This document shows, piece after piece, positions 1 through 64,000 of a stretch of DNA of 64,000 nt; position 1 is the stretch's first letter, and every line of letters begins with the position of its first letter. This stretch comes from Synechococcus sp. PCC 7336. Its GTDB lineage: Bacteria > Cyanobacteriota > Cyanobacteriia > Thermostichales > PCC-7336. Below the pieces are notes generated by a model. It saw nothing but the letters and a program-made list of their open reading frames with translations. It was not told where the DNA came from and did no database searches. The stretch spans positions 4,152,008-4,216,007 of the forward strand of contig NZ_CM001776.1 in NCBI RefSeq assembly GCF_000332275.1, given 5' to 3'. Both the position numbers and the translations under genes were made by a program.

Positions 1-93
1 AGACGAATCAATATCAAACATCGTCTTGTTTATTCTGTGGACAATGAAACGAAAATCATTCGGGTGGTTTCTGTTTGGTCACATTATGAATGA
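1..93 (+). CDS. C-terminal end of a YoeB/RelE-type toxin (cut by window edge)
   Basis: The first thirty codons stay open and end in TGA. They read RRINIKHRLVYSV and then RVVSVWSHYE at the end. The R-R-I-x-x-x-H-R-L-V-Y block and the terminal H-Y are hallmarks of the C-terminal half of YoeB/Txe mRNA-interferase toxins. The rest of the gene, and any YefM-type antitoxin, lie outside the window. It stops just before a dispersed repeat. The family assignment rests only on this short tail. Confidence 0.65.
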   Translation, partial: RRINIKHRLVYSVDNETKIIRVVSVWSHYE

Positions 94-121
94 ATAAAAT
101 TAGGCTCTACTAGACTTGCCG

Positions 122-430
122 TGCTAAACCGAGTCTAGTCTGAAACCCGTAGTTTTGATGAGACATCTATGAGTCCTTCTCACTAGCGCTGTCGATCGCT
201 GCATTCGCCCCCTAAATCCCCCATTCTGGGGGACTTGACGACAGTGCTAGCTGGGGTTTGGAGACGGGGAAGACGAACCAGCAAATCGCGGTCATTCAAG
301 TTGTAGAACGAAGCCAATAGCCTCTCACAAGTCCCCCACTGGTGGGGGATTTAGGGGGCCGAGTGTAACGCTTGAAAACTCCAGGTTTCAACATGGATGC
401 GGTTTAGTTCCGTCCCGATCGCTACTCAAT
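122..430. repeat. Dispersed ~300-bp repeat, copy 1, with MITE-like hairpin core
   Basis: This stretch matches 41265-41570 in reverse complement, with scattered substitutions along its length. Its core (207-359) begins GCCCCCTAAATCCCCC and ends in the inverted form GGGGGATTTAGGGGGC. Each end folds into a small hairpin (CCCCCATTCTGGGGG on the left, CCCCCACTGGTGGGGG on the right). Short C-rich ends of this kind are common in non-autonomous cyanobacterial repeats. No protein is encoded. The stretch fills the gap between the toxin tail and the ATPase gene. Confidence 0.8.
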
Positions 431-509
431 CATAGATAAGAGGTAGGTGGAGATTTGGGTGCGGCGATCGCCTCAACCCCAGTCACCCGCAAAGTAGGGG
501 CCGAATATC

Positions 510-2504
510 CTAGATCCAACCCCTCACCTCCATTTCCGTGAGCGATCGCTCCAACTTCACATACTCCCCCTTCACCGCCCGCAAAACATGCTTCATTTGC
601 ACTGGCTCGCCAGCATCCGCCGCAATAAATGCCGCATTCAAGGCAATATTGCGAATATTCCCCCCCGCCACATTTAACTTGGCTAACTTCTGACAATCCA
701 ACCCCTCCGTCGGCGTTTGAGCGGGAAACATGCGCTGCCAAATCGCCTCTCGCTGACTGGCATCGGGAAAGGGAAACTGCACCACAAACCGAATGCGCCG
801 CAGAAAAGCCCGATCGATCGCACTCTTCAGATTCGTCGTCAAAATCGCCAAGCCGCGATAAGATTCCATCCGTTGCAATAGATAGCTGACCTCAATATTG
901 GCATGGCGATCGTGACTGTCTTTCACCTCCGTTCGCTTGCCAAACAACGCATCCGCCTCATCAAACAACAGAATCACACCGCCCTCCTCTGCCGCATCGA
1001 ACACCCGCCGCAAATTCTTCTCCGTCTCGCCAATGTACTTACTCACCACCGAACTCAAATCGATGCGATATACATCTAAATTGAGTTGATGCCCCAAGAC
1101 CTCTGCCGCCAGCGTCTTGCCAGTACCGCTCCCTCCAGCGAACAGCGCACTAATTCCCAATCCCCGTCCGCTCTTTTTGCCAAACCCCCAGCGCTCGTAA
1201 ACCTGCGCTCGCTGCCGCACGTGCGTCGCAATATCTTGCAACACGCCGCGCTCCTTCTCCGGCAACACCAAATCGTCCCAACTGGCTGCCGAGTCAATCC
1301 GTTGGGCCAATTCATCTAGCCTCGGCCGAGCCTGCCCCCGGCAGATCGTCCACAATCGCTGCGAGAACTGGGGCAACTGCAGGTCTGAATCTTCTTCATT
1401 GCTGCTATCCCCATCCTGCCAGCCACCCACCTTCAGATAGGCTGACTGAATCGCAGTTGCGCTGAGGTTGAAATGGGAAACCAGGGCATCGATTTGACCG
1501 TTCAGGCTAGCTGACACGTCACCCAACACCCCTCGCCAAACTTGACGCTGCTCGCCAGCCGTCGGCGATTGCACCTCAAACGTCACGGTCGGGCGCAGTC
1601 GCTGGGGGCGGCGGACCTGACTGGAGGCGATCGATGGGGTCGCGATCGCCTCCAATAATTGGGCAATCGCTCGATTTCGCTCGTCCTCCCGACGCTCAAT
1701 CCAATCGCAATCCAACAACAAGACCCGTTGGCTCAAGTGCCATTCCCGCTCGCACAGGCAGCGAAACAGATGCAGCTGAACACTATCCGCCGGCAGTGCT
1801 TCAGCCGAGATAGCGTACAGCGTCAGTCCCAGAGATTCGCAGGCTGCAGCGGCGATCGCCCTCTTACTCTCCCCATCGCTGCCACAGAGTTGCAACGCGG
1901 GCAATGCTGAGTTCAACCGATATGCTTGCAGCCAAGTGTTCGCCATCTGCTCGGCCAGTTGTCGATGGGACAGCACCAAATCACTTGCCCTCGATAGCGG
2001 CACTCCGAGTCGCTCCAAGCGCTCGTCCAGTGGATCGGTGCCCCAGAGCGCGTGCAAGATGCGCTCGTCAATCCGCAATGCACTATTCGCCAGCGAATTG
2101 CCCGCTCCTAGCTCAATCATTCGCCAGTGGCGCAAGGGCGAGTCGGGCAGCAATCCCTTCCAATGGATTTCGGGCAAAACCTCTAAGGCCAACTGAAAGG
2201 TGGGATAGCCCCGCTGCGGATTGCCGTGCGCTGCAATTAACAGCCCTTCCCAATCACCTTCAAATTCCATTCCCGCACACAACAGCAGCACATCCCGCTC
2301 GAAGGACGATAGGCCAAAGGCTTGGCACAGTTGCTCTAAAGCGGAGGGGGGCGAGAGCTGCGAAGGGGCAAGTACTGGAATCTCGGGTAGTTTGGCTGTG
2401 TCTCCTTCGAGGACGGAAATGTGACGGTTCAAGGCTTGCCGCACCCGCGCGATCGCCGCCGCGAGGTACTGCTGATTCGCCATCTGCCAATCGAGGGAGG
2501 ACAT
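510..2504 (-). CDS. AAA+ ATPase of the contractile injection system (Afp15/Pvc15-like)
   Basis: A 664-residue protein. The C-terminal AAA module has a Walker A GGSGTGKT (about 457-464) and a Walker B VILLFDEAD (about 510-518), followed by an N-rich sensor segment (ILTTNLKSAIDRAFLRR) with arginines near the end of the module. An earlier segment around 205-268 (LCGSDGESKR, then RVLLLDCDW) looks like a degenerate first AAA module. eCIS clusters typically carry one such ATPase, thought to act in assembly rather than in the finished particle. It is the last gene of a leftward set after a kinase, a regulator and a DUF4255 protein, 30 bp below the latter. The start ATG at 2504 is the only good candidate. 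Confidence 0.85.
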   Translation of the reverse strand: MSSLDWQMANQQYLAAAIARVRQALNRHISVLEGDTAKLPEIPVLAPSQLSPPSALEQLCQAFGLSSFERDVLLLCAGMEFEGDWEGLLIAAHGNPQRGYPTFQLALEVLPEIHWKGLLPDSPLRHWRMIELGAGNSLANSALRIDERILHALWGTDPLDERLERLGVPLSRASDLVLSHRQLAEQMANTWLQAYRLNSALPALQLCGSDGESKRAIAAAACESLGLTLYAISAEALPADSVQLHLFRCLCEREWHLSQRVLLLDCDWIERREDERNRAIAQLLEAIATPSIASSQVRRPQRLRPTVTFEVQSPTAGEQRQVWRGVLGDVSASLNGQIDALVSHFNLSATAIQSAYLKVGGWQDGDSSNEEDSDLQLPQFSQRLWTICRGQARPRLDELAQRIDSAASWDDLVLPEKERGVLQDIATHVRQRAQVYERWGFGKKSGRGLGISALFAGGSGTGKTLAAEVLGHQLNLDVYRIDLSSVVSKYIGETEKNLRRVFDAAEEGGVILLFDEADALFGKRTEVKDSHDRHANIEVSYLLQRMESYRGLAILTTNLKSAIDRAFLRRIRFVVQFPFPDASQREAIWQRMFPAQTPTEGLDCQKLAKLNVAGGNIRNIALNAAFIAADAGEPVQMKHVLRAVKGEYVKLERSLTEMEVRGWI

Positions 2505-2534
2505 GATTCGCGCTCGTGCTTGGGGTAAGGGGAA

Positions 2535-3812
2535 TTAGATGTCGAATTTAGGACCCATAAACCAGTTGTAGGTCGGGCTGCTGGAATCGCGGTCCACCTG
2601 GAGGGGAGAGGCGGCCCCATCCACCTGCAGCCGGACCAAATAGGCGCTGGCTTTCACGTCGCGGAGGGCAAACTCCACCGATCGCGTGGGGCCAGAGCGG
2701 GGCTTGGCCTCAAACAGATACGCCACAGGGTGTTCGACCGACCATTCGTTCAGAGCCAACACCACTTTTTGTTGGGGATCGAGGGCCAGATCCACTTGCA
2801 GCGTCAGTTCGCCATCGCGCAGATCGTCCCCGTGGGCCATGACGGTCTCCACTTGCAGGTCGATAATCTGCGGGCAGAGGACAAAGGGCATCACATTCGA
2901 TTCCACCAAAGCAGGAGCTGCGGTACCGCTGCCATTGCTCTGCTGTGCTGGCCGATGCACCAGCTTGAGGTTCTGCACCCCAGCCTGGAGGCGATCGCGC
3001 TCTAGGCTCGCCAGAGACACCACAACTTTTCCCGGCTCGACAGTCGTCGGCACTGCCTCGACATCGCCAATGCGAACCCAAGTCTGGGGTCCCTGTAGCT
3101 GCTTGCCCAAAATGGATAGGCGACTGTCTGCCAAGATGGGCGCAAATCGACCCGCCTGCGACACCACCTCGTCGACAACGGGCTGACTGGGATAGGGCAC
3201 TGCCGCGAGCGAGGGGCGATCGCGCACTGGCAAGGCCCGTTGGGCTGGGTCGTCCCCTTCAATAATGATGACGGTGGCTTTGTAGGCCATCGACAGGGCA
3301 TAGGGGGTCTGGAAAAAGACCGACCAGATTTTAGACAGATCGTCTAACGACAGATCCAGCGGATAGACGGAAATCTCTTCTAGCTGATGGGCCAGATCCG
3401 AATCGGCTAGATAGGCAAAGGTGGAGTCGGTAATGGCCGCTTGGATAGCTTCAGTTCTGAGGGTATTCAGATCCGATAGGGTTCGCAGGGCACTGCCGAG
3501 CAAGCGCTGCGGCTCGTGTTCCCCGTCGTTGCCGTAGAAGCTGAGCATGTAATGCAAATCGAGGCCGGTGCGCGATCGCTTTGCCATTTCTCCTTTGCGC
3601 TGGCGACCGCGCAGCTCGGCGGTGGTATGCCAGACGGCATTGGGCACCGCCTGGTAGAGATAGAGATTGACCCCCATTTCCAAAACGCCATTTTCCACGG
3701 CATTGGGACGCGATACCGTCACGCGGGCACCATCGACATCCCGCTGGATCGCTTCCTGAAGTTTTTTTTGCAAAACAGCGGTCACCGTGGCGATCGCGAG
3801 GTGATTGCTCAT
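2535..3812 (-). CDS. DUF4255 (Pvc16-type) protein, long form
   Basis: A 425-residue protein. Its first 190 residues match the DUF4255/Pvc16 N-terminal domain: an early helix (AIATVTAVLQKKL), then GVNLYLYQ, then the L-H-Y-M-L-S-F-Y-G block. In Afp and PVC particles the homologous protein is linked to the tube or sheath terminus. The remainder is a beta-rich region unique to this longer form and contains repeated immunoglobulin-like stretches. The ATG follows the regulator stop codon by only 3 bp, so the two are translationally coupled. A second, shorter DUF4255 protein lies at 6388. The terminator role is inferred from family knowledge. Confidence 0.8.
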   Translation of the reverse strand: MSNHLAIATVTAVLQKKLQEAIQRDVDGARVTVSRPNAVENGVLEMGVNLYLYQAVPNAVWHTTAELRGRQRKGEMAKRSRTGLDLHYMLSFYGNDGEHEPQRLLGSALRTLSDLNTLRTEAIQAAITDSTFAYLADSDLAHQLEEISVYPLDLSLDDLSKIWSVFFQTPYALSMAYKATVIIIEGDDPAQRALPVRDRPSLAAVPYPSQPVVDEVVSQAGRFAPILADSRLSILGKQLQGPQTWVRIGDVEAVPTTVEPGKVVVSLASLERDRLQAGVQNLKLVHRPAQQSNGSGTAAPALVESNVMPFVLCPQIIDLQVETVMAHGDDLRDGELTLQVDLALDPQQKVVLALNEWSVEHPVAYLFEAKPRSGPTRSVEFALRDVKASAYLVRLQVDGAASPLQVDRDSSSPTYNWFMGPKFDI

Positions 3813-3815
3813 GGT

Positions 3816-4493
3816 CTATCCCGATACCAATCCCAATTTGAGGGCTTTGACAATGGCCTGGGTGCGGCTGCGCACCTGTAACTTGTCGAAAATTGCCGTG
3901 AGGTGGGCCTTGACCGTGGCAACCGTCACGTACAGGTGGCGGGCAATAGATTCGTTGGATTCCCCCTGCACGAGCCAGTGCAGGACCTCCTGCTCTCGCT
4001 CGGTTAAATGCAGTTCCCGACAGGCTTGCAGGGGCTGACCGGCATAGAAATGGAACATGCGGAAAAATCCGCTGGCCATCTCTGGAGAGAGATAAATGTC
4101 GCCGCGCATAACGGTGGCGATCGCCTCCGACAACTCTTTCACCAAGCGATCTTTAAACAGGTAACCACTCGCCCCCGCCCGCATCGATCGAAACACCCAT
4201 TCGTCCTCGCGATGGGCCGAGAGCACGAGTACTTTACCGCCAAATTCCGCCTCGCGCAGCCCCTGCAATGCGGCAATGCCATCTTCTGCCGACAGCTCCA
4301 GATCGAGCAAGATCAGGGCAGGATGCTGTTCGCGGGCCAAGGCGATCGCCTGAGCCGCCGAGGCGGCTTCCCCCACCACCTGTACCCGTTCCCAATCCTG
4401 CTGCCGGAAAAAACCCAACAGCATCCGCATCCCCTGGCGAAATTGAGGCTCGTCATCCACCAGCAAAATTGATAGCGATGGGGCTGCACTCAT
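3816..4493 (-). CDS. NarL/LuxR-family response regulator
   Basis: From the ATG at 4493 (225 residues) the protein begins SAAPSLSILLVDDEP, the acidic start of a receiver domain. The phospho-acceptor aspartate lies in LILLDLELS and the conserved lysine in GYLFKDRLV. The C-terminal third is a LuxR-type helix-turn-helix (LTEREQEVLHWLVQG, then SNESIARHLYVTVATVKAHL). An upstream in-frame ATG at 4586 would add 31 residues with no domain match. It sits between a histidine kinase and two eCIS genes on the same strand and is coupled to the DUF4255 gene, so it probably controls injection-system expression. The target is inference. Confidence 0.85.
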   Translation of the reverse strand: MSAAPSLSILLVDDEPQFRQGMRMLLGFFRQQDWERVQVVGEAASAAQAIALAREQHPALILLDLELSAEDGIAALQGLREAEFGGKVLVLSAHREDEWVFRSMRAGASGYLFKDRLVKELSEAIATVMRGDIYLSPEMASGFFRMFHFYAGQPLQACRELHLTEREQEVLHWLVQGESNESIARHLYVTVATVKAHLTAIFDKLQVRSRTQAIVKALKLGLVSG

Positions 4494-4586
4494 AGCTGTT
4501 TCACTGAATTGCGACAGTCTGCCCGCATACCGTTCAGCCAACTTGGGGGAGCTGTTCGGGATGCGAGCTAAAGCTAAAGACCTCAA

Positions 4587-4926
4587 AGGTTGGGGGCATA
4601 AGTGAAAACGATTAGAATTTCGAGCTGCGAATTCTGGGGGTGGCGAGTCAGCCTATCGAACATTTGCGATCGATTACTCAACACATTACTCAACACTATG
4701 TATCAGGCACTGACCCCCTCGCGAAAATCCTTCCAAATATTTTCACGCAATATCTCTACAGCTTGAAACTGAGACACAATACATTCTCAAAAAGAAACAA
4801 AAGTTTGTCAGTTGAATTGCGCGCGAGACAGAATCTCGGGGTTGAGTCGAGTTTCATCAAACCGAAAACGTACATACTTCAAACCATTTTTAACAAGTCA
4901 ATTCCGTAAAAACCTGCGATTTCTAC
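4587..4926. promoter_or_regulatory. 340-bp gap upstream of the response regulator
   Basis: The stretch separates the kinase from the regulator on the same strand and is clearly AT-richer than its surroundings between about 4690 and 4910. It contains a tandem 12-bp repeat (4673-4696). A short rightward frame at 4640-4909 has no recognisable protein. The gap is long enough for a separate promoter for regulator, DUF4255 and ATPase. Confidence 0.4.
4673..4696. repeat. Perfect tandem 12-bp repeat, possible regulator site
   Basis: ATTACTCAACAC occurs twice head to tail with no spacer, about 180 bp upstream of the response-regulator ATG. Direct 12-bp units spaced about one helical turn suit binding of a response-regulator dimer. 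No binding is shown. Confidence 0.4.
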
Positions 4927-6222
4927 TTATCGATCGCTCGCAAGCGGCGCGCACAATTCTCGACTGAGTGTAAATGAAAACTGAGCGCCACCAGTGGGGA
5001 TCTGCTGGCACCAAATATCCCCTCGATGCTCCCGCACAATGCGTTTGGCAATGGTCAACCCCATTCCCGTGCCACCCGGACGGCGAGAATAGTGGGGCAA
5101 AAACACAGAGGTTAAATCCTGCTCTGACAGTCCCGGCCCACAATCGCAGATATCGATCGCCACTTCGCGACGAAAGATCTGCCATTTGCAGTCAATGGTG
5201 GTGTTTGGCGGGCTGAAACTGATGGCATTGCTGAATAGATTTTCAAACACTTGCACGATTTGAGTGCGATCGACCGCCAGCAGGACAGATGTGTTCGAGT
5301 AGCGGATGTGGAGGTGCTTGGCCGTGAGGCTGGGTTCCAGCAGGGCGATCGCTTCCTCTGCCATCTCGTTGAGATCGTGACGGGCTAGCTGCAGCGCGCG
5401 AACTGGGGCTTGCCGCAGCCACTGCTCGATCCGATCGCCGAGCTGACTGGCAGTCGTCCGCAGGGCAGAGGCTTGCTCCTGCAGCGGGCCGGCGGGCAGT
5501 GCCCAGAAAAGATTTTCTGCTTGCAGGGCCGCCAGAGCCATCAGGTTGCGCAGTTGGTGTTCCCCCTGCTGCAGCGTCAGTTCGAGAGCTTGCGACTGTT
5601 GGCGATGGCGATCGCGATCGCAACAGACGACTAAATAATCCTGCAGGAGTTGAGCCTGCTGCTCTACCTCAACAGTCTGCCGGTTCGTCAGAGCCGTGGG
5701 GGTACACACCAGCAAATAAGAGGGATCTGGCGGCCCCAAACTGTCGAAACGATAGAGATAGACAGAGGGAGCCAACGGGCGGCGATCGCTGGAGGAGCGA
5801 TCGATCGCTAAGAGTTCCATCGCTGGCAACCTCGCGATCTTCTCCGGCGGTAAAGGGGGCAGCAATTTCTCCTCGAACTCGGGGTGGCAGGCGGCGATCG
5901 TGGGGAGCTTCAAGCGAGACGATCGAGCGAAAACTAGGCGCACGGCAAGGGCTGCCAGACTGTCTGAAAGCTGTACCGCTTGCCGTCGGCAAACTGCCTC
6001 GATATCGGAGCTTTGAGGAGACTGTAGGTCGGCAGCTGAGATCGAAGAAGGCAACGCCACTCGATCTCCAGATAGAGAGACGCCAGACAGATCCTCAGGC
6101 GTTGCCAGATCCCGCATATTGCTGCTGCCCTCTGTGCTTCGAACCCAACTCAGCGAAACCACACCCCAGCGTCTAGCCACCGACACGAATGGGTCTTTAG
6201 TGCGATAGTAACGGCAGAGCAT
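4927..6222 (-). CDS. Sensor histidine kinase
   Basis: A soluble-looking 431-residue protein without clear membrane segments. The H-box candidate is H222 in GEHQLRNLMAL. The ATPase domain has an N-box (ENLFSNAISFSPP, about 327-339), a G1 box (DCGPGL, about 360-365), an F-box (FLPHYS) and a G2 box (GGTGMGL, about 383-389). The N-terminal 200 residues (including VYLYRFDSL and YLLVCTP) look like a cyanobacterial sensor module that I cannot name. ATG at 6222 is used; an internal ATG at 6117 is also possible. It probably phosphorylates the regulator at 3816, from adjacency. It diverges from the DUF4255 gene at 6388. Confidence 0.82.
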   Translation of the reverse strand: MLCRYYRTKDPFVSVARRWGVVSLSWVRSTEGSSNMRDLATPEDLSGVSLSGDRVALPSSISAADLQSPQSSDIEAVCRRQAVQLSDSLAALAVRLVFARSSRLKLPTIAACHPEFEEKLLPPLPPEKIARLPAMELLAIDRSSSDRRPLAPSVYLYRFDSLGPPDPSYLLVCTPTALTNRQTVEVEQQAQLLQDYLVVCCDRDRHRQQSQALELTLQQGEHQLRNLMALAALQAENLFWALPAGPLQEQASALRTTASQLGDRIEQWLRQAPVRALQLARHDLNEMAEEAIALLEPSLTAKHLHIRYSNTSVLLAVDRTQIVQVFENLFSNAISFSPPNTTIDCKWQIFRREVAIDICDCGPGLSEQDLTSVFLPHYSRRPGGTGMGLTIAKRIVREHRGDIWCQQIPTGGAQFSFTLSRELCAPLASDR

Positions 6223-6387
6223 CGCTAAAACGAACCGAAAACGTTAACTTTAAAGGGTTTTAAGTTTTTTTTTACGTCTGCCTCGAAAGCGATCGCCCGG
6301 CCGAAGCGCCTCGATCGCCAGCCTCCATCCTAGGTGTAGACCAAAGTCTAATAACAGACAGAACGCGACCTCCTTACCCTGTAGAGC

Positions 6388-6921
6388 ATGTTCTCCACTG
6401 CCCCTTCGGACCTCATGATTGCGGCTGTGACTCAAACATTGGCAGAGCTGCTCTCGGCTGGAAGCTCCTCAATCGACCCCGAGCATATCCACATTGGCAG
6501 TCCTCGCAGCCAATCGAAACAGAATGCTGGCCTGAATTTGTACTGTTATGACCTGCGCGCCCGGTCTGCCACACTTGCAGACCGCGCTACAGAAGCAGTA
6601 CCCGAAAGCTTTGCGATTTCTTTTCTGATTAGCGCCTGGGGATTTACAGCCTTAGGAGAGCAGCAGATTCTCTCCGATGCCCTCTTGCTGCTATGGAAAT
6701 ACCGCGTTCTACCCGATGGTGTCCTCGCTCCCACTCTGCGGGGACGCGGTCAGTTGCGGTTGCACGTCGCCACAGAAGAGCAGGTCGATCTGCCAGGACT
6801 GTGGCTGGCTTTAGGGGTTCCCCTACGGCCGTCCCTCTCCGTCAAGGTGATAGTCCCGACCCATCGTCAGACTGCACCGTCCCTGAAGCGATCGCCCTCA
6901 GCAGCACTCGCTCCGCCCTAA
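6388..6921 (+). CDS. DUF4255 (Pvc16-type) protein, short form
   Basis: A 177-residue protein, essentially a single Pvc16 N-terminal domain: helix (IAAVTQTLAELLSAG), then GLNLYCYDL, then ISFLISAWG, then QILSDALLLLWKYRVLP. The last 20 residues are a proline- and serine-rich tail. It starts the rightward half of the cluster and precedes the sheath gene by 100 bp, as DUF4255 genes do in many eCIS loci. It is a paralogue of the protein at 2535 but lacks its long beta-rich extension. An alternative start at the internal ATG (6415) would remove nine residues. Confidence 0.8.
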   Translation: MFSTAPSDLMIAAVTQTLAELLSAGSSSIDPEHIHIGSPRSQSKQNAGLNLYCYDLRARSATLADRATEAVPESFAISFLISAWGFTALGEQQILSDALLLLWKYRVLPDGVLAPTLRGRGQLRLHVATEEQVDLPGLWLALGVPLRPSLSVKVIVPTHRQTAPSLKRSPSAALAPP

Positions 6922-7021
6922 ATCTGGCAGATGCGACAGCTATAGAGCATTGCGCTCGGCGATCGCATCGAAACCCGCACATCTCAAGTTCGCAAGAGTT
7001 GTTGAAGGAGGATAACCGTTC

Positions 7022-8713
7022 ATGCCATTAGATTACTTTGCCCCAGGCGTTTACGTTGAAGAAGTCGACCGGGGCGCTCGCCCGATTGCAGGGGTCAGTC
7101 TCAGCGTCGCAGGATTCATTGGGTTTACCGAGGCCATCCGGGGGGATGCCGAACTGTTTAAACCCATGATGATTACCAACTGGAGTCAGTTCCTGGAATA
7201 TTTTGGCAAACCCGACTCCGAACATCCCGGCTTTACCGACTTTGATGCCTACTTGCCCTTTGCGGTGCGCGGCTGGTTCGACAACGGTGGCGGACGCTGT
7301 TGGGTGGCCAGCATTGGCACGCTCGAGCCCGGTGCTGCAAAACCCGCGCTGGAAGACACCGGCACTAAATTACTGACTGCGGGCAGTCGTCCTGCGTTAC
7401 AGTTCAATCTGCGCAACGAAGACGATACAGAAATCGTTGTCGAGATTTCCGACAGCTCGCCCAAACCGCCAGCGGCAGGCGACGAGCCGCCCCTCGACAC
7501 GGGTGAATACTTTAAAGTGACGCTCAAGCAGGCCGGAAACATCCTCGAGGTCGATGGAGCGCCCTGCGTATTCGAGCATCTGACGATGGACGATGCTGCC
7601 AGCGGTACCGTAGCCGATTATGTCGTGGCGGTCTTGAACGAGGAGGACAACAACCCCTACGTTCAAGCCACCGATCTGAGCGGGCCGGGTAGACCCCTCG
7701 CCCAACGTCCGGCTAATGGAGCCTATCCAGTCGAAGGGCCGCCCCCCTTTATCGAGCAAGTCAGCCAATTGACGCGCGGCATTCACGGTTCGCGGGCCGA
7801 TCGCAAGGGCTTGCAGGGGATCTTTGAGATTGATGACATTGCCATGATTGCCTGCCCCGATCTGATGTGGGCTTTCGAGCAAGCATTGCTCGACATCGAT
7901 CAGGTCCACGGCGTCATGGAAGCGATGTTGAGCTACTGCGAAAATTCGTTCCCCGGCCCCCCCTTCCGCATGGCTGTGCTCGATCCGCCTCCCATTAAGA
8001 ATGGCGAAGTGGTCTCGCCTGCAGCTCAAAAGCCGCAGCACGTAGACGAGTGGCTGACCAGTTTCAACCGCCGTTCGATGTTCGGTGCTGTCTACTATCC
8101 GTGGATTAAAGTGCCGAATCCAGCCAATGCAGGCAAGCCGATCCTGGTGCCCCCTTGCGGTCACATGATGGGCATTTGGTGCCGCACCGACCAAGATCGA
8201 GGGGTGTTTAAGGCCCCTGCCAATGAAACCCCTAGAGGCGTAATTGGTTTGGCTTACGAAACCAACATGCGCGAGCAAGAATTGCTCAATCCCAAGGGGA
8301 TCAACTGCATCCGCAACTTCTCCAGTTACAACCGGGGCTTTAAGGTCTGGGGGGCGCGCACGCTGGTGGAACCCGACAATATTCAATGGCGCTATATCAG
8401 CGTGCGGCGACTGCTCAGCTACATCGAAAAATCGATTGAGATGGGGACGCAGTGGGTGGTGTTCGAACCCAACGATCCCGACCTGTGGGCTCGCGTGTCC
8501 CGCTCTGTCAGCAGCTTCTTAGAGGGCCTGTGGCGAGATGGGGCGTTATTTGGCGGCTCTCCTGCCGAAGCCTTCTATGTCAAGTGCGATGGCGAACTGA
8601 ACACCCAAGACACGATTATGAAAGGTCGTCTCTATGTCGAGGTCGGGGTTTGCCCGGTGCGTCCGGCTGAATTTGTCATCTTCCGTATCAGCCAGTGGGC
8701 TCCGAACCAGTAG
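7022..8713 (+). CDS. Contractile tail sheath protein (Afp2-4/Pvc2-4-like)
   Basis: A 563-residue protein beginning PLDYFAPGVYVEEVDRGARP, the usual start of phage and eCIS sheath subunits, followed by GVSLSVAGFIGFT. The C-terminal half carries the conserved sheath core: RGVIGLAYE, INCIRNFSSYNRGFKVWGAR, YISVRRLLSYIEKSIE and, near the end, YVEVGVCPVRPAEFVIFRIS. A strong Shine-Dalgarno (AAGGAGG) lies 8 bp before the ATG. The sheath contracts to drive the tube through a target membrane. Only one sheath gene is present here, whereas Afp and PVC loci have several. Confidence 0.95.
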   Translation: MPLDYFAPGVYVEEVDRGARPIAGVSLSVAGFIGFTEAIRGDAELFKPMMITNWSQFLEYFGKPDSEHPGFTDFDAYLPFAVRGWFDNGGGRCWVASIGTLEPGAAKPALEDTGTKLLTAGSRPALQFNLRNEDDTEIVVEISDSSPKPPAAGDEPPLDTGEYFKVTLKQAGNILEVDGAPCVFEHLTMDDAASGTVADYVVAVLNEEDNNPYVQATDLSGPGRPLAQRPANGAYPVEGPPPFIEQVSQLTRGIHGSRADRKGLQGIFEIDDIAMIACPDLMWAFEQALLDIDQVHGVMEAMLSYCENSFPGPPFRMAVLDPPPIKNGEVVSPAAQKPQHVDEWLTSFNRRSMFGAVYYPWIKVPNPANAGKPILVPPCGHMMGIWCRTDQDRGVFKAPANETPRGVIGLAYETNMREQELLNPKGINCIRNFSSYNRGFKVWGARTLVEPDNIQWRYISVRRLLSYIEKSIEMGTQWVVFEPNDPDLWARVSRSVSSFLEGLWRDGALFGGSPAEAFYVKCDGELNTQDTIMKGRLYVEVGVCPVRPAEFVIFRISQWAPNQ

Positions 8714-8761
8714 GGTTTGGAGGCAGACAGTTAACACGAGCGCGCGTAAGGAGCCAGTGCG

Positions 8762-9259
8762 ATGGCAGAACTGACTAAACCGATTGCCCCCAGTAGTTTT
8801 TATTTGGAAATCTCGGGGGTGGTGGAGGGAGACAAATCCGTCTTCAAAAGCGTCACGATCCCCGACTACACCCCCAAAGTGCAGGGGGGACAACAGGCGA
8901 TCGGCAGCACCAAAGATGGCAAAACCATTTGGCAAGTCAACTCCGCTGGGTTTGAAGGATTGTTTACGATTGACTGCGTTTGCATCGCTAGCGGCGATGG
9001 CGGCAGCACTAGCAAAGAGCTATACACGTGGTTTGAGAGTTGTTTGCCCAGTTCCAATGGCGGCAAAGGCAAGTGGGATGACAACAAAAAAGAAGGCAGT
9101 ATTACCGCCTACGATTCCGACGGTAACGAAATTGCCAAGTGGCAGTTTGTGGAAGCTTGGCCGTCTAAATACAAGTGTGCCGATTTAGATGTCACGGGCG
9201 ATGGTTACATTGAGGAAACCTATACCCTGACCTGCGAGAAGTTCAATCGCACGATGTAG
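8762..9259 (+). CDS. Tail tube protein 1 (T4 gp19-like)
   Basis: A 165-residue inner-tube subunit. It has the typical short N-terminal strand (SSFYLEISG), the VFKSVTIPDY loop, the central KELYTWFESCLPS helix and the closing YIEETYTLTCEKFNRT strand. AAGGAG precedes the ATG. It is the first of three tube genes that share this outline but have clearly diverged. It carries an extra G/S-rich loop (GDGGSTSK) and a lysine-rich stretch (NGGKGKWDDNKKEG). Tube subunits stack into the lumen that carries cargo. Confidence 0.9.
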   Translation: MAELTKPIAPSSFYLEISGVVEGDKSVFKSVTIPDYTPKVQGGQQAIGSTKDGKTIWQVNSAGFEGLFTIDCVCIASGDGGSTSKELYTWFESCLPSSNGGKGKWDDNKKEGSITAYDSDGNEIAKWQFVEAWPSKYKCADLDVTGDGYIEETYTLTCEKFNRTM

Positions 9260-9324
9260 GGTCTTTCACGATGTAGCTTTGATGTAGTTTTCGGTCGAGT
9301 TTGAGGCCATTCAGGAGACCAACA

Positions 9325-9807
9325 GTGGTTCAGTATTTAACTAGCTCGAAGTTCTATTTCGAAATTGACGGGATAACCTCTCTCCTGGTCAAAACCGTCA
9401 CTGGCCCTGAAATTGAAATGGAAGTGGCTGGCGGCGATGCTCCCATTGGCGTCACTAAAGATGCCAAAACCCAAACCCAAGCAGTGGTTGGTGGGGTCAA
9501 ATACAACAGCACCGTAACGCTCACCTATGTTGCTGGCAACGAGTCCGATCAGAAAAAACTGTCGGACTGGTACAACGACTGCCACCCCGACTCGTTTACG
9601 GGGGGGGCTTCGAAGGCAATGGATAGCCGCAAAACAGGCTCGCTGGTGATTTACGATCCCAACGGCAGTGAGGCCATGCGGTTCAACTATACGGATCTGT
9701 TCCCCGGCACTAAAAAACAGATCGGCAGTCTGTCGGTGGACAGTGGCGGTCAACTGGCTGAAGATACGCTGGAGCTATACTTCACCAAGGTTGTGCGGGC
9801 CGCGTAA
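9325..9807 (+). CDS. Tail tube protein 2 (T4 gp19-like)
   Basis: A 160-residue tube subunit read from GTG at 9325, chosen because AGGAGA lies 6 bp upstream and because homologues begin near VQYLTSSKFYFEIDG. A TTG at 9301 would add eight residues without family support. It has the gp19 outline: start strand, K-T-V-T-G-P loop, helix KKLSDWYNDCHPDS and end strand DTLELYFTKVV. It lies 65 bp below tube protein 1 and 17 bp above tube protein 3. The different tube proteins may occupy different positions in the tube, as in Afp1 and Afp5. Confidence 0.88.
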   Translation: MVQYLTSSKFYFEIDGITSLLVKTVTGPEIEMEVAGGDAPIGVTKDAKTQTQAVVGGVKYNSTVTLTYVAGNESDQKKLSDWYNDCHPDSFTGGASKAMDSRKTGSLVIYDPNGSEAMRFNYTDLFPGTKKQIGSLSVDSGGQLAEDTLELYFTKVVRAA

Positions 9808-9824
9808 CTCTTACCTCGATCGAT

Positions 9825-10322
9825 ATGGCCACATTTCCCGAAATTCTCACCAACTCCCGCTTCTATCTGGAGCTCAAGCTGGATGGCAGCAAAGAGCCGG
9901 TGGATGGTTACTTTATGGAGTGCAGCGGGTTTCAATACTCGCAAGAGGTAACTGAGATTGTGGAGGTTACCCCGCAAAAGTGGGGTAAGAATGGCAATTC
10001 GCGAGGGCGCTTGGCGCGCACGAAGATCCCGGGTCATGTCACCTTTAGCAATCTCACCTTGAAGCGCGGTCTCACCACGTCGAGTAGCTTGTGGGATTGG
10101 GTCGAGAAGGTGGAGGAGGGCAATTGGAGCGAACAGCGGCAGAAGGGATCGCTGACGATTTACAATCAAGCAGCCAAGCAGCAGGTGCGATGGGAGTTTC
10201 AGCGGGCTTGGCCAGTCAGCTATCAGATCTCGGATCTAGATGTCAAAAGTGGCGACTTCAATATCGAAGAGATCGAACTTGCCGTTGAAGATCTCAGACG
10301 CGTTCGGGTACCAGCATCGTGA
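9825..10322 (+). CDS. Tail tube protein 3 / tube initiator-like
   Basis: A 165-residue gp19-like protein: SRFYLELKLDG, GYFMECSGFQYSQEV, LTLKRGLTTSSSLWDWVEKV, RWEFQRAWPVSYQISDLD and FNIEEIELAVEDLRRV. The L-K-R-G and W-D-W pattern with the R-A-W-P motif is typical of the tube-like protein that follows the main tube genes in eCIS clusters. The TGA stop overlaps the ATG of the next gene. The initiator role is an inference from gene order. Confidence 0.88.
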   Translation: MATFPEILTNSRFYLELKLDGSKEPVDGYFMECSGFQYSQEVTEIVEVTPQKWGKNGNSRGRLARTKIPGHVTFSNLTLKRGLTTSSSLWDWVEKVEEGNWSEQRQKGSLTIYNQAAKQQVRWEFQRAWPVSYQISDLDVKSGDFNIEEIELAVEDLRRVRVPAS

Positions 10323-10705
10323 TGCAACTCAATAACCCTTTGAACTTGGAGGGATCGCCCCAGCAAGACACTGCACCGCCAGAGCAGCGTCGGAGGCCGC
10401 AAGTGGCTGGGCTGCAAACGGAGTTCGAGTTTGAATTGCCGAAGGGGTATGTGGATGCGGAGGGGACGCTCCATCGTCAGGGGGTGATGCGGTTGGCTCG
10501 GGCGATGGACGAGATCGTACCGCTGCGCGATCCGCGCGTGAAGGCCAATCCGGCTTATGCCACGGTGGTGATTTTGGCACGGGTGATTGTGCGGTTGGGG
10601 GCTTTGAGCGAGGTGTCTCCAGCCGCGATCGAAGATTTATTTGCCTGCGATTTGAATTATTTGCAGAAGTTTTACCGTCAGATTAACGAATTGGAAGAGG
10701 ATTAG
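10322..10705 (+). CDS. Tail-assembly-chaperone-like protein A
   Basis: A 127-residue protein whose ATG overlaps the TGA of tube protein 3. The conserved part runs FEFELPKGYVDAEGTLHRQG, MRLARAMDEI, then VILARVIVRLGAL and AIEDLFACDLNYLQKFYRQI. A beta-rich start followed by two helices, with L-x-x-x-D before the last helix, resembles phage tail assembly chaperones (lambda gpG, Mu gp41 types). It is a paralogue of the next gene but lacks its C-terminal cysteine pair. The chaperone role is inferred. Confidence 0.6.
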   Translation: MQLNNPLNLEGSPQQDTAPPEQRRRPQVAGLQTEFEFELPKGYVDAEGTLHRQGVMRLARAMDEIVPLRDPRVKANPAYATVVILARVIVRLGALSEVSPAAIEDLFACDLNYLQKFYRQINELEED

Positions 10706-10742
10706 ACGGTTGCTCCAGTGAAGCAAGCTTGAGGCTGCGAAC

Positions 10743-11147
10743 ATGACCCCATTGGCCCTATCGGAACCTGCGAGTTTGGACTTACCCACCACAGCATTTG
10801 AGTTCCAGTTGCCGCGCGGTTTGCTGGACGATGCCGGACAGGTACACCAGCAGGGACGCATGCGCTTGGCGACGGCGCGGGACGAGTTGGCGATGCAGAA
10901 AGATGTCAGGGTGAGGCAAGAGCCTGCCTATGGAACTCTCATCCTGTTAGCCCGCACGATCGCCCAGCTAGGCTCGCTGACCGCTGTGACTGCCGAAGAT
11001 TTAGAGAATCTCTTTGCCAGCGATTTGGCCTATTTGCGCGAGTTCTACAACCGCATCAATCAGCAGGGGCACCCGTACGTTCCGACCCAGTGCCCCCAAT
11101 GCAGTCACGCGTTTGAGGTGGAGTTAACACTGTCGGGGGAGTCTTAG
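10743..11147 (+). CDS. Tail-assembly-chaperone-like protein B, with CPxC tail
   Basis: A 134-residue paralogue of the preceding protein (FEFQLPRGLLDDAGQVHQQG, MRLATARDELAMQ, LILLARTIAQLG, LENLFASDLAYLREFYNRIN). It adds a C-terminal CPQC motif, possibly half of a zinc site. It ends at TAG 11147 just after a run of five G residues. The reading frame one base back continues directly into a DUF6760 sequence, so a -1 frameshifted product of about 186 residues is possible, as in lambda G/GT. Placement after the tube genes fits a chaperone. Confidence 0.65.
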   Translation: MTPLALSEPASLDLPTTAFEFQLPRGLLDDAGQVHQQGRMRLATARDELAMQKDVRVRQEPAYGTLILLARTIAQLGSLTAVTAEDLENLFASDLAYLREFYNRINQQGHPYVPTQCPQCSHAFEVELTLSGES

Positions 11148-11302
11148 GCTACCCCTCGGAACAACTGCACCAGGAGGTAGCCTTTCTCGCCCTGCACTGT
11201 CATTGGTCGCTGCAGGAAATTCTGGACTTGGAACATCGCGATCGCCGTCGCTGGGTGCAAGAGGTCGCCCAGCTACGGGGGCGAGGGAGTGGCGAGGGCT
11301 AA
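11117..11302 (+). CDS. DUF6760-like small eCIS protein without its own start codon
   Basis: The conserved part starts GYPSEQLHQEVAFLALHCHW at 11147 and continues with WSLQEILDLEHRDRRRWVQEV; 51 residues run to the TAA at 11302. This matches the small DUF6760 proteins of eCIS clusters. The frame is open from 11117 but has no standard start codon. It may be made as a -1 frameshift extension of the protein before it, or from an unusual start. The TAA overlaps the ATG of the SAM hydrolase (TAATG), so translation is coupled onward. The short W- and R-rich helical form resembles the T extension of phage gpGT. Confidence 0.6.
   Translation, partial: GGVNTVGGVLGYPSEQLHQEVAFLALHCHWSLQEILDLEHRDRRRWVQEVAQLRGRGSGEG
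11134..11141 (+). other. Candidate -1 frameshift site (CGGGGGAG)
   Basis: In the upstream frame the codons are TCG GGG GAG TCT TAG. Slipping back one base on GGG re-pairs perfectly and moves the ribosome into GGA GTC TTA GGC TAC, the DUF6760 frame. That frame has no ATG, GTG or TTG between its upstream stop (11114) and the conserved G-Y-P start at 11147. It is not a classical X-XXY-YYZ heptamer, so the efficiency is uncertain. Confidence 0.45.
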
Positions 11303-12105
11303 TGAGCGCGCTCCCTTTAGTCACCCTACTGACAGATTTTGGCACCCAGGATGTTTATGTCGCAGTCATGAAAGGGGCGATCGCCAGCCTCAACCCCCAG
11401 CTTGCGATTGTGGATCTGACCCACCACATTCCCCCCCAAGATCGCTTCGCAGCTCGCTTTCAGTTGATGAACGCCGTCCCGTACTTCCCGGCAGGAACGG
11501 TGCATGTGGCGGTGGTGGACCCGGGGGTGGGCACGGCGCGGCGAGGGGTGGCGATCGCGATCGCGCCCGGATTCCTGGTGGGGCCGGATAACGGTCTGTT
11601 TAGTGGCGTACTCGAACAGTTTGAGGCGATCGCGGCGGTGGAGTTGACCGAACCGACCTACTGGCGGGTGCCCCAACCCAGTTCCACCTTTCACGGACGC
11701 GATATTTTTGCCCCGGTGGGGGCGCATTTGGCCAGTGGGGTGCCGTTGAATGCGCTGGGGAGAGCGATCGATCTGGGTTCGTTAGTGGAGCTGCCGGGGC
11801 TGGGCTGCGATCGCGAGGGAGACACCTATGTCGGCTGCATTCAGGCGATCGATCGCTTCGGCAACGCCATCTCTACTATTCCGGGCGAGGTGGTGCGAGG
11901 CCGACAGTGGTTGGCGATCGCTGCTGGGACAGCCATCCCGGTAGTGACGACCTACGGCGATGTTGCCGTGGGGGAGTTAGCGGCATTGGCGGGCAGTCAC
12001 GGTTGGGTGGAAATTGCGGTGAATGGAGGGAATGCTCGCGATCGCTTGCGGTTAGACTATGGCGTTAAGGTAGAAGTAAAGCTCGAAAACAAGTTGGGAG
12101 TTTAG
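11302..12105 (+). CDS. SAM hydroxide adenosyltransferase (DUF62 family)
   Basis: A 267-residue protein starting SALPLVTLLTDFGTQDVYVA, the family signature (T-D-F-G), with VDLTHHIPPQD, VVDPGVGT, VGPDNGLF and FHGRDIFAPVGAHL. These motifs belong to the DUF62 group related to fluorinase, whose non-halogenating members hydrolyse S-adenosylmethionine to adenosine and methionine. The ATG overlaps the upstream TAA, so it is coupled to the eCIS cluster, perhaps only by position. Its last 40 codons are duplicated 1.8 kb downstream (13793-13915), and this copy has a changed C-terminus (ENKLGV in place of ECGAGV). Confidence 0.9.
   Translation: MSALPLVTLLTDFGTQDVYVAVMKGAIASLNPQLAIVDLTHHIPPQDRFAARFQLMNAVPYFPAGTVHVAVVDPGVGTARRGVAIAIAPGFLVGPDNGLFSGVLEQFEAIAAVELTEPTYWRVPQPSSTFHGRDIFAPVGAHLASGVPLNALGRAIDLGSLVELPGLGCDREGDTYVGCIQAIDRFGNAISTIPGEVVRGRQWLAIAAGTAIPVVTTYGDVAVGELAALAGSHGWVEIAVNGGNARDRLRLDYGVKVEVKLENKLGV
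11983..12105 (+). repeat. Direct repeat, left copy (3' end of SAM hydrolase)
   Basis: The segment from about 11983 to the stop codon recurs at 13793-13915. It is nearly identical from GGCAGTCAC through GCTCGAA and differs mainly in the last few codons. The two copies bracket a 1.7-kb AT-rich insert with two genes. The left copy completes the intact gene. Confidence 0.95.
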
Positions 12106-12294
12106 CGATACTGGCTGTCTGAGTTGAATATCCAAGTGCTGCTCTACTGGTGTCCGCGTCAGACAGGGAGCTGAACCCGTTCTGTGTCGAGCAACTTTCG
12201 GTTAATGCCTTAAGCGTGGAATGAGACAATCGCATTCAGTGAACCGTATAGTAAGAGAGGATCGCTTAGAGTAGCCAGTCAAACATGAGCTTAG
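12106..12294. other. Left flank of the island
   Basis: This short stretch links the duplicated gene end to the first island gene. No gene or clear terminator is seen. It presumably holds the promoter of the two island genes. Confidence 0.3.
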
Positions 12295-12720
12295 ATGAGT
12301 CAACCTTCTCCCCAGCCACCTGTTAAACCAGACCCCAGCCTTCCAGTAGTGCAAACAGTCACAGGTCGGTTCGTGCAACAATTCTTAAGCAATATCTGGG
12401 AGCCTATAGATCTTTTGGGACAAGGCTTGATGGGGGGCTTATGGCGAACAGTTTATCTCTCAGTCCAAGATGCGATCGCTCTCAGCACATTGCTACAGCT
12501 TCCCGGTTTGGTGGGCCGCATAATCATTGGTAAAGACTTCGCTAGTTTTGATGTATGTTTGCAAGAGAATGCCTTAGGCGTATCGCGTTATGCTTGTTTT
12601 ATAATCATTACTTCTGATTTTTGCCTTTGGATTATTCTGGCTGGTCGAATAATTGGGCGGTTCTGGATAGATCTCCGAGAATTAAGGCGAGGTAGTAGTC
12701 ATGACTCTAACAAGTCGTAA
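12295..12720 (+). CDS. Hypothetical membrane protein of the island
   Basis: A 141-residue protein that I do not recognise. It has a proline-rich start (SQPSPQPPVKPDP), a middle amphipathic part and one strong hydrophobic segment near residues 98-122 (YACFIIITSDFCLWIILAGR), followed by a basic tail. Its 3' end overlaps the next gene by 20 bp, so the two form a unit. Both lie inside the directly repeated flanks and are AT-richer than the genes on either side, which suggests acquisition by transfer. Function unknown. Confidence 0.6.
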   Translation: MSQPSPQPPVKPDPSLPVVQTVTGRFVQQFLSNIWEPIDLLGQGLMGGLWRTVYLSVQDAIALSTLLQLPGLVGRIIIGKDFASFDVCLQENALGVSRYACFIIITSDFCLWIILAGRIIGRFWIDLRELRRGSSHDSNKS

Positions 12721-13705
12721 GAAAGTCACCCTTTATGAAGAAGCCAAAGCTGGTCTTAGTTCTTTAGTTCGGCAAACAACTACTGTCTTTATTGGCTTTG
12801 TGTTCGTGTTGCTAATCACTGGAGGTGCTCCGTCGAGCTTTGTTGTTGCTTTAAGCTTTTTTATTGGTACGGCTTTTGTTTCATGGAATGAACAAAAGCG
12901 AATTTTTGATTTGAGATCGGCTGAGGATAAGACTTCTTCAGATTCAAAGGCGGCGCGCACTTTATTAATCACCAATCAATTAATTACGTTAGATTCTAAA
13001 GTTTATCGTACTTGCGAAATTACTAGAGTTTCTAAATATCAGATCGAACAGGGATTTGCTCAAGCCAAGCAATACGGCCTCGTTGTAGAAACCACTGCTG
13101 GAAGTAAAGATTTGGTAGTGGTGACAGATGAAGCCTCAGTAGACAATCTTATAAATAAAATTGTTGAGGTTATGAGCAACCCAAGCAAAAGACTCAGTTA
13201 CACATTCAAGCTTTCTAACACAAGGATTGCCAACGTAAAAGCCTTTTCTAAAAGAGAATTCTCTGCGTCAAGTATTTACGCTGAAGTAGTAACCCAAACA
13301 AATAGCACTGAAGAGACTCAAGAATCTGTAGCAGAAGAGTCTAAATTTCAAGAAGGTTCCCAGAAACTACCCCCAGGTTATTTCTATCAGGTAGGCCCTT
13401 TCTCAGTAGGAGTCAATAAAGGTTTTGTACATACGACAGAACAAACACAGTCTTTAGCTGAGACAGTATCAGAACTTCAGCGTTTACTAGAGAAAATCTC
13501 TGAGGCTCATCCAAATGACACACTATCTGGGCAGATGTTAGTAGCAACAAAAGCAATAGAAGAAATCGAGAAAAAACCTCAATTTAAGCAGCGTGCGATC
13601 GAAGCTCTGAAATCAGGAGGAGCAGAATTTTTCAGGGAGTCCATTAAAAATCCTAGCACCAACATCTTATTGGCTGCTTTAGAAGAATGGCAATCAACAA
13701 GCTAA
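12701..13705 (+). CDS. Hypothetical protein with N-terminal membrane hairpin
   Basis: A 334-residue protein. Two hydrophobic stretches lie near residues 28-62 (TVFIGFVFVLLITGG and FVVALSFFIGTAFVSW). A cytosolic middle region follows, including a winged-helix-like stretch (ITRVSKYQIEQGFAQAKQYG). The C-terminal 75 residues (LQRLLEKISEAHP, ATKAIEEIEKKPQFKQRAIEALKSGG, NILLAALEEWQ) resemble a helical tail that I recall on many cyanobacterial pentapeptide-repeat and signalling proteins. That recall is unverified. Low GC and the flanking repeats suggest a transferred two-gene cassette. Function unknown. Confidence 0.65.
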   Translation: MTLTSRKKVTLYEEAKAGLSSLVRQTTTVFIGFVFVLLITGGAPSSFVVALSFFIGTAFVSWNEQKRIFDLRSAEDKTSSDSKAARTLLITNQLITLDSKVYRTCEITRVSKYQIEQGFAQAKQYGLVVETTAGSKDLVVVTDEASVDNLINKIVEVMSNPSKRLSYTFKLSNTRIANVKAFSKREFSASSIYAEVVTQTNSTEETQESVAEESKFQEGSQKLPPGYFYQVGPFSVGVNKGFVHTTEQTQSLAETVSELQRLLEKISEAHPNDTLSGQMLVATKAIEEIEKKPQFKQRAIEALKSGGAEFFRESIKNPSTNILLAALEEWQSTS

Positions 13706-13792
13706 AACTATAAAATATTCATTAAGTGTGCAAAGCAATATGAATTTGTGCTTAACTTCCGTTGTAAACAATCACCGAATGATAATCCCGAT

Positions 13793-13915
13793 GCACTGGC
13801 AGGCAGTCACGGTTGGGTGGAAATTGCGGTGAATGGAGGGAATGCTCGCGATCGCTTGCGGTTAGACTATGGCGTTAAGGTAGAAGTAAAGCTCGAATGC
13901 GGAGCGGGAGTTTAG
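13793..13915 (+). pseudogene. Displaced 3' end of SAM hydrolase (right direct repeat)
   Basis: About 40 codons matching the end of the gene at 11302, in frame to TAG 13915, with no start of their own. The stop is followed at once by GATG, the start of the DUF2301 gene, so this is probably the original gene end, still next to its original neighbour. The copy at 11983 would then be the replacement brought in with the island. Confidence 0.9.
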
Positions 13916-13917
13916 TG

Positions 13918-14586
13918 ATGCCTGGAGCACAAGCGGAAGTTTATCGAGGACAGTTCGGTCAGTTTGAGATTAACGAGGGCGATCGCCGGGGTGTTGTGGT
14001 CTATCGAGCTGCGCTGATGGTGGCGGCCCTCTGTTTCGCGGTGGCAACGGGGTTGGCGATGTGGCTGCCGCAAGCTTTGGCGGTACAGTGGGCGATCGCC
14101 GGTTTGTACGCCGTGTTTTCAATTGCGATGGGGGTGGCGCTGTGGACGATCCACATTTATATGGTCTCCCTGCATCGGGCACTGCAGGTGTTTTGGGCGA
14201 TGGGCTCAGTGGCGGCGATCGCCACAGCGGTGGTTTTCGCGCCCGAACCTCTGGCGATCGCGGTCTACCACAATCCTTTAACTCTGTTGGGCGTTGGATT
14301 CACCTTTGTTGCCCTGACGGGATTGTTTGTCAAAGAAGCGTTTTGCTTTAACCGATTGGAAACGAAACTGCTGACGCCAATGATACCCACGTTACTTTTG
14401 GGACATTTATTCGGATTGTTGCCGCTGGAGGGGGAGCGGGGCTTGTTAGTGGCTTGGGCAGCCCTCTTTTTAGTCTTTGCGTTGCGCAAAACCTTTCAAG
14501 AGATTCCGCCGGATATTGGGGACAAGTCGGTGTTTGAATATTTGGCAGCGGTGCGGCGGGGGGATGTGCCTGCGGAGGCTTCTTAG
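13918..14586 (+). CDS. DUF2301 integral membrane protein
   Basis: A 222-residue polytopic protein starting PGAQAEVYRGQFGQFEINEGD at ATG 13918, with hydrophobic stretches near residues 22-40, 46-66, 72-95, 100-125 and 145-185. It ends with PPDIGDKSVFEYLAAVRRGD. This resembles the uncharacterised DUF2301 membrane family found in cyanobacteria. The ATG lies 2 bp after the displaced hydrolase stop codon, consistent with an original two-gene operon now split by the island. No function is known. Confidence 0.7.
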   Translation: MPGAQAEVYRGQFGQFEINEGDRRGVVVYRAALMVAALCFAVATGLAMWLPQALAVQWAIAGLYAVFSIAMGVALWTIHIYMVSLHRALQVFWAMGSVAAIATAVVFAPEPLAIAVYHNPLTLLGVGFTFVALTGLFVKEAFCFNRLETKLLTPMIPTLLLGHLFGLLPLEGERGLLVAWAALFLVFALRKTFQEIPPDIGDKSVFEYLAAVRRGDVPAEAS

Positions 14587-14639
14587 GCGATCGGTCTCGC
14601 AAACCTATAGCTTGGAGCATTAGGAGTCACAATCCCACC

Positions 14640-15221
14640 ATGACACAGGTACTAGAACAACGAGTCTACACCCCCGAAGAGTATCTCGACCTCGAACTTG
14701 CATCTGAGATCCGCAGCGAATACCGCAATGGAACCATTACTCCTATGACCGGGGGTACACCTGACCATAATGAATTGGCGATTAACCTTGCAGCCTTGCT
14801 CAAATCTTCTTTGCGGGGCAAACCCTACCGTATTTTTGCAACCGATCAACGGCTTTGGGTTCCTGCTCGCAATCTTTATACCTATCCCGATGTCATGGTT
14901 GTCGAAAAACCCTTACAACTTCAGACCGGGCGTGCTGACACAGTGATAAACCCTTGTTTTTTGGCTGAAGTGCTATCTAAATCAACGCGAGACTACGATC
15001 GCGGCGAGAAATTTTCTGCTTACCGCAGTATTGATAGCTTTCGCGAATATCTGCTCGTCGAGCAGTACAGTATCCATGTAGAACATTACGTCAAAACGGC
15101 GTCCAATCAATGGCTGCTCTCAGAATATGATGAGCCTAATACCACATTCTCATTGAGTACTTTTGAAACTCAAATCGAAATCATAACACTCTATGAAAAC
15201 ATCGATATTGATGCTCCATAA
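14640..15221 (+). CDS. Uma2-family (DUF820) endonuclease-like protein
   Basis: A 193-residue PD-(D/E)XK-fold protein: TPEEYLDLELASEIRSEYRNG, then LWVPARNLYTYPDVMVVEKP, then LAEVLSKSTRDYDRGEKFSAYR, then YLLVEQY. The D in YPDVMV, the E in LAEVLS and the K in EKFSAYR match the nuclease-like active site. Cyanobacteria carry many such paralogues; three are in this window. The biological role is unknown; a nuclease activity is inferred. Confidence 0.85.
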   Translation: MTQVLEQRVYTPEEYLDLELASEIRSEYRNGTITPMTGGTPDHNELAINLAALLKSSLRGKPYRIFATDQRLWVPARNLYTYPDVMVVEKPLQLQTGRADTVINPCFLAEVLSKSTRDYDRGEKFSAYRSIDSFREYLLVEQYSIHVEHYVKTASNQWLLSEYDEPNTTFSLSTFETQIEIITLYENIDIDAP

Positions 15222-15316
15222 AATGTAAGAGCGATCGCATCAATATAACAAGCCAAATTCACTCAACCGTCGAAAGGATTATCTGTGGCGGGTGCATTGA
15301 GAGCGTGAGGTTTTCT

Positions 15317-15943
15317 ATGGAAATCAGTATGACATTTGGCAATGCTGCTGCGTTATTCGGAGCCATGTTTGTTCTGGCTACGATCCCTGGCCCAAGTGTC
15401 TTCACTGTGGTGGCCAGAACAATTGCATCTGGATTTTCTCATGGCCTGACTACAGTTTTAGGGATCGTGGTTGGCGACTTAATATTCATTATATTGGCTG
15501 TCTTGGGTTTATGGTCTTTTTCTGAAATGATGAGTGGCCTATTTGTTTTGATAAAATACTGTGGAAGTGCTTATCTTATATGGCTAGGAATAGAGTTGTG
15601 GAGATCGAAATCACAGTCTGTTAAAATCCATAAAGTTGCAGAATCATCTTGGCTTTCTAATTTCTTGTGTGGACTTTTGATTACCCTAGGTGACCCAAAA
15701 GCAATTTTATTTTATTTAAGTTTTCTTCCCGCTTTTCTCGATCTGTCTAGTGTGTCCATTTTGGATACAGGCATCATTATGGTTATTGCAGCGATCGCAG
15801 TCGGCGGAGCAAAGCTAGGGTATGCCTATATGTCAGATAAATCTAGATTGCTTTTGACAAGCCCTAGAACAAAAAAGGGAATGAATGTGACTGCTGGTAG
15901 TGTAATGATTGGTACTGGCGTTTTTTTGGTTACAAAAACCTAG
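15317..15943 (+). CDS. LysE/RhtB-family amino-acid exporter
   Basis: A 208-residue inner-membrane protein with about six hydrophobic helices. The family start is seen in FVLATIPGPSVFTVVARTIASG (P-G-P) and in GLTTVLGIVVGDLIFI, with LITLGDPKAILFYLSFLP in the middle. These are standard LysE/RhtB features. It likely exports an amino acid or derivative; the substrate cannot be told. ATG 15317 is chosen because GTGAGG sits 6 bp upstream; a GTG at 15305 is an alternative. It is not in an operon. Confidence 0.88.
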   Translation: MEISMTFGNAAALFGAMFVLATIPGPSVFTVVARTIASGFSHGLTTVLGIVVGDLIFIILAVLGLWSFSEMMSGLFVLIKYCGSAYLIWLGIELWRSKSQSVKIHKVAESSWLSNFLCGLLITLGDPKAILFYLSFLPAFLDLSSVSILDTGIIMVIAAIAVGGAKLGYAYMSDKSRLLLTSPRTKKGMNVTAGSVMIGTGVFLVTKT

Positions 15944-16389
15944 TATCAGACAACGTGACTACTCTCACCGCTAACCCTACGGGTCTAGCGGGAGCTTCTC
16001 AGACTCACGAGTGAGAGTTGCTGTTTCACAGGCATCCCAGCGGATAAGCCTCCACAGCCAGAGAGCGGTAGTCCAACCGCCCTGCGTTTAACTATCCTAT
16101 CCCCCCTCACCGCCAAACGCTCTGCGTTCTGGCGGGAGTACCCCGGAGGTCATGATGGAAATTGCCTGAGGATCGCCAGTGGCTTTCAACTGGCAGGTGC
16201 CTTCCCAGCCGCCAATTGCGGGCAAACTGATCTCGATCGCATCGGAGCGGGCACTTCACTGCGGGCCAGCGCCACATTCTGTTAGCCTGCCGGGGTTAGC
16301 CTTCCGTAGGGCGCTCGCAGCCTCAAACCTCTTGCAAGCCACATCATATCGTTCGCGAAGTTGCTCTAATGGCAACAAGGGTGGTTGAC
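15944..16389. other. 446-bp gap with three strong hairpins
   Basis: Hairpin 1 (15961-16018) has outer arms ACTCTCAC and GTGAGAGT and an inner arm CCGCTAACCC with GGGT-C-TAGCGG. Hairpin 2 (16065-16080) is GCGGT-AGTCCA-ACCGC. Hairpin 3 (16110-16135) is CCGCCAAACGC-TCT-GCGTT-C-TGGCGG. No convincing protein is encoded. The density of stems suggests a structured RNA or the end of a decayed mobile element of the IS200/IS605 kind. This is inference. Confidence 0.45.
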
Positions 16390-16617
16390 ATGACTAAGCA
16401 AACGGGAATTATGCTGATAGCCTTAGTTGGCATCCTCTTTATCGCGATTGGCGATCGCGTTTTGCCACCGCCTGCCGGTCCCGCCAGCTATCGTATGAGA
16501 ACTGCCGTAACCTCCACTTTCGCGTCGTTGCTCGGGCAGACCCTCGAATCGCTCCCCCAAGACACCCGCTACGACAGCAGCCAAGAGCGGGTCGATACCC
16601 TCGAGAATGCGCCGTAA
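16390..16617 (+). CDS. Small conserved membrane protein
   Basis: A 75-residue protein starting TKQTGIMLIALVGILFIAIG, a single N-terminal membrane helix, then DRVLPPPAGPASYRMRTAV and a hydrophilic tail. The helix followed by G-D-x-x-L-P-x-P and S-Y-x-x-R-T matches a small protein I recall from many cyanobacterial genomes, of unknown function. The GTTGACATG context gives ATG 16390; an upstream ATG at 16369 adds seven residues. It converges with thyX. Confidence 0.55.
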   Translation: MTKQTGIMLIALVGILFIAIGDRVLPPPAGPASYRMRTAVTSTFASLLGQTLESLPQDTRYDSSQERVDTLENAP

Positions 16618-16655
16618 CCCTCCAGTCAGCAGTGCAGGCATAGGCTTCGCTCGAA

Positions 16656-18125
16656 CTAGGGAGAGAGTCGCGCTTTCCCCCAGCGATTTTGCAAATACCA
16701 CTCTGCTGTATGCGGGCACCAGGCTTTGAAGTGAGGCATCATCAGCTCGCACAAATGCCGAATTTCCGTCTGAGCATCTGCTTTGGCCCGCAAATCTAAA
16801 AAGTGCATCAGGCTGCGGCAGTTAAACGACACCACAAAATGTTGGCGAATGCCGTAACCCACCACATTGCGAGCATCCTCATACGGCACCCCGCACTCAT
16901 TGACCAAGCGGTGATAGGCGATCGCCTGATTGCGATATTGCTCCAACACAATCTCGATCGCTTCGGGGGCGATCGGCTTCATCCCCTGCCGCGTTTTCGC
17001 CTGCCCCTGCGCAATCGTCTCCGGCAGGTAAAACAGTTTGTCTAGCCCTGCCCGATCCGGCTGAACTCCTTGCTGCAACTGAGCTCCAACCTCCGCCACA
17101 TTGGCCCCCGTATAGCGGAAAGAATTATGAACCACAACCCCATTCGCAATAAAGTTGTGCCACGGACCATCCACTTCGATATCGTAGCTGGGTTGCATAC
17201 CTAGGTACTCCACCTTCGCGACTCGGACAGGATGAGACACGAATCGCCTGCCGGGAGCCAAAGGCTTGGGAGACCAACTATCAACCGAAGCAATTGGCTG
17301 ATAGCCTTGGGCAAACTCCTGCTCTAAACAGCCTGCTTCAATCTGCTGACGCAACCAATGGCGATCTCGATATAACTCATTTCCTGACACTAAAATGCCA
17401 TTGCAGGTCAGATAGGAAAAACGACTGAAACTTACCACACGATTGTTGGCATCGACTTCTAACTCCACAGCATCCGCCATCCGCTGCCACCCATCGGGAG
17501 TATGCAAACGATGGTTAACGGTACAATTTAGTGTTTTGCCATCTGCCAAGGTCAGCCGGTAGATGGGCTGAATGCCACTAGACATGATAGTTTTGATGTG
17601 GCCTGCCTCAAATTCACCTGTCGTTTCATTCAAAACTCGCAGGCGCATCTTTTGTATACGACGCTTACAATCTCGACGATACGTACCGGGAGGTTCTCCC
17701 TTTCTGCCCCGAATGTGCCTTTCCCGAATAGCAATTTCGCCCTGCTCCCAAAGTTCGTAGAGTTCGCCAAGGGTCTTCTTCAGTTTCGAGCCAGTGTGAC
17801 CTAATTTATCCACAAATGTAATTTCGGTGTTAGCAGCCAAACATTGCACGTCAAATGATACTCCAACTCTATGAGTTCGAGCCTGTTGCATAACCGCATG
17901 AGGAAAATTTCCAACTCCAAATGTAATTTGTGGGTGCTCTAAAGGACCGTAATGGCCTCGATTTCCCTCTAGCAAGCGCTTGATGACGACTTCGCCATAA
18001 TTCTCTGGCAACGGGGACGAAGGGGTAATATACTCCGACGAATAGTCTTGGTGCATCGCCTGGTAAATCACCCGCTCGGGATCGGGGGTTTGGTTGAGAA
18101 CGACGACTTCGAATAAGGAATCCAT
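16656..18125 (-). CDS. thyX: Flavin-dependent thymidylate synthase with in-frame intein
   Basis: A 489-residue precursor. ThyX makes dTMP from dUMP using FAD, NADPH and methylene-tetrahydrofolate. Residues 1-94 and 335-489 form a 249-residue ThyX. The ThyX signature is split: RTHRVGVSFDVQ ends at 94 and SFRYTG resumes at 335, so splicing rebuilds R-x-H-R-x(6)-D-x-Q-S-x-R-Y. The second half has the conserved R-N-V-V, FVVSFNCRSLMHFLDLR and a final helix. Residues 95-334 are an intein, described separately. The enzyme must be non-functional until spliced, because the insertion interrupts the substrate-binding motif. Confidence 0.95.
   Translation of the reverse strand: MDSLFEVVVLNQTPDPERVIYQAMHQDYSSEYITPSSPLPENYGEVVIKRLLEGNRGHYGPLEHPQITFGVGNFPHAVMQQARTHRVGVSFDVQCLAANTEITFVDKLGHTGSKLKKTLGELYELWEQGEIAIRERHIRGRKGEPPGTYRRDCKRRIQKMRLRVLNETTGEFEAGHIKTIMSSGIQPIYRLTLADGKTLNCTVNHRLHTPDGWQRMADAVELEVDANNRVVSFSRFSYLTCNGILVSGNELYRDRHWLRQQIEAGCLEQEFAQGYQPIASVDSWSPKPLAPGRRFVSHPVRVAKVEYLGMQPSYDIEVDGPWHNFIANGVVVHNSFRYTGANVAEVGAQLQQGVQPDRAGLDKLFYLPETIAQGQAKTRQGMKPIAPEAIEIVLEQYRNQAIAYHRLVNECGVPYEDARNVVGYGIRQHFVVSFNCRSLMHFLDLRAKADAQTEIRHLCELMMPHFKAWCPHTAEWYLQNRWGKARLSP
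17124..17843 (-). other. Intein within ThyX (240 residues, mini-intein type)
   Basis: Starts at C95 of the precursor (CLAANTEITFVDKLG, block A). Block B is LTLADGKTLNCTVNHRLHTP, with the T-x-x-H motif. Block F/G is YDIEVDGPWHNFIANGVVVHN, ending in the required H-N just before Ser 335 (the +1 nucleophile). No LAGLIDADG motif is present; the centre keeps a short piece (NELYRDRHWLRQQIE) that looks like the remnant of an extra DNA-binding part. It should still splice, but homing is probably lost. Confidence 0.92.
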
Positions 18126-18389
18126 AAGCGGTTTTGACAGCGGAGGTGCAGCGATTGAATTGATTGTTGCTCAGCTTGTGAAGCCGCACGCGAACTTTCA
18201 CGCAATTCACAGAATCTGGGGTCGCCGAACCAACATCAGTCGATCGCCTTCTCCAACTAGCCGTTACCCCTCTCAAAACAGCTATCTGAAGCCATGAAAA
18301 CACTGTTATTAAGCTCGATTGCACATCTCTGGGAGAATTGAAGCGGGGTGCTACCGTAATGGCGTATGCCGCTTGCCGTGGAGTAGAGC

Positions 18390-19304
18390 ATGTTTGAACG
18401 TGTGTTGGTCGCCACTGACCTTGAGGACGGAATGTACCGTCTTGCCTTGTGTTTGAAAGATTTTCACGAAGGGGGAGTCACACAACTCGGCTTCGTTCAC
18501 GCCGTGCCCTTTGGCGATCGCCAGATGGGGGGATTGCCAGATTCTCACGACCTAGATTTAGGGAAAGCAAAAGACACGATCGAGCGTTACATCAACCCCG
18601 ATCTGGCCGCTGCCACGATCTCGCCCGAAGTCATTGTGCAAGTGGGGCCGCCTGTAGAGGTCATTCAGCGCGCTGTTGAAAGCTTCAATGCCGATGTGTT
18701 GGTGATGGCTCCCCCCAGCCGCAGCCTGTTGGCGGAGAAGGTATTTGGCAGCAACACGATGAAGCAGATTCAGCAACTCAAAATTCCGGTGCTGATCGTG
18801 CGTCCGCAGTTTGTGGCCAGCATGACTATCGCCGAGCTGCAGTTGCGCTGTCGCCACCTGTTCGACTACCTGCTCGTACCCTGCGACCTCGATCGATCGC
18901 GCCAGAGCCTGCTAGATATGCTGTCGCCCATGCTCTGCCAACAGGCCAAGTGCGAGTCAGTGCTCATGATGTCGGTGATCGACACCGCCAGCCGCCGCTA
19001 TACCGATCGCGATGCTGAAGAGCTGTGTCAAAATGCCGAACGCCAGTTACGGGAGCTAGGAGCCTATCTGGCCGAACAGGTGGGCCATCCCCTCTCGGTC
19101 AACTACTCTGTGCGCAAGGGGTCTCCTGTAAAAGAGATTTTGGCCGCTGCCCAAGATGAAGATGTCACTGCGATCGTGACCAGTTCCCGCAATATCGGCA
19201 AAATTTGGGAGCTGACCGTCCCTAGCATTACGGGCGAAATCATACGCCGCAGTTGGCATTCGGTGCTATTCTTCCCACCCGCGATCGCGGGCGGAGATTC
19301 CTGA
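18390..19304 (+). CDS. Tandem universal stress protein
   Basis: A 304-residue protein with two Usp domains (about 1-140 and 155-300). Domain 1 has RVLVATDLEDG and VLVMAPPSRSLLAEKVFGSNTMKQIQ before IPVLIVRP, resembling a UspA nucleotide-binding loop. Domain 2 has DYLLVPCDLDRSRQSLLDML and TAIVTSSRNIG before HSVLFFPPA. Its function is general stress tolerance through ATP or another ligand; the exact role is unknown. It converges with the phosphoesterase gene 4 bp away. Confidence 0.85.
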   Translation: MFERVLVATDLEDGMYRLALCLKDFHEGGVTQLGFVHAVPFGDRQMGGLPDSHDLDLGKAKDTIERYINPDLAAATISPEVIVQVGPPVEVIQRAVESFNADVLVMAPPSRSLLAEKVFGSNTMKQIQQLKIPVLIVRPQFVASMTIAELQLRCRHLFDYLLVPCDLDRSRQSLLDMLSPMLCQQAKCESVLMMSVIDTASRRYTDRDAEELCQNAERQLRELGAYLAEQVGHPLSVNYSVRKGSPVKEILAAAQDEDVTAIVTSSRNIGKIWELTVPSITGEIIRRSWHSVLFFPPAIAGGDS

Positions 19305-19307
19305 CGG

Positions 19308-20294
19308 CTACACCGTTAAAGGGGAGGATTGGCAGAGGCGATCGCCCCAATTGACGGGAAAGGCAATGGGTATGGAACCCTCGCGATCGGGCGAGCGCCC
19401 TCTAGCGAGCGCCCGCCACATCAGCTTAGGTTTGCCATTGGCAAGCTGCAGGGGATGCCAGCGGTAATGCAATTGGCCCCACTGGCGATCGGGGGCGGAG
19501 GAGATCGGTGCCTCTAGGTCGATGACGCGGAAGGCACAAAATGGACCGACCAAAGGGGGGGCGGTGAGGAAAGCAGTGTTGCGTCGAGCGTAAACCTTGG
19601 GAGTGTGCAGGTGACCGCTGAGGACGGCAGCCACATAGCGGTGGGTTTTGAGCATGGCGCGGAGCTGGCGGGCACTGTCTGGCAGCATGCGGTGGTTGCG
19701 AAACAGGACGGAGGCTAGAGGGGGTTGATGGATGGCCAGAATGACGAGCTCGTCGCGATATCGATCCAGTTGTTCCTGCAACCAGGCCAACTGAGGGGGG
19801 CGAACAATGCCTTGGGGGTCGGGACAAGGCCCCAGACTGGCATCCATCGCCATCAATCGCAAGCCGGGGAGAGGGGTGACGACAAAATCTGCCCAGCCAG
19901 TGGTCGCGGCCTCTAAGTGGAAATGTTGCCGACACCAGTTCAGGAAATCGGCGCGATTGAAGGTATCGAGATCGCCCTGCTGCCGAACGCCGCTGTCTGC
20001 GGCTGAAGTCTCCGAGATGGGCTCGTCAATATCGTGATTGCCGACGCTGAAGTAGTAGGGCACCCGCAACTGGCTGACAACTTGGCCGAACTGTTCGAAA
20101 CTGAGGCGATCGGCTTCGTCCACCAAATCTCCCGTAAACACAACGAAGTCCAGGTCGGGTATGGCCTGGACTTGCTCGATCGCTTGTTGCAAAATTTCTA
20201 CGGGATCGGCGGGCATCCACTGACAGCGGCACCGTTGCGGCTGCATGATATGAATATCCGAGAGCTGTGCAAATCTAATCCGGCGTCCAGTCAT
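19308..20294 (-). CDS. Calcineurin-like metallophosphoesterase (CpdA-type)
   Basis: A 328-residue enzyme with the standard metal-binding series: RFAQLSDIHIM (D-x-H), DFVVFTGDLVDEA (G-D), FSVGNHDID (G-N-H-D), ILAIHQPP (H) and AAVLSGHLHTPK (G-H-x-H). This arrangement matches class III cyclic-nucleotide phosphodiesterases, although other phosphodiester substrates are possible. The start at 20294 puts ATG just before the first motif; an ATG at 20327 adds eleven residues. It diverges from queA. Confidence 0.85.
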   Translation of the reverse strand: MTGRRIRFAQLSDIHIMQPQRCRCQWMPADPVEILQQAIEQVQAIPDLDFVVFTGDLVDEADRLSFEQFGQVVSQLRVPYYFSVGNHDIDEPISETSAADSGVRQQGDLDTFNRADFLNWCRQHFHLEAATTGWADFVVTPLPGLRLMAMDASLGPCPDPQGIVRPPQLAWLQEQLDRYRDELVILAIHQPPLASVLFRNHRMLPDSARQLRAMLKTHRYVAAVLSGHLHTPKVYARRNTAFLTAPPLVGPFCAFRVIDLEAPISSAPDRQWGQLHYRWHPLQLANGKPKLMWRALARGRSPDREGSIPIAFPVNWGDRLCQSSPLTV

Positions 20295-20392
20295 TGTCCT
20301 GTCACCCTGCGTTCTGCAAGCATTCACCGCTTAGCATAAACGCTATTGGTGCTGTCTTCAAACCCTCTCGCCCGTTCTCCCGCTCTGTCACC

Positions 20393-21457
20393 ATGCCCTG
20401 CCCCAGTTGCCCCCCCCAGCCCGAAGACTTTCGCACCGAGTCGTATGATTACGAGCTCCCGCAAGCGGCGATCGCCCAAGTCCCGGTCGAGCCCCGCGAT
20501 CGCTCCCGCCTGCTCGTCGTCACTGCTGCAGAACACCACCACCAACACTTCACTCATCTACCCGAGTGGCTGCAGTCGGGGGATCTACTCGTGCTCAACA
20601 ACACCAAAGTCATTCCCGCCCGCCTGCTGGGGCGCAAGCAAACGGGGGGCAAAGTGGAAGCGCTGCTGCTCGAACGGCAGTCTGAAGACACTTGGCTGGC
20701 GCTGGTGAAACCGGGGCGACGCATTCCGGTGGGCTGTCAACTGGAGTTTGCGGCAGGATTGCGGGCGGAGGCGATCGCCAAACACCCCGAAACTGGCGGA
20801 CGCTCGCTTCAATTCAGTTGGCCTGCCGAAGAGTCTTTCTGGAGCGCTCTCGATCGGGCCGGAACAATTCCCTTCCCCCCCTATGTCAAAGATCGCTTTG
20901 CCAGTGACGAACAGTACCAAACGGTCTACGCCACTCAACCGGGAGCCGTCGCTGCCCCTACGGCTGGCCTGCACTTTACCCCCGAATTACTCCAGCGGCT
21001 GGGCGATCGCGGGATTGCTACCACCACCGTTACCCTCCACGTCGGTTTGGGCACCTTCCGCCCTGTGGAAGTGGGCAATATTCTCGAACATGCCATGCAT
21101 GGGGAATGGATTGACGTTCCGGCAGCAGCGGTGGAGAAAATTCGCCAGACACAGGCGGGGGGAGGACGCGCGATCGCAGTGGGAACCACCGTAGCGCGAT
21201 CGCTCGAAACTGCGGCTCAATCGGGTCAATTACAGCCTTTTACTGGCAAAAGCCACCTGTTTATCTATCCCGGCTACGAATGGAAAGTCCTGGATGGATT
21301 AATCACTAATTTTCACTTGCCCCAATCGACGTTATTGATGATGGTCAGCGCCATGTTGGGGCGATCGCGCCTGCTCGATCTCTACGTAGAAGCGCTGAAA
21401 TATGACTATCGCTTCTATTCCTTTGGCGATGGCATGCTACTGTTACCGTCGAACTGA
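20393..21457 (+). CDS. queA: tRNA preQ1(34) S-adenosylmethionine ribosyltransferase-isomerase
   Basis: A 354-residue enzyme, normal length for QueA. It transfers the ribosyl part of SAM to 7-aminomethyl-7-deazaguanine in tRNA, making epoxyqueuosine. Seen: YDYELPQAAIAQVPVEPRDRSRL, LLVLNNTKVIPARLLGRK, GAVAAPTAGLHFTPELL, TTVTLHVGLGTFRPVE and ITNFHLPQSTLLMMVSA, all family signatures. ATG 20393 fits the family start (an in-frame GTG further upstream has no support). It is followed 16 bp later by the TSUP permease. Confidence 0.96.
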   Translation: MPCPSCPPQPEDFRTESYDYELPQAAIAQVPVEPRDRSRLLVVTAAEHHHQHFTHLPEWLQSGDLLVLNNTKVIPARLLGRKQTGGKVEALLLERQSEDTWLALVKPGRRIPVGCQLEFAAGLRAEAIAKHPETGGRSLQFSWPAEESFWSALDRAGTIPFPPYVKDRFASDEQYQTVYATQPGAVAAPTAGLHFTPELLQRLGDRGIATTTVTLHVGLGTFRPVEVGNILEHAMHGEWIDVPAAAVEKIRQTQAGGGRAIAVGTTVARSLETAAQSGQLQPFTGKSHLFIYPGYEWKVLDGLITNFHLPQSTLLMMVSAMLGRSRLLDLYVEALKYDYRFYSFGDGMLLLPSN

Positions 21458-21473
21458 CTCGGGATTGGCAGCA

Positions 21474-22346
21474 ATGGCGGTACTCGCAATCTTGCTCTTG
21501 GTGGGGGGCGGCATCTGTTCGGGCATCATCGCAGGCATACTCGGCATTGGCGGCGGCGTTTTATTAGTGCCTTTGTTAGTCAGCGCCGGACTCACTCCCG
21601 TCGAAGCGGTTGCCACCAGCAGTCTCGCCATTTTGATGACCGCCATATCGGGAAGTCTCCAAAACTGGCGTATTGGAGCCCTCGATCTCAGAAAAGTGAT
21701 TGCGCTGGCTCTGCCGGCTTTGGTCACGGCTCAAATCGGTGCCGAGCTTGCCGATAAGATTCCACCCCATCTCCTCTTGATTGGATTTGCTTTACTGCTG
21801 CTGGTCAATGTCTATTTAATTGCGTTGAAAAAACAGGCGATCTCCCAAGCCCTCAATCGAGAAATTACCACCAGTCAGGAGAACGACACCACGAGTCAGG
21901 AGAGCGGCACCATCAGTCAGGATAAGAGCGACACCCCAGTCGTCGCTCGCGATGCTGGCCAAACCAAAAACCTAGCACTCGGTCGCTTGGCGACAGGCGG
22001 AACGGCAGGACTGTTGGCGGGTCTCTTTGGCGTCGGGGGGGGCGTCATTATGGTGCCGCTGCAAATTTTGTTATTGGGAGAAGCCATCAAGCCAGCCATT
22101 CGCACCAGTTTGGGCGCGATTGTTTTAACCGCCATTTCAGCCAGTTTTGCCCACGCCAGACTAGGCAATGTGGTCTGGTTGGCCGGTGTTGCCGTTGGGC
22201 TGGGGGGGTTAATGGGGGCGCAATTGGGCACCCGCTTTTTACCGAAACTGCCCGATGAAATCGTCAGCTTGGCCTTCCGCGCCCTCATGGCTATTCTCGC
22301 GGTCTACACATTCTGGAAAGCTTGGCAGGTCTTCCAGGCTGGGTGA
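21474..22346 (+). CDS. TSUP family (TauE/SafE) membrane transporter
   Basis: A 290-residue protein with about eight membrane helices in two similar halves. Each half begins with a glycine-rich turn: SGIIAGILGIGGGVLLVPLLV and AGLLAGLFGVGGGVIMVPLQI. TauE/SafE proteins export sulfite or organosulfur compounds; the substrate is unknown here. The loop between halves contains three short imperfect repeats (TSQEND, TSQESG, ISQDKS), a low-complexity expansion seen in the DNA near 21865-21930. The start ATG is inside the short gap after queA. Confidence 0.85.
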   Translation: MAVLAILLLVGGGICSGIIAGILGIGGGVLLVPLLVSAGLTPVEAVATSSLAILMTAISGSLQNWRIGALDLRKVIALALPALVTAQIGAELADKIPPHLLLIGFALLLLVNVYLIALKKQAISQALNREITTSQENDTTSQESGTISQDKSDTPVVARDAGQTKNLALGRLATGGTAGLLAGLFGVGGGVIMVPLQILLLGEAIKPAIRTSLGAIVLTAISASFAHARLGNVVWLAGVAVGLGGLMGAQLGTRFLPKLPDEIVSLAFRALMAILAVYTFWKAWQVFQAG

Positions 22347-22450
22347 CTTGGCAGCACTCGCTGAAGTGGGATTGAATTTCTAGTGTTTGCTGAAATTATT
22401 CTCCGAGCTTGGGCACTATATGTAGAGTAGTTAACCCCAGCTAAGTCATC

Positions 22451-22660
22451 ATGAACGCTAACTGTGGATATCTTGGCAAGAAAATTGCTTGGCGTGAGGC
22501 ATTGGATGCGAAGTGGTTGATTTTGGGCATCGTTCGCAAGGAAGAGGGCGAACAGGTGTTGATTGTCAGCGAGCACAATTCCACCGATCGCGCTTTGATG
22601 CCGTTTGGACTATTCCAGGATGCTCTGGAAGCCGGGATCTTGACAGAAGTCGCCGCTTGA
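22451..22660 (+). CDS. Small conserved-looking hypothetical protein
   Basis: A 69-residue protein with a mixed charge pattern (NANCGYLGKKIAWREALDAK, LILGIVRKEEGEQVLIVSE, LMPFGLFQDALEAGIL). It is not recognised. Its codon use is like that of the surrounding genes and it has a plausible ATG, so it is likely real. It stands alone and converges with cobW across a 45-bp gap holding inverted HIP1 copies. Confidence 0.5.
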   Translation: MNANCGYLGKKIAWREALDAKWLILGIVRKEEGEQVLIVSEHNSTDRALMPFGLFQDALEAGILTEVAA

Positions 22661-22692
22661 AGCGACGAGCAAGCGATCGCCGGGGCGATCGC
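22650..22692. terminator. Back-to-back hairpins between convergent genes
   Basis: GTCGC-CGCTTGAA-GCGAC is followed by GCGATCGCC-GG-GGCGATCGC, two HIP1 sites in inverted orientation. The stems are strong but lack a T tract. It might terminate both flanking genes, or be only HIP1 clustering. Confidence 0.3.
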
Positions 22693-22705
22693 ATCCACAT
22701 TATGC

Positions 22706-23737
22706 CTAACTGACTGACGCTGCAATGCGTTCTCGATCGAGGTTTCGACCGATAAATACCAATTGAGTTTGACGGCGATCGGTCGCTCTCCAGGGGCGAT
22801 CGTAAAAGGAATCAAAGCGCTGCCCCACCCCCTGAATTGCCAAACGCATTGCCTTCCCCGGTATGTCTACAAACCCCTTGATGCGGTAAATCTCCTGCTG
22901 CTTTACCAGCGCTTCCAGCCGAGCGACTAACTCTGCTGGGTCAAAAACTCGATCTAAGGCGAGGCAGAACGACTGAATATCGTCGTCGTGGTCGTGCTCT
23001 TCCTCGTCGTCGTGGTGGCTGGGGCGGCTGCCCAGATTGTCTTCCACTGAGGCGTTGAAGCCCAACAGAATCTCGGGGCTAATTTCCCCCTGCTGGCAAG
23101 GGATAACCTTGACTCCAGATTTAATCTGCCCCTCCAGCCACTGTATTACCCTGCGCTGGCTGGAGGCGTCGACGCGATCGCCCTTGGCCAGCAGCACCAT
23201 ATCCGCACAGGCCAACTGATCTTCAAATAGCTCTTCAATCGGGGTCTCGTGCTCGATACTCTCGTCTGCCCGTCGCTGCGCCTCCAGAGCCTCCAGTGCG
23301 CCCACCACCTGCCCGTTGGCGAGGGCTTCGCAATCCACCACGGTCACGACGCCGTCAACGGTGGCTTGGGTGCAGATTTCGGGCCAGCGAAAGGCTTTGA
23401 CTAACGGTTTGGGGAGAGCGAGTCCAGAGGTTTCAATCACAATGCAGTCGAGCCGATCGCGCCGCTGCATCAGTTGCTGCATAGTGGGTAAGAATTCCTC
23501 TTGGACGGTGCAGCAGAGGCAGCCGTTGGACAATTCCAAAATGTTGCGATCGGGCTCGTCCGTTTCATCGCAAATCTGGCAGGAGCGCAAGAGCTCGCCA
23601 TCAATGCCCACTTCGCCGAATTCGTTGACCAAAACGGCAATGCGGCGACCGCGATTGTTTTGCAGGAGGTGGCGAATCAGGGTGGTTTTACCAGCTCCTA
23701 AAAAGCCGGTGACAACGGTTACGGGGATTTTATGCAC
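22706..23737 (-). CDS. cobW: CobW/G3E-family P-loop GTPase metallochaperone
   Basis: A 343-residue G3E GTPase. Seen: VTGFLGAGKTTLI (Walker A), SNGCLCCTV (the C-x-C-C metal motif), ETSGLALP and VVDCEAL. The loop around residues 240-256 is rich in H, D and E (SHHDDEEEHDHDDD), a typical metal-binding insert. CobW proteins load metal (cobalt or zinc) into client enzymes. The segment SCQICDETDEPDRNILEL is close to the CobW of cobalamin pathways. No cobalamin riboswitch is visible upstream, but a perfect palindrome lies 166 bp before the start. Confidence 0.88.
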   Translation of the reverse strand: MHKIPVTVVTGFLGAGKTTLIRHLLQNNRGRRIAVLVNEFGEVGIDGELLRSCQICDETDEPDRNILELSNGCLCCTVQEEFLPTMQQLMQRRDRLDCIVIETSGLALPKPLVKAFRWPEICTQATVDGVVTVVDCEALANGQVVGALEALEAQRRADESIEHETPIEELFEDQLACADMVLLAKGDRVDASSQRRVIQWLEGQIKSGVKVIPCQQGEISPEILLGFNASVEDNLGSRPSHHDDEEEHDHDDDIQSFCLALDRVFDPAELVARLEALVKQQEIYRIKGFVDIPGKAMRLAIQGVGQRFDSFYDRPWRATDRRQTQLVFIGRNLDRERIAASVS

Positions 23738-23902
23738 GAGAAATCAACCTGAGTGTCGCAGCGCGCGCGACGGGATCGAGCAGATAGCGCGCTTTAACCT
23801 ACCACATTCCTACGGGCAGCCTGCATGCTTGCAGAAACAGCAATCGTTTCAAACGCCACGTATCAACCTATATTTAGAGCTGAAAATTGTCCTAACTAAT
23901 TT

Positions 23903-23926
23903 AATACCACCACATGTGGTGGTATT
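23903..23926. promoter_or_regulatory. Perfect 24-bp palindrome, candidate operator
   Basis: AATACCACCACA is followed directly by its exact reverse complement. It lies between the divergent cobW and coiled-coil genes, 166 bp from one start and 69 bp from the other. No T tract follows, so it is not a typical terminator. It might bind a dimeric regulator, possibly metal-responsive given cobW. Confidence 0.5.
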
Positions 23927-23994
23927 GCGGATATGATTGAGCAGCGCATGCCCTTCGGCATCCGGTCGCGGTTCCCCTACTTTTAAATTCGGTT

Positions 23995-24939
23995 ATGGAC
24001 TCTACAGATCGTCAGCTACAGGTCCTCAAAACTCGCTTCCACCAGCAGGCCCAAGCCCTTGCCGAGTCGGAAGCGCTAGCGATTCAAAACATACAGCGAG
24101 CGGCAGAGCTGGAACAGCAACTGGCCGATTGCCAATTGCACAGCGGCCAATCCGACCTAGTGGATGAGATAAAGCAGCAACTGGCTCAGAGCGAGAGCGA
24201 TCGCCAGCAGCTCGCCCAAAAATTTCAGGAGGTTGCGGCCCAGCACAAGAGTCTCGCGCAACAGTTGGCTGCCTCGCAAGCCGAACAAGCCACTCTGACC
24301 CAGAAACTTCAGGAGGCGATCGCCCAGCCAACAGCTGATAGCACAGAAGCATTGCGAGAAGCCAAGCGCCGTCAGGAAGTGGCCGAGGCTCACCATTACG
24401 TACTCAAACGCCAATACGAAGCACTGCAAAACCGCGTCAAAGAACTGGAACGGGAATGCTCGCAAGCTCACGCCACAGGGCGCGATCGAGAACGTGAATT
24501 GACGGAAGTCCAAACCGCTAAGGCTGAGCTGGAAGAACAGGTGAATGCGTTAAAACAACAAATTCTGCAGGCGCAGGCTGCCCGCAAACAACTCGTAAAA
24601 ACTGCGGCAGAACCCAAGTCTGACTCTGGCCGCGATCGCATTCTTCCCTTACCTGGAGCAGACGGCGAGTCAAAACCGTCCTCTAGCCCCTCCGAGCTAC
24701 CGCTTGCCCTTTCCAGTCTGTCCCTCCCCAGCATTCCTCCCCTAGCCTTGAAGCGAGAGGACTCCCCGGTGCCCATGCGCAAACTCGATCGCCGCGTTCG
24801 TACTCTTGCGGCTTCCTCTGCCGAGATCGTGGCTCCTCAATCTCCTACTCCTCCTGCTTTGCCCTCCAAGCCCGCCTCCCATTCGAGCCGCCGCCATTCC
24901 GCCGTCGTCGATTTACCCGCGTTCCTGAGACGGGGCTAA
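23995..24939 (+). CDS. Coiled-coil protein of unknown function
   Basis: A 314-residue protein. Residues 1-205 are a long coiled coil with frequent Q, E, A and L. The remaining region is disordered and rich in S and P (LPLALSSLSLPSIPPLALKR). The extreme C-terminus reads RRHSAVVDLPAFLRRG. A conserved short tail like this may be a binding motif. No enzyme domain is present. It diverges from cobW around the palindrome and precedes the methyltransferase by 96 bp. Confidence 0.6.
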   Translation: MDSTDRQLQVLKTRFHQQAQALAESEALAIQNIQRAAELEQQLADCQLHSGQSDLVDEIKQQLAQSESDRQQLAQKFQEVAAQHKSLAQQLAASQAEQATLTQKLQEAIAQPTADSTEALREAKRRQEVAEAHHYVLKRQYEALQNRVKELERECSQAHATGRDRERELTEVQTAKAELEEQVNALKQQILQAQAARKQLVKTAAEPKSDSGRDRILPLPGADGESKPSSSPSELPLALSSLSLPSIPPLALKREDSPVPMRKLDRRVRTLAASSAEIVAPQSPTPPALPSKPASHSSRRHSAVVDLPAFLRRG

Positions 24940-25035
24940 AATCGGTACTTGCCCGCCCTCCCCGATTGCCCACTGCTGTCACAAGGGGATTGCTGGAGCT
25001 GAGCAACCTGTCAGGTGAGGGTTAACGGAGATTGA

Positions 25036-26331
25036 ATGGCAGTAATGCGACCGGTGGGGGTGGATCTGTTTGCTGGAGCGGGCGGCATGACGTTGGGCTT
25101 CGAGCAGGCAGGGTTTGACGTGCTCGCTGCTGTCGAGCTAGATCCGATTCATTGTGCCGTCCACGAATTTAACTTTCCGTTTTGGCGCATTTTCTGTCGC
25201 AGTGCAGCTGAGATTACGGGGGCGGAAATACGGCAGAAGTCGGCGATTGGCGATCGCGACATTACCGTTGTGTTTGGCGGTCCCCCCTGCCAGGGGTGTT
25301 CCACGATGGGCAAGCGGGCTTTAGACGATCCGCGCAATGACTTGATGCGTCAATTTATTCGCTTAGTGGGGGAATTGCAGCCCAATTATTGTGTGATGGA
25401 GAATGTGCGCGGTCTGACGCTGGGCAAGCATCGCCAACTGCTAGACGAACTGGTAGAGACGTTGGGCGAAAACGGCTATGCTGCCCAGTTCGAGTTGCTC
25501 AATGCCGCCCACTTTGGCGTCCCGCAGGATCGCCAGAGATTATTTCTGATTGGCTGTCGCCAAGGGCAGAATCTTCCCTCCCATCCCAGCCCGATCGTCC
25601 GTCCGGCCAAGCCTTTGCATCGCGTCAGCGAGAATTCCGATTTGCCTAGAGGCCCGACAGTGGCCGAGGCCATTGCCGATTTACCCGAGATCGAGCAGTT
25701 TGAGGAGTTGTTCGCTCGCGACTGGGTGGAGGTGACGGGCTCTTCCCCCAAAAGTGAGTACGCGCAGCAGTTGCGGGGCGATCGCAGGGGCGATCGCGAC
25801 TTTTCCTATCGCCGCCGTTACAACCCCAATCTGCTCACCTGCAGCACCCGCACCCGCCATACCCCCCTGACGATCGAGCGGTTCCGCGAGACCAAACCGG
25901 GGTTTACCGAACCCATCAGCCGCTTTTTCAAACTGGATGCCCGCGGCTTGTGCAACACTCTCCGGGCCGGTACCCCCAGCAGTCGTGGAGCATTTACCTC
26001 CCCCCGCCCCGTCCACTACCAGTTTCCCCGCTGCATCACGGTCCGCGAAGCCGCTCGCCTGCATTCTTATCCCGACTGGTTCCGCTTCCACAGCACGAAG
26101 TGGCACGGCTTTCGTCAAATTGGCAACTCGGTCCCCCCACTGCTCGCCCGAGCCGTTGCTGCCGAGATCTTGCGGGCCTCTGGCATATCCCGCGTCCCAC
26201 CCAAACCGCTTCTCCCTTTAGGCAATGTCGAGCTATTGACGTTCAAAATGACCCGAGCTGCCCGCCACTATCAGGTGAGCCACCACACCATCGCCCCCCG
26301 CCAAAAAGTTGTTGTGCCGTCGAGAGTCTGA
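25036..26331 (+). CDS. DNA (cytosine-5-)-methyltransferase, orphan
   Basis: A 431-residue enzyme with motif I DLFAGAGG (about 10-17), motif IV GGPPCQG with catalytic C85, motif VI MENVRG, motif VIII QDRQRLFLIG and motif X RQIGNSVPPLLA. It transfers a methyl group from SAM to cytosine C5. No restriction endonuclease is next to it. Cyanobacteria commonly carry a solitary C5 enzyme for CGATCG, the core of HIP1 (Anabaena M.AvaVIII and Synechocystis M.Ssp6803I are the known cases). This gene is a good candidate, since HIP1 is abundant here, but the specificity is inferred. Confidence 0.9.
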   Translation: MAVMRPVGVDLFAGAGGMTLGFEQAGFDVLAAVELDPIHCAVHEFNFPFWRIFCRSAAEITGAEIRQKSAIGDRDITVVFGGPPCQGCSTMGKRALDDPRNDLMRQFIRLVGELQPNYCVMENVRGLTLGKHRQLLDELVETLGENGYAAQFELLNAAHFGVPQDRQRLFLIGCRQGQNLPSHPSPIVRPAKPLHRVSENSDLPRGPTVAEAIADLPEIEQFEELFARDWVEVTGSSPKSEYAQQLRGDRRGDRDFSYRRRYNPNLLTCSTRTRHTPLTIERFRETKPGFTEPISRFFKLDARGLCNTLRAGTPSSRGAFTSPRPVHYQFPRCITVREAARLHSYPDWFRFHSTKWHGFRQIGNSVPPLLARAVAAEILRASGISRVPPKPLLPLGNVELLTFKMTRAARHYQVSHHTIAPRQKVVVPSRV

Positions 26332-26408
26332 CGGGTTTTTGCCCGAGGTTTCGCGTGGCTGCGGAGCTGAGTCGTTAAACTGGACGGGAATTGGCGATCG
26401 GAAATCTT

Positions 26409-27494
26409 ATGGCCAAGCTCCCACGGGCAATCCTCGCTCTCGCAGTCGCTCTGCTAACGGTTGCGACCGCAACAATTGTTTACAGCCTGCAGAAAGAAAC
26501 GGGTAGGGAAGTGGCTCGCTGGCAAGAGGCTCAGTGGCAAGAAGTCGGTCAACTGCCCATATCCCTCGAATCGCACGGGATGGTGGCTCTGAATGGCTTT
26601 GTTTACGTGCTGGGGGGCTGGAATGAATCGAATGGACCGCATTCCGAGGTTTTCTTTGCTCCCTTGACTCTAGAGGGCAGGCTGGATGATTGGCAGCAAA
26701 CAACCGCTGCTATGCCGCTGAGGCTGCAGCACCATGCAGTGATGACCCATAACAATGCTCTCTACGTGTTGGGGGGTGACAATGGCTTTTGGGAAAATAG
26801 CCGCGTTTCGGATCGTATTTTTCGCGCTGTTCCGAACGATCGAGGAGATATTGCAGAATGGGTGGAGGTGGGAAAACTGCCGCAGCCGCGCACCGTTCAT
26901 GCCGTGACAGCCATCGGCGATCGCGTTTACGTTTTAGGGGGCACTCGGACTTTCCGTCCGGGAACAGAGGTGCTCGATACGATTTTCACGGCCACGATTT
27001 CCCCAGAAGGGCGTTTTGGAGAGTTTCAAACCCTCTCTCCTTTCCCCAACCCGATTAGCTGGCTAACAGCCACGACCGTCGATCGCCGCATTTTTGCAAT
27101 CTCCGGCAGGGTCAGTTTTAGCCAGGGGTTTGGCCCAGTTGGCTTGACGGCAGAGATCTGGGTTGCCGAAGCAGAAGCGGATCTGCAGCTATCTCCTTTC
27201 GAGGCGATCGGGACGACGGCAGCCCGCGGGCGTCATGCCACTGTGCTCTTAGATCGGACTCTAGTGTTAATTGGGGGCGGGGGAGCTAATGGTGCTCTCT
27301 CCACTGTTGAAGCGGCAGAGGTAGACCCGCAAGGCAACCTGTCGGCATGGAGGGAATTGGCTCCGTTGCCCGAAGCCCGCTTCGCCCACGCTGCCTTCGC
27401 TCGCGATGGCTACATTTATGTTTCTGGGGGGTTCTTGCGCTTCGGCGACAATGCCACCAGTCGAAAAGTGTTTCGGCTGACCTGGCACGAATAG
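26409..27494 (+). CDS. Kelch-repeat protein with N-terminal membrane anchor
   Basis: A 361-residue protein starting at ATG 26409 (in-frame TTG at 26391 is less likely). Residues about 7-25 form one hydrophobic helix (ILALAVALLTVATATIVY), a signal anchor. The rest has kelch-type blades, each with a G-G turn: GFVYVLGGWN, ALYVLGGDN, RVYVLGGTR, IFAISGR, TLVLIGGGG and YIYVSGG. That implies a beta-propeller exposed outside the cytoplasm, possibly a lectin- or protein-binding part. No catalytic residues are recognised. Confidence 0.8.
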   Translation: MAKLPRAILALAVALLTVATATIVYSLQKETGREVARWQEAQWQEVGQLPISLESHGMVALNGFVYVLGGWNESNGPHSEVFFAPLTLEGRLDDWQQTTAAMPLRLQHHAVMTHNNALYVLGGDNGFWENSRVSDRIFRAVPNDRGDIAEWVEVGKLPQPRTVHAVTAIGDRVYVLGGTRTFRPGTEVLDTIFTATISPEGRFGEFQTLSPFPNPISWLTATTVDRRIFAISGRVSFSQGFGPVGLTAEIWVAEAEADLQLSPFEAIGTTAARGRHATVLLDRTLVLIGGGGANGALSTVEAAEVDPQGNLSAWRELAPLPEARFAHAAFARDGYIYVSGGFLRFGDNATSRKVFRLTWHE

Positions 27495-27572
27495 ACTTCT
27501 TGCCCCTCGCCAACAGCGCCGAGCGATCGGAACTGTTCATGCTTGAAAAAATGATTTGGAGATCGTCTTGAC

Positions 27573-28136
27573 ATGGTACGCGTCCAATCTAAACTGCTGA
27601 CATTGGAGGAGTTTCTAAAACGACCGGAAACGAAGCCTGCGAGTGAATATATTGATGGAAAAATCATTCAGAAGCCAATGCCTCAAGGAAAACATAGCCG
27701 TATTCAAGGAGAGCTTTTAGCGACTATCAATAGTTTGGTCAAGCTTCAAAAAATTGCTTGTGCATTCCCTGAATTACGTTGCACTTTTGGCGATCGATCG
27801 ACTGTCCCCGATATTTCAGTTTTCGCTTGGGATCGAATTCCCTGTGATGAGAATGGAGAAATTGCTAATGCATTCCCCCTTGCTCCAGATTGGACGATTG
27901 AAATTTTATCCCCTAGCCAAAGTCATACAAAAGTAACGAAAAATATTCTTCATTGTCTCAAATATGGAACTCAGATGGGTTGGTCGATCGACCCAGACGA
28001 AAAGGCGGTGTTTGTTTATCGCTCCAAGCAAGAAACTGAGGTCTTCGATCGGCCAGACATGCTGCTTCCCGCACCATCTTTCATGAGTGTATTCAATCTT
28101 ACGATTGACGATTTATTTTCCTGGTTATTACTGTAA
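27573..28136 (+). CDS. Uma2-family (DUF820) protein
   Basis: A 187-residue paralogue of the genes at 14640 and 31731. Family marks: TLEEFLKRPETKPASEYIDG, then STVPDISVFAWDRIP, then WTIEILSPSQSHTKVTKNI, then GTQMGWSIDPDEKAVFVY. It has the expected D, E and K positions for a nuclease-like site. It is AT-richer than its neighbours. It converges with the Doc gene. The role is unknown. Confidence 0.8.
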   Translation: MVRVQSKLLTLEEFLKRPETKPASEYIDGKIIQKPMPQGKHSRIQGELLATINSLVKLQKIACAFPELRCTFGDRSTVPDISVFAWDRIPCDENGEIANAFPLAPDWTIEILSPSQSHTKVTKNILHCLKYGTQMGWSIDPDEKAVFVYRSKQETEVFDRPDMLLPAPSFMSVFNLTIDDLFSWLLL

Positions 28137-28162
28137 ATGTAGAATTGAAAGAGGGTGGAGGT

Positions 28163-28573
28163 TTACTCGGTTGATGAATCGAGCGATCGCCGTTTTTCAC
28201 TATTGTTTCTCAGCCATTCCGCGAGCTCTGCTTCCTGCACGCGGCCATCGGCGAGACCCTCCATGACGAGAACGGTTTGAGGACCTGGCTGCTCGAATTG
28301 ATATCCATTGAGTCCTAGGAATACTGCCATTGCAGCTAATCCCGTACGTTTATTGCCGTCAATGAAAGCATGATTTTGCGTAATTCCATATCCATAGGCA
28401 GCGGCTAGTGTAAAGATATCGGGGGATTGATACGCATAGAGATTTAGGGGTCTAGCGATCGCAGATTCTAATAGTCCGCGATCTCGAATTCCCACCGAAC
28501 CGCCAAATTGGCCGATGGAGGCGTTGTGGAGAGCAATAACAATGTCAGCAGTCAACCATCGCGGCTCTGTCAC
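28163..28573 (-). CDS. Doc-family toxin (Fic fold)
   Basis: A 136-residue Fic-fold protein with the motif HAFIDGNKRTG, the Doc version of the Fic active site. Doc toxins phosphorylate EF-Tu and so block translation. The start is GTG 28573, overlapping the stop codon of the antitoxin, consistent with a coupled toxin-antitoxin operon. The length is standard for Doc. Confidence 0.9.
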   Translation of the reverse strand: MTEPRWLTADIVIALHNASIGQFGGSVGIRDRGLLESAIARPLNLYAYQSPDIFTLAAAYGYGITQNHAFIDGNKRTGLAAMAVFLGLNGYQFEQPGPQTVLVMEGLADGRVQEAELAEWLRNNSEKRRSLDSSTE

Positions 28574-28809
28574 TTAGCCAGTTCCCGCATGACGTTGCGG
28601 TGGGTACTACTGAACTCCCGATAGAGTTGCATCGCTTCTGCGAAAACGGGATCGATGGGTTCGATGATGAGGCGACCCGCTTCGGCCACAATGGTGACGG
28701 AGTCGCCTAACTGAATGCCAGCTTGTTCGAGGACATTTTTGGGGAGGGTGACTGAGGCGGAGTTGCCCGATTTGCGCACTCTGGTGGTTGAGGTATTGGG
28801 GTTTGGCAT
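28570..28809 (-). CDS. AbrB/MazE-type antitoxin of Doc
   Basis: A 79-residue protein. The N-terminal half is a swapped-hairpin DNA-binding fold (VRKSGNSASVTLPKNVLEQAG), and the C-terminal half is a short helix (FAEAMQLYREFSSTHRNVMRELAK) that could bind the toxin. It precedes and overlaps the Doc gene, so it is the expected autoregulator and neutraliser. Confidence 0.85.
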   Translation of the reverse strand: MPNPNTSTTRVRKSGNSASVTLPKNVLEQAGIQLGDSVTIVAEAGRLIIEPIDPVFAEAMQLYREFSSTHRNVMRELAK

Positions 28810-28897
28810 TGGCTTGGTCGGGGGTTGTCATTACAGGGTAATGACAACAACAGGTATCGTCAAGGTCTAGCTCGGAGTTCCGCTCGCAAGCATTGGG

Positions 28898-29761
28898 TCA
28901 GTCACCTGCGATCGCCTTCGTCCCGGTCAGCAAGCCAAACTTAATCAGACCGCGAGCGTATCCCTGCGACATCAATCGCAAAGCCAAGGTGGCGCGCACC
29001 GTGCTCCATCCTGCTGTCAGCACTTTCAACAACACCCTCAAATCCTTGGCAGAATCCATCACCAAATCCCAAAAGGGGGCAACCTCAGCAGACCAATCGG
29101 CGCTGCGCAGGCTGTCGAGGGGAAACGATCGCGCGATCGCCTCGTACTCCCCCAAACTCACCACGTAGGGCAAGCAATAAACATCGTAAATCTGGGCTAA
29201 ATGCTGCTGCTCTGCTGCTGTCAGTGCCCCCTCTCGGTGGCACCAAGTGGCCACAATCAACTGCCCTCCAGGCGCGAGCACGCGGCAACATTCCGATAAA
29301 AAGCGCTGTTTGTCCGGCATGTGCTCGCCACTTTCAAGACTCCAGACCAGATCGAAGCTGCCATCTGCAAATGGCATCGCGAGGGCATCTGCCACCTGAA
29401 ACGAGGTGCGATCGGCTAACTGCGCCTGCACGGCCCGCTCCTGCGCTCGCCCAGCCTGCACCGGACTGAGGGTAATCCCCGTCGCTTGCGCCCCAAATCG
29501 CTCGGCTAGATACAAGCTACTGCCGCCAATACCGCAGCCCACATCCAACAAGCGATCGACCGTCGAGAGTTGGGACCAGTCAATCAGGCGATCGAGCAAG
29601 TCAATCTGAGCTTGACGGCGATTGGGGCGCGGCTGCTCCGGTTCGTAATAGCCGTGGTGCATGTGTTCCCCCCACACTTCCTCCCACAGAGCGGAGGAGC
29701 GATCGTAGAACCGTCCGATCCGCTGGTTGAGGGCAGTGCGATCGCCGTGAAAGTCAGACAT
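28898..29761 (-). CDS. Tocopherol O-methyltransferase-like SAM methyltransferase
   Basis: A 287-residue class I methyltransferase starting SDFHGDRTALNQRIGRFYDR at ATG 29761. Key motifs are WEEVWGEHMHHGYYEP, LLDVGCGIGGSSLYLA (SAM motif I), ADALAMPFADGSFDLVWS and VLAPGGQLIVATW. The W-G-x-x-M-H-H-G-Y-Y block is typical of cyanobacterial gamma-tocopherol methyltransferase and close relatives, which methylate the chromanol ring of vitamin E. Its start overlaps the lysC stop by 8 bp, so both are on one transcript. A related substrate cannot be excluded. Confidence 0.82.
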   Translation of the reverse strand: MSDFHGDRTALNQRIGRFYDRSSALWEEVWGEHMHHGYYEPEQPRPNRRQAQIDLLDRLIDWSQLSTVDRLLDVGCGIGGSSLYLAERFGAQATGITLSPVQAGRAQERAVQAQLADRTSFQVADALAMPFADGSFDLVWSLESGEHMPDKQRFLSECCRVLAPGGQLIVATWCHREGALTAAEQQHLAQIYDVYCLPYVVSLGEYEAIARSFPLDSLRSADWSAEVAPFWDLVMDSAKDLRVLLKVLTAGWSTVRATLALRLMSQGYARGLIKFGLLTGTKAIAGD

Positions 29762-31571
29762 GGGGTTCGTGCAGGTTGAAGGCGCTGTGGACGACTTGCA
29801 GAGCGCGATTGCCCTCTGAGGCGCGGACAATGCAGCTCACTTTAATTTCTGAAGTGGAGATCATCTCTAGGTTGATGTTAGCGGATGCCAGGGCCGCAAA
29901 TAGCTGGGCTGCTGTGCCGGGATGCGCTTCCATAGAGGCTCCGACAATACTGACCTTCGCCACATCTTCGTCGATCGCCACGCCACTGCAACCCAGCTCG
30001 TCAGAGAGTTGGTACAGTAGGGTTTTGGCGGTGGGAGCTCGATCTAGGTGGATGGTAAAGGCGATGTGATTGGTGGCAGCTCCCTCCAGATTGGTTTGGC
30101 TGCGCTGGCTTTGAGAAATGGTATCGACGGCAATGCCTGCGTCCGCCAAGCGACGGAAGATGCGGGCAGCATAGCCGGGGCGATCGGGTACATCCAAAAT
30201 GGCCAAGCGGGCTTGGTCGAAGTCGAGGGCAACGCCACTGACTGGCGAGTGGTTGCGGATTTTTGAAGGGGCGGGATCGGCAACGGCGTGAGGAACCACC
30301 TGAAAATATTGGCTGAGCTGGAGAGCCGCATCTCCAGCCCGATCGGCAGCAATGATACAACTGACCTTAATTTCAGACATGGAAATGAGCTGTAGGTTGA
30401 TATTGGCAGCAGCGAGCACCTCGAACATTTCGGCAGCAATGCCGGGACGACCGATCATGCCCGCCCCCGCAATGCTAATTTTGGCCACTTCGCAATCCAG
30501 TTCTACTTCCCGGCAGCCCAAGTCCCTCGCGACGGTTTGGGCAGCTTCTGCCGCTTCCGCTGCCACCGATCGCGGCACGGTAAAGGCGATGTCGTTGGTC
30601 ATCTCGCCCTTGGTCTCGTCAGGCGGGGTGGGATGGATCGATTGCAGGATGGTATCGACATTGATGCCCGCAGCCGCGATCGCCTCGAACAGGCGGGCAG
30701 CCACGCCAGGGCGATCGGGCACCCGCAGCAGCACGATTTTGGCGCGATCGCGATCGGCGGTGACGGCATTGACGGCCTGCGAAGTTTCCAAGCTGGCAAA
30801 GCTGGTGCGGCGACGGGGAGGGGGAGACAGGATGACGGTGCCCGGTTCGTCGGTCCAACTGGAGCGTACGACTAACTTCATGCCGAAGTTGCGGGCCAAT
30901 TCCACCGCCCGAGGGTGCAGCACTCGTGCCCCCAAGCTAGCCAGCTCTAGCATTTCGTCGCTAGTAATTTCGGGCAGCAGTTGGGCTTCGGAGACTCTGC
31001 GGGGGTCGGTGGTTAACACCCCCGGCACGTCAGTGTAGATTTCGCAGGCTTCGGCTTGCAAAGCCACGGCTAAGGCGACAGCGGTGGTATCGGAGCCCCC
31101 CCGCCCGAGGGTGGTGATTTCGAGATCCATTGCACTGGCAATCCCTTGGAATCCAGCCACAATAGGAACTTTGCCGCGCTCTAGATGTTGTTGGATGCGA
31201 TCGGTGACGATTTTGTGAATGCGGGCGCGGGAGTATTCCCGTTCGGTGAGGATGCCTGCTTGAGCGCCGGTCATGGAGATGGCGGGACAGTCGAGCTGCT
31301 GCAGGGCCATCGCCAGTAGCGCAATGCTCACTTGCTCGCCAGTCGAGAGCAGCATGTCCATTTCGCGGCGGAGGGCAACATCGTCGCTGGGGTGGGGCAC
31401 GATGTCGCAGGCCAGCTTCGCCAGCAAGTCGGTTTGTTTGCCCATAGCCGAAACCACCACCACCACCTGGCGGCCAGTGGCGACAGTGGCGGCAACTCGA
31501 CGAGCGACCGCCTGAATGCGTTCGACAGAGCCGACGGAAGTGCCTCCGTATTTATGGACGATCGGAGCCAT
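29754..31571 (-). CDS. lysC: Aspartate kinase with four ACT domains
   Basis: A 605-residue enzyme that phosphorylates aspartate, the first step to lysine, threonine and methionine. The kinase domain begins APIVHKYGGTSVGSVERIQ, with TLGRGGSDTTAVALA and EIYTDVPGVLTTDPR. The C-terminal 330 residues hold two paired ACT regions (VPDRPGVAARLFEAIA and VPDRPGYAARIFRRLA, each followed by a second copy). The doubled ACT set is typical of cyanobacterial aspartokinases and implies feedback control by lysine and threonine. ATG 31571 fits the family; an upstream ATG adds 25 residues. Confidence 0.95.
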   Translation of the reverse strand: MAPIVHKYGGTSVGSVERIQAVARRVAATVATGRQVVVVVSAMGKQTDLLAKLACDIVPHPSDDVALRREMDMLLSTGEQVSIALLAMALQQLDCPAISMTGAQAGILTEREYSRARIHKIVTDRIQQHLERGKVPIVAGFQGIASAMDLEITTLGRGGSDTTAVALAVALQAEACEIYTDVPGVLTTDPRRVSEAQLLPEITSDEMLELASLGARVLHPRAVELARNFGMKLVVRSSWTDEPGTVILSPPPRRRTSFASLETSQAVNAVTADRDRAKIVLLRVPDRPGVAARLFEAIAAAGINVDTILQSIHPTPPDETKGEMTNDIAFTVPRSVAAEAAEAAQTVARDLGCREVELDCEVAKISIAGAGMIGRPGIAAEMFEVLAAANINLQLISMSEIKVSCIIAADRAGDAALQLSQYFQVVPHAVADPAPSKIRNHSPVSGVALDFDQARLAILDVPDRPGYAARIFRRLADAGIAVDTISQSQRSQTNLEGAATNHIAFTIHLDRAPTAKTLLYQLSDELGCSGVAIDEDVAKVSIVGASMEAHPGTAAQLFAALASANINLEMISTSEIKVSCIVRASEGNRALQVVHSAFNLHEPHV

Positions 31572-31730
31572 GACAGATTGAAATCGATGCTGAGCAATCT
31601 TACTGCGATCGCGTCCCGCTTGCATCTCAATCGACAGGATTTTCAACCCTCAGCTCCAGATCGCCCCTCCAATCGTAGAGGTTGAGTAATCTAGAAACAG
31701 GCTTGAGGGTATATCGGCGTTTTCAACGAG

Positions 31731-32417
31731 ATGGTTATTCAGACAGGACAGCCAGAGCGAACCATTCCGCCCCTCGAAAGCGGCGACAAACTGACTCGGA
31801 CTGAATTCGAACGTCGCTACGAAGCGATGCCCCACGTTAAAAAAGCCGAGCTGGTCGAAGGAATTGTTTATATGGCTTCTCCCTTGCGCTTTAGAAGTCA
31901 TGGAAATCCTCGCAGCCGCATTGTGACTTGGTTGGGGGTTTACGAAGCTGCTACCCCTGGCGTTGTCTCCGGCGACAATGCCACTGTCCGTCTCGATGTC
32001 GATAATGAACTCCAGCCCGATGCATTACTGCGCTTCGAGCGTGGGGGGCAGTCTGTGATTAGCGCGGATGACTATGTGGAGGGGGCACCGGAACTGATTG
32101 TAGAAATTGCGGCCAGTAGCGCTTCTCTGGACTTAGGCGACAAGCTCGATGTTTACTGCCGCAATGGAGTACGGGAATATCTGGTCTGGCGAGTGTACGA
32201 TCGCGCCTTCGATTGGTTTCGGCTCCAAGCTGGAGTCTACGATCGCGTAGAGGGAGTGGGAATCATCCGCTCCGAACAGTTTCCGGGGCTCTGGTTAGAT
32301 CCTGCTGCCTTATTGGCCGGAAACTCGGGACAGGTCTTAGCTGTCTTACAGCAAGGTCTCTCCAGTGCAGAACATCGAGCTTTTGTCGAACGCCTTTCAG
32401 TCACTGCAACTGAGTAA
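31731..32417 (+). CDS. Uma2-family (DUF820) protein
   Basis: A 228-residue member of the same family as at 14640 and 27573. It shows LTRTEFERRYEAMPHVKKAELVEG, then NELQPDALLRFERGG, then PELIVEIAASSASLDLGDKLDVYCRNGVREYLVWRV. The D, E and K sites of the PD-(D/E)XK fold are present. It is longer than the other two owing to an extra C-terminal part. It is divergent from lysC. Confidence 0.82.
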   Translation: MVIQTGQPERTIPPLESGDKLTRTEFERRYEAMPHVKKAELVEGIVYMASPLRFRSHGNPRSRIVTWLGVYEAATPGVVSGDNATVRLDVDNELQPDALLRFERGGQSVISADDYVEGAPELIVEIAASSASLDLGDKLDVYCRNGVREYLVWRVYDRAFDWFRLQAGVYDRVEGVGIIRSEQFPGLWLDPAALLAGNSGQVLAVLQQGLSSAEHRAFVERLSVTATE

Positions 32418-32552
32418 CGGGAACTCAACGGTTCCGAAGTGGGTCATGGGGGCCAGTCAGCGATCGCACTCAGTTGAATCAGCCATTCTCAGGATTTATT
32501 GAGAGCCTAGAGCTAATCTGAAATCGCCACCATTACCCTTGAGGATCGAATA

Positions 32553-33635
32553 ATGACCCAGACGATCGCAAAACCGCAGTCGATCGCTGACTGGTTGGGA
32601 GACGAGGCAGACGATCTGCTCAATTACACTGCGAAGGTGTCGAGGGATTTATTACATTTGCCCAGCTCGGACTGGGTCGAGCGCATCTTTAGCCCCAGCG
32701 ATCGCTCCCCTCAAGTTTTGCGAAGCCTGCAGCAGCTTTTCGGCGCGGGACGGCTGGCCGATACGGGGTACCTGTCTATTTTGCCGGTAGACCAAGGCAT
32801 CGAGCATTCGGCGGGTGCTTCGTTTGCCCCCAACCCCCTGTATTTCGATAGCGAGAATATTGTCAAGTTGGCGATCGAGGGGGGCTGCAACGCTGTCGCC
32901 ACCACTCTAGGCGTTTTGGGCACCGTATCCCGCCAATACGCCCACAAAATTCCCTTTATTGTCAAAATCAACCACAACGAACTGCTCAGCTATCCCAATC
33001 GCTACGACCAAATTCTCTTTGCATCCGTGGAACGGGCTTGGAATCTCGGGGCAGTGGCGATCGGAGCGACGATTTATTTTGGCTCGCCGGAGTCGGCACG
33101 GCAGATTCAGGAGATCGGTGCGGCCTTTGCCCGCGCCCACGAGCTCGGCATGGCCACCATTTTGTGGTGCTATCTGCGCAACGATGTTTTCAAGCAGGAT
33201 AAGGACTATCACCTCGCTGCCGATCTCACCGCTCAGGCCAACCACCTCGGCGTCACCCTTCAAGCCGATATCATTAAGCAAAAGCTGCCCTCTTGCAATG
33301 GGGGATATGCCGCTGTGACGCAGGCAACCGGTCGGTCCTACGGCAAAACTAGCGATCTCGTTTACAGTCAACTTTCCAGCGACCATCCCATCGATCTCGC
33401 CCGCTATCAGGTGCTCAATTGCTATGCCGGTCGGGCAGGGTTAATTAATTCGGGGGGCGCTTCGGGACAAGATGACTTTGCCGAGGTTATTCGTACCGCT
33501 GTAATTAACAAGCGAGCCGGCGGTATGGGGCTCATTTCTGGCCGCAAAGCCTTTCAGCGCCCATTCGACGAAGGAATCCAGCTATTCCATGCCATCCAAG
33601 ATGTTTATCTATCTGACAGCGTGACCATTGCTTAG
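32553..33635 (+). CDS. Class I fructose-bisphosphate aldolase (DhnA/FbaB type)
   Basis: A 360-residue enzyme of the archaeal-type DhnA family. It cleaves or forms fructose-1,6-bisphosphate through a Schiff base. Seen: [63 protein letters not shown] (a likely Schiff-base lysine), [20 protein letters not shown] and [15 protein letters not shown]. It acts in glycolysis and the Calvin cycle. A short upstream gap holds the promoter. No operon partner is visible. Confidence 0.92.
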
Positions 33636-33792
33636 AGCGTTGCCCAGGTTGCCTATTTTCAGCAAAGTCCCTCTCGTGCAGAGCGATCGCGCGAAAAGTA
33701 GTTCTGTTCGCAGGCCAACACCATTTGGCGAGTGCTAGGCTAACCACATCTACACCCGTCAAAGTCCCATTTAAACCGCTTGTAGCAACTCC

Positions 33793-34506
33793 ATGATCCC
33801 CATCGGTGACAATATTCCCAGCCAACGACCGGCTGTCGTTGTAAAGTGTTTGGTGGCCACCAACATTTGCATATTTTTGTTCGAGCTATTGTTGATGTCC
33901 GGCGGTCAGTTGGAAGACTTTTTCCGCACATTTGCCATCATCCCCGCCCGCGAAATTGGCTCTCTACAGCAAGTTCTGTCTGGCAATATTTTTGTGTTGC
34001 CATTACTCCTGCTGCCCATTTTGACTGCGATGTTTTTGCACGGCGGCTTTTTTCACATTGCAGGCAACATGCTATTTCTCTGGGTGTTTGGGGATAATAT
34101 CGAAGATTTGATGGGCCACTGGCGATTCCTCGCCTTCTATCTCGTCTGCGGCTTTGGAGCGTCTGCGGCCCAAATCCTCTCGGACACGAGCTCGCTCGTG
34201 CCCAATCTCGGGGCCAGTGGCGCGATCGCCGGAGTGCTGGGGGCCTATCTGATTAATTTCCCCAGAGCGAGGGTAGAAGCCATCCTACCGCTAGGCTTTT
34301 TCTGGCTTCCCATTCAAGTCCCCGCCCTATTCTATTTGGGTTTTTGGTTCGTTCAGCAGACGTTTTACAGCATTGCATCCTTAGGCGTCAACAGCGAGAT
34401 GGGCAGCGGCGGCATTGCCTTCCTCGCCCATGCCGGAGGATTTATTTTCGGAGTTTCGCTCTTTAAATTCTTTGCCATTCACAAGAGTTCGCAAGCGCTC
34501 TTTTAA
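33793..34506 (+). CDS. Rhomboid-family intramembrane serine protease
   Basis: A 237-residue protein with about six membrane segments. The catalytic serine is in LGASGAIAGVLGAYL and the catalytic histidine in FLAHAGGFIFG. HGGFFHIAGNMLFLWVFGDN and RFLAFYLVCGFGAS match the conserved N-terminal loops. It cleaves membrane proteins within the bilayer; the substrate is unknown. It converges with ndhE. Confidence 0.92.
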   Translation: MIPIGDNIPSQRPAVVVKCLVATNICIFLFELLLMSGGQLEDFFRTFAIIPAREIGSLQQVLSGNIFVLPLLLLPILTAMFLHGGFFHIAGNMLFLWVFGDNIEDLMGHWRFLAFYLVCGFGASAAQILSDTSSLVPNLGASGAIAGVLGAYLINFPRARVEAILPLGFFWLPIQVPALFYLGFWFVQQTFYSIASLGVNSEMGSGGIAFLAHAGGFIFGVSLFKFFAIHKSSQALF

Positions 34507-34547
34507 GGATTTAGCGATCGCCTTACCGCCACTCGACCTCAAAGCAC

Positions 34548-34856
34548 CTACCACTTCAAGAGATTGAAACTCTCCATATCGATCGTGGCCCGGTTGCGGT
34601 AAATTGCTAGCACAATGGCCAAGCCAACCGCCGCTTCCGCTGCCGAAACCGTAATCACAAACACCGAAAACACCTGTCCGCGAATGGCTTGCGAATCGAG
34701 GAAGTTGGAGAAGGCGATAAAGTTGAGGTTGACCGCATTGAGTAGCAGCTCGATTGACATCAGCACTCGCACTGCGTTGCGGCTGGTGACAATGCCGTAA
34801 ATGCCGATGCAAAAGAGAATTGCGGCGACGACGAGAAAAAATTGCAGCTCTAACAT
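34548..34856 (-). CDS. ndhE: NDH-1 subunit 4L (NuoK-like)
   Basis: A 102-residue membrane subunit of NDH-1 (proton-pumping photosynthetic complex I). Three helices and the charged residues of the family are seen: [22 protein letters not shown] and [22 protein letters not shown]. It is the last gene of ndhH-A-I-G-E and follows ndhG by 6 bp. Full length. Confidence 0.97.
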
Positions 34857-34862
34857 ACGACC

Positions 34863-35465
34863 TCACTCGGCCTCAGAAGGGGAACTTGCCGTCAGGGTTT
34901 CGCGGGGGCGCTCTAACAGCGCAAATTCCACGTTGCTTCCTTCAGGGGAAACCTCAGCGATAAACTCGCGGCGGGCAATCACGATCGCCCCAATCAGCGC
35001 CATTAACAACAGGATAGAGGCCACCTCGAAGGGCAGCAGGTAATTGGAAAAGAATTGCCCGCCGATCGTCAGAATACTGCTGACCCCCTGCACTGGCTCG
35101 ATCTGCCAGTCGGTGGTGAAGGCGATCGCCCCCAACAAGAACAGCAGGCCACCGCAGGTAACCGCCGTCAAACCACTCCGCAGCCAGCCCAACGGGAGCG
35201 GTTTGAAGTCTTGCTGGCGATTCACCAGCATAATGGCAAACAAAATCAACACATTGACAGCGCCGACATAAATCAGCACCTGTGCAGCCGCCACAAAATC
35301 GGCATTGAGCAACAGGTAGAGGCCCGCCATACTCAAGAACACGCCCCCGAGCATAAACGCGGCGTAAACGATGCTCGGCATCAACACCACCCCGAGGGCA
35401 AATCCAACTGCCATTGCAGCTAAGATGCCAAAGCTAACTAACTGAACCCCTTCCGATAGCTGCAC
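34863..35465 (-). CDS. ndhG: NDH-1 subunit 6 (NuoJ-like)
   Basis: A 200-residue membrane subunit of NDH-1. It is read from GTG 35465 (QLSEGVQLVSFGILAAMAVG), which is preceded by GGAGA 7 bp upstream and matches the usual start of NdhG. An upstream ATG at 35501 would add twelve residues of no family match. Five hydrophobic segments include GGVFLSMAGLYLLLNADFV and LIYVGAVNVLILFAIMLVN. It is transcribed with ndhI before it and ndhE after it. Confidence 0.95.
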   Translation of the reverse strand: MQLSEGVQLVSFGILAAMAVGFALGVVLMPSIVYAAFMLGGVFLSMAGLYLLLNADFVAAAQVLIYVGAVNVLILFAIMLVNRQQDFKPLPLGWLRSGLTAVTCGGLLFLLGAIAFTTDWQIEPVQGVSSILTIGGQFFSNYLLPFEVASILLLMALIGAIVIARREFIAEVSPEGSNVEFALLERPRETLTASSPSEAE

Positions 35466-35526
35466 GAATGCTCTCCTCGATCGACTGCACGCAAATTTCA
35501 AGCCCTATTAGTGTAAGCGGTATTGC

Positions 35527-36138
35527 CTACTCTCCATCTGAAGTTGCTGCTGCCTTCGCCTCCCGCAGCTCGGCCAAAATATCTTCCGGTCGCTTGCCGG
35601 CCCGCTGCGATCGGGGCTCTAAGTCGTGGGGCTCCATCACCCCTGCGGGTAAGTAGGCCAACTCCCGCAGCGGCGTCACCATCGGGTCTTCCGTGGCCTT
35701 ATAGGGCAGCCGCCCCAGTGCCACTTGGCTGAAGTTGAGTTCGTGGCGATCGTAGGCTGCCAGATCGTACTCCTCCGTCATGGACAGGGCATTGGTGGGG
35801 CAAAATTCCACGCAGTTGCCGCAGAAAATACAGACGCCGAAATCAATGCTGTAGCTGTACAGTTCCTTTTTCTTCAGCTTGGCATCGAAGGCATAATCCA
35901 CCACCGGCAAGTTGATCGGGCAGACCCGGACGCAGACTTCGCAAGAAATGCACTTATCGAACTCGAAGTGAATCCGACCCCGAAACCGCTCCGAAGGAAT
36001 CAGCTTCTCGTAAGGGTATTGCACGGTAATGGGGCGGCGACTCATGTGGTCGAAGACCACCGTTAACCCCTGACCGATCGCCTTGGCCGACTGCCAGACA
36101 TCGCTGGCATAGCCGCCGACTCGATTTAGAAACTTCAT
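35527..36138 (-). CDS. ndhI: NDH-1 ferredoxin-like iron-sulfur subunit
   Basis: A 203-residue subunit with two [4Fe-4S] sites: [12 protein letters not shown] and [12 protein letters not shown]. It carries electrons in the peripheral arm of NDH-1, close to the plastoquinone site. The C-terminal tail is acidic and rich in E and A. It sits 32 bp below ndhA and 61 bp above ndhG in the operon. Confidence 0.97.
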
Positions 36139-36170
36139 TGCTAGTCTTCCCTCTCAATAGATAGGACGGA

Positions 36171-37289
36171 TTAACCGCCAAAGTAGGCCGGTAGCGCCAA
36201 CTTCAAGGCTGCTGTCAGCAGCAGATTGGCTAACGAAATGGGCAGCAGGAATTTCCAACCCAGATCGAGTAATTGGTCGATGCGGACGCGGGGCAACGTC
36301 CAGCGAATGATGATGGCGAGGAATACGAACAGGAACGCCTTAAACAGGGTCATGACAATGCCCAAGGCTGCGGCAAGCACCTGAAATAGCGGATTGTAGA
36401 TCGAGATCCCGACCCAATCGGCGATCGCATCCACCGGCACAATAAACGACCAGCCGCCCATATAAAGCACGGTCGCGAGTAGAGCCCCCAACAGGAGATT
36501 GGCGTAAGAGCCCAAGTAGAACAGGGCAAATTTCATGGCCGAATATTCAGTCTGGTAGCCCGCCACCAATTCCTCTTCTGCCTCTGGCAGGTCGAAGGGC
36601 AAGCGTTCCGCCTCGGCGAGGGCAGAAATCAGAAAAATAACAAAGCCAATCGGCTGCCGCCACAGATTCCAAGACAGAATGCCCAAACCCTGCTGCTGCT
36701 GCACGATCTCGACGGTGCCCAAGCCGTTACTCATCATGGCGATCGCCAACACCGACAGCGCTAGGGGCAATTCGTAACTAATCGACTGCGCCGCAGCCCG
36801 CAGCCCCCCCAAGAGCGAGTATTTATTGTTGGAGGCATATCCCGACATCAGCAGGCCAATGGGCTGGATGCTAGAGACCGAGATAATCAGAAACACCCCG
36901 ACCGCTAAATTGGTCAGCAACATGTTCTGACCGAACGGGATCACCAAGTAGGAAAAAAAGACCGGCAAGAATACCAGAATCGGTCCGAGGGCAAACAGCA
37001 GCGGATCGGCATTGCCGGGGGTGACATCTTCTTTGGTCAGCAACTTGAGCCCGTCCGCCAGCGGAATCAACAGTCCTTCTGGACCCGCTAAGTTCGGTCC
37101 CACCCGCTGTTGGGCTGCCGCCGAAATCTTTCGTTCCAGCCAAGTGAGCACCATCACCCCCACCGTAACCCCAACAATCAGGACGAGCATGGGCAAGGGC
37201 AACCACAATGCTGAAGCGACATCCGGGCGCACCCCAAAACTTGTCAGGGCTTCCACAAAACTGCGTTGTAGGTCTAGACCGGTTTCCAT
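36171..37289 (-). CDS. ndhA: NDH-1 subunit 1 (NuoH-like)
   Basis: A 372-residue membrane subunit with about eight helices. It shows [40 protein letters not shown] and [20 protein letters not shown], all standard NdhA marks; it links the quinone site to the proton channels. It lies 101 bp below ndhH, in the same direction. Confidence 0.97.
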
Positions 37290-37390
37290 ACTGGGGAGAG
37301 CTCGCGAAGGGTGGGTGTTAACGAAAGAATTAGCGTAATAACGAGGAAATTAGCGTCAAGAGAGGGATTTCAGATGCTTAGGTAGGCGAA

Positions 37391-38572
37391 TTAGCGATCG
37401 ACCTCTCCCATAATGATGTCGATGCTGCCTAAGATGGCCATGATATCGGCCAACTTCATGCCGCGCACCAACTCGGGCAACACCTGCAAATTGATAAAGC
37501 CCGGCGGACGAATCTTGAAGCGCCAGGGAAACACACTGTCATCGCCGACGAGGTAGACCCCCAACTCTCCCTTCGGTGCTTCCAAGCGCACGTAGTGCTC
37601 CGCCTCCGGCACCTTGAACATGGGGGATGATTTCTTACCGATGAACTGATATTGAAAATCGTTCCATTCGGATTTGGGACCGCCCGCCATCCGTTGGGCT
37701 TCCAGATTCTCGAACGGACCTCCCGGCAGGCCGTCTAAAGCTTGGCGAATAATTTTGACCGACTCGCGCATCTCCCGCACGCGCACGAAATAGCGAGCCA
37801 AACAATCGCCAGCCGTTTCCCACTGAATCTCCCAGTCAAAATCGTCATAGCATTCGTAGTGGTCCACCTTGCGCAGATCCCACTTCACCCCCGAAGCCCG
37901 CAGCATCGGACCGGACAGGCCCCAGCTAATGGCGTTTTCGCGGGTGACGGTGCCCACCCCTTCAGTGCGGTTGCGCAAGATCGGGTTTTTGGATAGCAGC
38001 CGCTCGTACTCGTCAACTTTGGGCAAGAGATAATCGCAGAAGTCGCGGCACTTATCCACCCAGCCGTAGGGTAGGTCGGCGGCCAATCCGCCAATGCGGA
38101 AGTAGTTGTGCATCATCCGCATGCCAGTGGCAGCTTCAAACAGGTCGTAAATCATCTCCCGTTCGCGGAAGACATAGAAGAAGGGAGTTTGAGCGCCGAT
38201 GTCGGCTACGAAGGTACCCAACCACAGCAGGTGGGAGGCGATGCGGCTCAACTCCAGCATGATGACGCGGATGTATTGAGCCCGACGGGGCACTTTCACG
38301 TCGGCCAACTGCTCGGGGGCGTTGACGGTGATAGCCTCGGTGAACATGGTGGCGAGATAATCCCACCGCGTCACGTAGGGCAAGTACTGGACAATGGTGC
38401 GATTCTCGGCAATTTTCTCCATCGCACGGTGCAGGTAGCCCAACACCGGCTCGCAATCCACGACATTTTCGCCGTCGAGGGTGACAATCAGACGCAAGAC
38501 GCCGTGCATGGAGGGGTGGTGAGGCCCAAAGTTGAGCACCATCCGGTCCGCTTTGGTTTCGATCGTCGGCAT
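37391..38572 (-). CDS. ndhH: NDH-1 49-kDa-type subunit (NuoD-like)
   Basis: A 393-residue subunit, the normal size, from ATG 38572 ([20 protein letters not shown]). It includes [36 protein letters not shown] and the C-terminal [11 protein letters not shown]-like end ([12 protein letters not shown]). It forms part of the quinone-binding site in the peripheral arm. It stands directly upstream of ndhA-I-G-E, which is the plastid order; in Synechocystis ndhH is separate. Confidence 0.97.
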
Positions 38573-38780
38573 AGGTGCCGTCTCCTGCGTCTGCAATGGT
38601 TTTAGACGAAATCCATTATAGGAGGATTTTCCTACGCTGCGGGATGGATTCGCCCGTTTCGATCGCGTTACAAATCCGCCATCCGCATTACAAACCCGCC
38701 ATCTGGGCTGTTGTCGGCCTCTCGCTCTCAGTCTGGCATCAGAGTGCCGTTCGGTCGAGAGCTCTACGATCGGGCGATCG

Positions 38781-39608
38781 CTATTCTGTACAGATCTGTA
38801 GCGGATAGCTGCCAAACACCTTTAGCACTGCCACAATCTGCTTCAGTTCCTGTAGCACATTAGATAGGTCGGCCCGATCGGGGTGTTCTAAATCGATAAA
38901 GAAGACATAATCTCCGATCGCCTTTTTGGTCGGTCGAGATTCAATCCGCGTCATATTAATGCCCGCTCGTGCCAGTACTTGTAGCGGCTGCACCAGCGCC
39001 CCGGGTACATTTGCCTTAGCGGAAAACGCTAACGACGTGTAATTCCCTCCTGGCGACGGCTCCCGACTCACCACCCAAAATCGCGTGCAATTATTGTCGT
39101 AATCGGCGATCGAGCGCGCCAAAATGGGCACCCCGTAGACCCGAGCTGCTCGTTCGGAAGCGATCGCGGCCAACTGGCGATCGCCCTCCAGTCGCTTCAA
39201 CTCGCTCGTGTTCGAGGTGGCTGCCACCAGGATCGCCTCGGGGAGGTTGCGGGCCAGCCATTGCTGGCATTGGGCTAATGCCTGTGGGTGGGCGTAGACT
39301 GTGCGGATGGCGTCGAGGCGATCGGCAAACCCCATCAAATGGTGGCGAATGGGCATAATTTGAGTGCGGTGAATCTGCAGCCCCTCTAACTGCCATAGGG
39401 TATCGAGCGTAGCTGCTACTGCCCCTTGCACCGAATTTTCCACCGGCACTACTCCCCATCCCACTTCTCCCTCGGCGACTGCAATGAGGGTGGCGGCATT
39501 GGTGGGATAGGGGGCTAATTTAGCTGGTTCCGCTTGAAAGGCAAGCGCTGCGGCCTCAGTAAAGGTCCCTGCAGGGCCGAGATAGGCAACGGTATCGGCT
39601 GCACTCAT
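38781..39608 (-). CDS. pheA: Prephenate dehydratase
   Basis: A 275-residue enzyme that turns prephenate into phenylpyruvate for phenylalanine. It starts [19 protein letters not shown] at ATG 39608 and shows [19 protein letters not shown] and [11 protein letters not shown]. The C-terminal ACT domain has [20 protein letters not shown] (E-S-R-P, phenylalanine feedback). It is upstream of ndhH on the same strand, with 208 bp between them that probably hold the ndh promoter. Confidence 0.95.
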
Positions 39609-39772
39609 GCAAGCAGAATCGACGCAACATCCTCCCAACCATACCGCTTTGCGGATCTCGCCAAGCCGGTCAGTTGCACCTAGCAACACCCCCCTCGTTC
39701 AAGTCATTGAGCATCCTCTATATTCAATTGCGTTTGATAATATGCGTGCGTATCGAAGCAAACCAAACTCAT

Positions 39773-39920
39773 CTACTCCTCCGAATGTCCGTAGCGTATC
39801 TCAGAGACAAAGCCATTTACATCTGTAATGTTTTCAAAGGTGTCACCCATTAAATCCTTTAACTCATCAAACACGTCTGACAATGACCTTTCTTCGTAGT
39901 CACTCCAATTTTCTATGAAG
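39773..39920 (-). pseudogene. C-terminal fragment of an unknown gene
   Basis: About 48 codons, ending at TAG 39773, read FIENWSDYEERSLSDVFDEL and then GDTFENITDVNGFVSEIRYG. It is open but lacks a start, and is cut near 39920 by the transposase remnant. The acidic composition does not identify a family. Confidence 0.35.
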
Positions 39921-40215
39921 CTGCGCTGAATACTGCATCAACAATGAAGTCCCAGCCCGTCAGTGAACGGACGGTTTCTAAAGTGAGTTGGCCGAGAATC
40001 TCTTGAATTCTTTCCCACAGTTGTGAAAGCGTCTCGTGATTCTCCCAGCGCAGCGGTGCTTTAATATATTCCCAAAACCGTTCAATTGGATTCAGCTCTG
40101 GAGCTTTGGATGGCTGGAAGATTGGAATGATATTTTCTGGCCAGTCTATCTCGTCAGAACTGTGAAAACTTGCACTTTGTGGGGAGAAAAGGCATCTTGT
40201 TGAATCTATTCTCAA
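39913..40215 (-). pseudogene. IS630-family transposase remnant (C-terminal part)
   Basis: About 100 codons match the last part of an IS630 DDE transposase: SFHSSDEIDWPENIIPIFQP, then APELNPIERFWEYIKAPLRW (the E of the catalytic triad and the P-E-L-N-P-I-E motif). The N-terminal two thirds are absent. It cannot be active. No intact terminal repeats could be seen. Confidence 0.75.
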
Positions 40216-40388
40216 TCAGTCTGTTTGGCTGGATTTGGAGGCTCAATGATGTACCATCCTCTTTTGCGCAAGCTTTTCTTGTCAATCTTCACGTTGTGCT
40301 GCGCGATCGGCTATCCGTGCTAGATTAGGTGCGAACTAAAGTACGCGATTAAAGTACGCGATTAAAGCGAAGGGCAACAGCATTAGCC
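40216..40388. other. Flank of the IS630 remnant and toxin promoter area
   Basis: No gene is seen here. A short direct repeat (AAAGTACGCGATTAAAGTACGCGATTAAAG, with the unit AAAGTACGCGATT twice) sits at about 40338-40367, just upstream of the HigB-like toxin start. It may be an operator for the toxin-antitoxin pair. Confidence 0.35.
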
Positions 40389-40727
40389 GTGCCCAACTCT
40401 GGCAGACCGAAGCAAATTCTGTTCTATGCCGACGAGGCAGGGAACGAAACGTTTACAGAATGGTTGGAAAGCTTGCGCGATGTTATGGGACGGAAGCGTA
40501 TTCTGACCCGGTTACGTCAATTGGAGCAAGGAAATTACGGGGACTGTAAAAGGCTGCAAGATGGTGTGTACGAACTGAGATTATTCTTCGGGCCAGGATA
40601 CCGAGTTTATTTCGGAGAAGACGGAGACACTATCGTTGTGTTGCTGTGTGGCGGCGATAAAAGTACGCAAGCCAAGGATATTGAAACCGCTAAGGCTTAT
40701 TGGCAGGAGTACAAGCGTCATGAGTAA
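40389..40727 (+). CDS. HigB/RelE-superfamily toxin
   Basis: A 112-residue protein from GTG 40389. Family marks are FTEWLESLRDVMGRKRILTRLRQL, CKRLQDGVYELRLFFGPGYRVYF and VVLLCGGDKSTQAKDIETAKAYW, the Gp49-like addiction-module killer type. It probably degrades mRNA on the ribosome. It overlaps the antitoxin gene by 8 bp and lies toxin-first. Confidence 0.88.
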   Translation: MPNSGRPKQILFYADEAGNETFTEWLESLRDVMGRKRILTRLRQLEQGNYGDCKRLQDGVYELRLFFGPGYRVYFGEDGDTIVVLLCGGDKSTQAKDIETAKAYWQEYKRHE

Positions 40728-41031
40728 GTACCGGACACTCGACCAGGTAGAGGAGGACTACTTTCGCAAGCATCCCGAGGAAATCGAAGACTACATTGCA
40801 CTGATTTTTGAAGAATTTTCCGAGCATGGCGATACTGGAGCGCTGCTTGCTTCTTTGCGGTCGATCGCGCGAGTGCGGGGGGTGACTGCAACGGCAGAAG
40901 CTGCCGGGATGAGTCGAAAGGGATTGCAGAAAGCTCTGTCGGAAGAAGGCAATCCAAAATTGGCTAGTGTGAACGCCATCATGCAGGCGTTGGGATATCG
41001 TCTTGCTCCGCAGAAATTAGTAGCGACTTGA
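40720..41031 (+). CDS. HigA-like antitoxin
   Basis: A 103-residue helix-turn-helix protein (SIARVRGVTATAEAAGMSRKGLQKALSEEGNP), the partner of the toxin just before it. The end LGYRLAPQKLVAT is usual for this family. It should bind toxin and repress its own operon. The ATG overlaps the toxin stop. Confidence 0.88.
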   Translation: MSKYRTLDQVEEDYFRKHPEEIEDYIALIFEEFSEHGDTGALLASLRSIARVRGVTATAEAAGMSRKGLQKALSEEGNPKLASVNAIMQALGYRLAPQKLVAT

Positions 41032-41171
41032 ATACTCTTTTTGGATCTCAATATTCCAAAAGGGAAGTCGGATTTTTGAATTGGCGAAAATATAAATATA
41101 TGAATATCCGCCAATCGACAAAGCTAAAAATTCGAGATAAACTCGCCCTAATCTGGAGGACAAATCTAGTG

Positions 41172-41263
41172 ATGGTAACGGCTTCTGGCTTCAAAGGAGG
41201 CTGTGGGAAAACCACTTCTGCGGTACATATCGCGAGTTACTACTACTATGGTGTCTTTTTTTA
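41172..41263 (+). pseudogene. Truncated ParA-like ATPase (N-terminal stub)
   Basis: Thirty codons from ATG 41172 read VTASGFKGGCGKTTSAVHIA, with the deviant Walker A motif (K-G-G-C-G-K-T-T) of ParA ATPases. The frame ends at a TAG as the inverted 300-bp repeat begins. The remaining 170 or more residues of a ParA are gone. It is a broken gene. Confidence 0.8.
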
Positions 41264-41264
41264 G

Positions 41265-41570
41265 CTCTGAGTGGTCGCGAACTACCATAAACCTCATCCA
41301 TGTTGAGACCTGGAGTTTTCAGGCGTTGCACTCAGCCCCCTAAATCCCCCACCAGTGGGGGACTTGTGAGAGTCTGTTGGCTTCGTTCTACAACTTGAAT
41401 GACCGCAGATTGGCCGGTTCGTCTTCCCAGTCTCCAAACCCCAGCTAGCACTGTCGTCAAGTCCCCCAGAATGGGGGATTTAGGGGGCGAATGCAGTGGT
41501 TAACAGCGTTAGTGAGGGGAACTAAAAGGTGCCTCATTAAAACTAAAGATTTCTGACTAGACTTGGTTTA
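41265..41570. repeat. Dispersed ~300-bp repeat, copy 2 (inverted)
   Basis: The reverse complement of the repeat at 122-430, with its MITE-like core at about 41336-41488. Similarity ends near 41265 on the parA side and near 41570 on the other. It truncates parA on one side and overlaps the end of a second gene fragment on the other. Repeat type is inferred; there is no transposase in it. Confidence 0.8.
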
Positions 41571-41665
41571 GAAGCTATCATGTCTTCAATAGATTCAATT
41601 ACTTCTGCGATCTCCTTCGACCGCAGTTTGCCTGGGAAGATGTCTTTATAAATGTCCAGTCCAGC
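41543..41665 (-). pseudogene. C-terminal fragment of an unknown gene
   Basis: About 40 codons read GLDIYKDIFPGKLRSKEIAEVI and then SIEDMIASKPSLVRNL, ending at TAG 41543, partly within the repeat edge. An in-frame stop lies immediately upstream. The family is unknown. Confidence 0.35.
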
Positions 41666-41742
41666 TCAAACGGGTCTTGGATTACCGGCTGAATAAAGAT
41701 TGAGTCGTAGGGCGATCGCCCCTAAACCATCGACATTGACAA

Positions 41743-41780
41743 TAAAAGCGCCGGAGCTTTAGGCACCCCAGCGCTTGGAG
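41743..41780 (-). terminator. Intrinsic terminator of psbO
   Basis: In the psbO direction the RNA has AAGCGCTGGGG, a loop TGCCTAAAG, and CTCCGGCGCTT, an 11-bp stem with two G-U type pairs, followed by TTATT. It lies about 30 bp after the psbO stop. Confidence 0.75.
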
Positions 41781-41811
41781 ATCGCAAATTGGCAGCGATC
41801 GATGAAGGAAA

Positions 41812-42624
41812 CTAGGACTCGTCAACAATGCGAGCGTAGAACAACCCCTGAACCCGAACTAAGCGAGATTCTAAGGTGCCTTGCTCGTCGCTAGACTTTT
41901 GGTAGCTGATGAAATTACCGGCCAGTTCTCCAGTGTAAGGATCGACGCGAGCAATTTGAATGGAGATTTTACCCTGAGTAAAATCATCCGTTTTGATGGA
42001 ACCTTCAGGGAACTCATCCTGAGCGGCTTGCAAGCCATTCGCCATTTCATAACCAGTCTCGGAACCGCGACCGCGAGGGTCGAGGAACATGCTGGAGCGA
42101 TAGCCAGGAACGCTGTAGGTGCCCTCGAAGTCTAAAGAAGCGTTGATGCTGCCATCAGAAGACTCTCCCGTCGCTCTGAGCTTTTTAATGCTCAGCAATG
42201 TGGGTACCTGTTCGTTACCGGGCAGTTGAGCGGTTATGGCCTGGAAGGTCATGCCATCCAGCACATTGAACTCTAACGTATCGCCATTCGACACGATCTC
42301 CGCCTGAGCGGGACCGAGGGTAAAGGTCTTGCGAGTCAGATTCTTGGTTCTGACAAATTCTTTGTCGCCACCGCGACGCTCTTCTTCGGCCTCAATCGAA
42401 ACGGGCTGAAAGCAAACATCGTCCAATTTGACGACCTGACCGGCAGTCATGGGAACTTTGCCGCGAGCGACGTCGGACACTTCGGGGCATAGGGCAGCCA
42501 GCCCCGTGCTGTGAATTTGATCGTAGGTGAGCGGCCCCTGCTGCTGGGGAGCCCCTCCACAAGCAGTTACGGTGAAGCCCACAAATAAGGCCAGCAGCAT
42601 CGCAACCAGGGAACGGTACCTCAT
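41812..42624 (-). CDS. psbO: Photosystem II manganese-stabilising protein
   Basis: A 270-residue lumenal extrinsic subunit of photosystem II that stabilises the Mn4CaO5 cluster. It starts RYRSLVAMLLALFVGFTVTACGG at ATG 42624, a signal peptide with a lipobox-like TVTAC, so it may be lipid-anchored. Markers: LTYDQIHSTGLAALCPEV, FCFQP-like VCFQPVSIEAEEE, and GRGSETGYEMANGLQA. Two cysteines of the mature form (in ALCPE and DVCFQP) can pair. It stands alone, with a terminator downstream. Confidence 0.96.
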   Translation of the reverse strand: MRYRSLVAMLLALFVGFTVTACGGAPQQQGPLTYDQIHSTGLAALCPEVSDVARGKVPMTAGQVVKLDDVCFQPVSIEAEEERRGGDKEFVRTKNLTRKTFTLGPAQAEIVSNGDTLEFNVLDGMTFQAITAQLPGNEQVPTLLSIKKLRATGESSDGSINASLDFEGTYSVPGYRSSMFLDPRGRGSETGYEMANGLQAAQDEFPEGSIKTDDFTQGKISIQIARVDPYTGELAGNFISYQKSSDEQGTLESRLVRVQGLFYARIVDES

Positions 42625-43093
42625 CTTCAACCTCGTTAAAACGGTGCAACACATGAACAGATGTTAAGCATCAATCAATCGATTGGCAATTCAAAGCCCC
42701 AATATGGGGTTTCGATGTCAGGCGCTAGTCGGGCAAGTTTGCAGGTCGTGCGAATTAGGTCGAACCTAGCCTGCGCAGGCGCTAAAGCCACACCGTGAAG
42801 TCCATCGGCAGCTCTTGGGCCTAACTGACTCCGCGATCGCAAGTTCGTCGAAACTGCGGGCAAAGCCGAAGTCAATCTCTCATACTCTTAACAATTGCAT
42901 ATTATTGTACGAAATTGCGTCTTGTTTGCTGCGACCATCGTCCTGTGACGAGACTCTCGTACGCGATCGCCGCCATTGTTTTCCCGGTATGTCTCCTGTG
43001 ACAAACAGTCCCAACCCTTGTCTGCCCTGAGAAACACATCGTTAGAACGGCTCGGTATGTTTCGTAAACTAGACTCGAACAACCCGTAGATTT
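42625..43093. promoter_or_regulatory. Gap upstream of psbO and the next rightward gene
   Basis: 469 bp without a supported gene. It must hold the psbO promoter (leftward) and the promoter of the gene at 43094 (rightward). A small CCCC-AATAT-GGGG hairpin lies near 42696-42710. No clear binding site is recognised. Confidence 0.35.
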
Positions 43094-43423
43094 ATGAATT
43101 TTCCTAAAGACGAACTCCCCCCAGAGTTGCAAAGCTTGGCCGCCAACGTTGAGGACTTGGCGAAAGAGAGGCAGGGTAACTGCCTCGAATTATTGCAGTT
43201 GCTGCGCCTGCTAGAAGAATTGCACCGCGACATTCACGACAGTCTCTTTCAAGAGTCGCTGCCCGATAGTCGCCAAGCCCTCTACGCCCTTTTGCAAGAT
43301 ATTGAAGCCAGCGGTTCTTGGCCCTACATTCCCCGCATGCACATCCGAGCTCTGTTGCAGAATCTATCCGCTGCCGATCTCAATCCTGGCTTGCAAGTCA
43401 TACCGCCATACCCACCGAATTAA
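43094..43423 (+). CDS. Conserved-type hypothetical helical protein
   Basis: A 109-residue, mostly helical protein (NCLELLQLLRLLEELHRDIHDSLFQESLPDSRQAL, then GSWPYIPRMHIRALLQNL). I do not recognise a characterised family, but the even composition and good ATG context suggest a real gene. It precedes the LapA-like gene by 141 bp on the same strand. Confidence 0.6.
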   Translation: MNFPKDELPPELQSLAANVEDLAKERQGNCLELLQLLRLLEELHRDIHDSLFQESLPDSRQALYALLQDIEASGSWPYIPRMHIRALLQNLSAADLNPGLQVIPPYPPN

Positions 43424-43564
43424 AGCGGCGACATCTTAACAAAAGTTTTCATTGTGGCGGAATCTCTGGGGTTTTGCCTGAACCGAAGGCTCTCATACAC
43501 TAATATATGTGCGGCGCGATGTCTGCCACTCGAGCTCATTGAGGCAATCTGACGGTAGAGGTGA

Positions 43565-43981
43565 ATGATGCGACAGTTCAACTTCATAGTGATTTTTGCG
43601 ATTTGCTTGGCGGTATCTTTCTTTGCCATGCAGAATGCCAGTTTTGTAACGGTGAATGTGGCTCCAGGGATGTCGTTTGAAGCACCTCTGGTGGTCGAAC
43701 TGCTCTTGGCTGGCGGGTTGGGAGCGGGGCTGGCTTGGCTGTTCAGCGCCTGGAGCCGAGCCCAGTTCGTGTTTGAGTTTCGCCAGCAAGCTAGCGAGAT
43801 TGAAGATAAAGACAATCGCATTGCCGAGCTTAAAGATTTGGTGGTGGAGCTGGAGTCAACAGTGGCTCAGTTACCCCCCAGCAAGCGGGCCGAGCCGGAT
43901 GGAGCCACGATCGAGGCTAAATCTGAAGAGGAGATAGCGCGCGAAGCGGAAGCAAATGCTGCCGAGCGCATGATGGGCTAG
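43565..43981 (+). CDS. LapA-domain (DUF1049) membrane protein
   Basis: A 138-residue protein. Two hydrophobic helices (FIVIFAICLAVSFFAMQNAS and LVVELLLAGGLGAGLAWLF) flank a short loop with VTVNVAPG, and a coiled coil (ASEIEDKDNRIAELKDLVVELESTV) and acidic tail follow. This layout is the DUF1049/LapA family, linked to envelope assembly in other bacteria. Its role in cyanobacteria is not known. An intrinsic terminator follows at 44125. Confidence 0.8.
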   Translation: MMRQFNFIVIFAICLAVSFFAMQNASFVTVNVAPGMSFEAPLVVELLLAGGLGAGLAWLFSAWSRAQFVFEFRQQASEIEDKDNRIAELKDLVVELESTVAQLPPSKRAEPDGATIEAKSEEEIAREAEANAAERMMG

Positions 43982-44124
43982 CCCATACCGCAGTCTCTGA
44001 GGCCTCGCTGGCGAAACTGAGCCGATCTCCAGTCGCGAAAATACGCTCATTTTTTGCTTGCAGGCGCTCCGTTGGCGAGTGAAAATTAATTGGATAACAA
44101 CTCGCGTTGGCTCTGCGGAAATCA

Positions 44125-44152
44125 GTGCGCTGTCAGGGCGCACCTTTTTTTT
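44125..44152 (+). terminator. Intrinsic terminator after the LapA-like gene
   Basis: GTGCGC, loop TGTCAGG, GCGCAC, then C and eight Ts. It is a textbook rho-independent terminator 145 bp after the stop codon. The T-tract sequence (TTTTTTTGTC) repeats 20 bp further on. Confidence 0.85.
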
Positions 44153-44208
44153 GTCAGGGCACTACCTTTTTTTGTCCGAGCATTATCTTTGCTGGGAGAT
44201 CCCCCTGA

Positions 44209-44857
44209 ATGACCATTGCAATTCGTCCGAATTGGACGGTGCGGGATAGTAGCAGGCTTTACAACATTGATGGCTGGGGCAGTCCCTACTTCGGCATTAA
44301 TGCTTCGGGACGGGTAGAAGTGCGTCTCGGCGGCGATCGCCGAATTGAACTACCCGCAGCCCTATCGCGGTCTCTATCCGGTCAAAACCAATCAGCAGCG
44401 ACATTTAGTGGAAACCGTGGCAGCCTGCGGCCGCTCTAGCCAGCTCGGGTTTGAGGTGGGCTCGAAACCGGAGTTGATGCTGCTGGCGAAATTCATATTC
44501 CGAAACATTGGCCATTTGTCTAGATGCCTGTGGCCCCCTTCCCCTAACCCCTACCCCCAACTTTGGGGGCAGGGGAACAAGGCCCCGTAAGGATTTTCGG
44601 CTGTTTCTCCCCTCTCCCAAACTTGGGAGAGGGGCCGGGGGTGAGGGCCATGCAGAGGACTTGCACCATGCCAATATTTCTAAATGTTAAATTGGCCAGC
44701 AGTATCGGAGTTGGCGATCGCCTTAGCGGTGCTCGACGTTCCCGGCAGGGCGATCGTCTGTAATAGCTTTAAAGATCGCCAATATATCGAAGAGGCCCGC
44801 CATTTAGAGCAGTCCTTTGCGGCCAGTTTGGATGCGTCTACGTATCTGGCAGTCTAG
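44209..44857 (+). pseudogene. speA: Decayed arginine decarboxylase gene
   Basis: Separated pieces match SpeA in order. Piece 1 (44209-44340) reads DSSRLYNIDGWGSPYFGINA. Piece 2, in another frame from about 44340, reads LNYPQPYRGLYPVKTNQQRH and then FEVGSKPELMLLAK; the roughly 45 residues normally between them are missing. Piece 3 (about 44751-44857) reads IVCNSFKDRQYIEEARH, the family's I-C-N-G-Y-K-D-x-x-Y-I block. A C-rich hairpin element (44532-44651) sits between pieces 2 and 3. The gene cannot make an enzyme; a functional copy may lie elsewhere. Confidence 0.8.
44532..44651. repeat. C-rich hairpin repeat inserted in the speA remnant
   Basis: The ends are TGGCCCCCTTCCCC and the inverted GGGGGTGAGGGCCA. 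Inside is a perfect hairpin CCCCTCTCCCAA-AC-TTGGGAGAGGGG (44609-44634) and a second one (CCCCTACCCCCAA with TTTGGGGGCAGGGG). This is a non-autonomous element of a type widespread in cyanobacteria. No target duplication is obvious. Confidence 0.7.
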
Positions 44858-44882
44858 GACGATCGAGAGCCGAGCGGATCGA

Positions 44883-45227
44883 TTAGGGGCGACGGTTTGA
44901 GTTTTTGGTTTGGCTTTGTTGGTAAGCTTCATTATCCAGTTGGCCGAGGCGGAATATCCCGCAACCGCCACAGGTCAGGATGGCGCAGGAGATGGCCCAA
45001 CTGGGGTTGAAGTACAGTTCCCACAATCCCTCAGAGGCGATGCCTGCTAGCACGAACGGCACTATGCTGACCAGGGAAGCAACGGCTGCCGGTATCCGGG
45101 TCGAAGCGCGATCGATCCAGCGATTGACCCAGCGTCCGAAAATCCAATAAAATCCGAGCGCCCAAAAGAACGCCCCTGCGAGGGAAGCGGAGCTCCACCC
45201 CAAAACCATCCATGCGGATGCAGTCAT
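44883..45227 (-). CDS. Small hypothetical membrane protein
   Basis: A 114-residue protein with three hydrophobic segments (WSSASLAGAFFWALGFYWIF, IPAAVASLVSIVPFVLAG and SWAISCAILTCGGCG) and a hydrophilic tail. No family is recognised. It diverges from the Mla-type ATPase gene. Confidence 0.55.
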   Translation of the reverse strand: MTASAWMVLGWSSASLAGAFFWALGFYWIFGRWVNRWIDRASTRIPAAVASLVSIVPFVLAGIASEGLWELYFNPSWAISCAILTCGGCGIFRLGQLDNEAYQQSQTKNSNRRP

Positions 45228-45334
45228 TGTTCCGTCCGAGACTTCTGAGAAGAAAGATTGTATTTTTCCATCATACGCAGTCTCTCGGAACCAACAATCT
45301 TGAATACAATACGCCCGTAGGCTTGCGTCCAGTC

Positions 45335-46183
45335 ATGACAACTTCGCGTCCATCCATGACACCCTCAAACAGACCCTTGGCACCCATCCTGCCCAGAGAG
45401 CCGCTGGTGACGCTGAAAGGAATTTCGAAGCGATTTGGCGATCGCCTCGTACTCGATAATGTCGATTTGACCGTTTACCAGAACGAGGCCCTGGCGATCG
45501 TCGGTCCTTCCGGCACGGGCAAATCGACGGTGTTGCGCATTATTGCTGGCCTGTTGCCCGCCGATGCCGGTACGATTCAGTGGCGCGGCCATCCCCCACA
45601 GCAGGCAGTGCGCTTCGAGAGCGTACCGGGACATTTCGGCATGGTGTTCCAAAACTCGGCGTTGTTCGATTCCCTCACTGTCTGCGAGAATGTCGGCTTT
45701 TTGCTCTATCAACATTCTCGACTGCCGCGAGAGCGCATTCGGGCACTAGTGCGGCAAAAGTTAGAGGCAGTGGGACTGCCCGGTATTGAAGATCGCATGC
45801 CAGCGCAGTTGTCGGGGGGCATGCGCAAGCGGGTGAGTTTTGCCCGCGCTATTATCGATGACCCCGAAGACCCAGATGACGATCCCCTCATCTTGCTATA
45901 CGACGAGCCCACCGCCGGTCTCGACCCGATCGCCTCCACCGTGATCGAAGACTTAATCCGAGATCTACAGCAAATGCAACGAATTTGCGGTACCTATGTG
46001 ATTGTCACCCACCAAGACTCCACCATTCGCCGCACCGCCGATCGGGTGATTTTGCTGGCCGATGGCAAGGTGCGGTGGCAGGGGCGAGCCAGTCAGCTCG
46101 ATACGGTGGACGATCCGTATGTGCGGCAATTTATGAGTGGCAGCATTCGAGGTCCCATTCGCGTTGTGGAACAGGAGATGTAA
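45335..46183 (+). CDS. Mla-type ABC transporter ATP-binding protein (MlaF/TGD3-like)
   Basis: A 282-residue ATPase from ATG 45335. It has Walker A GPSGTGKST, signature LSGGMRKRVSFARAI, Walker B LILLYDEPTAGLD and the H-loop VIVTHQD. FGMVFQNSALFDSLTVCENVGF is typical of the MlaF/TGD3 subgroup, which drives retrograde lipid transport between membranes. The stop TAA overlaps the start of the MCE gene (TAATG). The permease MlaE is not in the window. Confidence 0.9.
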   Translation: MTTSRPSMTPSNRPLAPILPREPLVTLKGISKRFGDRLVLDNVDLTVYQNEALAIVGPSGTGKSTVLRIIAGLLPADAGTIQWRGHPPQQAVRFESVPGHFGMVFQNSALFDSLTVCENVGFLLYQHSRLPRERIRALVRQKLEAVGLPGIEDRMPAQLSGGMRKRVSFARAIIDDPEDPDDDPLILLYDEPTAGLDPIASTVIEDLIRDLQQMQRICGTYVIVTHQDSTIRRTADRVILLADGKVRWQGRASQLDTVDDPYVRQFMSGSIRGPIRVVEQEM

Positions 46184-47355
46184 TGCGATCGCGTGTCATT
46201 CGAGAAGGACTCCTCGGTTTGTTGATCCTGTCGGGAATTTTGGGTCTGGCAGGGCTATTTTTTTGGGTGTTGAACTTTCGGGTGGGAGAGCGAGGCTACC
46301 GCTTCACAGTGACATTTGAAGACGCGGGCGGGTTGCTCGATGGAGCTGCAGTGCGGCTGCGGGGGGTGGAAGTCGGCCGCGTCCAGGGAATTGCCACCGA
46401 TGTCGATGCGGTGCGGGTGCGGGTGGCGGTCGATCGCGATCGCACGATTGTACCGCTGGCCTCCCAATTTCTAGCCAGCCAAACGGGGCTCATCGGCGAG
46501 ACCACTTTGGACATCGTTCCCGATCCGGAGCTAGAGCCAATTGTCATTGGCGAGAATCGCGGGCCATTGGACGAACAATGTGACATTGCGACCATCGTTT
46601 GCGACGGCATGGAAGTAACGGGCTCGATTGGGGTGAGTTATTCCCAACTGGTGCAAAAGATGGATCGCCTGTTGAGTACGTTTGCGGACGGCGAGTTTGA
46701 CGATACTATCAATCGCGTGGCTAGCAGCGTGACGGAGGTGGCCGATAGTGTGACTGAGCTGGCCGATTCTCTGCAAAGCGAATTGGATTTTGCGGCGATT
46801 TCCAATGCTGCACAGTCGGTCGATCGCGCGGCCAATACCCTCAGTACGAGCCTCTCCAGCAATCAAGCCTCGCTCAACTCCGCGATCGCCGATCTGTCGG
46901 TCTTCTCGCAGGATATGAGGGAAATTACGACGGCCCTCAAACCCTTTCTCGCCAGCGAGGAGTTGACCCGAGACTTGGGTGCGGTTACCTCTCAAGCGGC
47001 GATTGCCTCTGAAAATGTGGCGGCTGTCACGGCCGATCTGCGCCTGCTGACTGAAAACTTTAGCGATCCGCAGGCCATTGCGGATCTGCGCGCCACACTG
47101 GACTCAGCCCGCGTTACGTTTGAAAACGCCCAGAAAATTACCACCGATCTAAACGAGCTAACTGGAGATGCGGAATTTCGTCAGAGCTTGAGGGAACTGG
47201 TTTTGGGCCTCAACGATCTTGTTTCAGCACAGCCGCTGTTGCCAGGGGAAACGCAACCGACAGTTACGCAAACGCCCCCACTGCGCTATGGGTTTACGCC
47301 AGTCAGCCAAGCGGATTGGGCCATCTTGTCGAATGGCGAGATCGAGATTCATTAA
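46183..47355 (+). CDS. MlaD/MCE-domain lipid-transport protein (TGD2-like)
   Basis: A 390-residue protein starting RSRVIREGLLGLLILSGI. It has one N-terminal membrane helix, then the MCE domain (YRFTVTFEDAGGLLDGAAVRLRGVEVGRV, SQTGLIGETTLDIVP), and a long helical C-terminal region of repeats (SLQSELDFAAISNAAQSVDRAANTLSTS, DSARVTFENAQKITTDLNEL). MCE proteins form a ring that shuttles lipids. It is coupled to the ATPase by TAATG. Its last 40 codons are included in a tandem duplication that follows. Confidence 0.92.
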   Translation: MRSRVIREGLLGLLILSGILGLAGLFFWVLNFRVGERGYRFTVTFEDAGGLLDGAAVRLRGVEVGRVQGIATDVDAVRVRVAVDRDRTIVPLASQFLASQTGLIGETTLDIVPDPELEPIVIGENRGPLDEQCDIATIVCDGMEVTGSIGVSYSQLVQKMDRLLSTFADGEFDDTINRVASSVTEVADSVTELADSLQSELDFAAISNAAQSVDRAANTLSTSLSSNQASLNSAIADLSVFSQDMREITTALKPFLASEELTRDLGAVTSQAAIASENVAAVTADLRLLTENFSDPQAIADLRATLDSARVTFENAQKITTDLNELTGDAEFRQSLRELVLGLNDLVSAQPLLPGETQPTVTQTPPLRYGFTPVSQADWAILSNGEIEIH

Positions 47356-48553
47356 GGGGCTTGCGTCCCAATAAAATAATCTTCCCCATCCGCTCCCCCA
47401 CCGACATGAGCTCAACCCGTCAAGATTTCGATAACCCCTGGAAGGACATCATCGAGAGCCATTTTGCTGAGTTCTTGGCATTTTTCTTTCCCGAGATCTA
47501 TGCCGAGATTGATTGGAGCCGAGGCTACGAGTTTCTGAATACCGAACTCCAGCAAATCGTCCGCGACGCAGAAGTGGGCAAGCGCTGGACAGACAAGCTG
47601 GTCAAAGTGTGGCGCAAAGATGGCAACGAAGCCTGGGTCATCATTCACGTTGAAGTCCAAGGTCAGCCAGAAACAGTTTTTCCCGCACGTATGTTTACCT
47701 ACCACTATCGCTTGCGGGACAAGTTCAATGTCCCCATCGTCAGTGTGGCCATCTTGAGTGACGAGCGAGCCAGTTGGCGACCCAATCAATTTGAGACCCG
47801 TCTCTGGGGCTGCGAGGTCAGCTTTCGGTTTCCCTCGGTGAAGCTGTTAGACTACGGGCAACGCTGGGAAGAGTTGGAAGCTAGCCAGAATCCCTTTGCA
47901 ACGGTCGTAATGGCGCATTTGAAGACGCAGGCAACTCGGGGTCGGCCAACCGAGCGCAAGGGCTGGAAATGGCGTTTAACGCGTCGGTTGTACGAGCGAG
48001 GTTACGAGCGTCAGGCGATCGTCAATTTGTATCGGTTCATCGATTGGGTGATGCAGTTGCCCGAGGAATTAGAGCTAGAATTTCGGACAGAGTTGGAGCG
48101 ATGGGAGCAGGAGGGTCAGATGCCTTACCTCAGCACGATTGAGCGCATGGCGCGTCAAGAAGGTCTCGAACGGGGACGCGAAGAAGGACGCGAAGAAGGA
48201 CGCGAAGAAGGACTCGAACAGGGGCTCGAACAAGGTCGCGAACAGGGAGAACGAGCGCTGCTCTTGCGCCTGCTCGCGCGGCGATTCGGGGAGATTTCTC
48301 CGCAGCGCCAAGCCCGCATAGAAGCACTGGCACTGCCTCAATTGGAAGCCCTGGGGGGAAGTGCTATTAGAGTTTCAGACTGGGGCGGATCTGGATCGTT
48401 GGTTGGATGAATCCGATGTGTGAAGGAGATTGCCTCGAGGCTTGCGCCCGAATAGATCGGACCGAGAAGCCCCCGATCGTTGAGCGATCCGCTCGGTCCA
48501 CGGTTGACTGACTAACCCTTACCTGCTGACTTCGGAGCGATCGCCCCGTTCTA
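47233..48553 (+). repeat. Tandem duplication, unit A
   Basis: The unit covers the last 41 codons of the MCE gene, an Rpn-type gene and a 134-bp tail ending at CTA 48553. It recurs at 48559-49865, offset by 1326 bp before indels. Identity is very high. Unit A has T5 at 47677 and G6 at 48353, while unit B has T4 and G5 at the matching sites. Confidence 0.97.
47406..48410 (+). CDS. Rpn-family PD-(D/E)XK nuclease with DUF4351 (copy A, altered end)
   Basis: A 334-residue protein from ATG 47406. The nuclease-like region has DNPWKDIIESHFAEFLAFFFPE, ADKLVKV-type WTDKLVKVWRKDGNE and IIHVEVQGQPE (E-V-Q). A low-complexity coiled stretch (RGREEGREEGREEGLEQGLEQ) and a DUF4351 part (LLLRLLARRFGEISPQRQARIEALALPQLEAL) follow. 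A sixth G at 48353-48358 shifts the frame and replaces the last residues of the family (EVLLEFQTGADLDRWL) with an unrelated 18-residue tail. It may still work. Confidence 0.85.
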   Translation: MSSTRQDFDNPWKDIIESHFAEFLAFFFPEIYAEIDWSRGYEFLNTELQQIVRDAEVGKRWTDKLVKVWRKDGNEAWVIIHVEVQGQPETVFPARMFTYHYRLRDKFNVPIVSVAILSDERASWRPNQFETRLWGCEVSFRFPSVKLLDYGQRWEELEASQNPFATVVMAHLKTQATRGRPTERKGWKWRLTRRLYERGYERQAIVNLYRFIDWVMQLPEELELEFRTELERWEQEGQMPYLSTIERMARQEGLERGREEGREEGREEGLEQGLEQGREQGERALLLRLLARRFGEISPQRQARIEALALPQLEALGGSAIRVSDWGGSGSLVG

Positions 48554-48558
48554 CGCAA

Positions 48559-49865
48559 CCGCTATTGCCAGGGGAAACGCAACCGACAGTCACCCAAATG
48601 CCCCAACTTCGCTATGGGTTTACGCCGATCGTTCGAGCGGATTGGGCCATCTTGTCGAATGGCGAGATCGAGATTCATTAAGGGGCTTGCGTCCCAATAA
48701 AATAATCTTCCCCATCCGCTCCCCCACCGACATGAGCTCAACCCGTCAAGATTTCGATAACCCCTGGAAGGACATCATCGAGAGCCATTTTGCTGAGTTC
48801 TTGGCATTTTTCTTTCCCGAGATCTATGCCGAGATTGATTGGAGCCGAGGCTACGAGTTTCTGAATACCGAACTCCAGCAAATCGTCCGCGACGCAGAAG
48901 TGGGCAAGCGCTGGACAGACAAGCTGGTCAAAGTGTGGCGCAAAGATGGCAACGAAGCCTGGGTCATCATTCACGTTGAAGTCCAAGGTCAGCCAGAAAC
49001 AGTTTTCCCGCACGTATGTTTACCTACCACTATCGCTTGCGGGACAAGTTCAATGTCCCCATCGTCAGTGTGGCCATCTTGAGTGACGAGCGAGCCAGTT
49101 GGCGACCCAATCAATTTGAGACCCGTCTCTGGGGCTGCGAGGTCAGCTTTCGGTTTCCCTCGGTGAAGCTGTTAGACTACGGGCAACGCTGGGAAGAGTT
49201 GGAAGCTAGCCAGAATCCCTTTGCAACGGTCGTAATGGCGCATTTGAAGACGCAGGCAACTCGGGGTCGGCCAACCGAGCGCAAGGGCTGGAAATGGCGT
49301 TTAACGCGTCGGTTGTACGAGCGAGGTTACGAGCGTCAGGCGATCGTCAATTTGTATCGGTTCATCGATTGGGTGATGCAGTTGCCCGAGGAATTAGAGC
49401 TAGAATTTCGGACAGAGTTGGAGCGATGGGAGCAGGAGGGTCAGATGCCTTACCTCAGCACGATTGAGCGCATGGCGCGTCAAGAAGGTCTCGAACGGGG
49501 ACGCGAAGAAGGACGCGAAGAAGGACGCGAAGAAGGACTCGAACAAGGTCGCGAACAGGGAGAACGAGCGCTGCTCTTGCGCCTGCTCGCGCGGCGATTC
49601 GGGGAGATTTCTCCGCAGCGCCAAGCCCGCATAGAAGCACTGGCACTGCCTCAATTGGAAGCCCTGGGGGAAGTGCTATTAGAGTTTCAGACTGGGGCGG
49701 ATCTGGATCGTTGGTTGGATGAATCCGATGTGTGAAGGAGATTGCCTCGAGGCTTGCGCCCGAATAGATCGGACCGAGAAGCCCCCGCTCGTTGAGCGAT
49801 CCGCTCGGTCCACGATTGACTGACTAACCCTTACCTGCTGACTTCGGAGCGATCGCCCCGTTCTA
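48559..49865 (+). repeat. Tandem duplication, unit B
   Basis: The second unit. It begins with a copy of the MCE gene's last codons, with several substitutions and no promoter or start, so those codons are a dead fragment, and it ends at the stop codon of thiG (CTA 49865). It is 12 bp shorter in the coiled stretch (one GLEQ fewer). Confidence 0.97.
48732..49735 (+). pseudogene. Rpn/DUF4351 nuclease, copy B, frameshifted
   Basis: Near-identical to copy A but with one T missing at 49003-49006. This breaks the frame after VEVQGQPETVFPH; the second frame resumes at 49016. Copy B keeps the correct C-terminus (EVLLEFQTGADLDRWLDESD), which copy A lost. Neither copy therefore encodes the full original protein without recombination or frameshifting. 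A recombination between them would restore it. Confidence 0.9.
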
Positions 49866-50756
49866 TGTCGAGATCGGTTGCTCGGGATCGGCAGGTGCGC
49901 TCACCAAGCCCGTCATGGGAGAACTGGCGCTGGCATAGGCTTTGACCGGGATGCGACCGGCACTGAAGGCCAACCGTCCCGCTACGGCTGCCATCCCCAT
50001 GGCCCGACCCATGACTTCGGGATCGCGGGCTTGGGCGATCGCCGTATTGATCAACAGCGCATCTGCCCCCCATTCCATCGCCTCTGCCGCTTCAGAAGGT
50101 ACGCCAATGCCGGCATCCACCACCACCGGAATGGCGGATTGCTCGATGATGATGCGGATTTGGTCGCGACATTCGATCCCGCGACCGGAGCCGATTGGGG
50201 AGGCGAGGGGCATGACGGTGGCACAGCCGATCTCTTGTAACCGTTGGGCCAGTTGGGGATCGGCGTTGATGTAGGGCAAGACAGTAAAGCCTTCAGACAC
50301 GAGCTGTTGGGCGGCTTCGTAGGTGCCGATGGGATCGGGCAAGAGATATTTGGCGTCGGGGATGACTTCCAGTTTGACGAAATTGTTGTCGGTTTGGCCC
50401 AGGACATTTTGGGCCATTTCCCGACCCAAGCGGGCCACCCGGATGGCCTCCTCTGCGGTTTTGCAGCCTGCGGTGTTGGGCAGCAGCCAGTGGTGGGACC
50501 AGTCCAGGGCATCCATCAAGCCGACATGTCCTGCGGCCTGCAGTTGGACTCGACGGATGGCAACCGTGACGATTTCGGCTCCGCTGGCGGCGATCGCCCG
50601 TTGCATTTCCTCCAGAGTGCGATACTTGCCCGTGCCCACCATCAAACGAGACCGAAACTGGCGTCCGGCAATTTCGAGTTTGTCGGCAAGGGCGGGAGCA
50701 GCGGAGGTGAGGGTGGCGGCAGTGCTCATGGAGTCGATCGCGGAGGGAATAGGCAT
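49863..50756 (-). CDS. thiG: Thiazole synthase
   Basis: A 297-residue enzyme that builds the thiazole phosphate of thiamine. Seen: [83 protein letters not shown]-type [13 protein letters not shown] and [16 protein letters not shown]. The stop codon lies inside the right edge of the tandem duplication. No TPP riboswitch is recognised upstream. An internal ATG nine codons in may be the true start. Confidence 0.95.
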
Positions 50757-50941
50757 TTTCCATCCTAATCGATGCGATCGCCTTTGCTGGGGTCTTTGGG
50801 ATTTCTCAACGTCACAGGGGCTGGGGCTCTGTCAGAGGATTGATGAGACCCAGCATTTCTATAGCGGGGTGAGACAGAGGGAAGCGACAATGGAGCAAAG
50901 ATCTCTCGCCGTACCCGCCACTGCGCAGGTCATCCTATTTC

Positions 50942-52576
50942 ATGACGATTGCTTGGACTGACGAAACCCTGTTGTGCAGCCCCGCCCCCGCCGAGGTCAA
51001 TGCCATCCCCCTCACCTTTGCGTTTCCGAATACCTATTCCATTGGCATTACCAGCTTGGGCTATCAGGGGGTCTGGGCAACCCTCGCCTCTCGCTCCGAT
51101 CTAGAGGTCACCCGTCTGTTCTTGGATGGTAGCGACAAGCGATCGCATCCGCCCGAGCTACTGGGCTTCTCAGTCTCGTGGGAGCTGGATTACGTCCATA
51201 TCCTCAATCTCTTAGAGGAGTTGGGCATTCCCATCCACAGTGACGATCGCACCGATCGGCACCCCCTCATCTTCGGCGGCGGTCCCGTCATGACTGCCAA
51301 CCCCGAACCGTTTGCCGAGTTTTTCGATGTGGTGTTGCTGGGGGATGGAGAAGATTTACTGCACGAGTTTATCGAGGCTTACAAAGTCGTGCGCGATCGC
51401 GATCGCCTTGCCATCCTCCGGCATCTAGCCCAAGTTCCCGGAATTTACATCCCCACGCTGTACGAGCCCAGCTACGCCGGTCCCGATGGCGGCATTGTGG
51501 CCTGCACCCCCAAATATGCCGACGTACCTGAAACGGTGCAGAAGCGCACCTATCGGGGCAATACCCTCTCAACCTCGACGGTGGTGACCCCCCATGCCGC
51601 TTGGGAAAACATTTATATGGTAGAGGTGGTGCGCAGTTGCCCGGAAATGTGCCGCTTTTGTTTGGCCAGCTACCTGACCTTGCCCTTTCGGGTGGCGAGC
51701 TTGCCGCAGGGGTTAATTCCGGCGATCGAGCGAGGGTTGGAGGTGACCGATCGGATTGGCTTGCTGGGGGCATCGGTGACGCAGCATCCCGAATTTGACG
51801 ATTTACTGACCTATTTAGAGGGCGATCGCTTCGACAGCATTCGCCTCAGTTTGGCCTCTGTCCGCACCGGCACCGTGACCGAGCGACTGGCGTCCGTCCT
51901 GACGCGGCGGGGCAGCAACTCGATTACGGTAGCAGTCGAAACTGGCTCGGAACGATTGCGGCGGGTTATCAACAAGAAGCTGGACAATGAGGAAATTTTC
52001 CAGGCGGCGGCGGCGGCCCAAGCGGGTGGTCTCAAAGCGATCAAGTTTTACGGGATGACCGGATTGCCCTCTGAGGAGTCAGAGGATTTAGACGCAACTG
52101 TGGAGATGTTTGTGCGACTGCGCAAAGTCGCCCCGAAACTGCGCTACACCTTTGGTTGCAGTACCTTTGTCCCCAAAGCCCACACCCCCTTCCAGTGGTA
52201 CGGCGTCGATAAGACCTCCGATAAAAAGCTCAAAGCCTTGCAAAAGCAATTGCGGCCCCTCGGCGTTGATTTCAGACCCGAAAGCTATAACTGGTCGGTT
52301 ATTCAAGCGCTGATCTCGCGGGGCGATCGCCGGGTCGGTCGCGTTTTGGAGCTGGCCCGCGAGTTTGGCGAATCTCTGGGCAGCTACAAGCGCGCCTTCA
52401 AAACCCTCAAACGGGAGCTGCCCCCCCTCGATTTCTACGTTCATGAAGACTGGGAGATAGATTTGCCTTTACCCTGGGAACATTTGTTGGGACCGCTCGG
52501 ACGCGATCGCCTGTTGCAACATCGCGCAGCGGCGATCGCAGCAGGAAAGTCTAACGATAGATGCGTCGCCAATTAG
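50942..52576 (+). CDS. Radical SAM protein with B12-binding-like N-terminus (TIGR03960 type)
   Basis: A 544-residue protein. The N-terminal 200 residues (FPNTYSIGITSLGYQGVW, LGFSVSWELDYVHILNLL, LIFGGGPVMTANPEPFAEFFD) are the usual B12-binding-like domain. The radical SAM site is RSCPEMCRFCLAS (C-x3-C-x2-C). The end holds a TIGR03960-type region (FVPKAHTPFQWYG). It probably acts on a sulfur or methyl transfer reaction, with the substrate unknown. It lies between thiG and an HNH gene, with no clear operon. Confidence 0.9.
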   Translation: MTIAWTDETLLCSPAPAEVNAIPLTFAFPNTYSIGITSLGYQGVWATLASRSDLEVTRLFLDGSDKRSHPPELLGFSVSWELDYVHILNLLEELGIPIHSDDRTDRHPLIFGGGPVMTANPEPFAEFFDVVLLGDGEDLLHEFIEAYKVVRDRDRLAILRHLAQVPGIYIPTLYEPSYAGPDGGIVACTPKYADVPETVQKRTYRGNTLSTSTVVTPHAAWENIYMVEVVRSCPEMCRFCLASYLTLPFRVASLPQGLIPAIERGLEVTDRIGLLGASVTQHPEFDDLLTYLEGDRFDSIRLSLASVRTGTVTERLASVLTRRGSNSITVAVETGSERLRRVINKKLDNEEIFQAAAAAQAGGLKAIKFYGMTGLPSEESEDLDATVEMFVRLRKVAPKLRYTFGCSTFVPKAHTPFQWYGVDKTSDKKLKALQKQLRPLGVDFRPESYNWSVIQALISRGDRRVGRVLELAREFGESLGSYKRAFKTLKRELPPLDFYVHEDWEIDLPLPWEHLLGPLGRDRLLQHRAAAIAAGKSNDRCVAN

Positions 52577-52635
52577 ACCCCCTGTGCTAGCATTTATTCG
52601 ATCGTTTTGTTTGCAGGCGAGAGCCCTGGTTCCAG

Positions 52636-53136
52636 ATGAGCAAAGTTCTGGTTCTGAATGCCTCTTACGAGCCCCTCAACATCACCACTTGGCGGCGCGC
52701 GGTCGTGTTGTTGCTGAAGGGTAAAGCTGAAGGTGTGGAGCATAATGGGCGAATGTTGTATGCCAACTTCAGGTTGCCAACGGTGATTCGGCTGCGCTAT
52801 TACGTCAACGTTCCATATAAGGCCATTCCGCTGACTCGGCGGAATGTTTTATATCGGGACGAATATCGCTGTCAGTATTGCAACGTTGCGGGAGACAATC
52901 TCACGATCGACCATGTGATTCCGCGATCGCGAGGGGGGGGCGACCTGTGGGATAACGTGGTCAGTGCTTGCGTGCGCTGCAATATCAAGAAGGGCAACCG
53001 TACCCCCAAAGAAGCAGGAATGCCGCTCAAGCGATCGCCCCGCCGTCCCCACAGCAGCCTATATTTCGAGATTGCCAAGCAAATTCGCTCGGGGGGCAAT
53101 CGCGAGTGGAAAAAATACGCCTTTGGTTTGGAATAA
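52636..53136 (+). CDS. HNH endonuclease family protein
   Basis: A 166-residue protein with YRCQYCNVAGDNLTIDHVIPRSRGG and NVVSACVRCNIKKGNRTP: the zinc-binding C-x2-C pairs and the H-N-H catalytic core (D-H, N). The start SKVLVLNASYEPLNITTWRRAV is the standard beginning of the conserved cyanobacterial HNH family. Its biological role is not known; nicking DNA is the likely activity. Confidence 0.92.
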   Translation: MSKVLVLNASYEPLNITTWRRAVVLLLKGKAEGVEHNGRMLYANFRLPTVIRLRYYVNVPYKAIPLTRRNVLYRDEYRCQYCNVAGDNLTIDHVIPRSRGGGDLWDNVVSACVRCNIKKGNRTPKEAGMPLKRSPRRPHSSLYFEIAKQIRSGGNREWKKYAFGLE

Positions 53137-53577
53137 CTATTGCGAGCTGGATGGCGATCGCCTCTGATAGCGAGAAGGCGATCGCACCAGCCTAGAATTA
53201 GGTTTTCTGCCCGAGTGAATGCCGCAACGATACAAATGAGTTGCTGCGGTATGGGACGATTTCCAGCGGGCGGGCAGCGAAATTGTTGGGGATCGATCGT
53301 TTGGAGGCGATCGCAGATATCGCTCTGCAATGTGGATCTAACAGTCAAAGTCACTCGGGCAAATCTTTTCGAGCCGTGGCTGGAATGACTCCTAGCGATT
53401 ATCGTAGGCATTCAATTGGAAGGAGCTGCGACGATGGCTGGAGGCAGCATAACGGAATGCTTCAATCGATCGACATAATGTGGGAAATCTCCACTTGCCC
53501 ACTTGCCCACCAGACGTCTATAGTTAAGCAAGATAGGAAAAGTTGTATTCGATTCACATCTTTCTTGGAGTGCAAAG
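53137..53577. other. 441-bp gap holding gene scars
   Basis: Apart from the UPF0175-like and AraC-like remnants listed below, nothing coding is seen. An AT-rich stretch at about 53515-53577 probably carries the promoter of the next toxin-antitoxin pair. Confidence 0.5.
53232..53420 (+). pseudogene. Fused remnants of a UPF0175 antitoxin and an AraC regulator
   Basis: One open frame reads YGTISSGRAAKLLGIDRLE, like the helix-turn-helix of UPF0175 antitoxins, then directly DIALQCGSNSQSHSGKSFRA and VAGMTPSDYRRHS, the last part of an AraC-family DNA-binding domain. The two families are not normally joined, and both are incomplete, so this is a deletion scar. Confidence 0.6.
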
Positions 53578-53847
53578 ATGACCACAAAGACACTGGACAG
53601 CAAGGGGCGGGTTACGCTTGGAGCGCAATACGCTGGGCAAACTGTCGACATTGACGATTCCGACCCAGGCTGCATTTTGATTAAGCCGGTTGTGATGATT
53701 CCAGCACAAGAGGCTTGGTTGTACAACAATGAAATAGCATTGCATCGCGTCCGGGAAGGGTTGAACGATGCTCGTCATAGTGTATTCTCAAGCTCGCCTC
53801 CTGATGTTGAAGCAGATATGGAGTGGTTGGATGACATCGACGACTAG
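53578..53847 (+). CDS. AbrB-like antitoxin
   Basis: An 89-residue protein with TKTLDSKGRVTLGAQYAGQT, a MazE/AbrB-type strand start, then an acidic end (SSSPPDVEADMEWLDDIDD). It lies 76 bp before a RelE-like toxin gene in the same direction. It likely neutralises that toxin and represses the pair. Confidence 0.75.
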   Translation: MTTKTLDSKGRVTLGAQYAGQTVDIDDSDPGCILIKPVVMIPAQEAWLYNNEIALHRVREGLNDARHSVFSSSPPDVEADMEWLDDIDD

Positions 53848-53923
53848 TTGTGTGATTCAACTTAACGAGACAACGAACAGGCATCCGACTTGGTTGCCTG
53901 TTTAATTTTCTAGGAAGCGCCGT

Positions 53924-54271
53924 ATGTACGAAATCAAGTGGACAGAGACTGCGGACAAAACATACGCCGATTTGAAAGCAACGGCAAAAGCGAACAGAGA
54001 AGCAAGAAAGAAAAAAAAGATCGAGAAGTCAACTCAGCAAGAGGGGCTATTCAAGCAAGTTGCGAAGACTGTCAAATTTCTGAAAAGCAACCCGCGCCAT
54101 CAAGGGCTAAATACACACGAATATGATTCCATACCACACCCGTATGACAAAGACAAAAAGGTTTTCGAAGCGTACGTACAAAATAGAACATCAGGCGCGT
54201 ATCGCGTGTTTTGGTGTTACGGCCCCGATAGGAATCAGATAACGATTATTGCTATTACGCCTCACCTTTAG
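53924..54271 (+). CDS. RelE-like toxin
   Basis: A 115-residue basic protein (EIKWTETADKTYADLKATAK, VKFLKSNPRHQGLNTHEYDS, FEAYVQNRTSGAYRVFWCYG, ITIIAITPHL). This is the RelE/ParE superfamily outline, with a lysine-rich insert (ARKKKKIEKST). It follows the AbrB-like antitoxin. Confidence 0.78.
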   Translation: MYEIKWTETADKTYADLKATAKANREARKKKKIEKSTQQEGLFKQVAKTVKFLKSNPRHQGLNTHEYDSIPHPYDKDKKVFEAYVQNRTSGAYRVFWCYGPDRNQITIIAITPHL

Positions 54272-54384
54272 CAAGGGGAGATGCAGCAGCGGAGCAATCC
54301 GCATAACGTTCGGCACCATCGGTGCGAGCAGAAACTGAAAACTCAAGTAGCAGTAGTGTTGGTCGAGCATCCGAGTGCATGCGT

Positions 54385-54431
54385 TTGTTAGACAAGGTGA
54401 CCCTAACCTATAATGTACGGTGTTGCCGTAC
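54385..54431 (+). promoter_or_regulatory. Promoter and palindromic operator of the YefM-type gene
   Basis: A -35 candidate TTGTTA (54385-54390), an 18-bp spacer and a perfect -10 TATAAT (54409-54414) are followed by GTACGGTGTTGCCGTAC (54415-54431), an inverted repeat with a GTACGG arm. YefM antitoxins bind TGTACA-like palindromes in their own promoters, so this fits autoregulation. Confidence 0.6.
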
Positions 54432-54446
54432 GTTTAGGGCCTTCCA

Positions 54447-54662
54447 ATGGATACCGTGAGTGTAAACAAGTTCCGAGACACGCTCAGAGATTGCGTTGAA
54501 AGAGTGGTCAGGCAGCATACCCCTCTTAAAGTTACTCGCCGAAATGGAAAGGACTTTGTCGTAGTCAGTGCCGAAGACTGGGAGCGAGAGCAAGAAACAT
54601 TATATGTGCTACAGAACAGTAACTTAATGAAGCAGATCTCCGAGTCAATGCCTACTCCATAA
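54447..54662 (+). CDS. Phd/YefM-family antitoxin without adjacent toxin
   Basis: A 71-residue protein with DTVSVNKFRDTLRDCVERVVRQHTPLKVTRRNGKDFVVVSAEDW, the Phd/YefM N-terminal domain, and a short C-terminal toxin-binding tail. The next gene is on the opposite strand and is not a toxin, so this antitoxin is solitary here. A YoeB-type toxin end is at position 1, but it is far away. The gene has its own good promoter. Confidence 0.82.
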   Translation: MDTVSVNKFRDTLRDCVERVVRQHTPLKVTRRNGKDFVVVSAEDWEREQETLYVLQNSNLMKQISESMPTP

Positions 54663-55014
54663 AAAAGTTCACCTGCCCCAAGATAAGCGGCACGTTAGTA
54701 GCTTGTGTCCAAGCAAACACCAGTTGCACAGGCTCAAACTGCCCGACGACCGCTTGGGCAAGCACGACACGCGCCTCGTATTGGGCTAAGTTGCCTGTCA
54801 AGCTCAGTACAGTAGTCTGTCTCTCCCATTCGTACCCAAGCTCGATTCCTGCCGAATAGGGCAGTACGTTTACACTTGCCCCAGTATCCAGTAGACCAGT
54901 TGTTGCGACAGGACTCTCTTGATAAACCAGGGTGAAAGGCAGATATGGACGAAAACTGGCTTCACCTAATGCTGGATCGCCAGAAAGAAATGGATATCGC
55001 TCAGCGTTAAGCAT
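54652..55014 (-). CDS. Retropepsin-like aspartic protease
   Basis: A 120-residue protein with the active-site motif GLLDTGASVNVLPYSAGIELG (D-T-G-A-S) and the closing VPLILGQVNFF. One such domain per chain implies a dimer, as in retroviral proteases. Small proteases of this kind are common in cyanobacteria; the substrate is not known. It overlaps the next upstream gene by 8 bp (55007-55014). Confidence 0.82.
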   Translation of the reverse strand: MLNAERYPFLSGDPALGEASFRPYLPFTLVYQESPVATTGLLDTGASVNVLPYSAGIELGYEWERQTTVLSLTGNLAQYEARVVLAQAVVGQFEPVQLVFAWTQATNVPLILGQVNFFME

Positions 55015-55222
55015 GGTCTTGAGCTTTGGTAGCCTGTAGCACTTTTAACATTGTGTCCGCAGCCTCATCTGCGCCATAGGGCGACCACACTGGATAAGCT
55101 TGTTCAGGTTTAATTAGTTCGGTTTCCTGCTGGGCGAGTTCCGAGATCGGAAGCTGCATAATGTAGAACTTGTCTGAGCGACTCAGTGCTCTTAAAGTTG
55201 AGATCAGATCTGATGAAATCAT
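55007..55222 (-). CDS. Small partner protein of the retropepsin
   Basis: A 71-residue protein from ATG 55222 (ISSDLISTLRALSRSDKFYI, MQLPISELAQQETELIKPE, VWSPYGADEAADTMLKVLQA). The 3' end overlaps the protease gene. Such short partners recur beside retropepsin-like genes in cyanobacteria, as I recall. Function unknown. An upstream ATG at 55312 is not used, as it lacks family-like sequence. Confidence 0.6.
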   Translation of the reverse strand: MISSDLISTLRALSRSDKFYIMQLPISELAQQETELIKPEQAYPVWSPYGADEAADTMLKVLQATKAQDHA

Positions 55223-55308
55223 GCAAAACACTCCAGCTAAATTGGGCACGTAAAGCGATCGCCTACAATCAGCGAAACCGGGTACGAAAGCTAGCTCGGA
55301 TTTGACCT

Positions 55309-55803
55309 TCACAAATTTACATCGCTAGTCAGCAACCTATCTAGCCCTGTCGCCATTATTACAGTAGGTTGATAACCGATCGCCGTCGAAACCAAAGCTC
55401 GATCGCCTGCCTCATCCTGTCTAGAACCCACAAACGCATAATGGGGTACCCCCATCACGCCGAATTTCCGTATCTGTAGAGCCCACTGCGGATCGTCAAT
55501 ATCCAGCATGACAAAATTGACGCGATCGCCATACTCCTCATGCAAACGCGCGATCGCCGGAGCCATCGACCGACAAGTGGCGCACCATTCCGCATAAAAC
55601 TCCACCAACGCTGGCTTGGAGTCAGCCATTGCCACAGAATAGGTCACCGATTCAGCCGCCAATTGCTTGAGGGCGGCAAAGTCCGAGAGTAAGGAACTGG
55701 CGAATGCTGGGGGATTCGTCCATAACAATCCAACAGCAAGGGCGATCGCCAATCGCCTCACCAACTGCAAGCGGCCCCAGAACTGTTGTAAAACTCCAAA
55801 CAT
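55309..55803 (-). CDS. Membrane-anchored thioredoxin (TxlA/HCF164-like)
   Basis: A 164-residue protein. An N-terminal hydrophobic helix (RRLAIALAVGLLWTNPPAFA) is followed by a thioredoxin fold with VEFYAEWCATCRSMAPAIARL (W-C-A-T-C active site), NFVMLDIDDPQWALQIRKFG and a cis-proline in GVPHYAFV. HCF164/TxlA proteins deliver reducing power to the lumen or periplasm, where they keep apocytochrome cysteines reduced before haem attachment. That fits the neighbouring multihaem cytochromes and System II genes. Last gene of the operon. Confidence 0.85.
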   Translation of the reverse strand: MFGVLQQFWGRLQLVRRLAIALAVGLLWTNPPAFASSLLSDFAALKQLAAESVTYSVAMADSKPALVEFYAEWCATCRSMAPAIARLHEEYGDRVNFVMLDIDDPQWALQIRKFGVMGVPHYAFVGSRQDEAGDRALVSTAIGYQPTVIMATGLDRLLTSDVNL

Positions 55804-55819
55804 AGACAGCGAAAATCCT

Positions 55820-56410
55820 TCACTGGAAGTAAAACGCCAACAAAATATGAATACTCAGCATCGAGCCAAACAAACTCACCAACACAATATGCACCCCCAA
55901 CCACACCGAGCGCAAACTGCGAATGAGTTGACCTTTAGGAAACGTCAGCCAACCCACAACAGGCAGGAGGGTTATTTTGCGATCGATCGTCCCCACCAGC
56001 CAAGTTTCTAATGCCACCCCAAACATCGCCACCAAGGACAGCGTGAGAAACACGATTAAGAAAACACGATTGAACGTACTGCCGATCGCCCCCACCGTAT
56101 GAACGATCGCCATACCCACAAACGCGACTCCCAGAAAGATATGAAAACTGCGCCAAAACAGAATTGAACCGGGTAGCTTAATCTTCCAGCGACGTCCTCG
56201 CTTGCGCAGTGTCAAAATCATCTCCAACGCAAAGAATCCCAAACAGATAAACCCAGTAATCTGCTTGTAGAGTCCCCGCCGCAAAATTTGGTGAAAATAA
56301 AATGCACTATCGCGAACAATCGGCAAATACCAATCGCTAATAAACAGCGGCACGAGCAGCACGAGGGCGATCGCCGTCAGAACCGCTAGAGTTGGAAAAG
56401 TCGGTTTCAT
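55820..56410 (-). CDS. Cytochrome b-like membrane protein with two H-X13-H pairs
   Basis: A 196-residue protein with five hydrophobic segments, from ATG 56410. The third segment has H-IFLGVAFVGMAIV-H and the fifth H-IVLVSLFGSMLSI-H, each with thirteen residues between histidines. Two such pairs are a common pattern for stacked b haems, as in ferric reductase/NOX and b561-type proteins. It probably moves electrons across the membrane. It lies between the Tll0287-like and thioredoxin genes on one operon. The partner donor or acceptor is unknown. Confidence 0.72.
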   Translation of the reverse strand: MKPTFPTLAVLTAIALVLLVPLFISDWYLPIVRDSAFYFHQILRRGLYKQITGFICLGFFALEMILTLRKRGRRWKIKLPGSILFWRSFHIFLGVAFVGMAIVHTVGAIGSTFNRVFLIVFLTLSLVAMFGVALETWLVGTIDRKITLLPVVGWLTFPKGQLIRSLRSVWLGVHIVLVSLFGSMLSIHILLAFYFQ

Positions 56411-56471
56411 AGCCTGTGGGTAGGTTCGATGGGGACCCCCCTTCCCCATCCGTTGTTAGAGCTCGTGAGGA

Positions 56472-57143
56472 CTAGGCCGGACCGAGGGGCAGAGAAATCA
56501 CCACCCCTCCCATCACGTCATTCAGTTGGAATACCTTATCGGGATAGCGCTCTCGGTGAATGGGATGCTCGTTGTGGCAGGTGACACAAGCTTCTGCCAC
56601 AGCGCGATCGGGATACATTGCTGTCATATACCCCTGACCGTTAATCACTTGCTCCCGCTTCACGGGTTCGCCCGTGGCTTCCATCTCGGCGATCGCCTCT
56701 TTTTCAAAGTCAGTTTTAGGAGACTGAGCATCGTTGATATTCCAGCTAGAAATCAAACCAATGGTGAAGTTGCCAGCTAGAGGGCTATCGGACGTCACTT
56801 CCGACGCTAAACGGAACATTTGAGCTGGCAGAGGAATGCCAGCTTCGGCGTCCCAAAATTCAGTCGCGTTACCTTCTACCACGGCAGTATCCAGCGTGAC
56901 GGGCTGACCTTCCAACTCCGTTAGGCGGTTGACGACGTGTCTGACATAAGCAGTCCGAGCCCCTTTCGCCGTAGCGGCGATATAGTCCACCACGATCTCT
57001 GGGGGAATGCCTTGACTGGCTTGCTGTGGGGGTGGGCCGCTGCAGGCCACAACGGTAAACAGAGCGACGATCGCAAAGGTGGCGAGGGCCGTAACTCGAT
57101 GGTTGAGGCGGGCGAGCCAGTCTTTTAATTTCGATAAATTCAT
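56472..57143 (-). CDS. Tll0287-like (DUF3365) monohaem lipoprotein
   Basis: A 223-residue protein from ATG 57143 with a signal peptide ending FTVVACSG (lipobox-like C). The Tll0287-like region (MFRLASEVTSDSPLAGN-type, then NPWN-less SWNINDAQSPKTDFEKEAI) ends with one haem site ACVTCHNEHP. Tll0287 of Thermosynechococcus is a c-type haem protein of unknown function. It sits 65 bp below the hexahaem gene and belongs to the same operon. Confidence 0.82.
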   Translation of the reverse strand: MNLSKLKDWLARLNHRVTALATFAIVALFTVVACSGPPPQQASQGIPPEIVVDYIAATAKGARTAYVRHVVNRLTELEGQPVTLDTAVVEGNATEFWDAEAGIPLPAQMFRLASEVTSDSPLAGNFTIGLISSWNINDAQSPKTDFEKEAIAEMEATGEPVKREQVINGQGYMTAMYPDRAVAEACVTCHNEHPIHRERYPDKVFQLNDVMGGVVISLPLGPA

Positions 57144-57207
57144 GATTTTTCCTCTCTTTAAGTGCAATGAGCTCGACAATTGAGCGAAGGGACGGGAGTG
57201 AACGGCA

Positions 57208-58056
57208 TCAGCTCGGATTCGGACTGCGGCCCGAATCGCGAGTGAAACTTGTGCGGCTGTCGCGCTGCTGGCGTACCATCTGCAACGTTTTGAGGTCTTG
57301 GCTGGACGCTCGGGCAAAGTTGGCTTCGACGACCTCGTCGTCAAAAATATTGTTGTAGGCAAACTCCATGCCGTGGCAGTTCATACACACTTCCGACACC
57401 ATCCGATCGCGGGGTTTGAGGGTGAAGGTATTGTTGTGGTTGACCGCCACCTGGCCGGAGTGACGATAGCGAGGTAAGTGACAAGTGGCGCAAGTCACCT
57501 CCCCTCCACTCGGCCTGGGCAAGCTTTCATGTCCCGCTAGCAAACCTGCATGTTTCGAATTGACGTAGGCGAGTGAATGGGGGTCGTTGTGGCAGGTCAA
57601 ACAGGAATCCACCGCTGCTGTCCGCGTGTCGAGCCGGTGGACTTCGTGGCAGGTATTGCAATTCATCACTCGATCGAGGGAGTCTAACTTCATCGGCAAC
57701 CTTGCCATTGCAGGGGTCAGAGGCGTTTGCCCTTCTAATAGACGAATGCCGTGCTTGCCGAACAAAAATGTCTCTGTCGCTGCCTCGTGGCAACTGCGAC
57801 AGCTCTCGAGATCGGGATGGACCACAAAGGTTTCTGTCTGTTCGGGTTGGTGGCAACTGGAGCAATTCACCTCCTGCAGAGCGTGGGCGCTGCCCCTCCA
57901 CAGCTCGGTCGCTCGATCCACCGTCAAGGCATGGGCGGGCAGACTGGCGATCGCGCTATTCAGCAGGAGAGCAAAGGCGGCGATCGCCAGCCCTAACCTC
58001 CGACCGAGTAGCGATCGCCATCCGTGACGCCTCTGTAACCGAGCCCTCCCTGCCAC
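57208..58056 (-). CDS. Hexahaem cytochrome c
   Basis: A 282-residue exported protein. It is read from GTG 58056, which follows the stop of the previous gene by 1 bp (TAG-C-GTG). It has a signal peptide (LGLAIAAFALLLNSAIASLPAHA). Six C-x-x-C-H haem sites are seen: CSSCH, CRSCH, CNTCH, CLTCH, CATCH and CMNCH, with further histidines (EVHRL, PHSLAY, KHAGLL, RYRHSG) for sixth ligands. Proteins of this kind pass electrons over long distances outside the membrane. The C-terminus (about 60 residues) lacks haem sites. Confidence 0.88.
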   Translation of the reverse strand: MAGRARLQRRHGWRSLLGRRLGLAIAAFALLLNSAIASLPAHALTVDRATELWRGSAHALQEVNCSSCHQPEQTETFVVHPDLESCRSCHEAATETFLFGKHGIRLLEGQTPLTPAMARLPMKLDSLDRVMNCNTCHEVHRLDTRTAAVDSCLTCHNDPHSLAYVNSKHAGLLAGHESLPRPSGGEVTCATCHLPRYRHSGQVAVNHNNTFTLKPRDRMVSEVCMNCHGMEFAYNNIFDDEVVEANFARASSQDLKTLQMVRQQRDSRTSFTRDSGRSPNPS

Positions 58057-58057
58057 G

Positions 58058-58684
58058 CTACTGACCCCACAACTCGCGATTGAGATCGGGGGCGGGAGCC
58101 ACTGCCACCTCGGGCGCAAGCTCCCGCTCCTTCAGATGGGGTTCGGGCAACCAATCCGGTTGGTCTAAATTGACCCGCAAAAACCCCGTCGAAATCGAGC
58201 GGTGGTCGTGGAAATTGTGGCAGCCTGCCGTCCAGCAACCGTCGGGTTCAAAGCCGATGTGGCTGTCCAAGCTGTCGGGGTTACCTGCTGTAATAATGTG
58301 GTCGTGACAGTTCATGCACAGATCGGGAGGAATGTGGACCCCTCGGCCAAACATGGGCAGATGCTCCTGATGGCAAGTGGTGCAAGTTAGAACATCAATG
58401 TTTTCCAGGTACCCTGCCCAACGCAGCTCGCGAAATTTGCGCTGTCCGTGGACATCGGCAGCCATCTCCGCTTCGTGGCAGCGATTGCAAGTGTCGTTGG
58501 TTACGGGTTGGAACTTCTGGTGGCAAGACTCGCAGGAGGCTTCGAAGAGCTGGTGACCGGGGGAGGTGGGTCCGGGCAGAAAGGCAACGCGCTGTTCGAG
58601 TCCCAAACCTAAAATGACGGCCAAGATCGTTAACGCGATCGCCGCCGTACCAATCACTGCCGTTTTGAGTCCGAACCTGCACAA
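58058..58684 (-). CDS. Membrane-anchored multihaem cytochrome c (pentahaem-like)
   Basis: A 208-residue protein starting at TTG 58684 (GTG 58657 is an alternative), with an N-terminal membrane helix (AAIALTILAVILGLGL). Haem sites: CESCH, CNRCH, CTTCH and CMNCH, plus CWTAGCHNFH, a C-x4-C-H form that would be a fifth, unusual haem site. It resembles NapC/NirT-related anchors by layout, but not by clear sequence. It may take electrons from the quinone pool or the b-type protein and pass them to the hexahaem protein. Confidence 0.82.
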   Translation of the reverse strand: MCRFGLKTAVIGTAAIALTILAVILGLGLEQRVAFLPGPTSPGHQLFEASCESCHQKFQPVTNDTCNRCHEAEMAADVHGQRKFRELRWAGYLENIDVLTCTTCHQEHLPMFGRGVHIPPDLCMNCHDHIITAGNPDSLDSHIGFEPDGCWTAGCHNFHDHRSISTGFLRVNLDQPDWLPEPHLKERELAPEVAVAPAPDLNRELWGQ

Positions 58685-58710
58685 CGTGTCACACCAATCG
58701 GCGAGAGGAC

Positions 58711-59250
58711 TTAGAGAACCAGAATGACGCCGAGCACCACAAAGCCAGCTAAGGTAACCGCGAGGGGAATCATGCCACCGCGATTGCCGTCAGCCACAAC
58801 GAGCGCTGTCGCCGCTTCGGCCGATAGAGCCACCTCCCCAGCAGAATAGTCAGCTCCATCCAACATCAGTTCGGTGATGGCACCGTAGGCATCCACCCAA
58901 GCCTGTTTGACTGCGGGTTTCCAGTCATCGCCGAGGTACTGCTCGAAGGTTTGCAGCAGAGCGGCACCGACGAGGGGGTAATGCTCGGGCAGTGCGCCAT
59001 ATTGAACGTGGCGGGCGCCGAGCCCTCGCAAGGTAGAGCCCAAAACATCGCCATTGCGTAAGTTTTCGACCACCAGTACCAAGGAAGCCAGCAACTTTTT
59101 CTGTTGGGATTCGGGATCGACGTGGGCAAATAGAGGTTTGGCTGCTGGCGCAGACTCAAACAGATTCGTATAGAAGGATGCGGCAAACTGCGGACCTGAT
59201 GGTTTAATTTTCGCAAAGCTGCTTTCGAGCAGTTCGACATTTAAAGCCAT
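58711..59250 (-). CDS. Globin with C-terminal membrane anchor
   Basis: A 179-residue protein. Residues 1-135 are a globin of the bacterial haemoglobin class: FAASFYTNLFESAP (B-helix Tyr), PLFAHV (CD1 Phe), GARHVQYGALPEHYPLVG (proximal His81) and WVDAYGAITELML. Residues about 155-179 (GGMIPLAVTLAGFVVLGVILVL) form a hydrophobic helix, so the globin would sit on the membrane. First gene of the multihaem operon. Possible roles include oxygen or NO binding or electron transfer; none is shown. Confidence 0.85.
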   Translation of the reverse strand: MALNVELLESSFAKIKPSGPQFAASFYTNLFESAPAAKPLFAHVDPESQQKKLLASLVLVVENLRNGDVLGSTLRGLGARHVQYGALPEHYPLVGAALLQTFEQYLGDDWKPAVKQAWVDAYGAITELMLDGADYSAGEVALSAEAATALVVADGNRGGMIPLAVTLAGFVVLGVILVL

Positions 59251-59651
59251 TAATTTTAGTTCCTTGTTACGGTTAGAGCTCTGTTTCAGTGAGGAATAAA
59301 CCTTACTCTATTTCTCACCCCTCCACCGCCCTTTTGGGTGATTCAAACGACAATTCGACGACCGCCTCAAAACCAGAATCTGCCACAGGGCCAACTGCAT
59401 GAATCGAATCCAAGCTCCAACAAATCAAGAGCGATTGGGTGCGTGTTAAGAACGAACAGTATGGCTTAGGTGGGCCACAAATCGTAGCGAACAATACTAT
59501 TGATGCCTGTTTCGAGCTCATGTTTGCGGGCTGCGCATATGTTTAATCCTTTGACTGCATGGCCAGATTATTCTGGTGTCGAGTGAGACAAAATCACTTT
59601 GCGGACCGCAAGATAGGGTTGACTGAATCCATTACTGTCCTATCGAAATTT
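59251..59651. promoter_or_regulatory. 400-bp divergent control region of the haem operon and ccs genes
   Basis: No supported gene. An inverted repeat GTGAGGAATA...TATTTCTCAC (59289-59318) lies about 39 bp before the globin ATG and may be an operator or a leader hairpin. The region should hold both divergent promoters. Confidence 0.45.
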
Positions 59652-61457
59652 ATGTTTCAACCTATGCAGGGAAAAGTCCTCAAGTTTCTCGGATCGATTC
59701 AGTTGGCGGTTCCCCTGTTGGGGGCGATCGCCCTCGTTTTAATCGGGGCTACGTTTTACGAGGCTCGAGTGGGCTCGGAGATCGTGCAGCGGCAGATTTA
59801 TAAAAGTGGCTGGTTTGGGTTACTGATGTTTGGCTTGGCCATTAATTTAGGGGTTTCGGCTCTATCCCGCTTTCCTTGGCGCGGCGCTCGCAAATGGGGT
59901 TTTGCCCTCACCCATTTGGGCTTAATCGTTTTAATCGCGGGCTCGGCAGCGGTGATTCACCTCGGCGTGGAAGGAATGCTGCCATTGCGCACAGATTTGG
60001 CGGCCAATCGCCTGTTGCGACTGCAAGGAGAAGTGTTTGAGGTGCTTTTGCCCGATGGCAGCAGCCGCTCGATCGATCTGGCGGTTGGAGGGAATGGCAG
60101 GCTACAGCGGCGCGAGCTGGAGGGGCTAACGCTGGTAGATTATCGCGATCGCACCCTGGCCGCGACTCAATTTGTCGAGGGAGGATCGGCGTCCAATCCC
60201 GCTCTGCACCTGAGGCTAACCAGTCAGCGAATGGGGCAGGCTGTAGAGGAATGGTTGGCTGCGATGCCGGCGAGTGCCCGTCAAGTGAATTTGGGTCCGG
60301 CGACGTTGGAGCTGGTTCGAGCCAATAGCGAGTCAGAGCTAGCGAGATTATTAAAGTCTCCCGAGAAGGTGCGAGGACGCTGGGGATCGGTGGTGCTGGA
60401 GGGAAATGGCGATCGCCTCGAACTGGATGTGGAGCGGTCAGTCGGTCAAACCATTGCCCTGACCGACCGACTGACGGTGCAGGTGGTGAATTTCTGGCCC
60501 GATTTTCGCCTCAACGATCGCAACGAGCCCGCAACGGCTTCCGAGCAATTGCTCAATCCGGCGCTGCAGTTGCAGGTGACTGGAGCTAGGGGGATGGAAC
60601 GGTGGTTTGTCTTCGGTCGCGACGACTTGGAGTCAGTGCGAACGGTTGTGTCTGGCGAGGCTTTAGACCTGAGCGCGAGCTATCGAGCCCCGAGTGCGGC
60701 GGTTTCGAATGTGTTTCGGGCGATTGTGGGTCCGCAGGGGAATGTGTACTACTCGGTCAATGGCTCGCAAGGGTTTCAATCGGGCTCTCTGAGGATCGGG
60801 GCACCGATTCCATTGGGCTGGGCAGATTTTCAGATCGAGTTGACAGACTCGATTCAACAGGCGGTGTTGCAGCGGCAGGTCGTCGAAGCCGGACTGGGGG
60901 ATGCGGAGGCAATCCCGGCGGTTTTAGTAGAAACTCCGAATGGCGATCGCCGTTGGCTGCAGTGGGGCATACCCCAAGCCTTCGAGACAGAAGACGGCCC
61001 TATTTATGCCGCTTACAGCCCCAAGTCGATGGAGTTGCCGTTTGCCGTGGCCCTAGAAGATTTCATCGTCGATCGCAATGAGGGCTCGGATGCAGTGGCA
61101 ATGTGGACCAGCCGGATTCGCATTGACGATCCCGCCCTCAACGGTCACGAGCACCGCACAGTCTGGATGAATCATCCCACTTGGTATCGCGGCTGGAAGA
61201 TTGCTCAAGCCTCTTGGAATCCGGGGGATTTGCGACAGTCCACGTTGCAGGTCAAGCGGGAACCGACCTGGGTAACAGCGCTGACCTGGACGGGATCGCT
61301 CTTGGTGGTGACGGGGATTGGGGTGATGTTTTACGGGCCGGGGGTTGCAAAGCAGTTGCGATCGCGATCGAATGCTGGCCCTCCTGCCGAGCCCAATCCC
61401 CTTGACGAGCGGACTGTACCAGAGTCGTCTGACTTGCCTTCAGAGGCGATCGCCTAG
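59652..61457 (+). CDS. ccs1: ResB/Ccs1-type cytochrome c maturation protein (large form)
   Basis: A 601-residue protein from ATG 59652. N-terminal helices include SIQLAVPLLGAIALVLIGATFYE, GLLMFGLAINLGVSALS and WGFALTHLGLIVLIAGSA; a long periplasmic part follows, and the C-terminal segment has NHPTWYRGWKIAQASWNPGD before a last helix. Ccs1/ResB and CcsA form System II, which attaches haem to apocytochrome c. The size exceeds the usual cyanobacterial Ccs1 (about 450 residues). It precedes ccsA by 64 bp and diverges from the multihaem operon, so it probably serves those cytochromes. Confidence 0.88.
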   Translation: MFQPMQGKVLKFLGSIQLAVPLLGAIALVLIGATFYEARVGSEIVQRQIYKSGWFGLLMFGLAINLGVSALSRFPWRGARKWGFALTHLGLIVLIAGSAAVIHLGVEGMLPLRTDLAANRLLRLQGEVFEVLLPDGSSRSIDLAVGGNGRLQRRELEGLTLVDYRDRTLAATQFVEGGSASNPALHLRLTSQRMGQAVEEWLAAMPASARQVNLGPATLELVRANSESELARLLKSPEKVRGRWGSVVLEGNGDRLELDVERSVGQTIALTDRLTVQVVNFWPDFRLNDRNEPATASEQLLNPALQLQVTGARGMERWFVFGRDDLESVRTVVSGEALDLSASYRAPSAAVSNVFRAIVGPQGNVYYSVNGSQGFQSGSLRIGAPIPLGWADFQIELTDSIQQAVLQRQVVEAGLGDAEAIPAVLVETPNGDRRWLQWGIPQAFETEDGPIYAAYSPKSMELPFAVALEDFIVDRNEGSDAVAMWTSRIRIDDPALNGHEHRTVWMNHPTWYRGWKIAQASWNPGDLRQSTLQVKREPTWVTALTWTGSLLVVTGIGVMFYGPGVAKQLRSRSNAGPPAEPNPLDERTVPESSDLPSEAIA

Positions 61458-61521
61458 CTCGGCCCGCCAGCAACCTCCTTGGAAACCCATTCGCACCCAC
61501 AATAATCTATACCGACTTCTG

Positions 61522-63237
61522 ATGAAAATACTTAAATTTTGCTTTGGTCTCCTGCTGGCTTCGCTGTTCATTTTTCTCCCCACGAGCACATGGCAGCCCG
61601 CCCCCACCGACGGCTTGCAGACGCTGGCCGTGCAGTTAGACGGTCGCAAAAAACCGTTGGATACCGTTGCTCGCGAAGCTATAACGCAGATGCACGGGTC
61701 GGTCAATTACCAGCCAGTTAATGGCGAGAAGTTGGACTATCTGAGCACCTATTTGTCAATCTGGTGGAACGATCGCGATTGGAATCGAGAGCCCTTCATC
61801 CTGGTCGACTATCGTCCGCTGAAGGAAGCCGTGGGGCTGGATGGAGAACGCAAATACTTCAGCTTTCAAGAATTGATGCAGTCTGAATTGCCGCAGGCGT
61901 TCGGGCAGGCGCAGCAAAAGCAAGCCGCCGATCGCGATCTGAGTCGAGGCGATCGCGAAGCCCTCACCGTGGCCGATCGGATGTCGCTGATGTTGGATAC
62001 GGTGGCGAACCGCAATGCCGTGCCCCTCGTGCCCCATCCCACTGATGCGAAAGGGACTTGGGTGGGGATCGAGCGAGCTGCAGAGTATTACGACGCCGAA
62101 AGAGCAGCGGCTCTGCTGGATGCATTTCAGCTCCTGCAGTCAACCTATCTCCGTCTCGGCGATGCCGCAGCGATCGCGCCAATGGCGCAGGAACTGCACC
62201 GTCAGTTGCAGCAGTTGAGTCCCGAGGTATATCCCGGCGATCGCGTCTTGGCACGCGAGGTGTTTTTCAATCGCTTGCATGCTTTTGGCAAGACGTGGAA
62301 GATTTTTGCGCTGGCGTTTGTGGCCATGTTGGCGGTGACGCTGCTGCCCCTACCCAATGGGTATTGGACTGCGATGGGGATATTTGTGGCGGGATTGGGC
62401 ATCCAGATTTACGGATTTGCCCTGCGGATTCAGGTGGCCGATCGCCCGCCAGTCACCAATATGTACGAGTCGGTGGTGTGGGTGGGGTTTGGCATTGCGG
62501 CACTGGCAACAGCCTTCGAGCTGCGCACTCGGGCTCGCTACTATCTCTTGGCCGCAGCTCCGCTGGCGATCGCCGCTCTAGTGTTGGCAGATAGTTTGCC
62601 AGTGGTGTTGGATGCTCGCATTCAGCCACTCGTGCCGGTATTGCGGGATAATTTTTGGTTGAGCGTCCACGTCCCGACGATTGCGTTGAGCTATGCCTGT
62701 TTTGCGCTGGCAATGGGATTGGGGCATATTATTTTGGGTCATTATTTATTCGCCTCGAGCGCAACGCAGCGGTTGCAGAAGTTGTCGAAATTGAATTACA
62801 GCGTCTTGCAGGTGGGGGTGTTGCTCTTAGCTGCCGGCATTATTTTGGGTGGCATTTGGGCGCACTTTTCTTGGGGTCGTTTTTGGGGCTGGGACCCGAA
62901 GGAAACTTGGGCGGCGATCGCTCTGCTCTGCTATCTGGCTCCCCTCCACGGTCGCTTTGTCGGCTGGACGAACAATTTCGGTTTGGCGGTGGCTAGCGTG
63001 GTGTCCTTTAATGCTGTTCTGATGGCTTGGTATGGGGTCAACTTTGTCTTGGGTCGGGGGTTACACAGTTACGGTTTCGGCACCGGAGGTTCTGGCTGGA
63101 TTGGAGCTTGGGTGGCTCTCGATCTGGCCTTCGTCTTAGCTGCTGCACTGCGACATCGAGCTGGATTGCCTGCAAGCTCCAACAGTTCAGCTCCTGTAGA
63201 AGAGCAGCGAGAGCCAGTCGGCAACTTGTCCCTCTAG
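61522..63237 (+). CDS. ccsA: CcsA-type cytochrome c maturation protein with N-terminal extension
   Basis: A 571-residue protein from ATG 61522. The N-terminal 300 residues (signal-like helix, then LAVQLDGRKKPLDTVAREAI and LSTYLSIWWNDRDWNR) resemble the periplasmic part of large CcsA proteins of non-photosynthetic bacteria. The C-terminal half is the haem-handling domain with the W-W-D motif WGRFWGWDPKETWAAIALLCY and histidines in HVPTIALSYA and HLFIYP-like LAPLHGRFVGW. Standard cyanobacterial CcsA is near 340 residues. It pairs with ccs1. Confidence 0.88.
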   Translation: MKILKFCFGLLLASLFIFLPTSTWQPAPTDGLQTLAVQLDGRKKPLDTVAREAITQMHGSVNYQPVNGEKLDYLSTYLSIWWNDRDWNREPFILVDYRPLKEAVGLDGERKYFSFQELMQSELPQAFGQAQQKQAADRDLSRGDREALTVADRMSLMLDTVANRNAVPLVPHPTDAKGTWVGIERAAEYYDAERAAALLDAFQLLQSTYLRLGDAAAIAPMAQELHRQLQQLSPEVYPGDRVLAREVFFNRLHAFGKTWKIFALAFVAMLAVTLLPLPNGYWTAMGIFVAGLGIQIYGFALRIQVADRPPVTNMYESVVWVGFGIAALATAFELRTRARYYLLAAAPLAIAALVLADSLPVVLDARIQPLVPVLRDNFWLSVHVPTIALSYACFALAMGLGHIILGHYLFASSATQRLQKLSKLNYSVLQVGVLLLAAGIILGGIWAHFSWGRFWGWDPKETWAAIALLCYLAPLHGRFVGWTNNFGLAVASVVSFNAVLMAWYGVNFVLGRGLHSYGFGTGGSGWIGAWVALDLAFVLAAALRHRAGLPASSNSSAPVEEQREPVGNLSL

Positions 63238-63350
63238 GCAGAGATTGCGCAAGCAAAGTCGAGGGTCTCAGACAGCCCTTCCGCACAATCCTCAAACTTT
63301 TCACCCAGTGGAGCGAGAGACCAAAGGCGATCCGCAATTCTACCTTCGAT

Positions 63351-63698
63351 CTAAAGTATTTCTGATATACCCTGATAGAGGTATTCCCGAACCCTATCTC
63401 TATAATTTAGACTTGAATCTAATGAGATAAAGTCTGCGCTATCAAGCTGAGGTCGAATTTTTTCACGATCTCTAAAGATACGGCTGAAGACATAAGAAAT
63501 CAGTTTTTCCTTGCGGCCATACCGAGTCAAGGCTTGAGTATTAAAGATCTGATAATTTTCATTCAAGAGTGATTCTAATTCTTCAGTGATGATTGAAATG
63601 GTGCTGTCGATCGGTGAGGTTTTCATGGTTAGATCGTCCCGATCTGTAGAGATCGATATATGGGTTTGAAACAAAGTTCGAATACTTTTTCTCATCAC
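63351..63698 (-). CDS. Hypothetical protein (pair, downstream)
   Basis: A 115-residue AT-rich protein (RKSIRTLFQTHISISTDRDD, STISIITEELESLLNENYQI, KLISYVFSRIFRDREKIRPQ). Its start overlaps the stop of the next upstream gene, so the two are translated together. No family is recognised. Confidence 0.6.
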   Translation of the reverse strand: MMRKSIRTLFQTHISISTDRDDLTMKTSPIDSTISIITEELESLLNENYQIFNTQALTRYGRKEKLISYVFSRIFRDREKIRPQLDSADFISLDSSLNYRDRVREYLYQGISEIL

Positions 63699-63964
63699 AA
63701 CATTGACTTTTTCGAAGTACTGAGATCTTGTTTTGTTCGATCGAGCATCTCTAAGGAAAGTCGAATGCCTTCGAGAGCTTTTGCAGGAGTGATTTCTCCT
63801 TGGGTTTCTAAGTCGTAGAGATGGCTAATGCGTCGAGCAAACCGCTGCAAGCAATCTAAATAGATTGTCTCTTCGATCTGGCTCTGCAAGAATGAAAACT
63901 CCGTTAGAGATTTATGTGGGATAGAAGAGGCTTTCGTTGCTTGCGAGGACATCAGGTTCTCCAT
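63695..63964 (-). CDS. Hypothetical protein (pair, upstream)
   Basis: An 89-residue helical protein (ENLMSSQATKASSIPHKSLT, IEETIYLDCLQRFARRISHL, GEITPAKALEGIRLSLEMLD). It overlaps the next gene by 4 bp. AT-rich and unlike its GC-rich neighbours. Function unknown. Confidence 0.6.
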   Translation of the reverse strand: MENLMSSQATKASSIPHKSLTEFSFLQSQIEETIYLDCLQRFARRISHLYDLETQGEITPAKALEGIRLSLEMLDRTKQDLSTSKKSML

Positions 63965-64000
63965 GTCAGGACTTTAAAAAGACTGAGAAATGATAGAAGC

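Follow-up and report, generated by a model that had tools for sequence, protein, structure and literature searches.

The window (the whole 64,000-nucleotide stretch of Synechococcus sp. PCC 7336 DNA analyzed here) contains, between positions 6388 and 11302, part of an eCIS: a Pvc16-like cap, a sheath, three tube-like proteins, two ORFs resembling tail assembly chaperones (TACs), and a frame encoding a DUF6760 domain (Table 1). We assign the locus to the eCIS from its predicted proteins, because sheath, tube, and Pvc16-type cap genes are found together. The gene order tube-TAC-extension holds, and no tape-measure gene follows DUF6760 within the window. The Baseplate_J matches of this genome are ∼1.5 Mb distant, and the cluster is therefore probably split. 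TAC-DUF6760 pairs with no sheath or tube genes nearby were also seen at L073 and L153 (the latter next to DUF4157 proteins and an AAA ATPase); these are split eCIS clusters in cyanobacteria. Judged by eye, the next gene after the DUF6760 frame resembles a SAM hydroxide adenosyltransferase, and a ThyX-like thymidylate synthase ORF at 16656-18125 is apparently broken by an intein-like insert (CLAANTEITF...VVHNS).

Table 1. Features of the eCIS segment and of the overlap between the TAC-like ORF and DUF6760 (positions in the window)
Feature	Positions	Strand	Evidence or detail
Pvc16-like cap protein	6388..6921	+	PF14065, E 9e-18
Contractile sheath	7022..8713	+	PF17482, E 6e-19; PF04984, E 9e-11
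Inner tube-like protein	8762..9259	+	PF06841, E 3e-12
Inner tube-like protein	9301..9807	+	PF06841, E 6e-10
Inner tube protein, T4 gp19-like, Cis5/Cis1-like	9825..10322	+	PF06841, E 2e-32; TIGR02241 (NCBIfam); PDB relatives including Anabaena All3324
Second TAC-like ORF, 128 aa, GTG start	10319..10705	+	phrog_508, E 3.9e-5
0-frame ORF, TAC-like (TAC-N), 134 aa, 14.9 kDa; C-terminal zinc-ribbon-like CPQC motif, ends ..LTLSGES*	10743..11147	+	phrog_508, E 1.5e-10
DUF6760 frame (putative TAC-C extension), −1 to ORF 10743-11147	11117..11302	+	PF20546, E 3.3e-11
Putative slippery heptamer G GGG GAG; P-site GGG to GGG, A-site GAG to GGA via G:U re-pairing	11135..11141	+	Sequence; relatives
0-frame stop TAG, one codon past the slip site	11145..11147	+	Sequence
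Predicted hairpin	11146..11183	+	AGGCTACC (11146-11153) pairs with GGTAGCCT (11176-11183); inner pairs 11154-11156 with 11172-11174; bulged A at 11175

The two TAC-like ORFs stand in tandem and are apparently paralogues; the zinc-ribbon tail and the putative frameshift extension belong to the second only, ORF 10319-10705 having neither. Where the second ORF overlaps DUF6760, the 0-frame reads CTG TCG GGG GAG TCT TAG and the −1 frame reads GTC GGG GGA GTC TTA GGC TAC. An earlier sequence-only reading of this DNA had the DUF6760 frame beginning at the upstream stop codon, which we confirm: it opens after TGA (11114-11116), in frame −1 to the chaperone-like ORF, and closes at TAA (11300-11302). 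The same reading found no ATG, GTG, or TTG in this frame; that is correct for the region before the domain and for the domain's first half, but TTG (11228) and GTG (11255) do occur inside the domain. Ahead of 11205, near-cognate codons are limited to the CTGs at 11165 and 11192. The frame matches PF20546 at 43.5 bits (cutoff, 27). Its post-slip part comprises 53 codons (11141-11299), and the computed fusion protein would have 186 aa (21.0 kDa), with a predicted junction of ..LTLSGEVLGYPSEQ.. that reads ..LTLSGE-VLGYPSEQ...

Conservation of the putative slip site and hairpin

Relatives were gathered by protein-level searches only, so that nucleotide conservation was not built into the set. They came from cyanobacterial genomes, one scan of ∼85,000 species genomes, viral contigs, plasmids and phages, and phylum-level samples centered on an actinobacterium, a chloroflexote, and an archaeon. 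The sequence-only reading had suggested looking in homologous eCIS loci for the same overlap and G-run, and these do recur: 171 of 174 distinct loci, from at least 10 phyla including archaea, carry a slippery heptamer in the correct phase, a tally that ignores shared ancestry while spanning three heptamer types and that leaves out five phylum-sample loci with no recognizable DUF6760 motif (L173, L174, L175, L178, and L199). The heptamers are GGGGGRR (n = 156), GGGAAAN (n = 9), and TTTTTTN (n = 6). The GGGAAAN set combines haloarchaeal GGGAAAY sites (GGGAAAT/C, at a different distance) with two in-frame TAC-DUF6760 fusions, and the TTTTTTN set consists of six phage-like contigs (L144-L149) with TTTTTTC or TTTTTTT ∼25 codons upstream. 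The slip sequence thus varies (GGGGGRR, GGGAAAY, TTTTTTN), but the −1 relation is constant throughout. The three loci with no canonical slip site (L176, L179, and L212) each have their own ATG or GTG.

In the window, the GGGGG that had been singled out (11135-11139) is indeed present and can be refined to a heptamer followed by a hairpin. The site is the window's sole exact match to GGGGGARNNNNNRGCTACC; allowing up to one mismatch yields two sites versus 0.08 expected. As background, GGGGGRR occurs at 11 of 19,140 same-phase positions upstream within the same ORFs, while 152 of the 156 GGGGGRR heptamers sit exactly 15 nt ahead of a Tyr codon. The first 122 nonredundant loci align without gaps from the slip site to the domain. 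Among them, and counting from the conserved Tyr, GGGGG spans −15 to −11 in 120, the following two bases are purines in all, and the 0-frame stop falls at −5 or −8 in 110. The wobble bases of two neighboring Gly codons are fixed: −13 is G in 122/122, and −10 is A or G in 122/122, never C or T. Since any base at these positions would keep Gly-Gly in the DUF6760 frame, the constraint points to the ribosome rather than the protein; with the bases found there, the 0-frame A-site codon (GAR or GGR) remains re-pairable after a −1 slip.

The predicted hairpin begins 4 nt after the heptamer in the window and 4 to 5 nt after it across relatives. The core 6-bp stem is fully paired in 96% of native sequences versus 15% after codons were swapped for synonyms used in the same locus, and mean MFE is −20.9 kcal/mol for native sequences versus −11.7 kcal/mol for the synonymous-randomized ones. 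Stem codons are fixed (TAC in 119, GAG in 121, and GTA in 112 of the 122 loci), and RNAalifold, given 55 thinned diverse sequences, recovers the stem unaided. To the outer pair, 11147-11182, the codon of a variable residue contributes its first base and an Ala codon its third; the pair is Watson-Crick in 91/122 loci, where the best of 100,000 permutations, which ignore relatedness, reached 80. Pair counts gave 10 compensatory cells compared with 4.1 in shuffles, with one slid control having more; because the stem is near-invariant, true covariation is confined to the outer pair and a few others. Covariation alone is weak evidence for the hairpin, and the argument for it rests on the synonymous constraint. 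An Rfam search of the element gave no match up to E 1. We also asked whether GAGGAGGT, within DUF6760, might be an internal Shine-Dalgarno sequence serving an ATT or ATC start, and rejected this: no proper start follows, and its pairing with GGCTACC fits the fixed codons better.

Probable frameshifting and its alternatives

We put at about 93% the probability that one gene here encodes two proteins, a short TAC-N and a −1 frameshift product, TAC-NC, in which the TAC is fused to DUF6760. That a −1 slip on GGGGG joins a chaperone to DUF6760 was the core of the sequence-only reading, and it is now strongly supported by the phase-correct heptamers, the constraint on the stem, and the existence of in-frame fusions. 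In the model that we infer, from the slip and its efficiency through tRNA behavior to the chaperone role and its partner, most ribosomes would translate 10743-11147 and end at TAG, yielding TAC-N (14.9 kDa). The hairpin would slow a fraction of them with GGG in the P site and GAG in the A site. On slipping one base back on G GGG GAG, Gly-tRNA would move from GGG to GGG and Glu-tRNA from GAG to GGA, the latter with a G:U pair, and the slipped ribosomes would read on into DUF6760 to make TAC-NC (21.0 kDa). If lambda gpG/gpGT and P2 gpE/gpE+E′ are a guide, TAC-N may coat an elongated tail-core (tape-measure) protein, and TAC-NC may dock it and recruit tube subunits during eCIS assembly; by the same analogy, both forms would be absent from the finished particle.

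DUF6760 is annotated in databases as a separate gene, and it could be made as one by translational coupling, with termination at the TAC stop followed by re-initiation on an overlapping start and GGGGGA acting as a Shine-Dalgarno-like sequence. A DUF6760-frame ATG, GTG, or TTG does lie within five codons of the Tyr in 18 of the 122 loci, some actinobacterial, some archaeal, and some from elsewhere, often as ATGA or GTGA across the 0-frame stop; such overlaps are seen in Haloferax, Rhizobium, Streptomyces clavuligerus, and L176/L179. However, such a codon is absent up to the Tyr in 77 loci, the window among them, and a further 27 have only distant ones; annotated DUF6760 starts include ATT in Pseudanabaena ABRG5-3 and ATA in Nostoc UHCC 0926. 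Moreover, 12 of the 122 loci have their 0-frame stop 7 to 28 nt past the Tyr, where the domain has already begun, and a Shine-Dalgarno role leaves unexplained the A/G-only base at −10, the GGGAAAY and TTTTTTC of other clades, and the in-frame fusions. Coupling as the explanation thus seems improbable. The sequence-only reading had named independent starts in close relatives as the evidence that would count against frameshifting; most loci (77/122) have none, but a minority do have them close by, and in some of those lineages coupled re-initiation may operate instead of, or besides, the slip.

Even less probable is slippage by RNA polymerase, which would add or drop a G on the G-run and so produce some mRNAs with a fused frame. 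The site is a G homopolymer and reaches G8 in L085 and L095, but most sites stop at G5, and the purine that always comes next lets the A-site codon re-pair, and the haloarchaeal GGGAAAY is not a homopolymer. The hairpin, too, lies 4 to 5 nt downstream, the spacing of ribosomal frameshift sites, and is kept under synonymous constraint. That the overlap is a sequencing error or the relic of a DUF6760 gene once in frame or with its own start, as isolated relatives with a broken 0-frame (L002) might suggest, is refuted by conservation of the same geometry in nearly all loci, with strong constraint on both frames.

Chaperone and DUF6760 form one unbroken ORF in two loci, L079 (from an Oscillatoriales MAG) and L116 (from Planktothricoides SR001). 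Both were seen to retain the hairpin and to carry GGGAAAG at the former slip site, a sequence that would be suited to slipping +1, not −1; here frameshifting may now yield the short form.

Kinship with phage tail assembly chaperones

Production of phage TACs by frameshifting is textbook knowledge, and the TACs of P2 and Mu are annotated as frameshifted. The 0-frame protein in the window is homologous to known TACs, as judged by its phrog_508 match, which 14 of 14 relatives share; Pfam TAC models match below threshold only (Phage_TAC_7, E 0.0015). Compared with viral models, its structure model (pLDDT 82) shows a weak likeness to T4-like proteins of the baseplate and of baseplate hub assembly (BFVD; best E 1.6e-5), and a Foldseek search of it against the PDB found nothing. 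The DUF6760 model has three helices (pLDDT 93), and among the viral proteins that it weakly matches are some named tape measure chaperone, tail assembly chaperone, and cyanophage Gp51. Two viruses, Myoviridae ctgXL3 and Leptospira phage LE4, each have separate proteins matching the TAC and DUF6760 models.

The closest parallel is P2, whose E/E+E′ likewise pairs a short TAC with a −1 extension between tube and tape-measure genes. DUF6760 aligns with P2 E′ (PF06528) in hhalign (85.6%; p 5.5e-6), gives sub-threshold hits to PF06528 (0.008 to 0.06), and shares with it an FHW..E motif. We hold with moderate confidence that the two are distant homologues, which bears out the earlier suggestion that DUF6760 resembles a T-type extension. 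P2 differs in slipping on T TTT TTG, in having its tape-measure gene T directly after, and in being a phage rather than an eCIS; DUF6760 differs from E′ in having about one extra helical turn before HW. Lambda G/GT is alike in that a −1 slip late in the chaperone ORF gives a longer form (PMC5009743), and its G GGA AAG type of site recurs as GGGAAAY in the haloarchaeal relatives; lambda has a siphovirus tail, and the likeness is one of slip logic.

The heptamer GGGGGAA is a known slip motif of phage TACs: the available excerpt of PMC10885494 (SEA-PHAGES TAC genes; PRFect) covers about a thousand phage TAC genes and gives for the identical heptamer the same G:U re-pairing explanation. Those systems are phages, not eCIS, and that excerpt does not mention a cross-phylum hairpin. 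In a Pseudomonas phage, Bise (L152:3709-4160), we noticed an unannotated extension in another frame (offset +1/−2) after the annotated TAC; by eye it resembles DUF6760 and E′, and the Mu −2 extension was likewise read by eye. No family scored for the Bise extension in a profile search; it is probably a Mu-like frameshift missed in annotation.

T4 encodes the two TAC forms as separate genes, and its gp26/gp51 were reportedly proposed as TACs by Vladimirov et al. in 2022. The TAC model's likeness to a T4-like baseplate protein and the DUF6760 model's faint likeness to cyanophage Gp51 recall this pair.

With eCIS and thylakoid-anchored CIS (AFP, PVC, AlgoCIS, Anabaena), the window shares Pvc16, sheath, and tube homologues, whereas the Cis6/Alg6 plug of those systems is a protein other than DUF6760. 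No eCIS chain in the solved structures matches the TAC or DUF6760 in sequence, which is what their absence from particles would predict; this is compatible with a chaperone role, if indirectly. We also weighed DUF6760 as the Cis6/Alg6/Afp6 spike plug and rejected that identity, because there is no PDB eCIS-chain hit and its three helices differ from the N-terminal strand and C-terminal helix described for Cis6/Alg6 in the available part of PMC8894135.

From the TAC match, the P2 E′ homology, the weak viral model matches, and the gene order in two phage-like contigs, the reading that we favor takes DUF6760 for the eCIS TAC-C extension and the predicted fusion for TAC-NC. In those contigs (L146 and L148, the two of the six TTTTTTN contigs whose tape-measure context was viewed), a TAC/TTTTTTN/DUF6760 module directly precedes a tape-measure gene (phrog_28, E 1e-66 and 3e-82). 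Frameshifted TACs are thus known in phages, and the eCIS case, as predicted here, is apparently new as far as open-access papers go: the available portions of papers on the Anabaena, AlgoCIS, PVC, and Streptomyces systems mention no frameshift, and our search of the open-access literature found no report of an eCIS frameshift and no mention of DUF6760.

A candidate tape measure and wider meaning

A recognized tape measure follows the module only in the phage-like L146 and L148; eCIS loci often have a second tube and a length-variable protein. In many of them, this poorly conserved protein (∼250 to 1080 aa) comes after the TAC-DUF6760 module and ends in a conserved motif like DVxRxADQVxRxLxRxLxVERERRG (L220:6635-8209 and L117:5009-6406; also L066, L070, L086, L104, L105, L106, and L120). 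Two examples scanned gave no informative Pfam or PHROG match. We consider it a candidate for an unrecognized eCIS tape measure. More tentatively still, and with somewhat more doubt than belief, we suggest that a single ancient frameshift cassette (G-run heptamer, 4- to 5-nt spacer, and near-invariant hairpin) traveled with eCIS between bacteria and archaea and sets the TAC-N:TAC-NC ratio for such a tape measure, the length-variable ERERRG gene. Streptomyces eCIS clusters are described, in the part of PMC10066040 available, as being without a typical tape measure; eCIS clusters such as these may still hold one to be found.

The frameshift reading accounts for the ATA and ATT starts annotated for DUF6760, or for its omission from annotation. 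It would assign this domain of unknown function a definite candidate role, that of the frameshift-made C-terminal extension of an eCIS tail chaperone. It would also mean that a rule of translational control from phage tails persists in domesticated injection machines of both bacteria and archaea, and a rule long assumed for phages becomes directly testable in eCIS.

What the first reader, a model, noticed from the sequence alone, without database searches (positions are those of the whole stretch)
55309..63237. Membrane globin plus multihaem cytochrome operon with its own cytochrome c maturation genes
Six leftward genes encode a membrane-anchored globin, a pentahaem-like and a hexahaem cytochrome c, a monohaem Tll0287-like lipoprotein, a protein with two H-X13-H pairs and a TxlA/HCF164-like thioredoxin. 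A divergent pair (large Ccs1 and large CcsA) supplies System II. Multihaem c cytochromes are rare in oxygenic cyanobacteria. The set could be a transmembrane electron chain with dedicated haem loading and reductant. I know no described system with this exact content.
Basis: partly seen in the sequence, partly recalled or inferred. Interest (0 to 1): 0.85.

Follow-up and report, generated by a model that had tools for sequence, protein, structure and literature searches.

The report
Nitrogen-controlled haem chain with membrane globin
A gene cluster found in dozens of cyanobacteria, and apparently switched on when nitrogen runs short, builds an undescribed chain of haem proteins that probably carries electrons across a membrane to an oxygen-binding haemoglobin anchored in that membrane.

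Summary
Six leftward genes encode a tail-anchored globin, a pentahaem and a hexahaem cytochrome c, a Tll0287-like haem lipoprotein, a five-helix protein with two H-X13-H pairs and a thioredoxin; large ccs1 and ccsA diverge from them. The set is conserved: a scan of one genome for each of 84,980 species gave 57 further loci, all cyanobacterial by title. Where the contig leaves room the neighbours are present: globin 49/49, hexahaem 56/56, Tll0287-like 52/52, b-type protein 46/46. Large CcsA (over 900 bits) and the b-type gene, whole or in part, occur in the same 6 of 386 genomes of the phylum; two of the six loci are decayed. Best explanation: a nitrogen-controlled transmembrane haem relay that keeps a cytoplasm-facing, often tandem, globin reduced for O2/NO chemistry. 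Gene content, conserved haem ligands and the promoter signal come from sequence; electron direction and NO chemistry are inferred. Membership of known chains fails or was not fully tested.

The parts
59484..59497 (-). predicted NtcA-binding site GTATTGTTCGCTAC upstream of the globin
   Evidence: exact GTAN8TAC at -247 from the globin ATG
59456..59461 (-). predicted -10 box TACTGT of the NtcA-type promoter
   Evidence: TAN3T 22 bases beyond the site
58711..59250 (-). tail-anchored single-domain globin (179 aa)
   Evidence: Pfam Globin 1.5e-16; hydrophobic segment 161-179; Tyr27, Gln49, His81 near-invariant in relatives
58058..58684 (-). pentahaem cytochrome c with N-terminal hydrophobic anchor (TTG start, tentative)
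   Evidence: 4 CXXCH + 1 CX4CH, the same in 54 of 54; PF14537 1.1e-7; segment 9-27
57208..58119 (-). hexahaem cytochrome c with N-terminal hydrophobic segment (start uncertain, GTG 58056 likelier)
   Evidence: 6 CXXCH and six further conserved His; PF14537 2.7e-10; segment 42-60
56472..57143 (-). Tll0287-like (haem c Cache) lipoprotein, one CXXCH, no other Cys except the lipobox (lipobox by eye)
   Evidence: PF11845 1.2e-17 on the longer ORF; alignment of 48 relatives
55820..56410 (-). five-helix membrane protein with two H-X13-H pairs, predicted dihaem b cytochrome
   Evidence: His90/104 and His174/188 in 46 of 46; model pLDDT 83; VIA-align 2 rows include cyt b6, HyaC and FdnI at Z 8.1-9.1
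55309..55803 (-). thioredoxin (WCATC) with a signal-like N-terminus by eye, HCF164/TxlA/CcsX-like (names recalled)
   Evidence: PF00085 3.3e-15; same position in 33 of 43 loci with room
59664..61457 (+). large Ccs1 (ResB family)
   Evidence: PF05140 7.2e-13; alignment A7
61522..63237 (+). large CcsA/CcsB with an N-terminal extension of about 285 residues
   Evidence: PF01578 2.3e-28; TIGR03144 4.1e-44, below its cut-off; alignment A9

Best explanation
The locus encodes a nitrogen-controlled transmembrane haem relay that ends on a globin. Shown by sequence: an NtcA-type promoter in front of the globin operon; pentahaem and hexahaem cytochromes with enough conserved histidines for bis-His ligation and with N-terminal hydrophobic segments; a haem lipoprotein; a five-helix protein with two invariant H-X13-H pairs; a globin with no N-terminal hydrophobic segment and usually with a C-terminal anchor; adjacent Ccs1, CcsA and thioredoxin genes. 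Inferred: NtcA, active under nitrogen shortage, turns on the operon; Ccs1L/CcsAL and the thioredoxin load the c haems; electrons pass between the c haems on the lumen or periplasmic side and the cytoplasm-facing globin through two b haems stacked across the membrane. The most likely use is to reduce the ferric globin between turnovers, so that it can consume O2 together with NO (NO dioxygenase, giving nitrate) or scavenge O2. In effect it would be a flavohaemoglobin whose flavin reductase is replaced by a transmembrane haem wire. Confidence by layer: conserved system about 0.97; NtcA control about 0.9; transmembrane chain that includes the globin about 0.6; NO dioxygenation as the main reaction about 0.3.
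For: Strict synteny of the five core genes. Exactly four conserved His in the b-type protein, as two H-X13-H pairs, 46 of 46; its model aligns with dihaem b bundles among the top rows. Hexahaem: six CXXCH and exactly six other His conserved in at least 46 of 47, which fits six bis-His haems and no open catalytic haem. Globin pocket positions Tyr27, Gln49 and His81 (B10, E7, F8; names recalled) in 110, 111 and 112 of 117 aligned domain entries, nested duplicates included; best solved relatives 3s1i (Hell's Gate globin I, name recalled; 103 bits), flavohaemoglobin (73 bits) and Vitreoscilla-type haemoglobin 1vhb (70 bits; source organism recalled); no reductase domain. Operon globins have 1-5 domains and a C-terminal anchor in 42 of 52 loci. 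Complete NtcA promoter in 22 of 52 upstream regions; 200 first-order Markov resamplings gave mean 0.36 and maximum 4; GTA/TAC spacings of 6, 7, 9 and 10 gave 2, 0, 0 and 0. Core site in 30 of 51 regions against 30 of 224 other ORFs in the same loci (Fisher p 8e-11). The Tll0287-like proteins have no conserved Cys that could be the axial ligand; in PMC12889525 (abstract, Discussion and passages seen) a member without the axial Cys binds NO tightly. PMC6104048 (title, abstract and section list seen) reports a cyanobacterial globin-NOS that mobilises N from arginine to nitrate.
Against: No reaction or redox potential is known, and electrons could run outward. Ten of 52 operon globins have no C-terminal anchor. 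The Tll0287-like proteins here are stand-alone, and PMC12889525 assigns stand-alone ones redox-like roles; its P. putida C59A mutant, without the Cys, also bound NO weakly. The b6/HyaC/FdnI match sits among unrelated helical bundles (a talin chain is ranked first, Z 11.4) and Foldseek's best E-value was 1.3. The hexahaem model failed (pLDDT 51). Of 52 upstream regions 17 have the core site without a -10 box at N20-24, 9 only a relaxed site and 4 none; of the four intact operons in the phylum sample only this one and G360 show the complete promoter. With the core site fixed, other -10 spacings also occur (11 of 52 at N15-19, 2-7 elsewhere), and an unrelated palindrome GATN8ATC occurs in 11 of 51. 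Related loci are not independent. Cytoplasmic reductases could reduce a globin more simply.
Confidence: 0.42

Rival explanations
1. Electron outlet under nitrogen starvation: the b-type protein oxidises plastoquinol and passes electrons outward through the penta- and hexahaem cytochromes (and the Rieske protein where present) to a lumenal, periplasmic or outside acceptor, relieving an over-reduced photosynthetic chain; the globin only scavenges or senses O2 or NO.
For: NtcA-type promoter; a b-type membrane protein plus multihaem c proteins is a usual outward layout (general knowledge); Rieske neighbour in 15 of 23 loci with room.
Against: No MtrB_PioB match in this genome; no terminal reductase recognised in the cluster; no Rieske gene beside this copy, only three weaker matches elsewhere in the genome; the strict linkage to the globin (49 of 49) would need another reason.
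Confidence: 0.27
2. Extracellular electron exchange with minerals, electrodes or partner cells in mats and reefs, inward or outward.
For: Eleven c haems in two bis-His-type proteins, with sub-cut-off profile matches to the DmsE and GSU2203 decahaem families; many carriers are mat, reef or symbiont strains (names; habitats recalled).
Against: No MtrB_PioB match in this genome; no porin among the four recurrent neighbour groups (not profile-searched); nitrogen control is not expected.
Confidence: 0.1
3. Protection or supply of nitrogenase: the globin lowers O2 near the membrane during N2 fixation.
For: NtcA-type promoter; nifH above its cut-off in G170 and G213.
Against: No nifH above cut-off in this genome or in G360, both with intact operons, while G054, with a decayed operon, has one.
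Confidence: 0.06
4. Haem or iron homeostasis: globins, a ChaN-like protein and Ccs proteins store or move haem.
For: A ChaN-like neighbour (named by eye, not profile-searched) in 9 of 58 loci, in G170 and in both decayed loci.
Against: No PF04187 protein in this genome; does not explain two multihaem cytochromes, the b-type protein or the NtcA-type promoter.
Confidence: 0.07

Closest known systems
Flavohaemoglobin (Hmp) and single-domain bacterial haemoglobins (Vitreoscilla Hb, Hell's Gate globin I)
   Same: globin domain and pocket residues; best solved relatives
   Different: no flavin reductase domain; C-terminal membrane anchor in 42 of 52 and 1-5 tandem domains; locked to a multihaem cytochrome operon
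NapC/NrfH-NrfA type and Mtr/Dms type b- and c-haem electron chains
   Same: membrane-anchored multihaem c plus a further multihaem c protein; hexahaem shows weak similarity to HAO-like and NrfA chains and the DmsE family
   Different: all six hexahaem sites are CXXCH, no CX2CK counted; no MtrB in this genome; b-type protein of unassigned family; globin partner
Cytochrome b6 / FdnI / HyaC dihaem helical bundles
   Same: two H-X13-H pairs in a helical membrane bundle; Z 8.1-9.1 in VIA-align 2
   Different: no sequence match to solved chains; scores lie in the range of unrelated helical bundles
Tll0287 / DUF3365 haem c Cache proteins
   Same: PF11845 with one CXXCH
   Different: no Cys available as axial ligand, lipoprotein by eye, fixed place in an operon
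System II cytochrome c maturation (Ccs1/CcsA) with an HCF164/CcsX-like thioredoxin
   Same: ResB and Cytochrom_C_asm domains with a thioredoxin in the cluster
   Different: large second set beside an ordinary CcsA elsewhere in the genome; over 900 bits in 6 of 386 genomes, next best 217 bits
SyNOS, globin-nitric oxide synthase of Synechococcus PCC 7335 (PMC6104048)
   Same: cyanobacterial globin tied to nitrogen economy
   Different: one polypeptide with NOS oxygenase and reductase domains; no c cytochromes

Membership tests
Flavohaemoglobin / NO dioxygenase | globin domain with Tyr B10, Gln E7, His F8 | tested here: met
   110, 111 and 112 of 117 aligned domain entries, nested duplicates included; Pfam Globin; position names recalled
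Flavohaemoglobin / NO dioxygenase | C-terminal FAD/NAD reductase on the same chain | tested here: not met
   179 aa, only the Globin domain matched; NF009805 70.1 bits against a cut-off of 432
Flavohaemoglobin / NO dioxygenase | NO dioxygenase activity | not testable with these tools
   needs an enzyme assay
NrfA / octahaem nitrite reductase family | catalytic haem (CX2CK or equivalent) and a cut-off-level family match | tested here: not met
   six CXXCH in 56 of 56 and six conserved candidate distal His; PF02335 19.5 bits under the cut-off 24.1
MtrCAB-type outer-membrane conduit | MtrB_PioB porin in the genome | tested here: not met
   no PF11854 match in this genome; other genomes not tested
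Dihaem b cytochrome (functional class) | two pairs of His in membrane helices, H-X13-H | tested here: met
   46 of 46; haem itself not shown
Cytochrome b6/bc1 family | recognisable sequence or fold homology | tested here: inconclusive
   no hit; Z 9.1 to cyt b6 among unrelated bundles
Tll0287-like (haem c Cache) | PF11845 domain with CXXCH | tested here: met
   65.1 bits, cut-off 24.1
Tll0287-like (haem c Cache) | axial Cys of the redox-type members | tested here: not met
   no conserved Cys beyond lipobox and CXXCH in 48 sequences; not aligned to Tll0287 itself
System II Ccs | ResB and CcsA/Cytochrom_C_asm proteins | tested here: met
   both above Pfam cut-offs; CcsA below the TIGR03144 cut-off
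NtcA-activated operon | GTAN8TAC with TAN3T -10 box at class II spacing | tested here: met
   22 of 52 loci including this one, resampled mean 0.36
NtcA-activated operon | NtcA binding and induction under nitrogen limitation | not testable with these tools
   needs ChIP or expression data

The most novel reading that the evidence does not exclude
A nitrogen-scavenging system that turns nitric oxide into nitrate: under nitrogen shortage these cyanobacteria build a membrane-anchored, often tandem haemoglobin that works as an NO dioxygenase and is re-reduced across the membrane by a dedicated c- and b-haem wire, so that NO made by neighbours in mats, corals, sponges or ascidians becomes an assimilable nitrogen source.
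Probability: 0.2. Interest if true: 0.95.

Novelty: categorically new. Interest (0 to 1): 0.82.

Why it matters
From general knowledge, bacterial globins stand alone or are fused to flavin reductases or sensors; here a globin is genetically locked to a multihaem c and b chain with its own maturation genes. In the phylum sample the only genomes of the window's class with this cytochrome family are the operon carriers, so the system points to electron transfer not described in the papers searched. An NtcA-type promoter links it to the nitrogen economy, and many carriers are reef, mat and symbiont strains (recalled), so it could bear on nitrogen cycling there. Specific tests are possible at once: nitrogen step-down expression and deletion in a culturable strain.

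Tried and rejected
AlphaFold2 of the hexahaem failed (pLDDT 51, pTM 0.25) and its fold was not searched. Foldseek with the b-type model gave no match with E below 1. Profile search of the Tll0287-like alignment A4 (four sequences) against solved chains found only chance matches, that of the b-type alignment none, that of the pentahaem only weak ones (best E 0.036). FNR, CRP, DNR, LexA-like, NsrR and Fur-like motifs upstream of the globin were not clearly enriched. The hit in G175 covers only 40 residues near the hexahaem N-terminus and was treated as noise (no system genes there). Plasmids: b-type protein no match; pentahaem two partial matches of 35% coverage in acetic acid bacteria, not followed. 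Nitrogenase link considered and weakened. MtrB and ChaN families not found in this genome. Related globins outside the operon mostly lack the NtcA promoter (1 of 7 parsed has it; an eighth, L091, was not parsed). The ccs1 promoter mostly lacks it (complete 1 of 31, core 14 of 31), so joint NtcA control of the ccs pair is not supported. With first-ATG starts and ORFs of 200 aa or more the globin count was 16 of 32, the other system genes 0-12 per 30-55. Papers: (listings with starts of abstracts; one search found nothing) showed no description of this cluster; three papers were opened, PMC12889525, PMC3898017 and PMC6104048. Only open-licence PMC full texts were searched, so a description elsewhere is possible.

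Selections: alignments A10, A11 and A12 used 47 of 56, 46 of 50 and 45 of 54 sequences listed, and the conserved-His counts come from them; the tree used 43 of 58 loci that had all four proteins. The 65 globin ORF entries and 117 domains include nested duplicates; one search gives one globin per locus for 52 of 58 loci, one of them (L052) cut at the contig end. The 'room' rules behind the counts are those in its script.
Full report
What is there. The window lies in a 5.07-Mb single-contig cyanobacterial genome. Reading leftward from 59250 are a globin, a pentahaem cytochrome c, a hexahaem cytochrome c, a Tll0287-like lipoprotein, a five-helix protein with two H-X13-H pairs and a thioredoxin; rightward are a large Ccs1 and a large CcsA. 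From recall, the genome size and its 2.9-3.0-Mb relatives of the same order suggest Synechococcus sp. PCC 7336; this was not verified.

It is a real, conserved system. Of 386 genomes drawn from the phylum (this one included), the hexahaem is found over most of its length in four, in four different families. The other three carry the same order of genes, the large ccs pair nearby and a small Rieske protein beyond ccsA. This genome has no such Rieske gene in the stretch beyond ccsA that was read; three weaker matches lie elsewhere. A pattern scan of one genome for each of 84,980 species with the pentahaem alignment returned 57 loci, all cyanobacterial by record title. Together with this locus, and counting only loci where the contig leaves room, the neighbours are globin 49 of 49, hexahaem 56 of 56, Tll0287-like 52 of 52, b-type protein 46 of 46, thioredoxin 33 of 43, a large ccs gene nearby in 18 of 23 and a Rieske gene in 15 of 23. 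The scan used two short peptide patterns, so absence outside cyanobacteria is not shown. Many names are marine benthic, reef or symbiotic genera (titles; habitats recalled, not tested).

Maturation genes are linked to the chain. Large CcsA at over 900 bits occurs in six of 386 genomes, the next best scoring 217, and the b-type gene occurs in the same six. Two of the six, G054 and G211, have no globin, pentahaem or hexahaem in the 19.9-kb stretches read, no hexahaem match in the genome and no PF14537 match. In G054 the b-type gene is split, with a transposase-like frame in the gap, two more such frames interrupt the pentapeptide gene, and ccsA has one internal stop; in G211 a C-terminal piece of the b-type gene, ccsA, thioredoxin, ChaN-like and pentapeptide genes remain and ccs1 was not found (transposase, ChaN and pentapeptide named by eye). 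This genome also has an ordinary CcsA elsewhere. Dedicated use is therefore a strong correlation, not proof.

Haem anatomy. The hexahaem has six CXXCH in 56 of 56 and exactly six other conserved histidines (five in 47 of 47, one in 46 of 47), as expected of six bis-His haems. The pentahaem has five sites in 54 of 54 and six other conserved histidines in 45 of 45. The b-type protein has only four conserved histidines, forming the two H-X13-H pairs, in 46 of 46. Its model (pLDDT 83) aligns, among redox proteins, best with cytochrome b6, HyaC and FdnI at Z 8.1-9.1, but unrelated bundles score as high or higher, so the fold is suggestive only. The strongly basic loop between its second and third helices suggests by the positive-inside rule (inference) that the first histidine of each pair lies near the cytoplasm and the second near the lumen or periplasm, so the two b haems would span the membrane.

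The globin. Near-invariant Tyr B10, Gln E7 and His F8 (position names recalled) and best solved relatives Hell's Gate globin I, flavohaemoglobin and Vitreoscilla haemoglobin mark an O2-binding, NO-dioxygenase-like pocket without a reductase domain. One globin gene per locus in 52 of 58 loci: 21 with one domain, 24 with two, five with three, one with four, one with five; 42 of 52 end in a hydrophobic anchor, including all 31 with several domains. With no N-terminal hydrophobic segment (this copy) the globin should face the cytoplasm (inference). The Tll0287-like proteins have no conserved cysteine that could serve as the axial ligand of Tll0287 (48 sequences). In a 2026 preprint (PMC12889525; abstract, Discussion and passages seen) a member without it binds NO tightly, but stand-alone members are called redox-like and the C59A mutant of one of them also binds NO weakly.

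Nitrogen control. Upstream of the globin the NtcA core GTAN8TAC occurs in 30 of 51 regions of up to 400 bases, against 30 of 224 other ORFs of the same loci (Fisher p 8e-11; loci are related, so this overstates independence). Core spacings of 7 and 9 gave 1 and 2, five other palindromes 0-11. The complete class II layout GTAN8TAC-N20-24-TAN3T occurs in 22 of 52 regions of up to 700 bases; 200 first-order Markov resamplings gave a mean of 0.36 and a maximum of 4, GTA/TAC spacings of 6, 7, 9 and 10 gave 2, 0, 0 and 0, and other -10 spacings gave 11 (N15-19) or 2-7. Grouped at 80% pentahaem identity, 13 of 22 groups have at least one complete promoter and 18 of 22 at least one core site (400-base regions). 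This window has GTATTGTTCGCTAC at 59497-59484 and TACTGT 22 bases on. PMC3898017 (abstract and passages seen) describes a GTAN8TAC site centred near -41.5 with a TAN3T -10 box as the canonical NtcA-activated promoter. Against it: 17 of 52 regions have the core without the -10 box at that spacing, 9 only a relaxed site and 4 none; the ccs1 promoters mostly lack the complete form (1 of 31), and so does the same globin family outside the operon (1 of 7 parsed).

History. A tree of four concatenated proteins (43 loci, midpoint root) puts this copy with Synechococcaceae SM2_3_1 as the deepest branch. Moorena and Roseofilum copies each hold together, Symploca copies split. This fits, but does not prove, an old locus lost in most lineages; the two decayed loci point to loss.

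How it works, and what it is not. The best reading is a nitrogen-controlled haem relay that ends on a globin; NO dioxygenation is the most likely chemistry but not shown. The main rival is an outward electron valve during nitrogen starvation. Nitrogenase protection fits poorly, since nifH above its cut-off is missing here and in G360. It fails defining features of flavohaemoglobin (no reductase), NrfA (no catalytic haem motif) and MtrCAB (no MtrB in this genome). The parts belong to known families; the assembled system was not found described in ten full-text searches of an open-licence library. The label categorically new applies to the assembled system only and rests on that limited search.

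Noticed in passing
L097:3692-5677 (G127); similar long frames in G199 and G030: The same globin family occurs in other cyanobacteria as a globin-globin-membrane-pentapeptide repeat fusion (661 aa). A pentapeptide-repeat-like frame lies somewhere in 38 of 58 operon loci, mostly 3-5 kb downstream on the other strand, though not in this window's locus (repeats recognised by motif).
   Followed up: partly
L081 (G054) and L082 (G211): Two decayed copies of the locus: no globin or multihaem genes, b-type gene split or cut short, an internal stop in ccsA of G054.
   Followed up: partly
L010:7331-7861; also L033, L037, L044, L052, L071: Several loci carry an additional globin gene without anchor (about 175-180 aa) after the b-type gene.
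   Followed up: no
G004, G010, G018 (same phylum, other class): These genomes combine a long CcsA (602-615 aa frames, 180-217 bits to A9) with PF14537 multihaem matches, perhaps a distant parallel.
   Followed up: no
L099:6085-6525 (G129): A lone globin of this family beside a HEAT-repeat-like gene (by eye); a similar gene flanks the operon in G360 (L009:12404-13603), so this may be another remnant.
   Followed up: no
window 53578-54662: Small genes resembling toxin-antitoxin parts (by eye, not searched) lie close downstream of the operon.
   Followed up: no
G000:C1:1636669-1637178: This genome has a second PF11845 protein (300 aa) with a membrane helix and a HAMP-like tail by eye.
   Followed up: no
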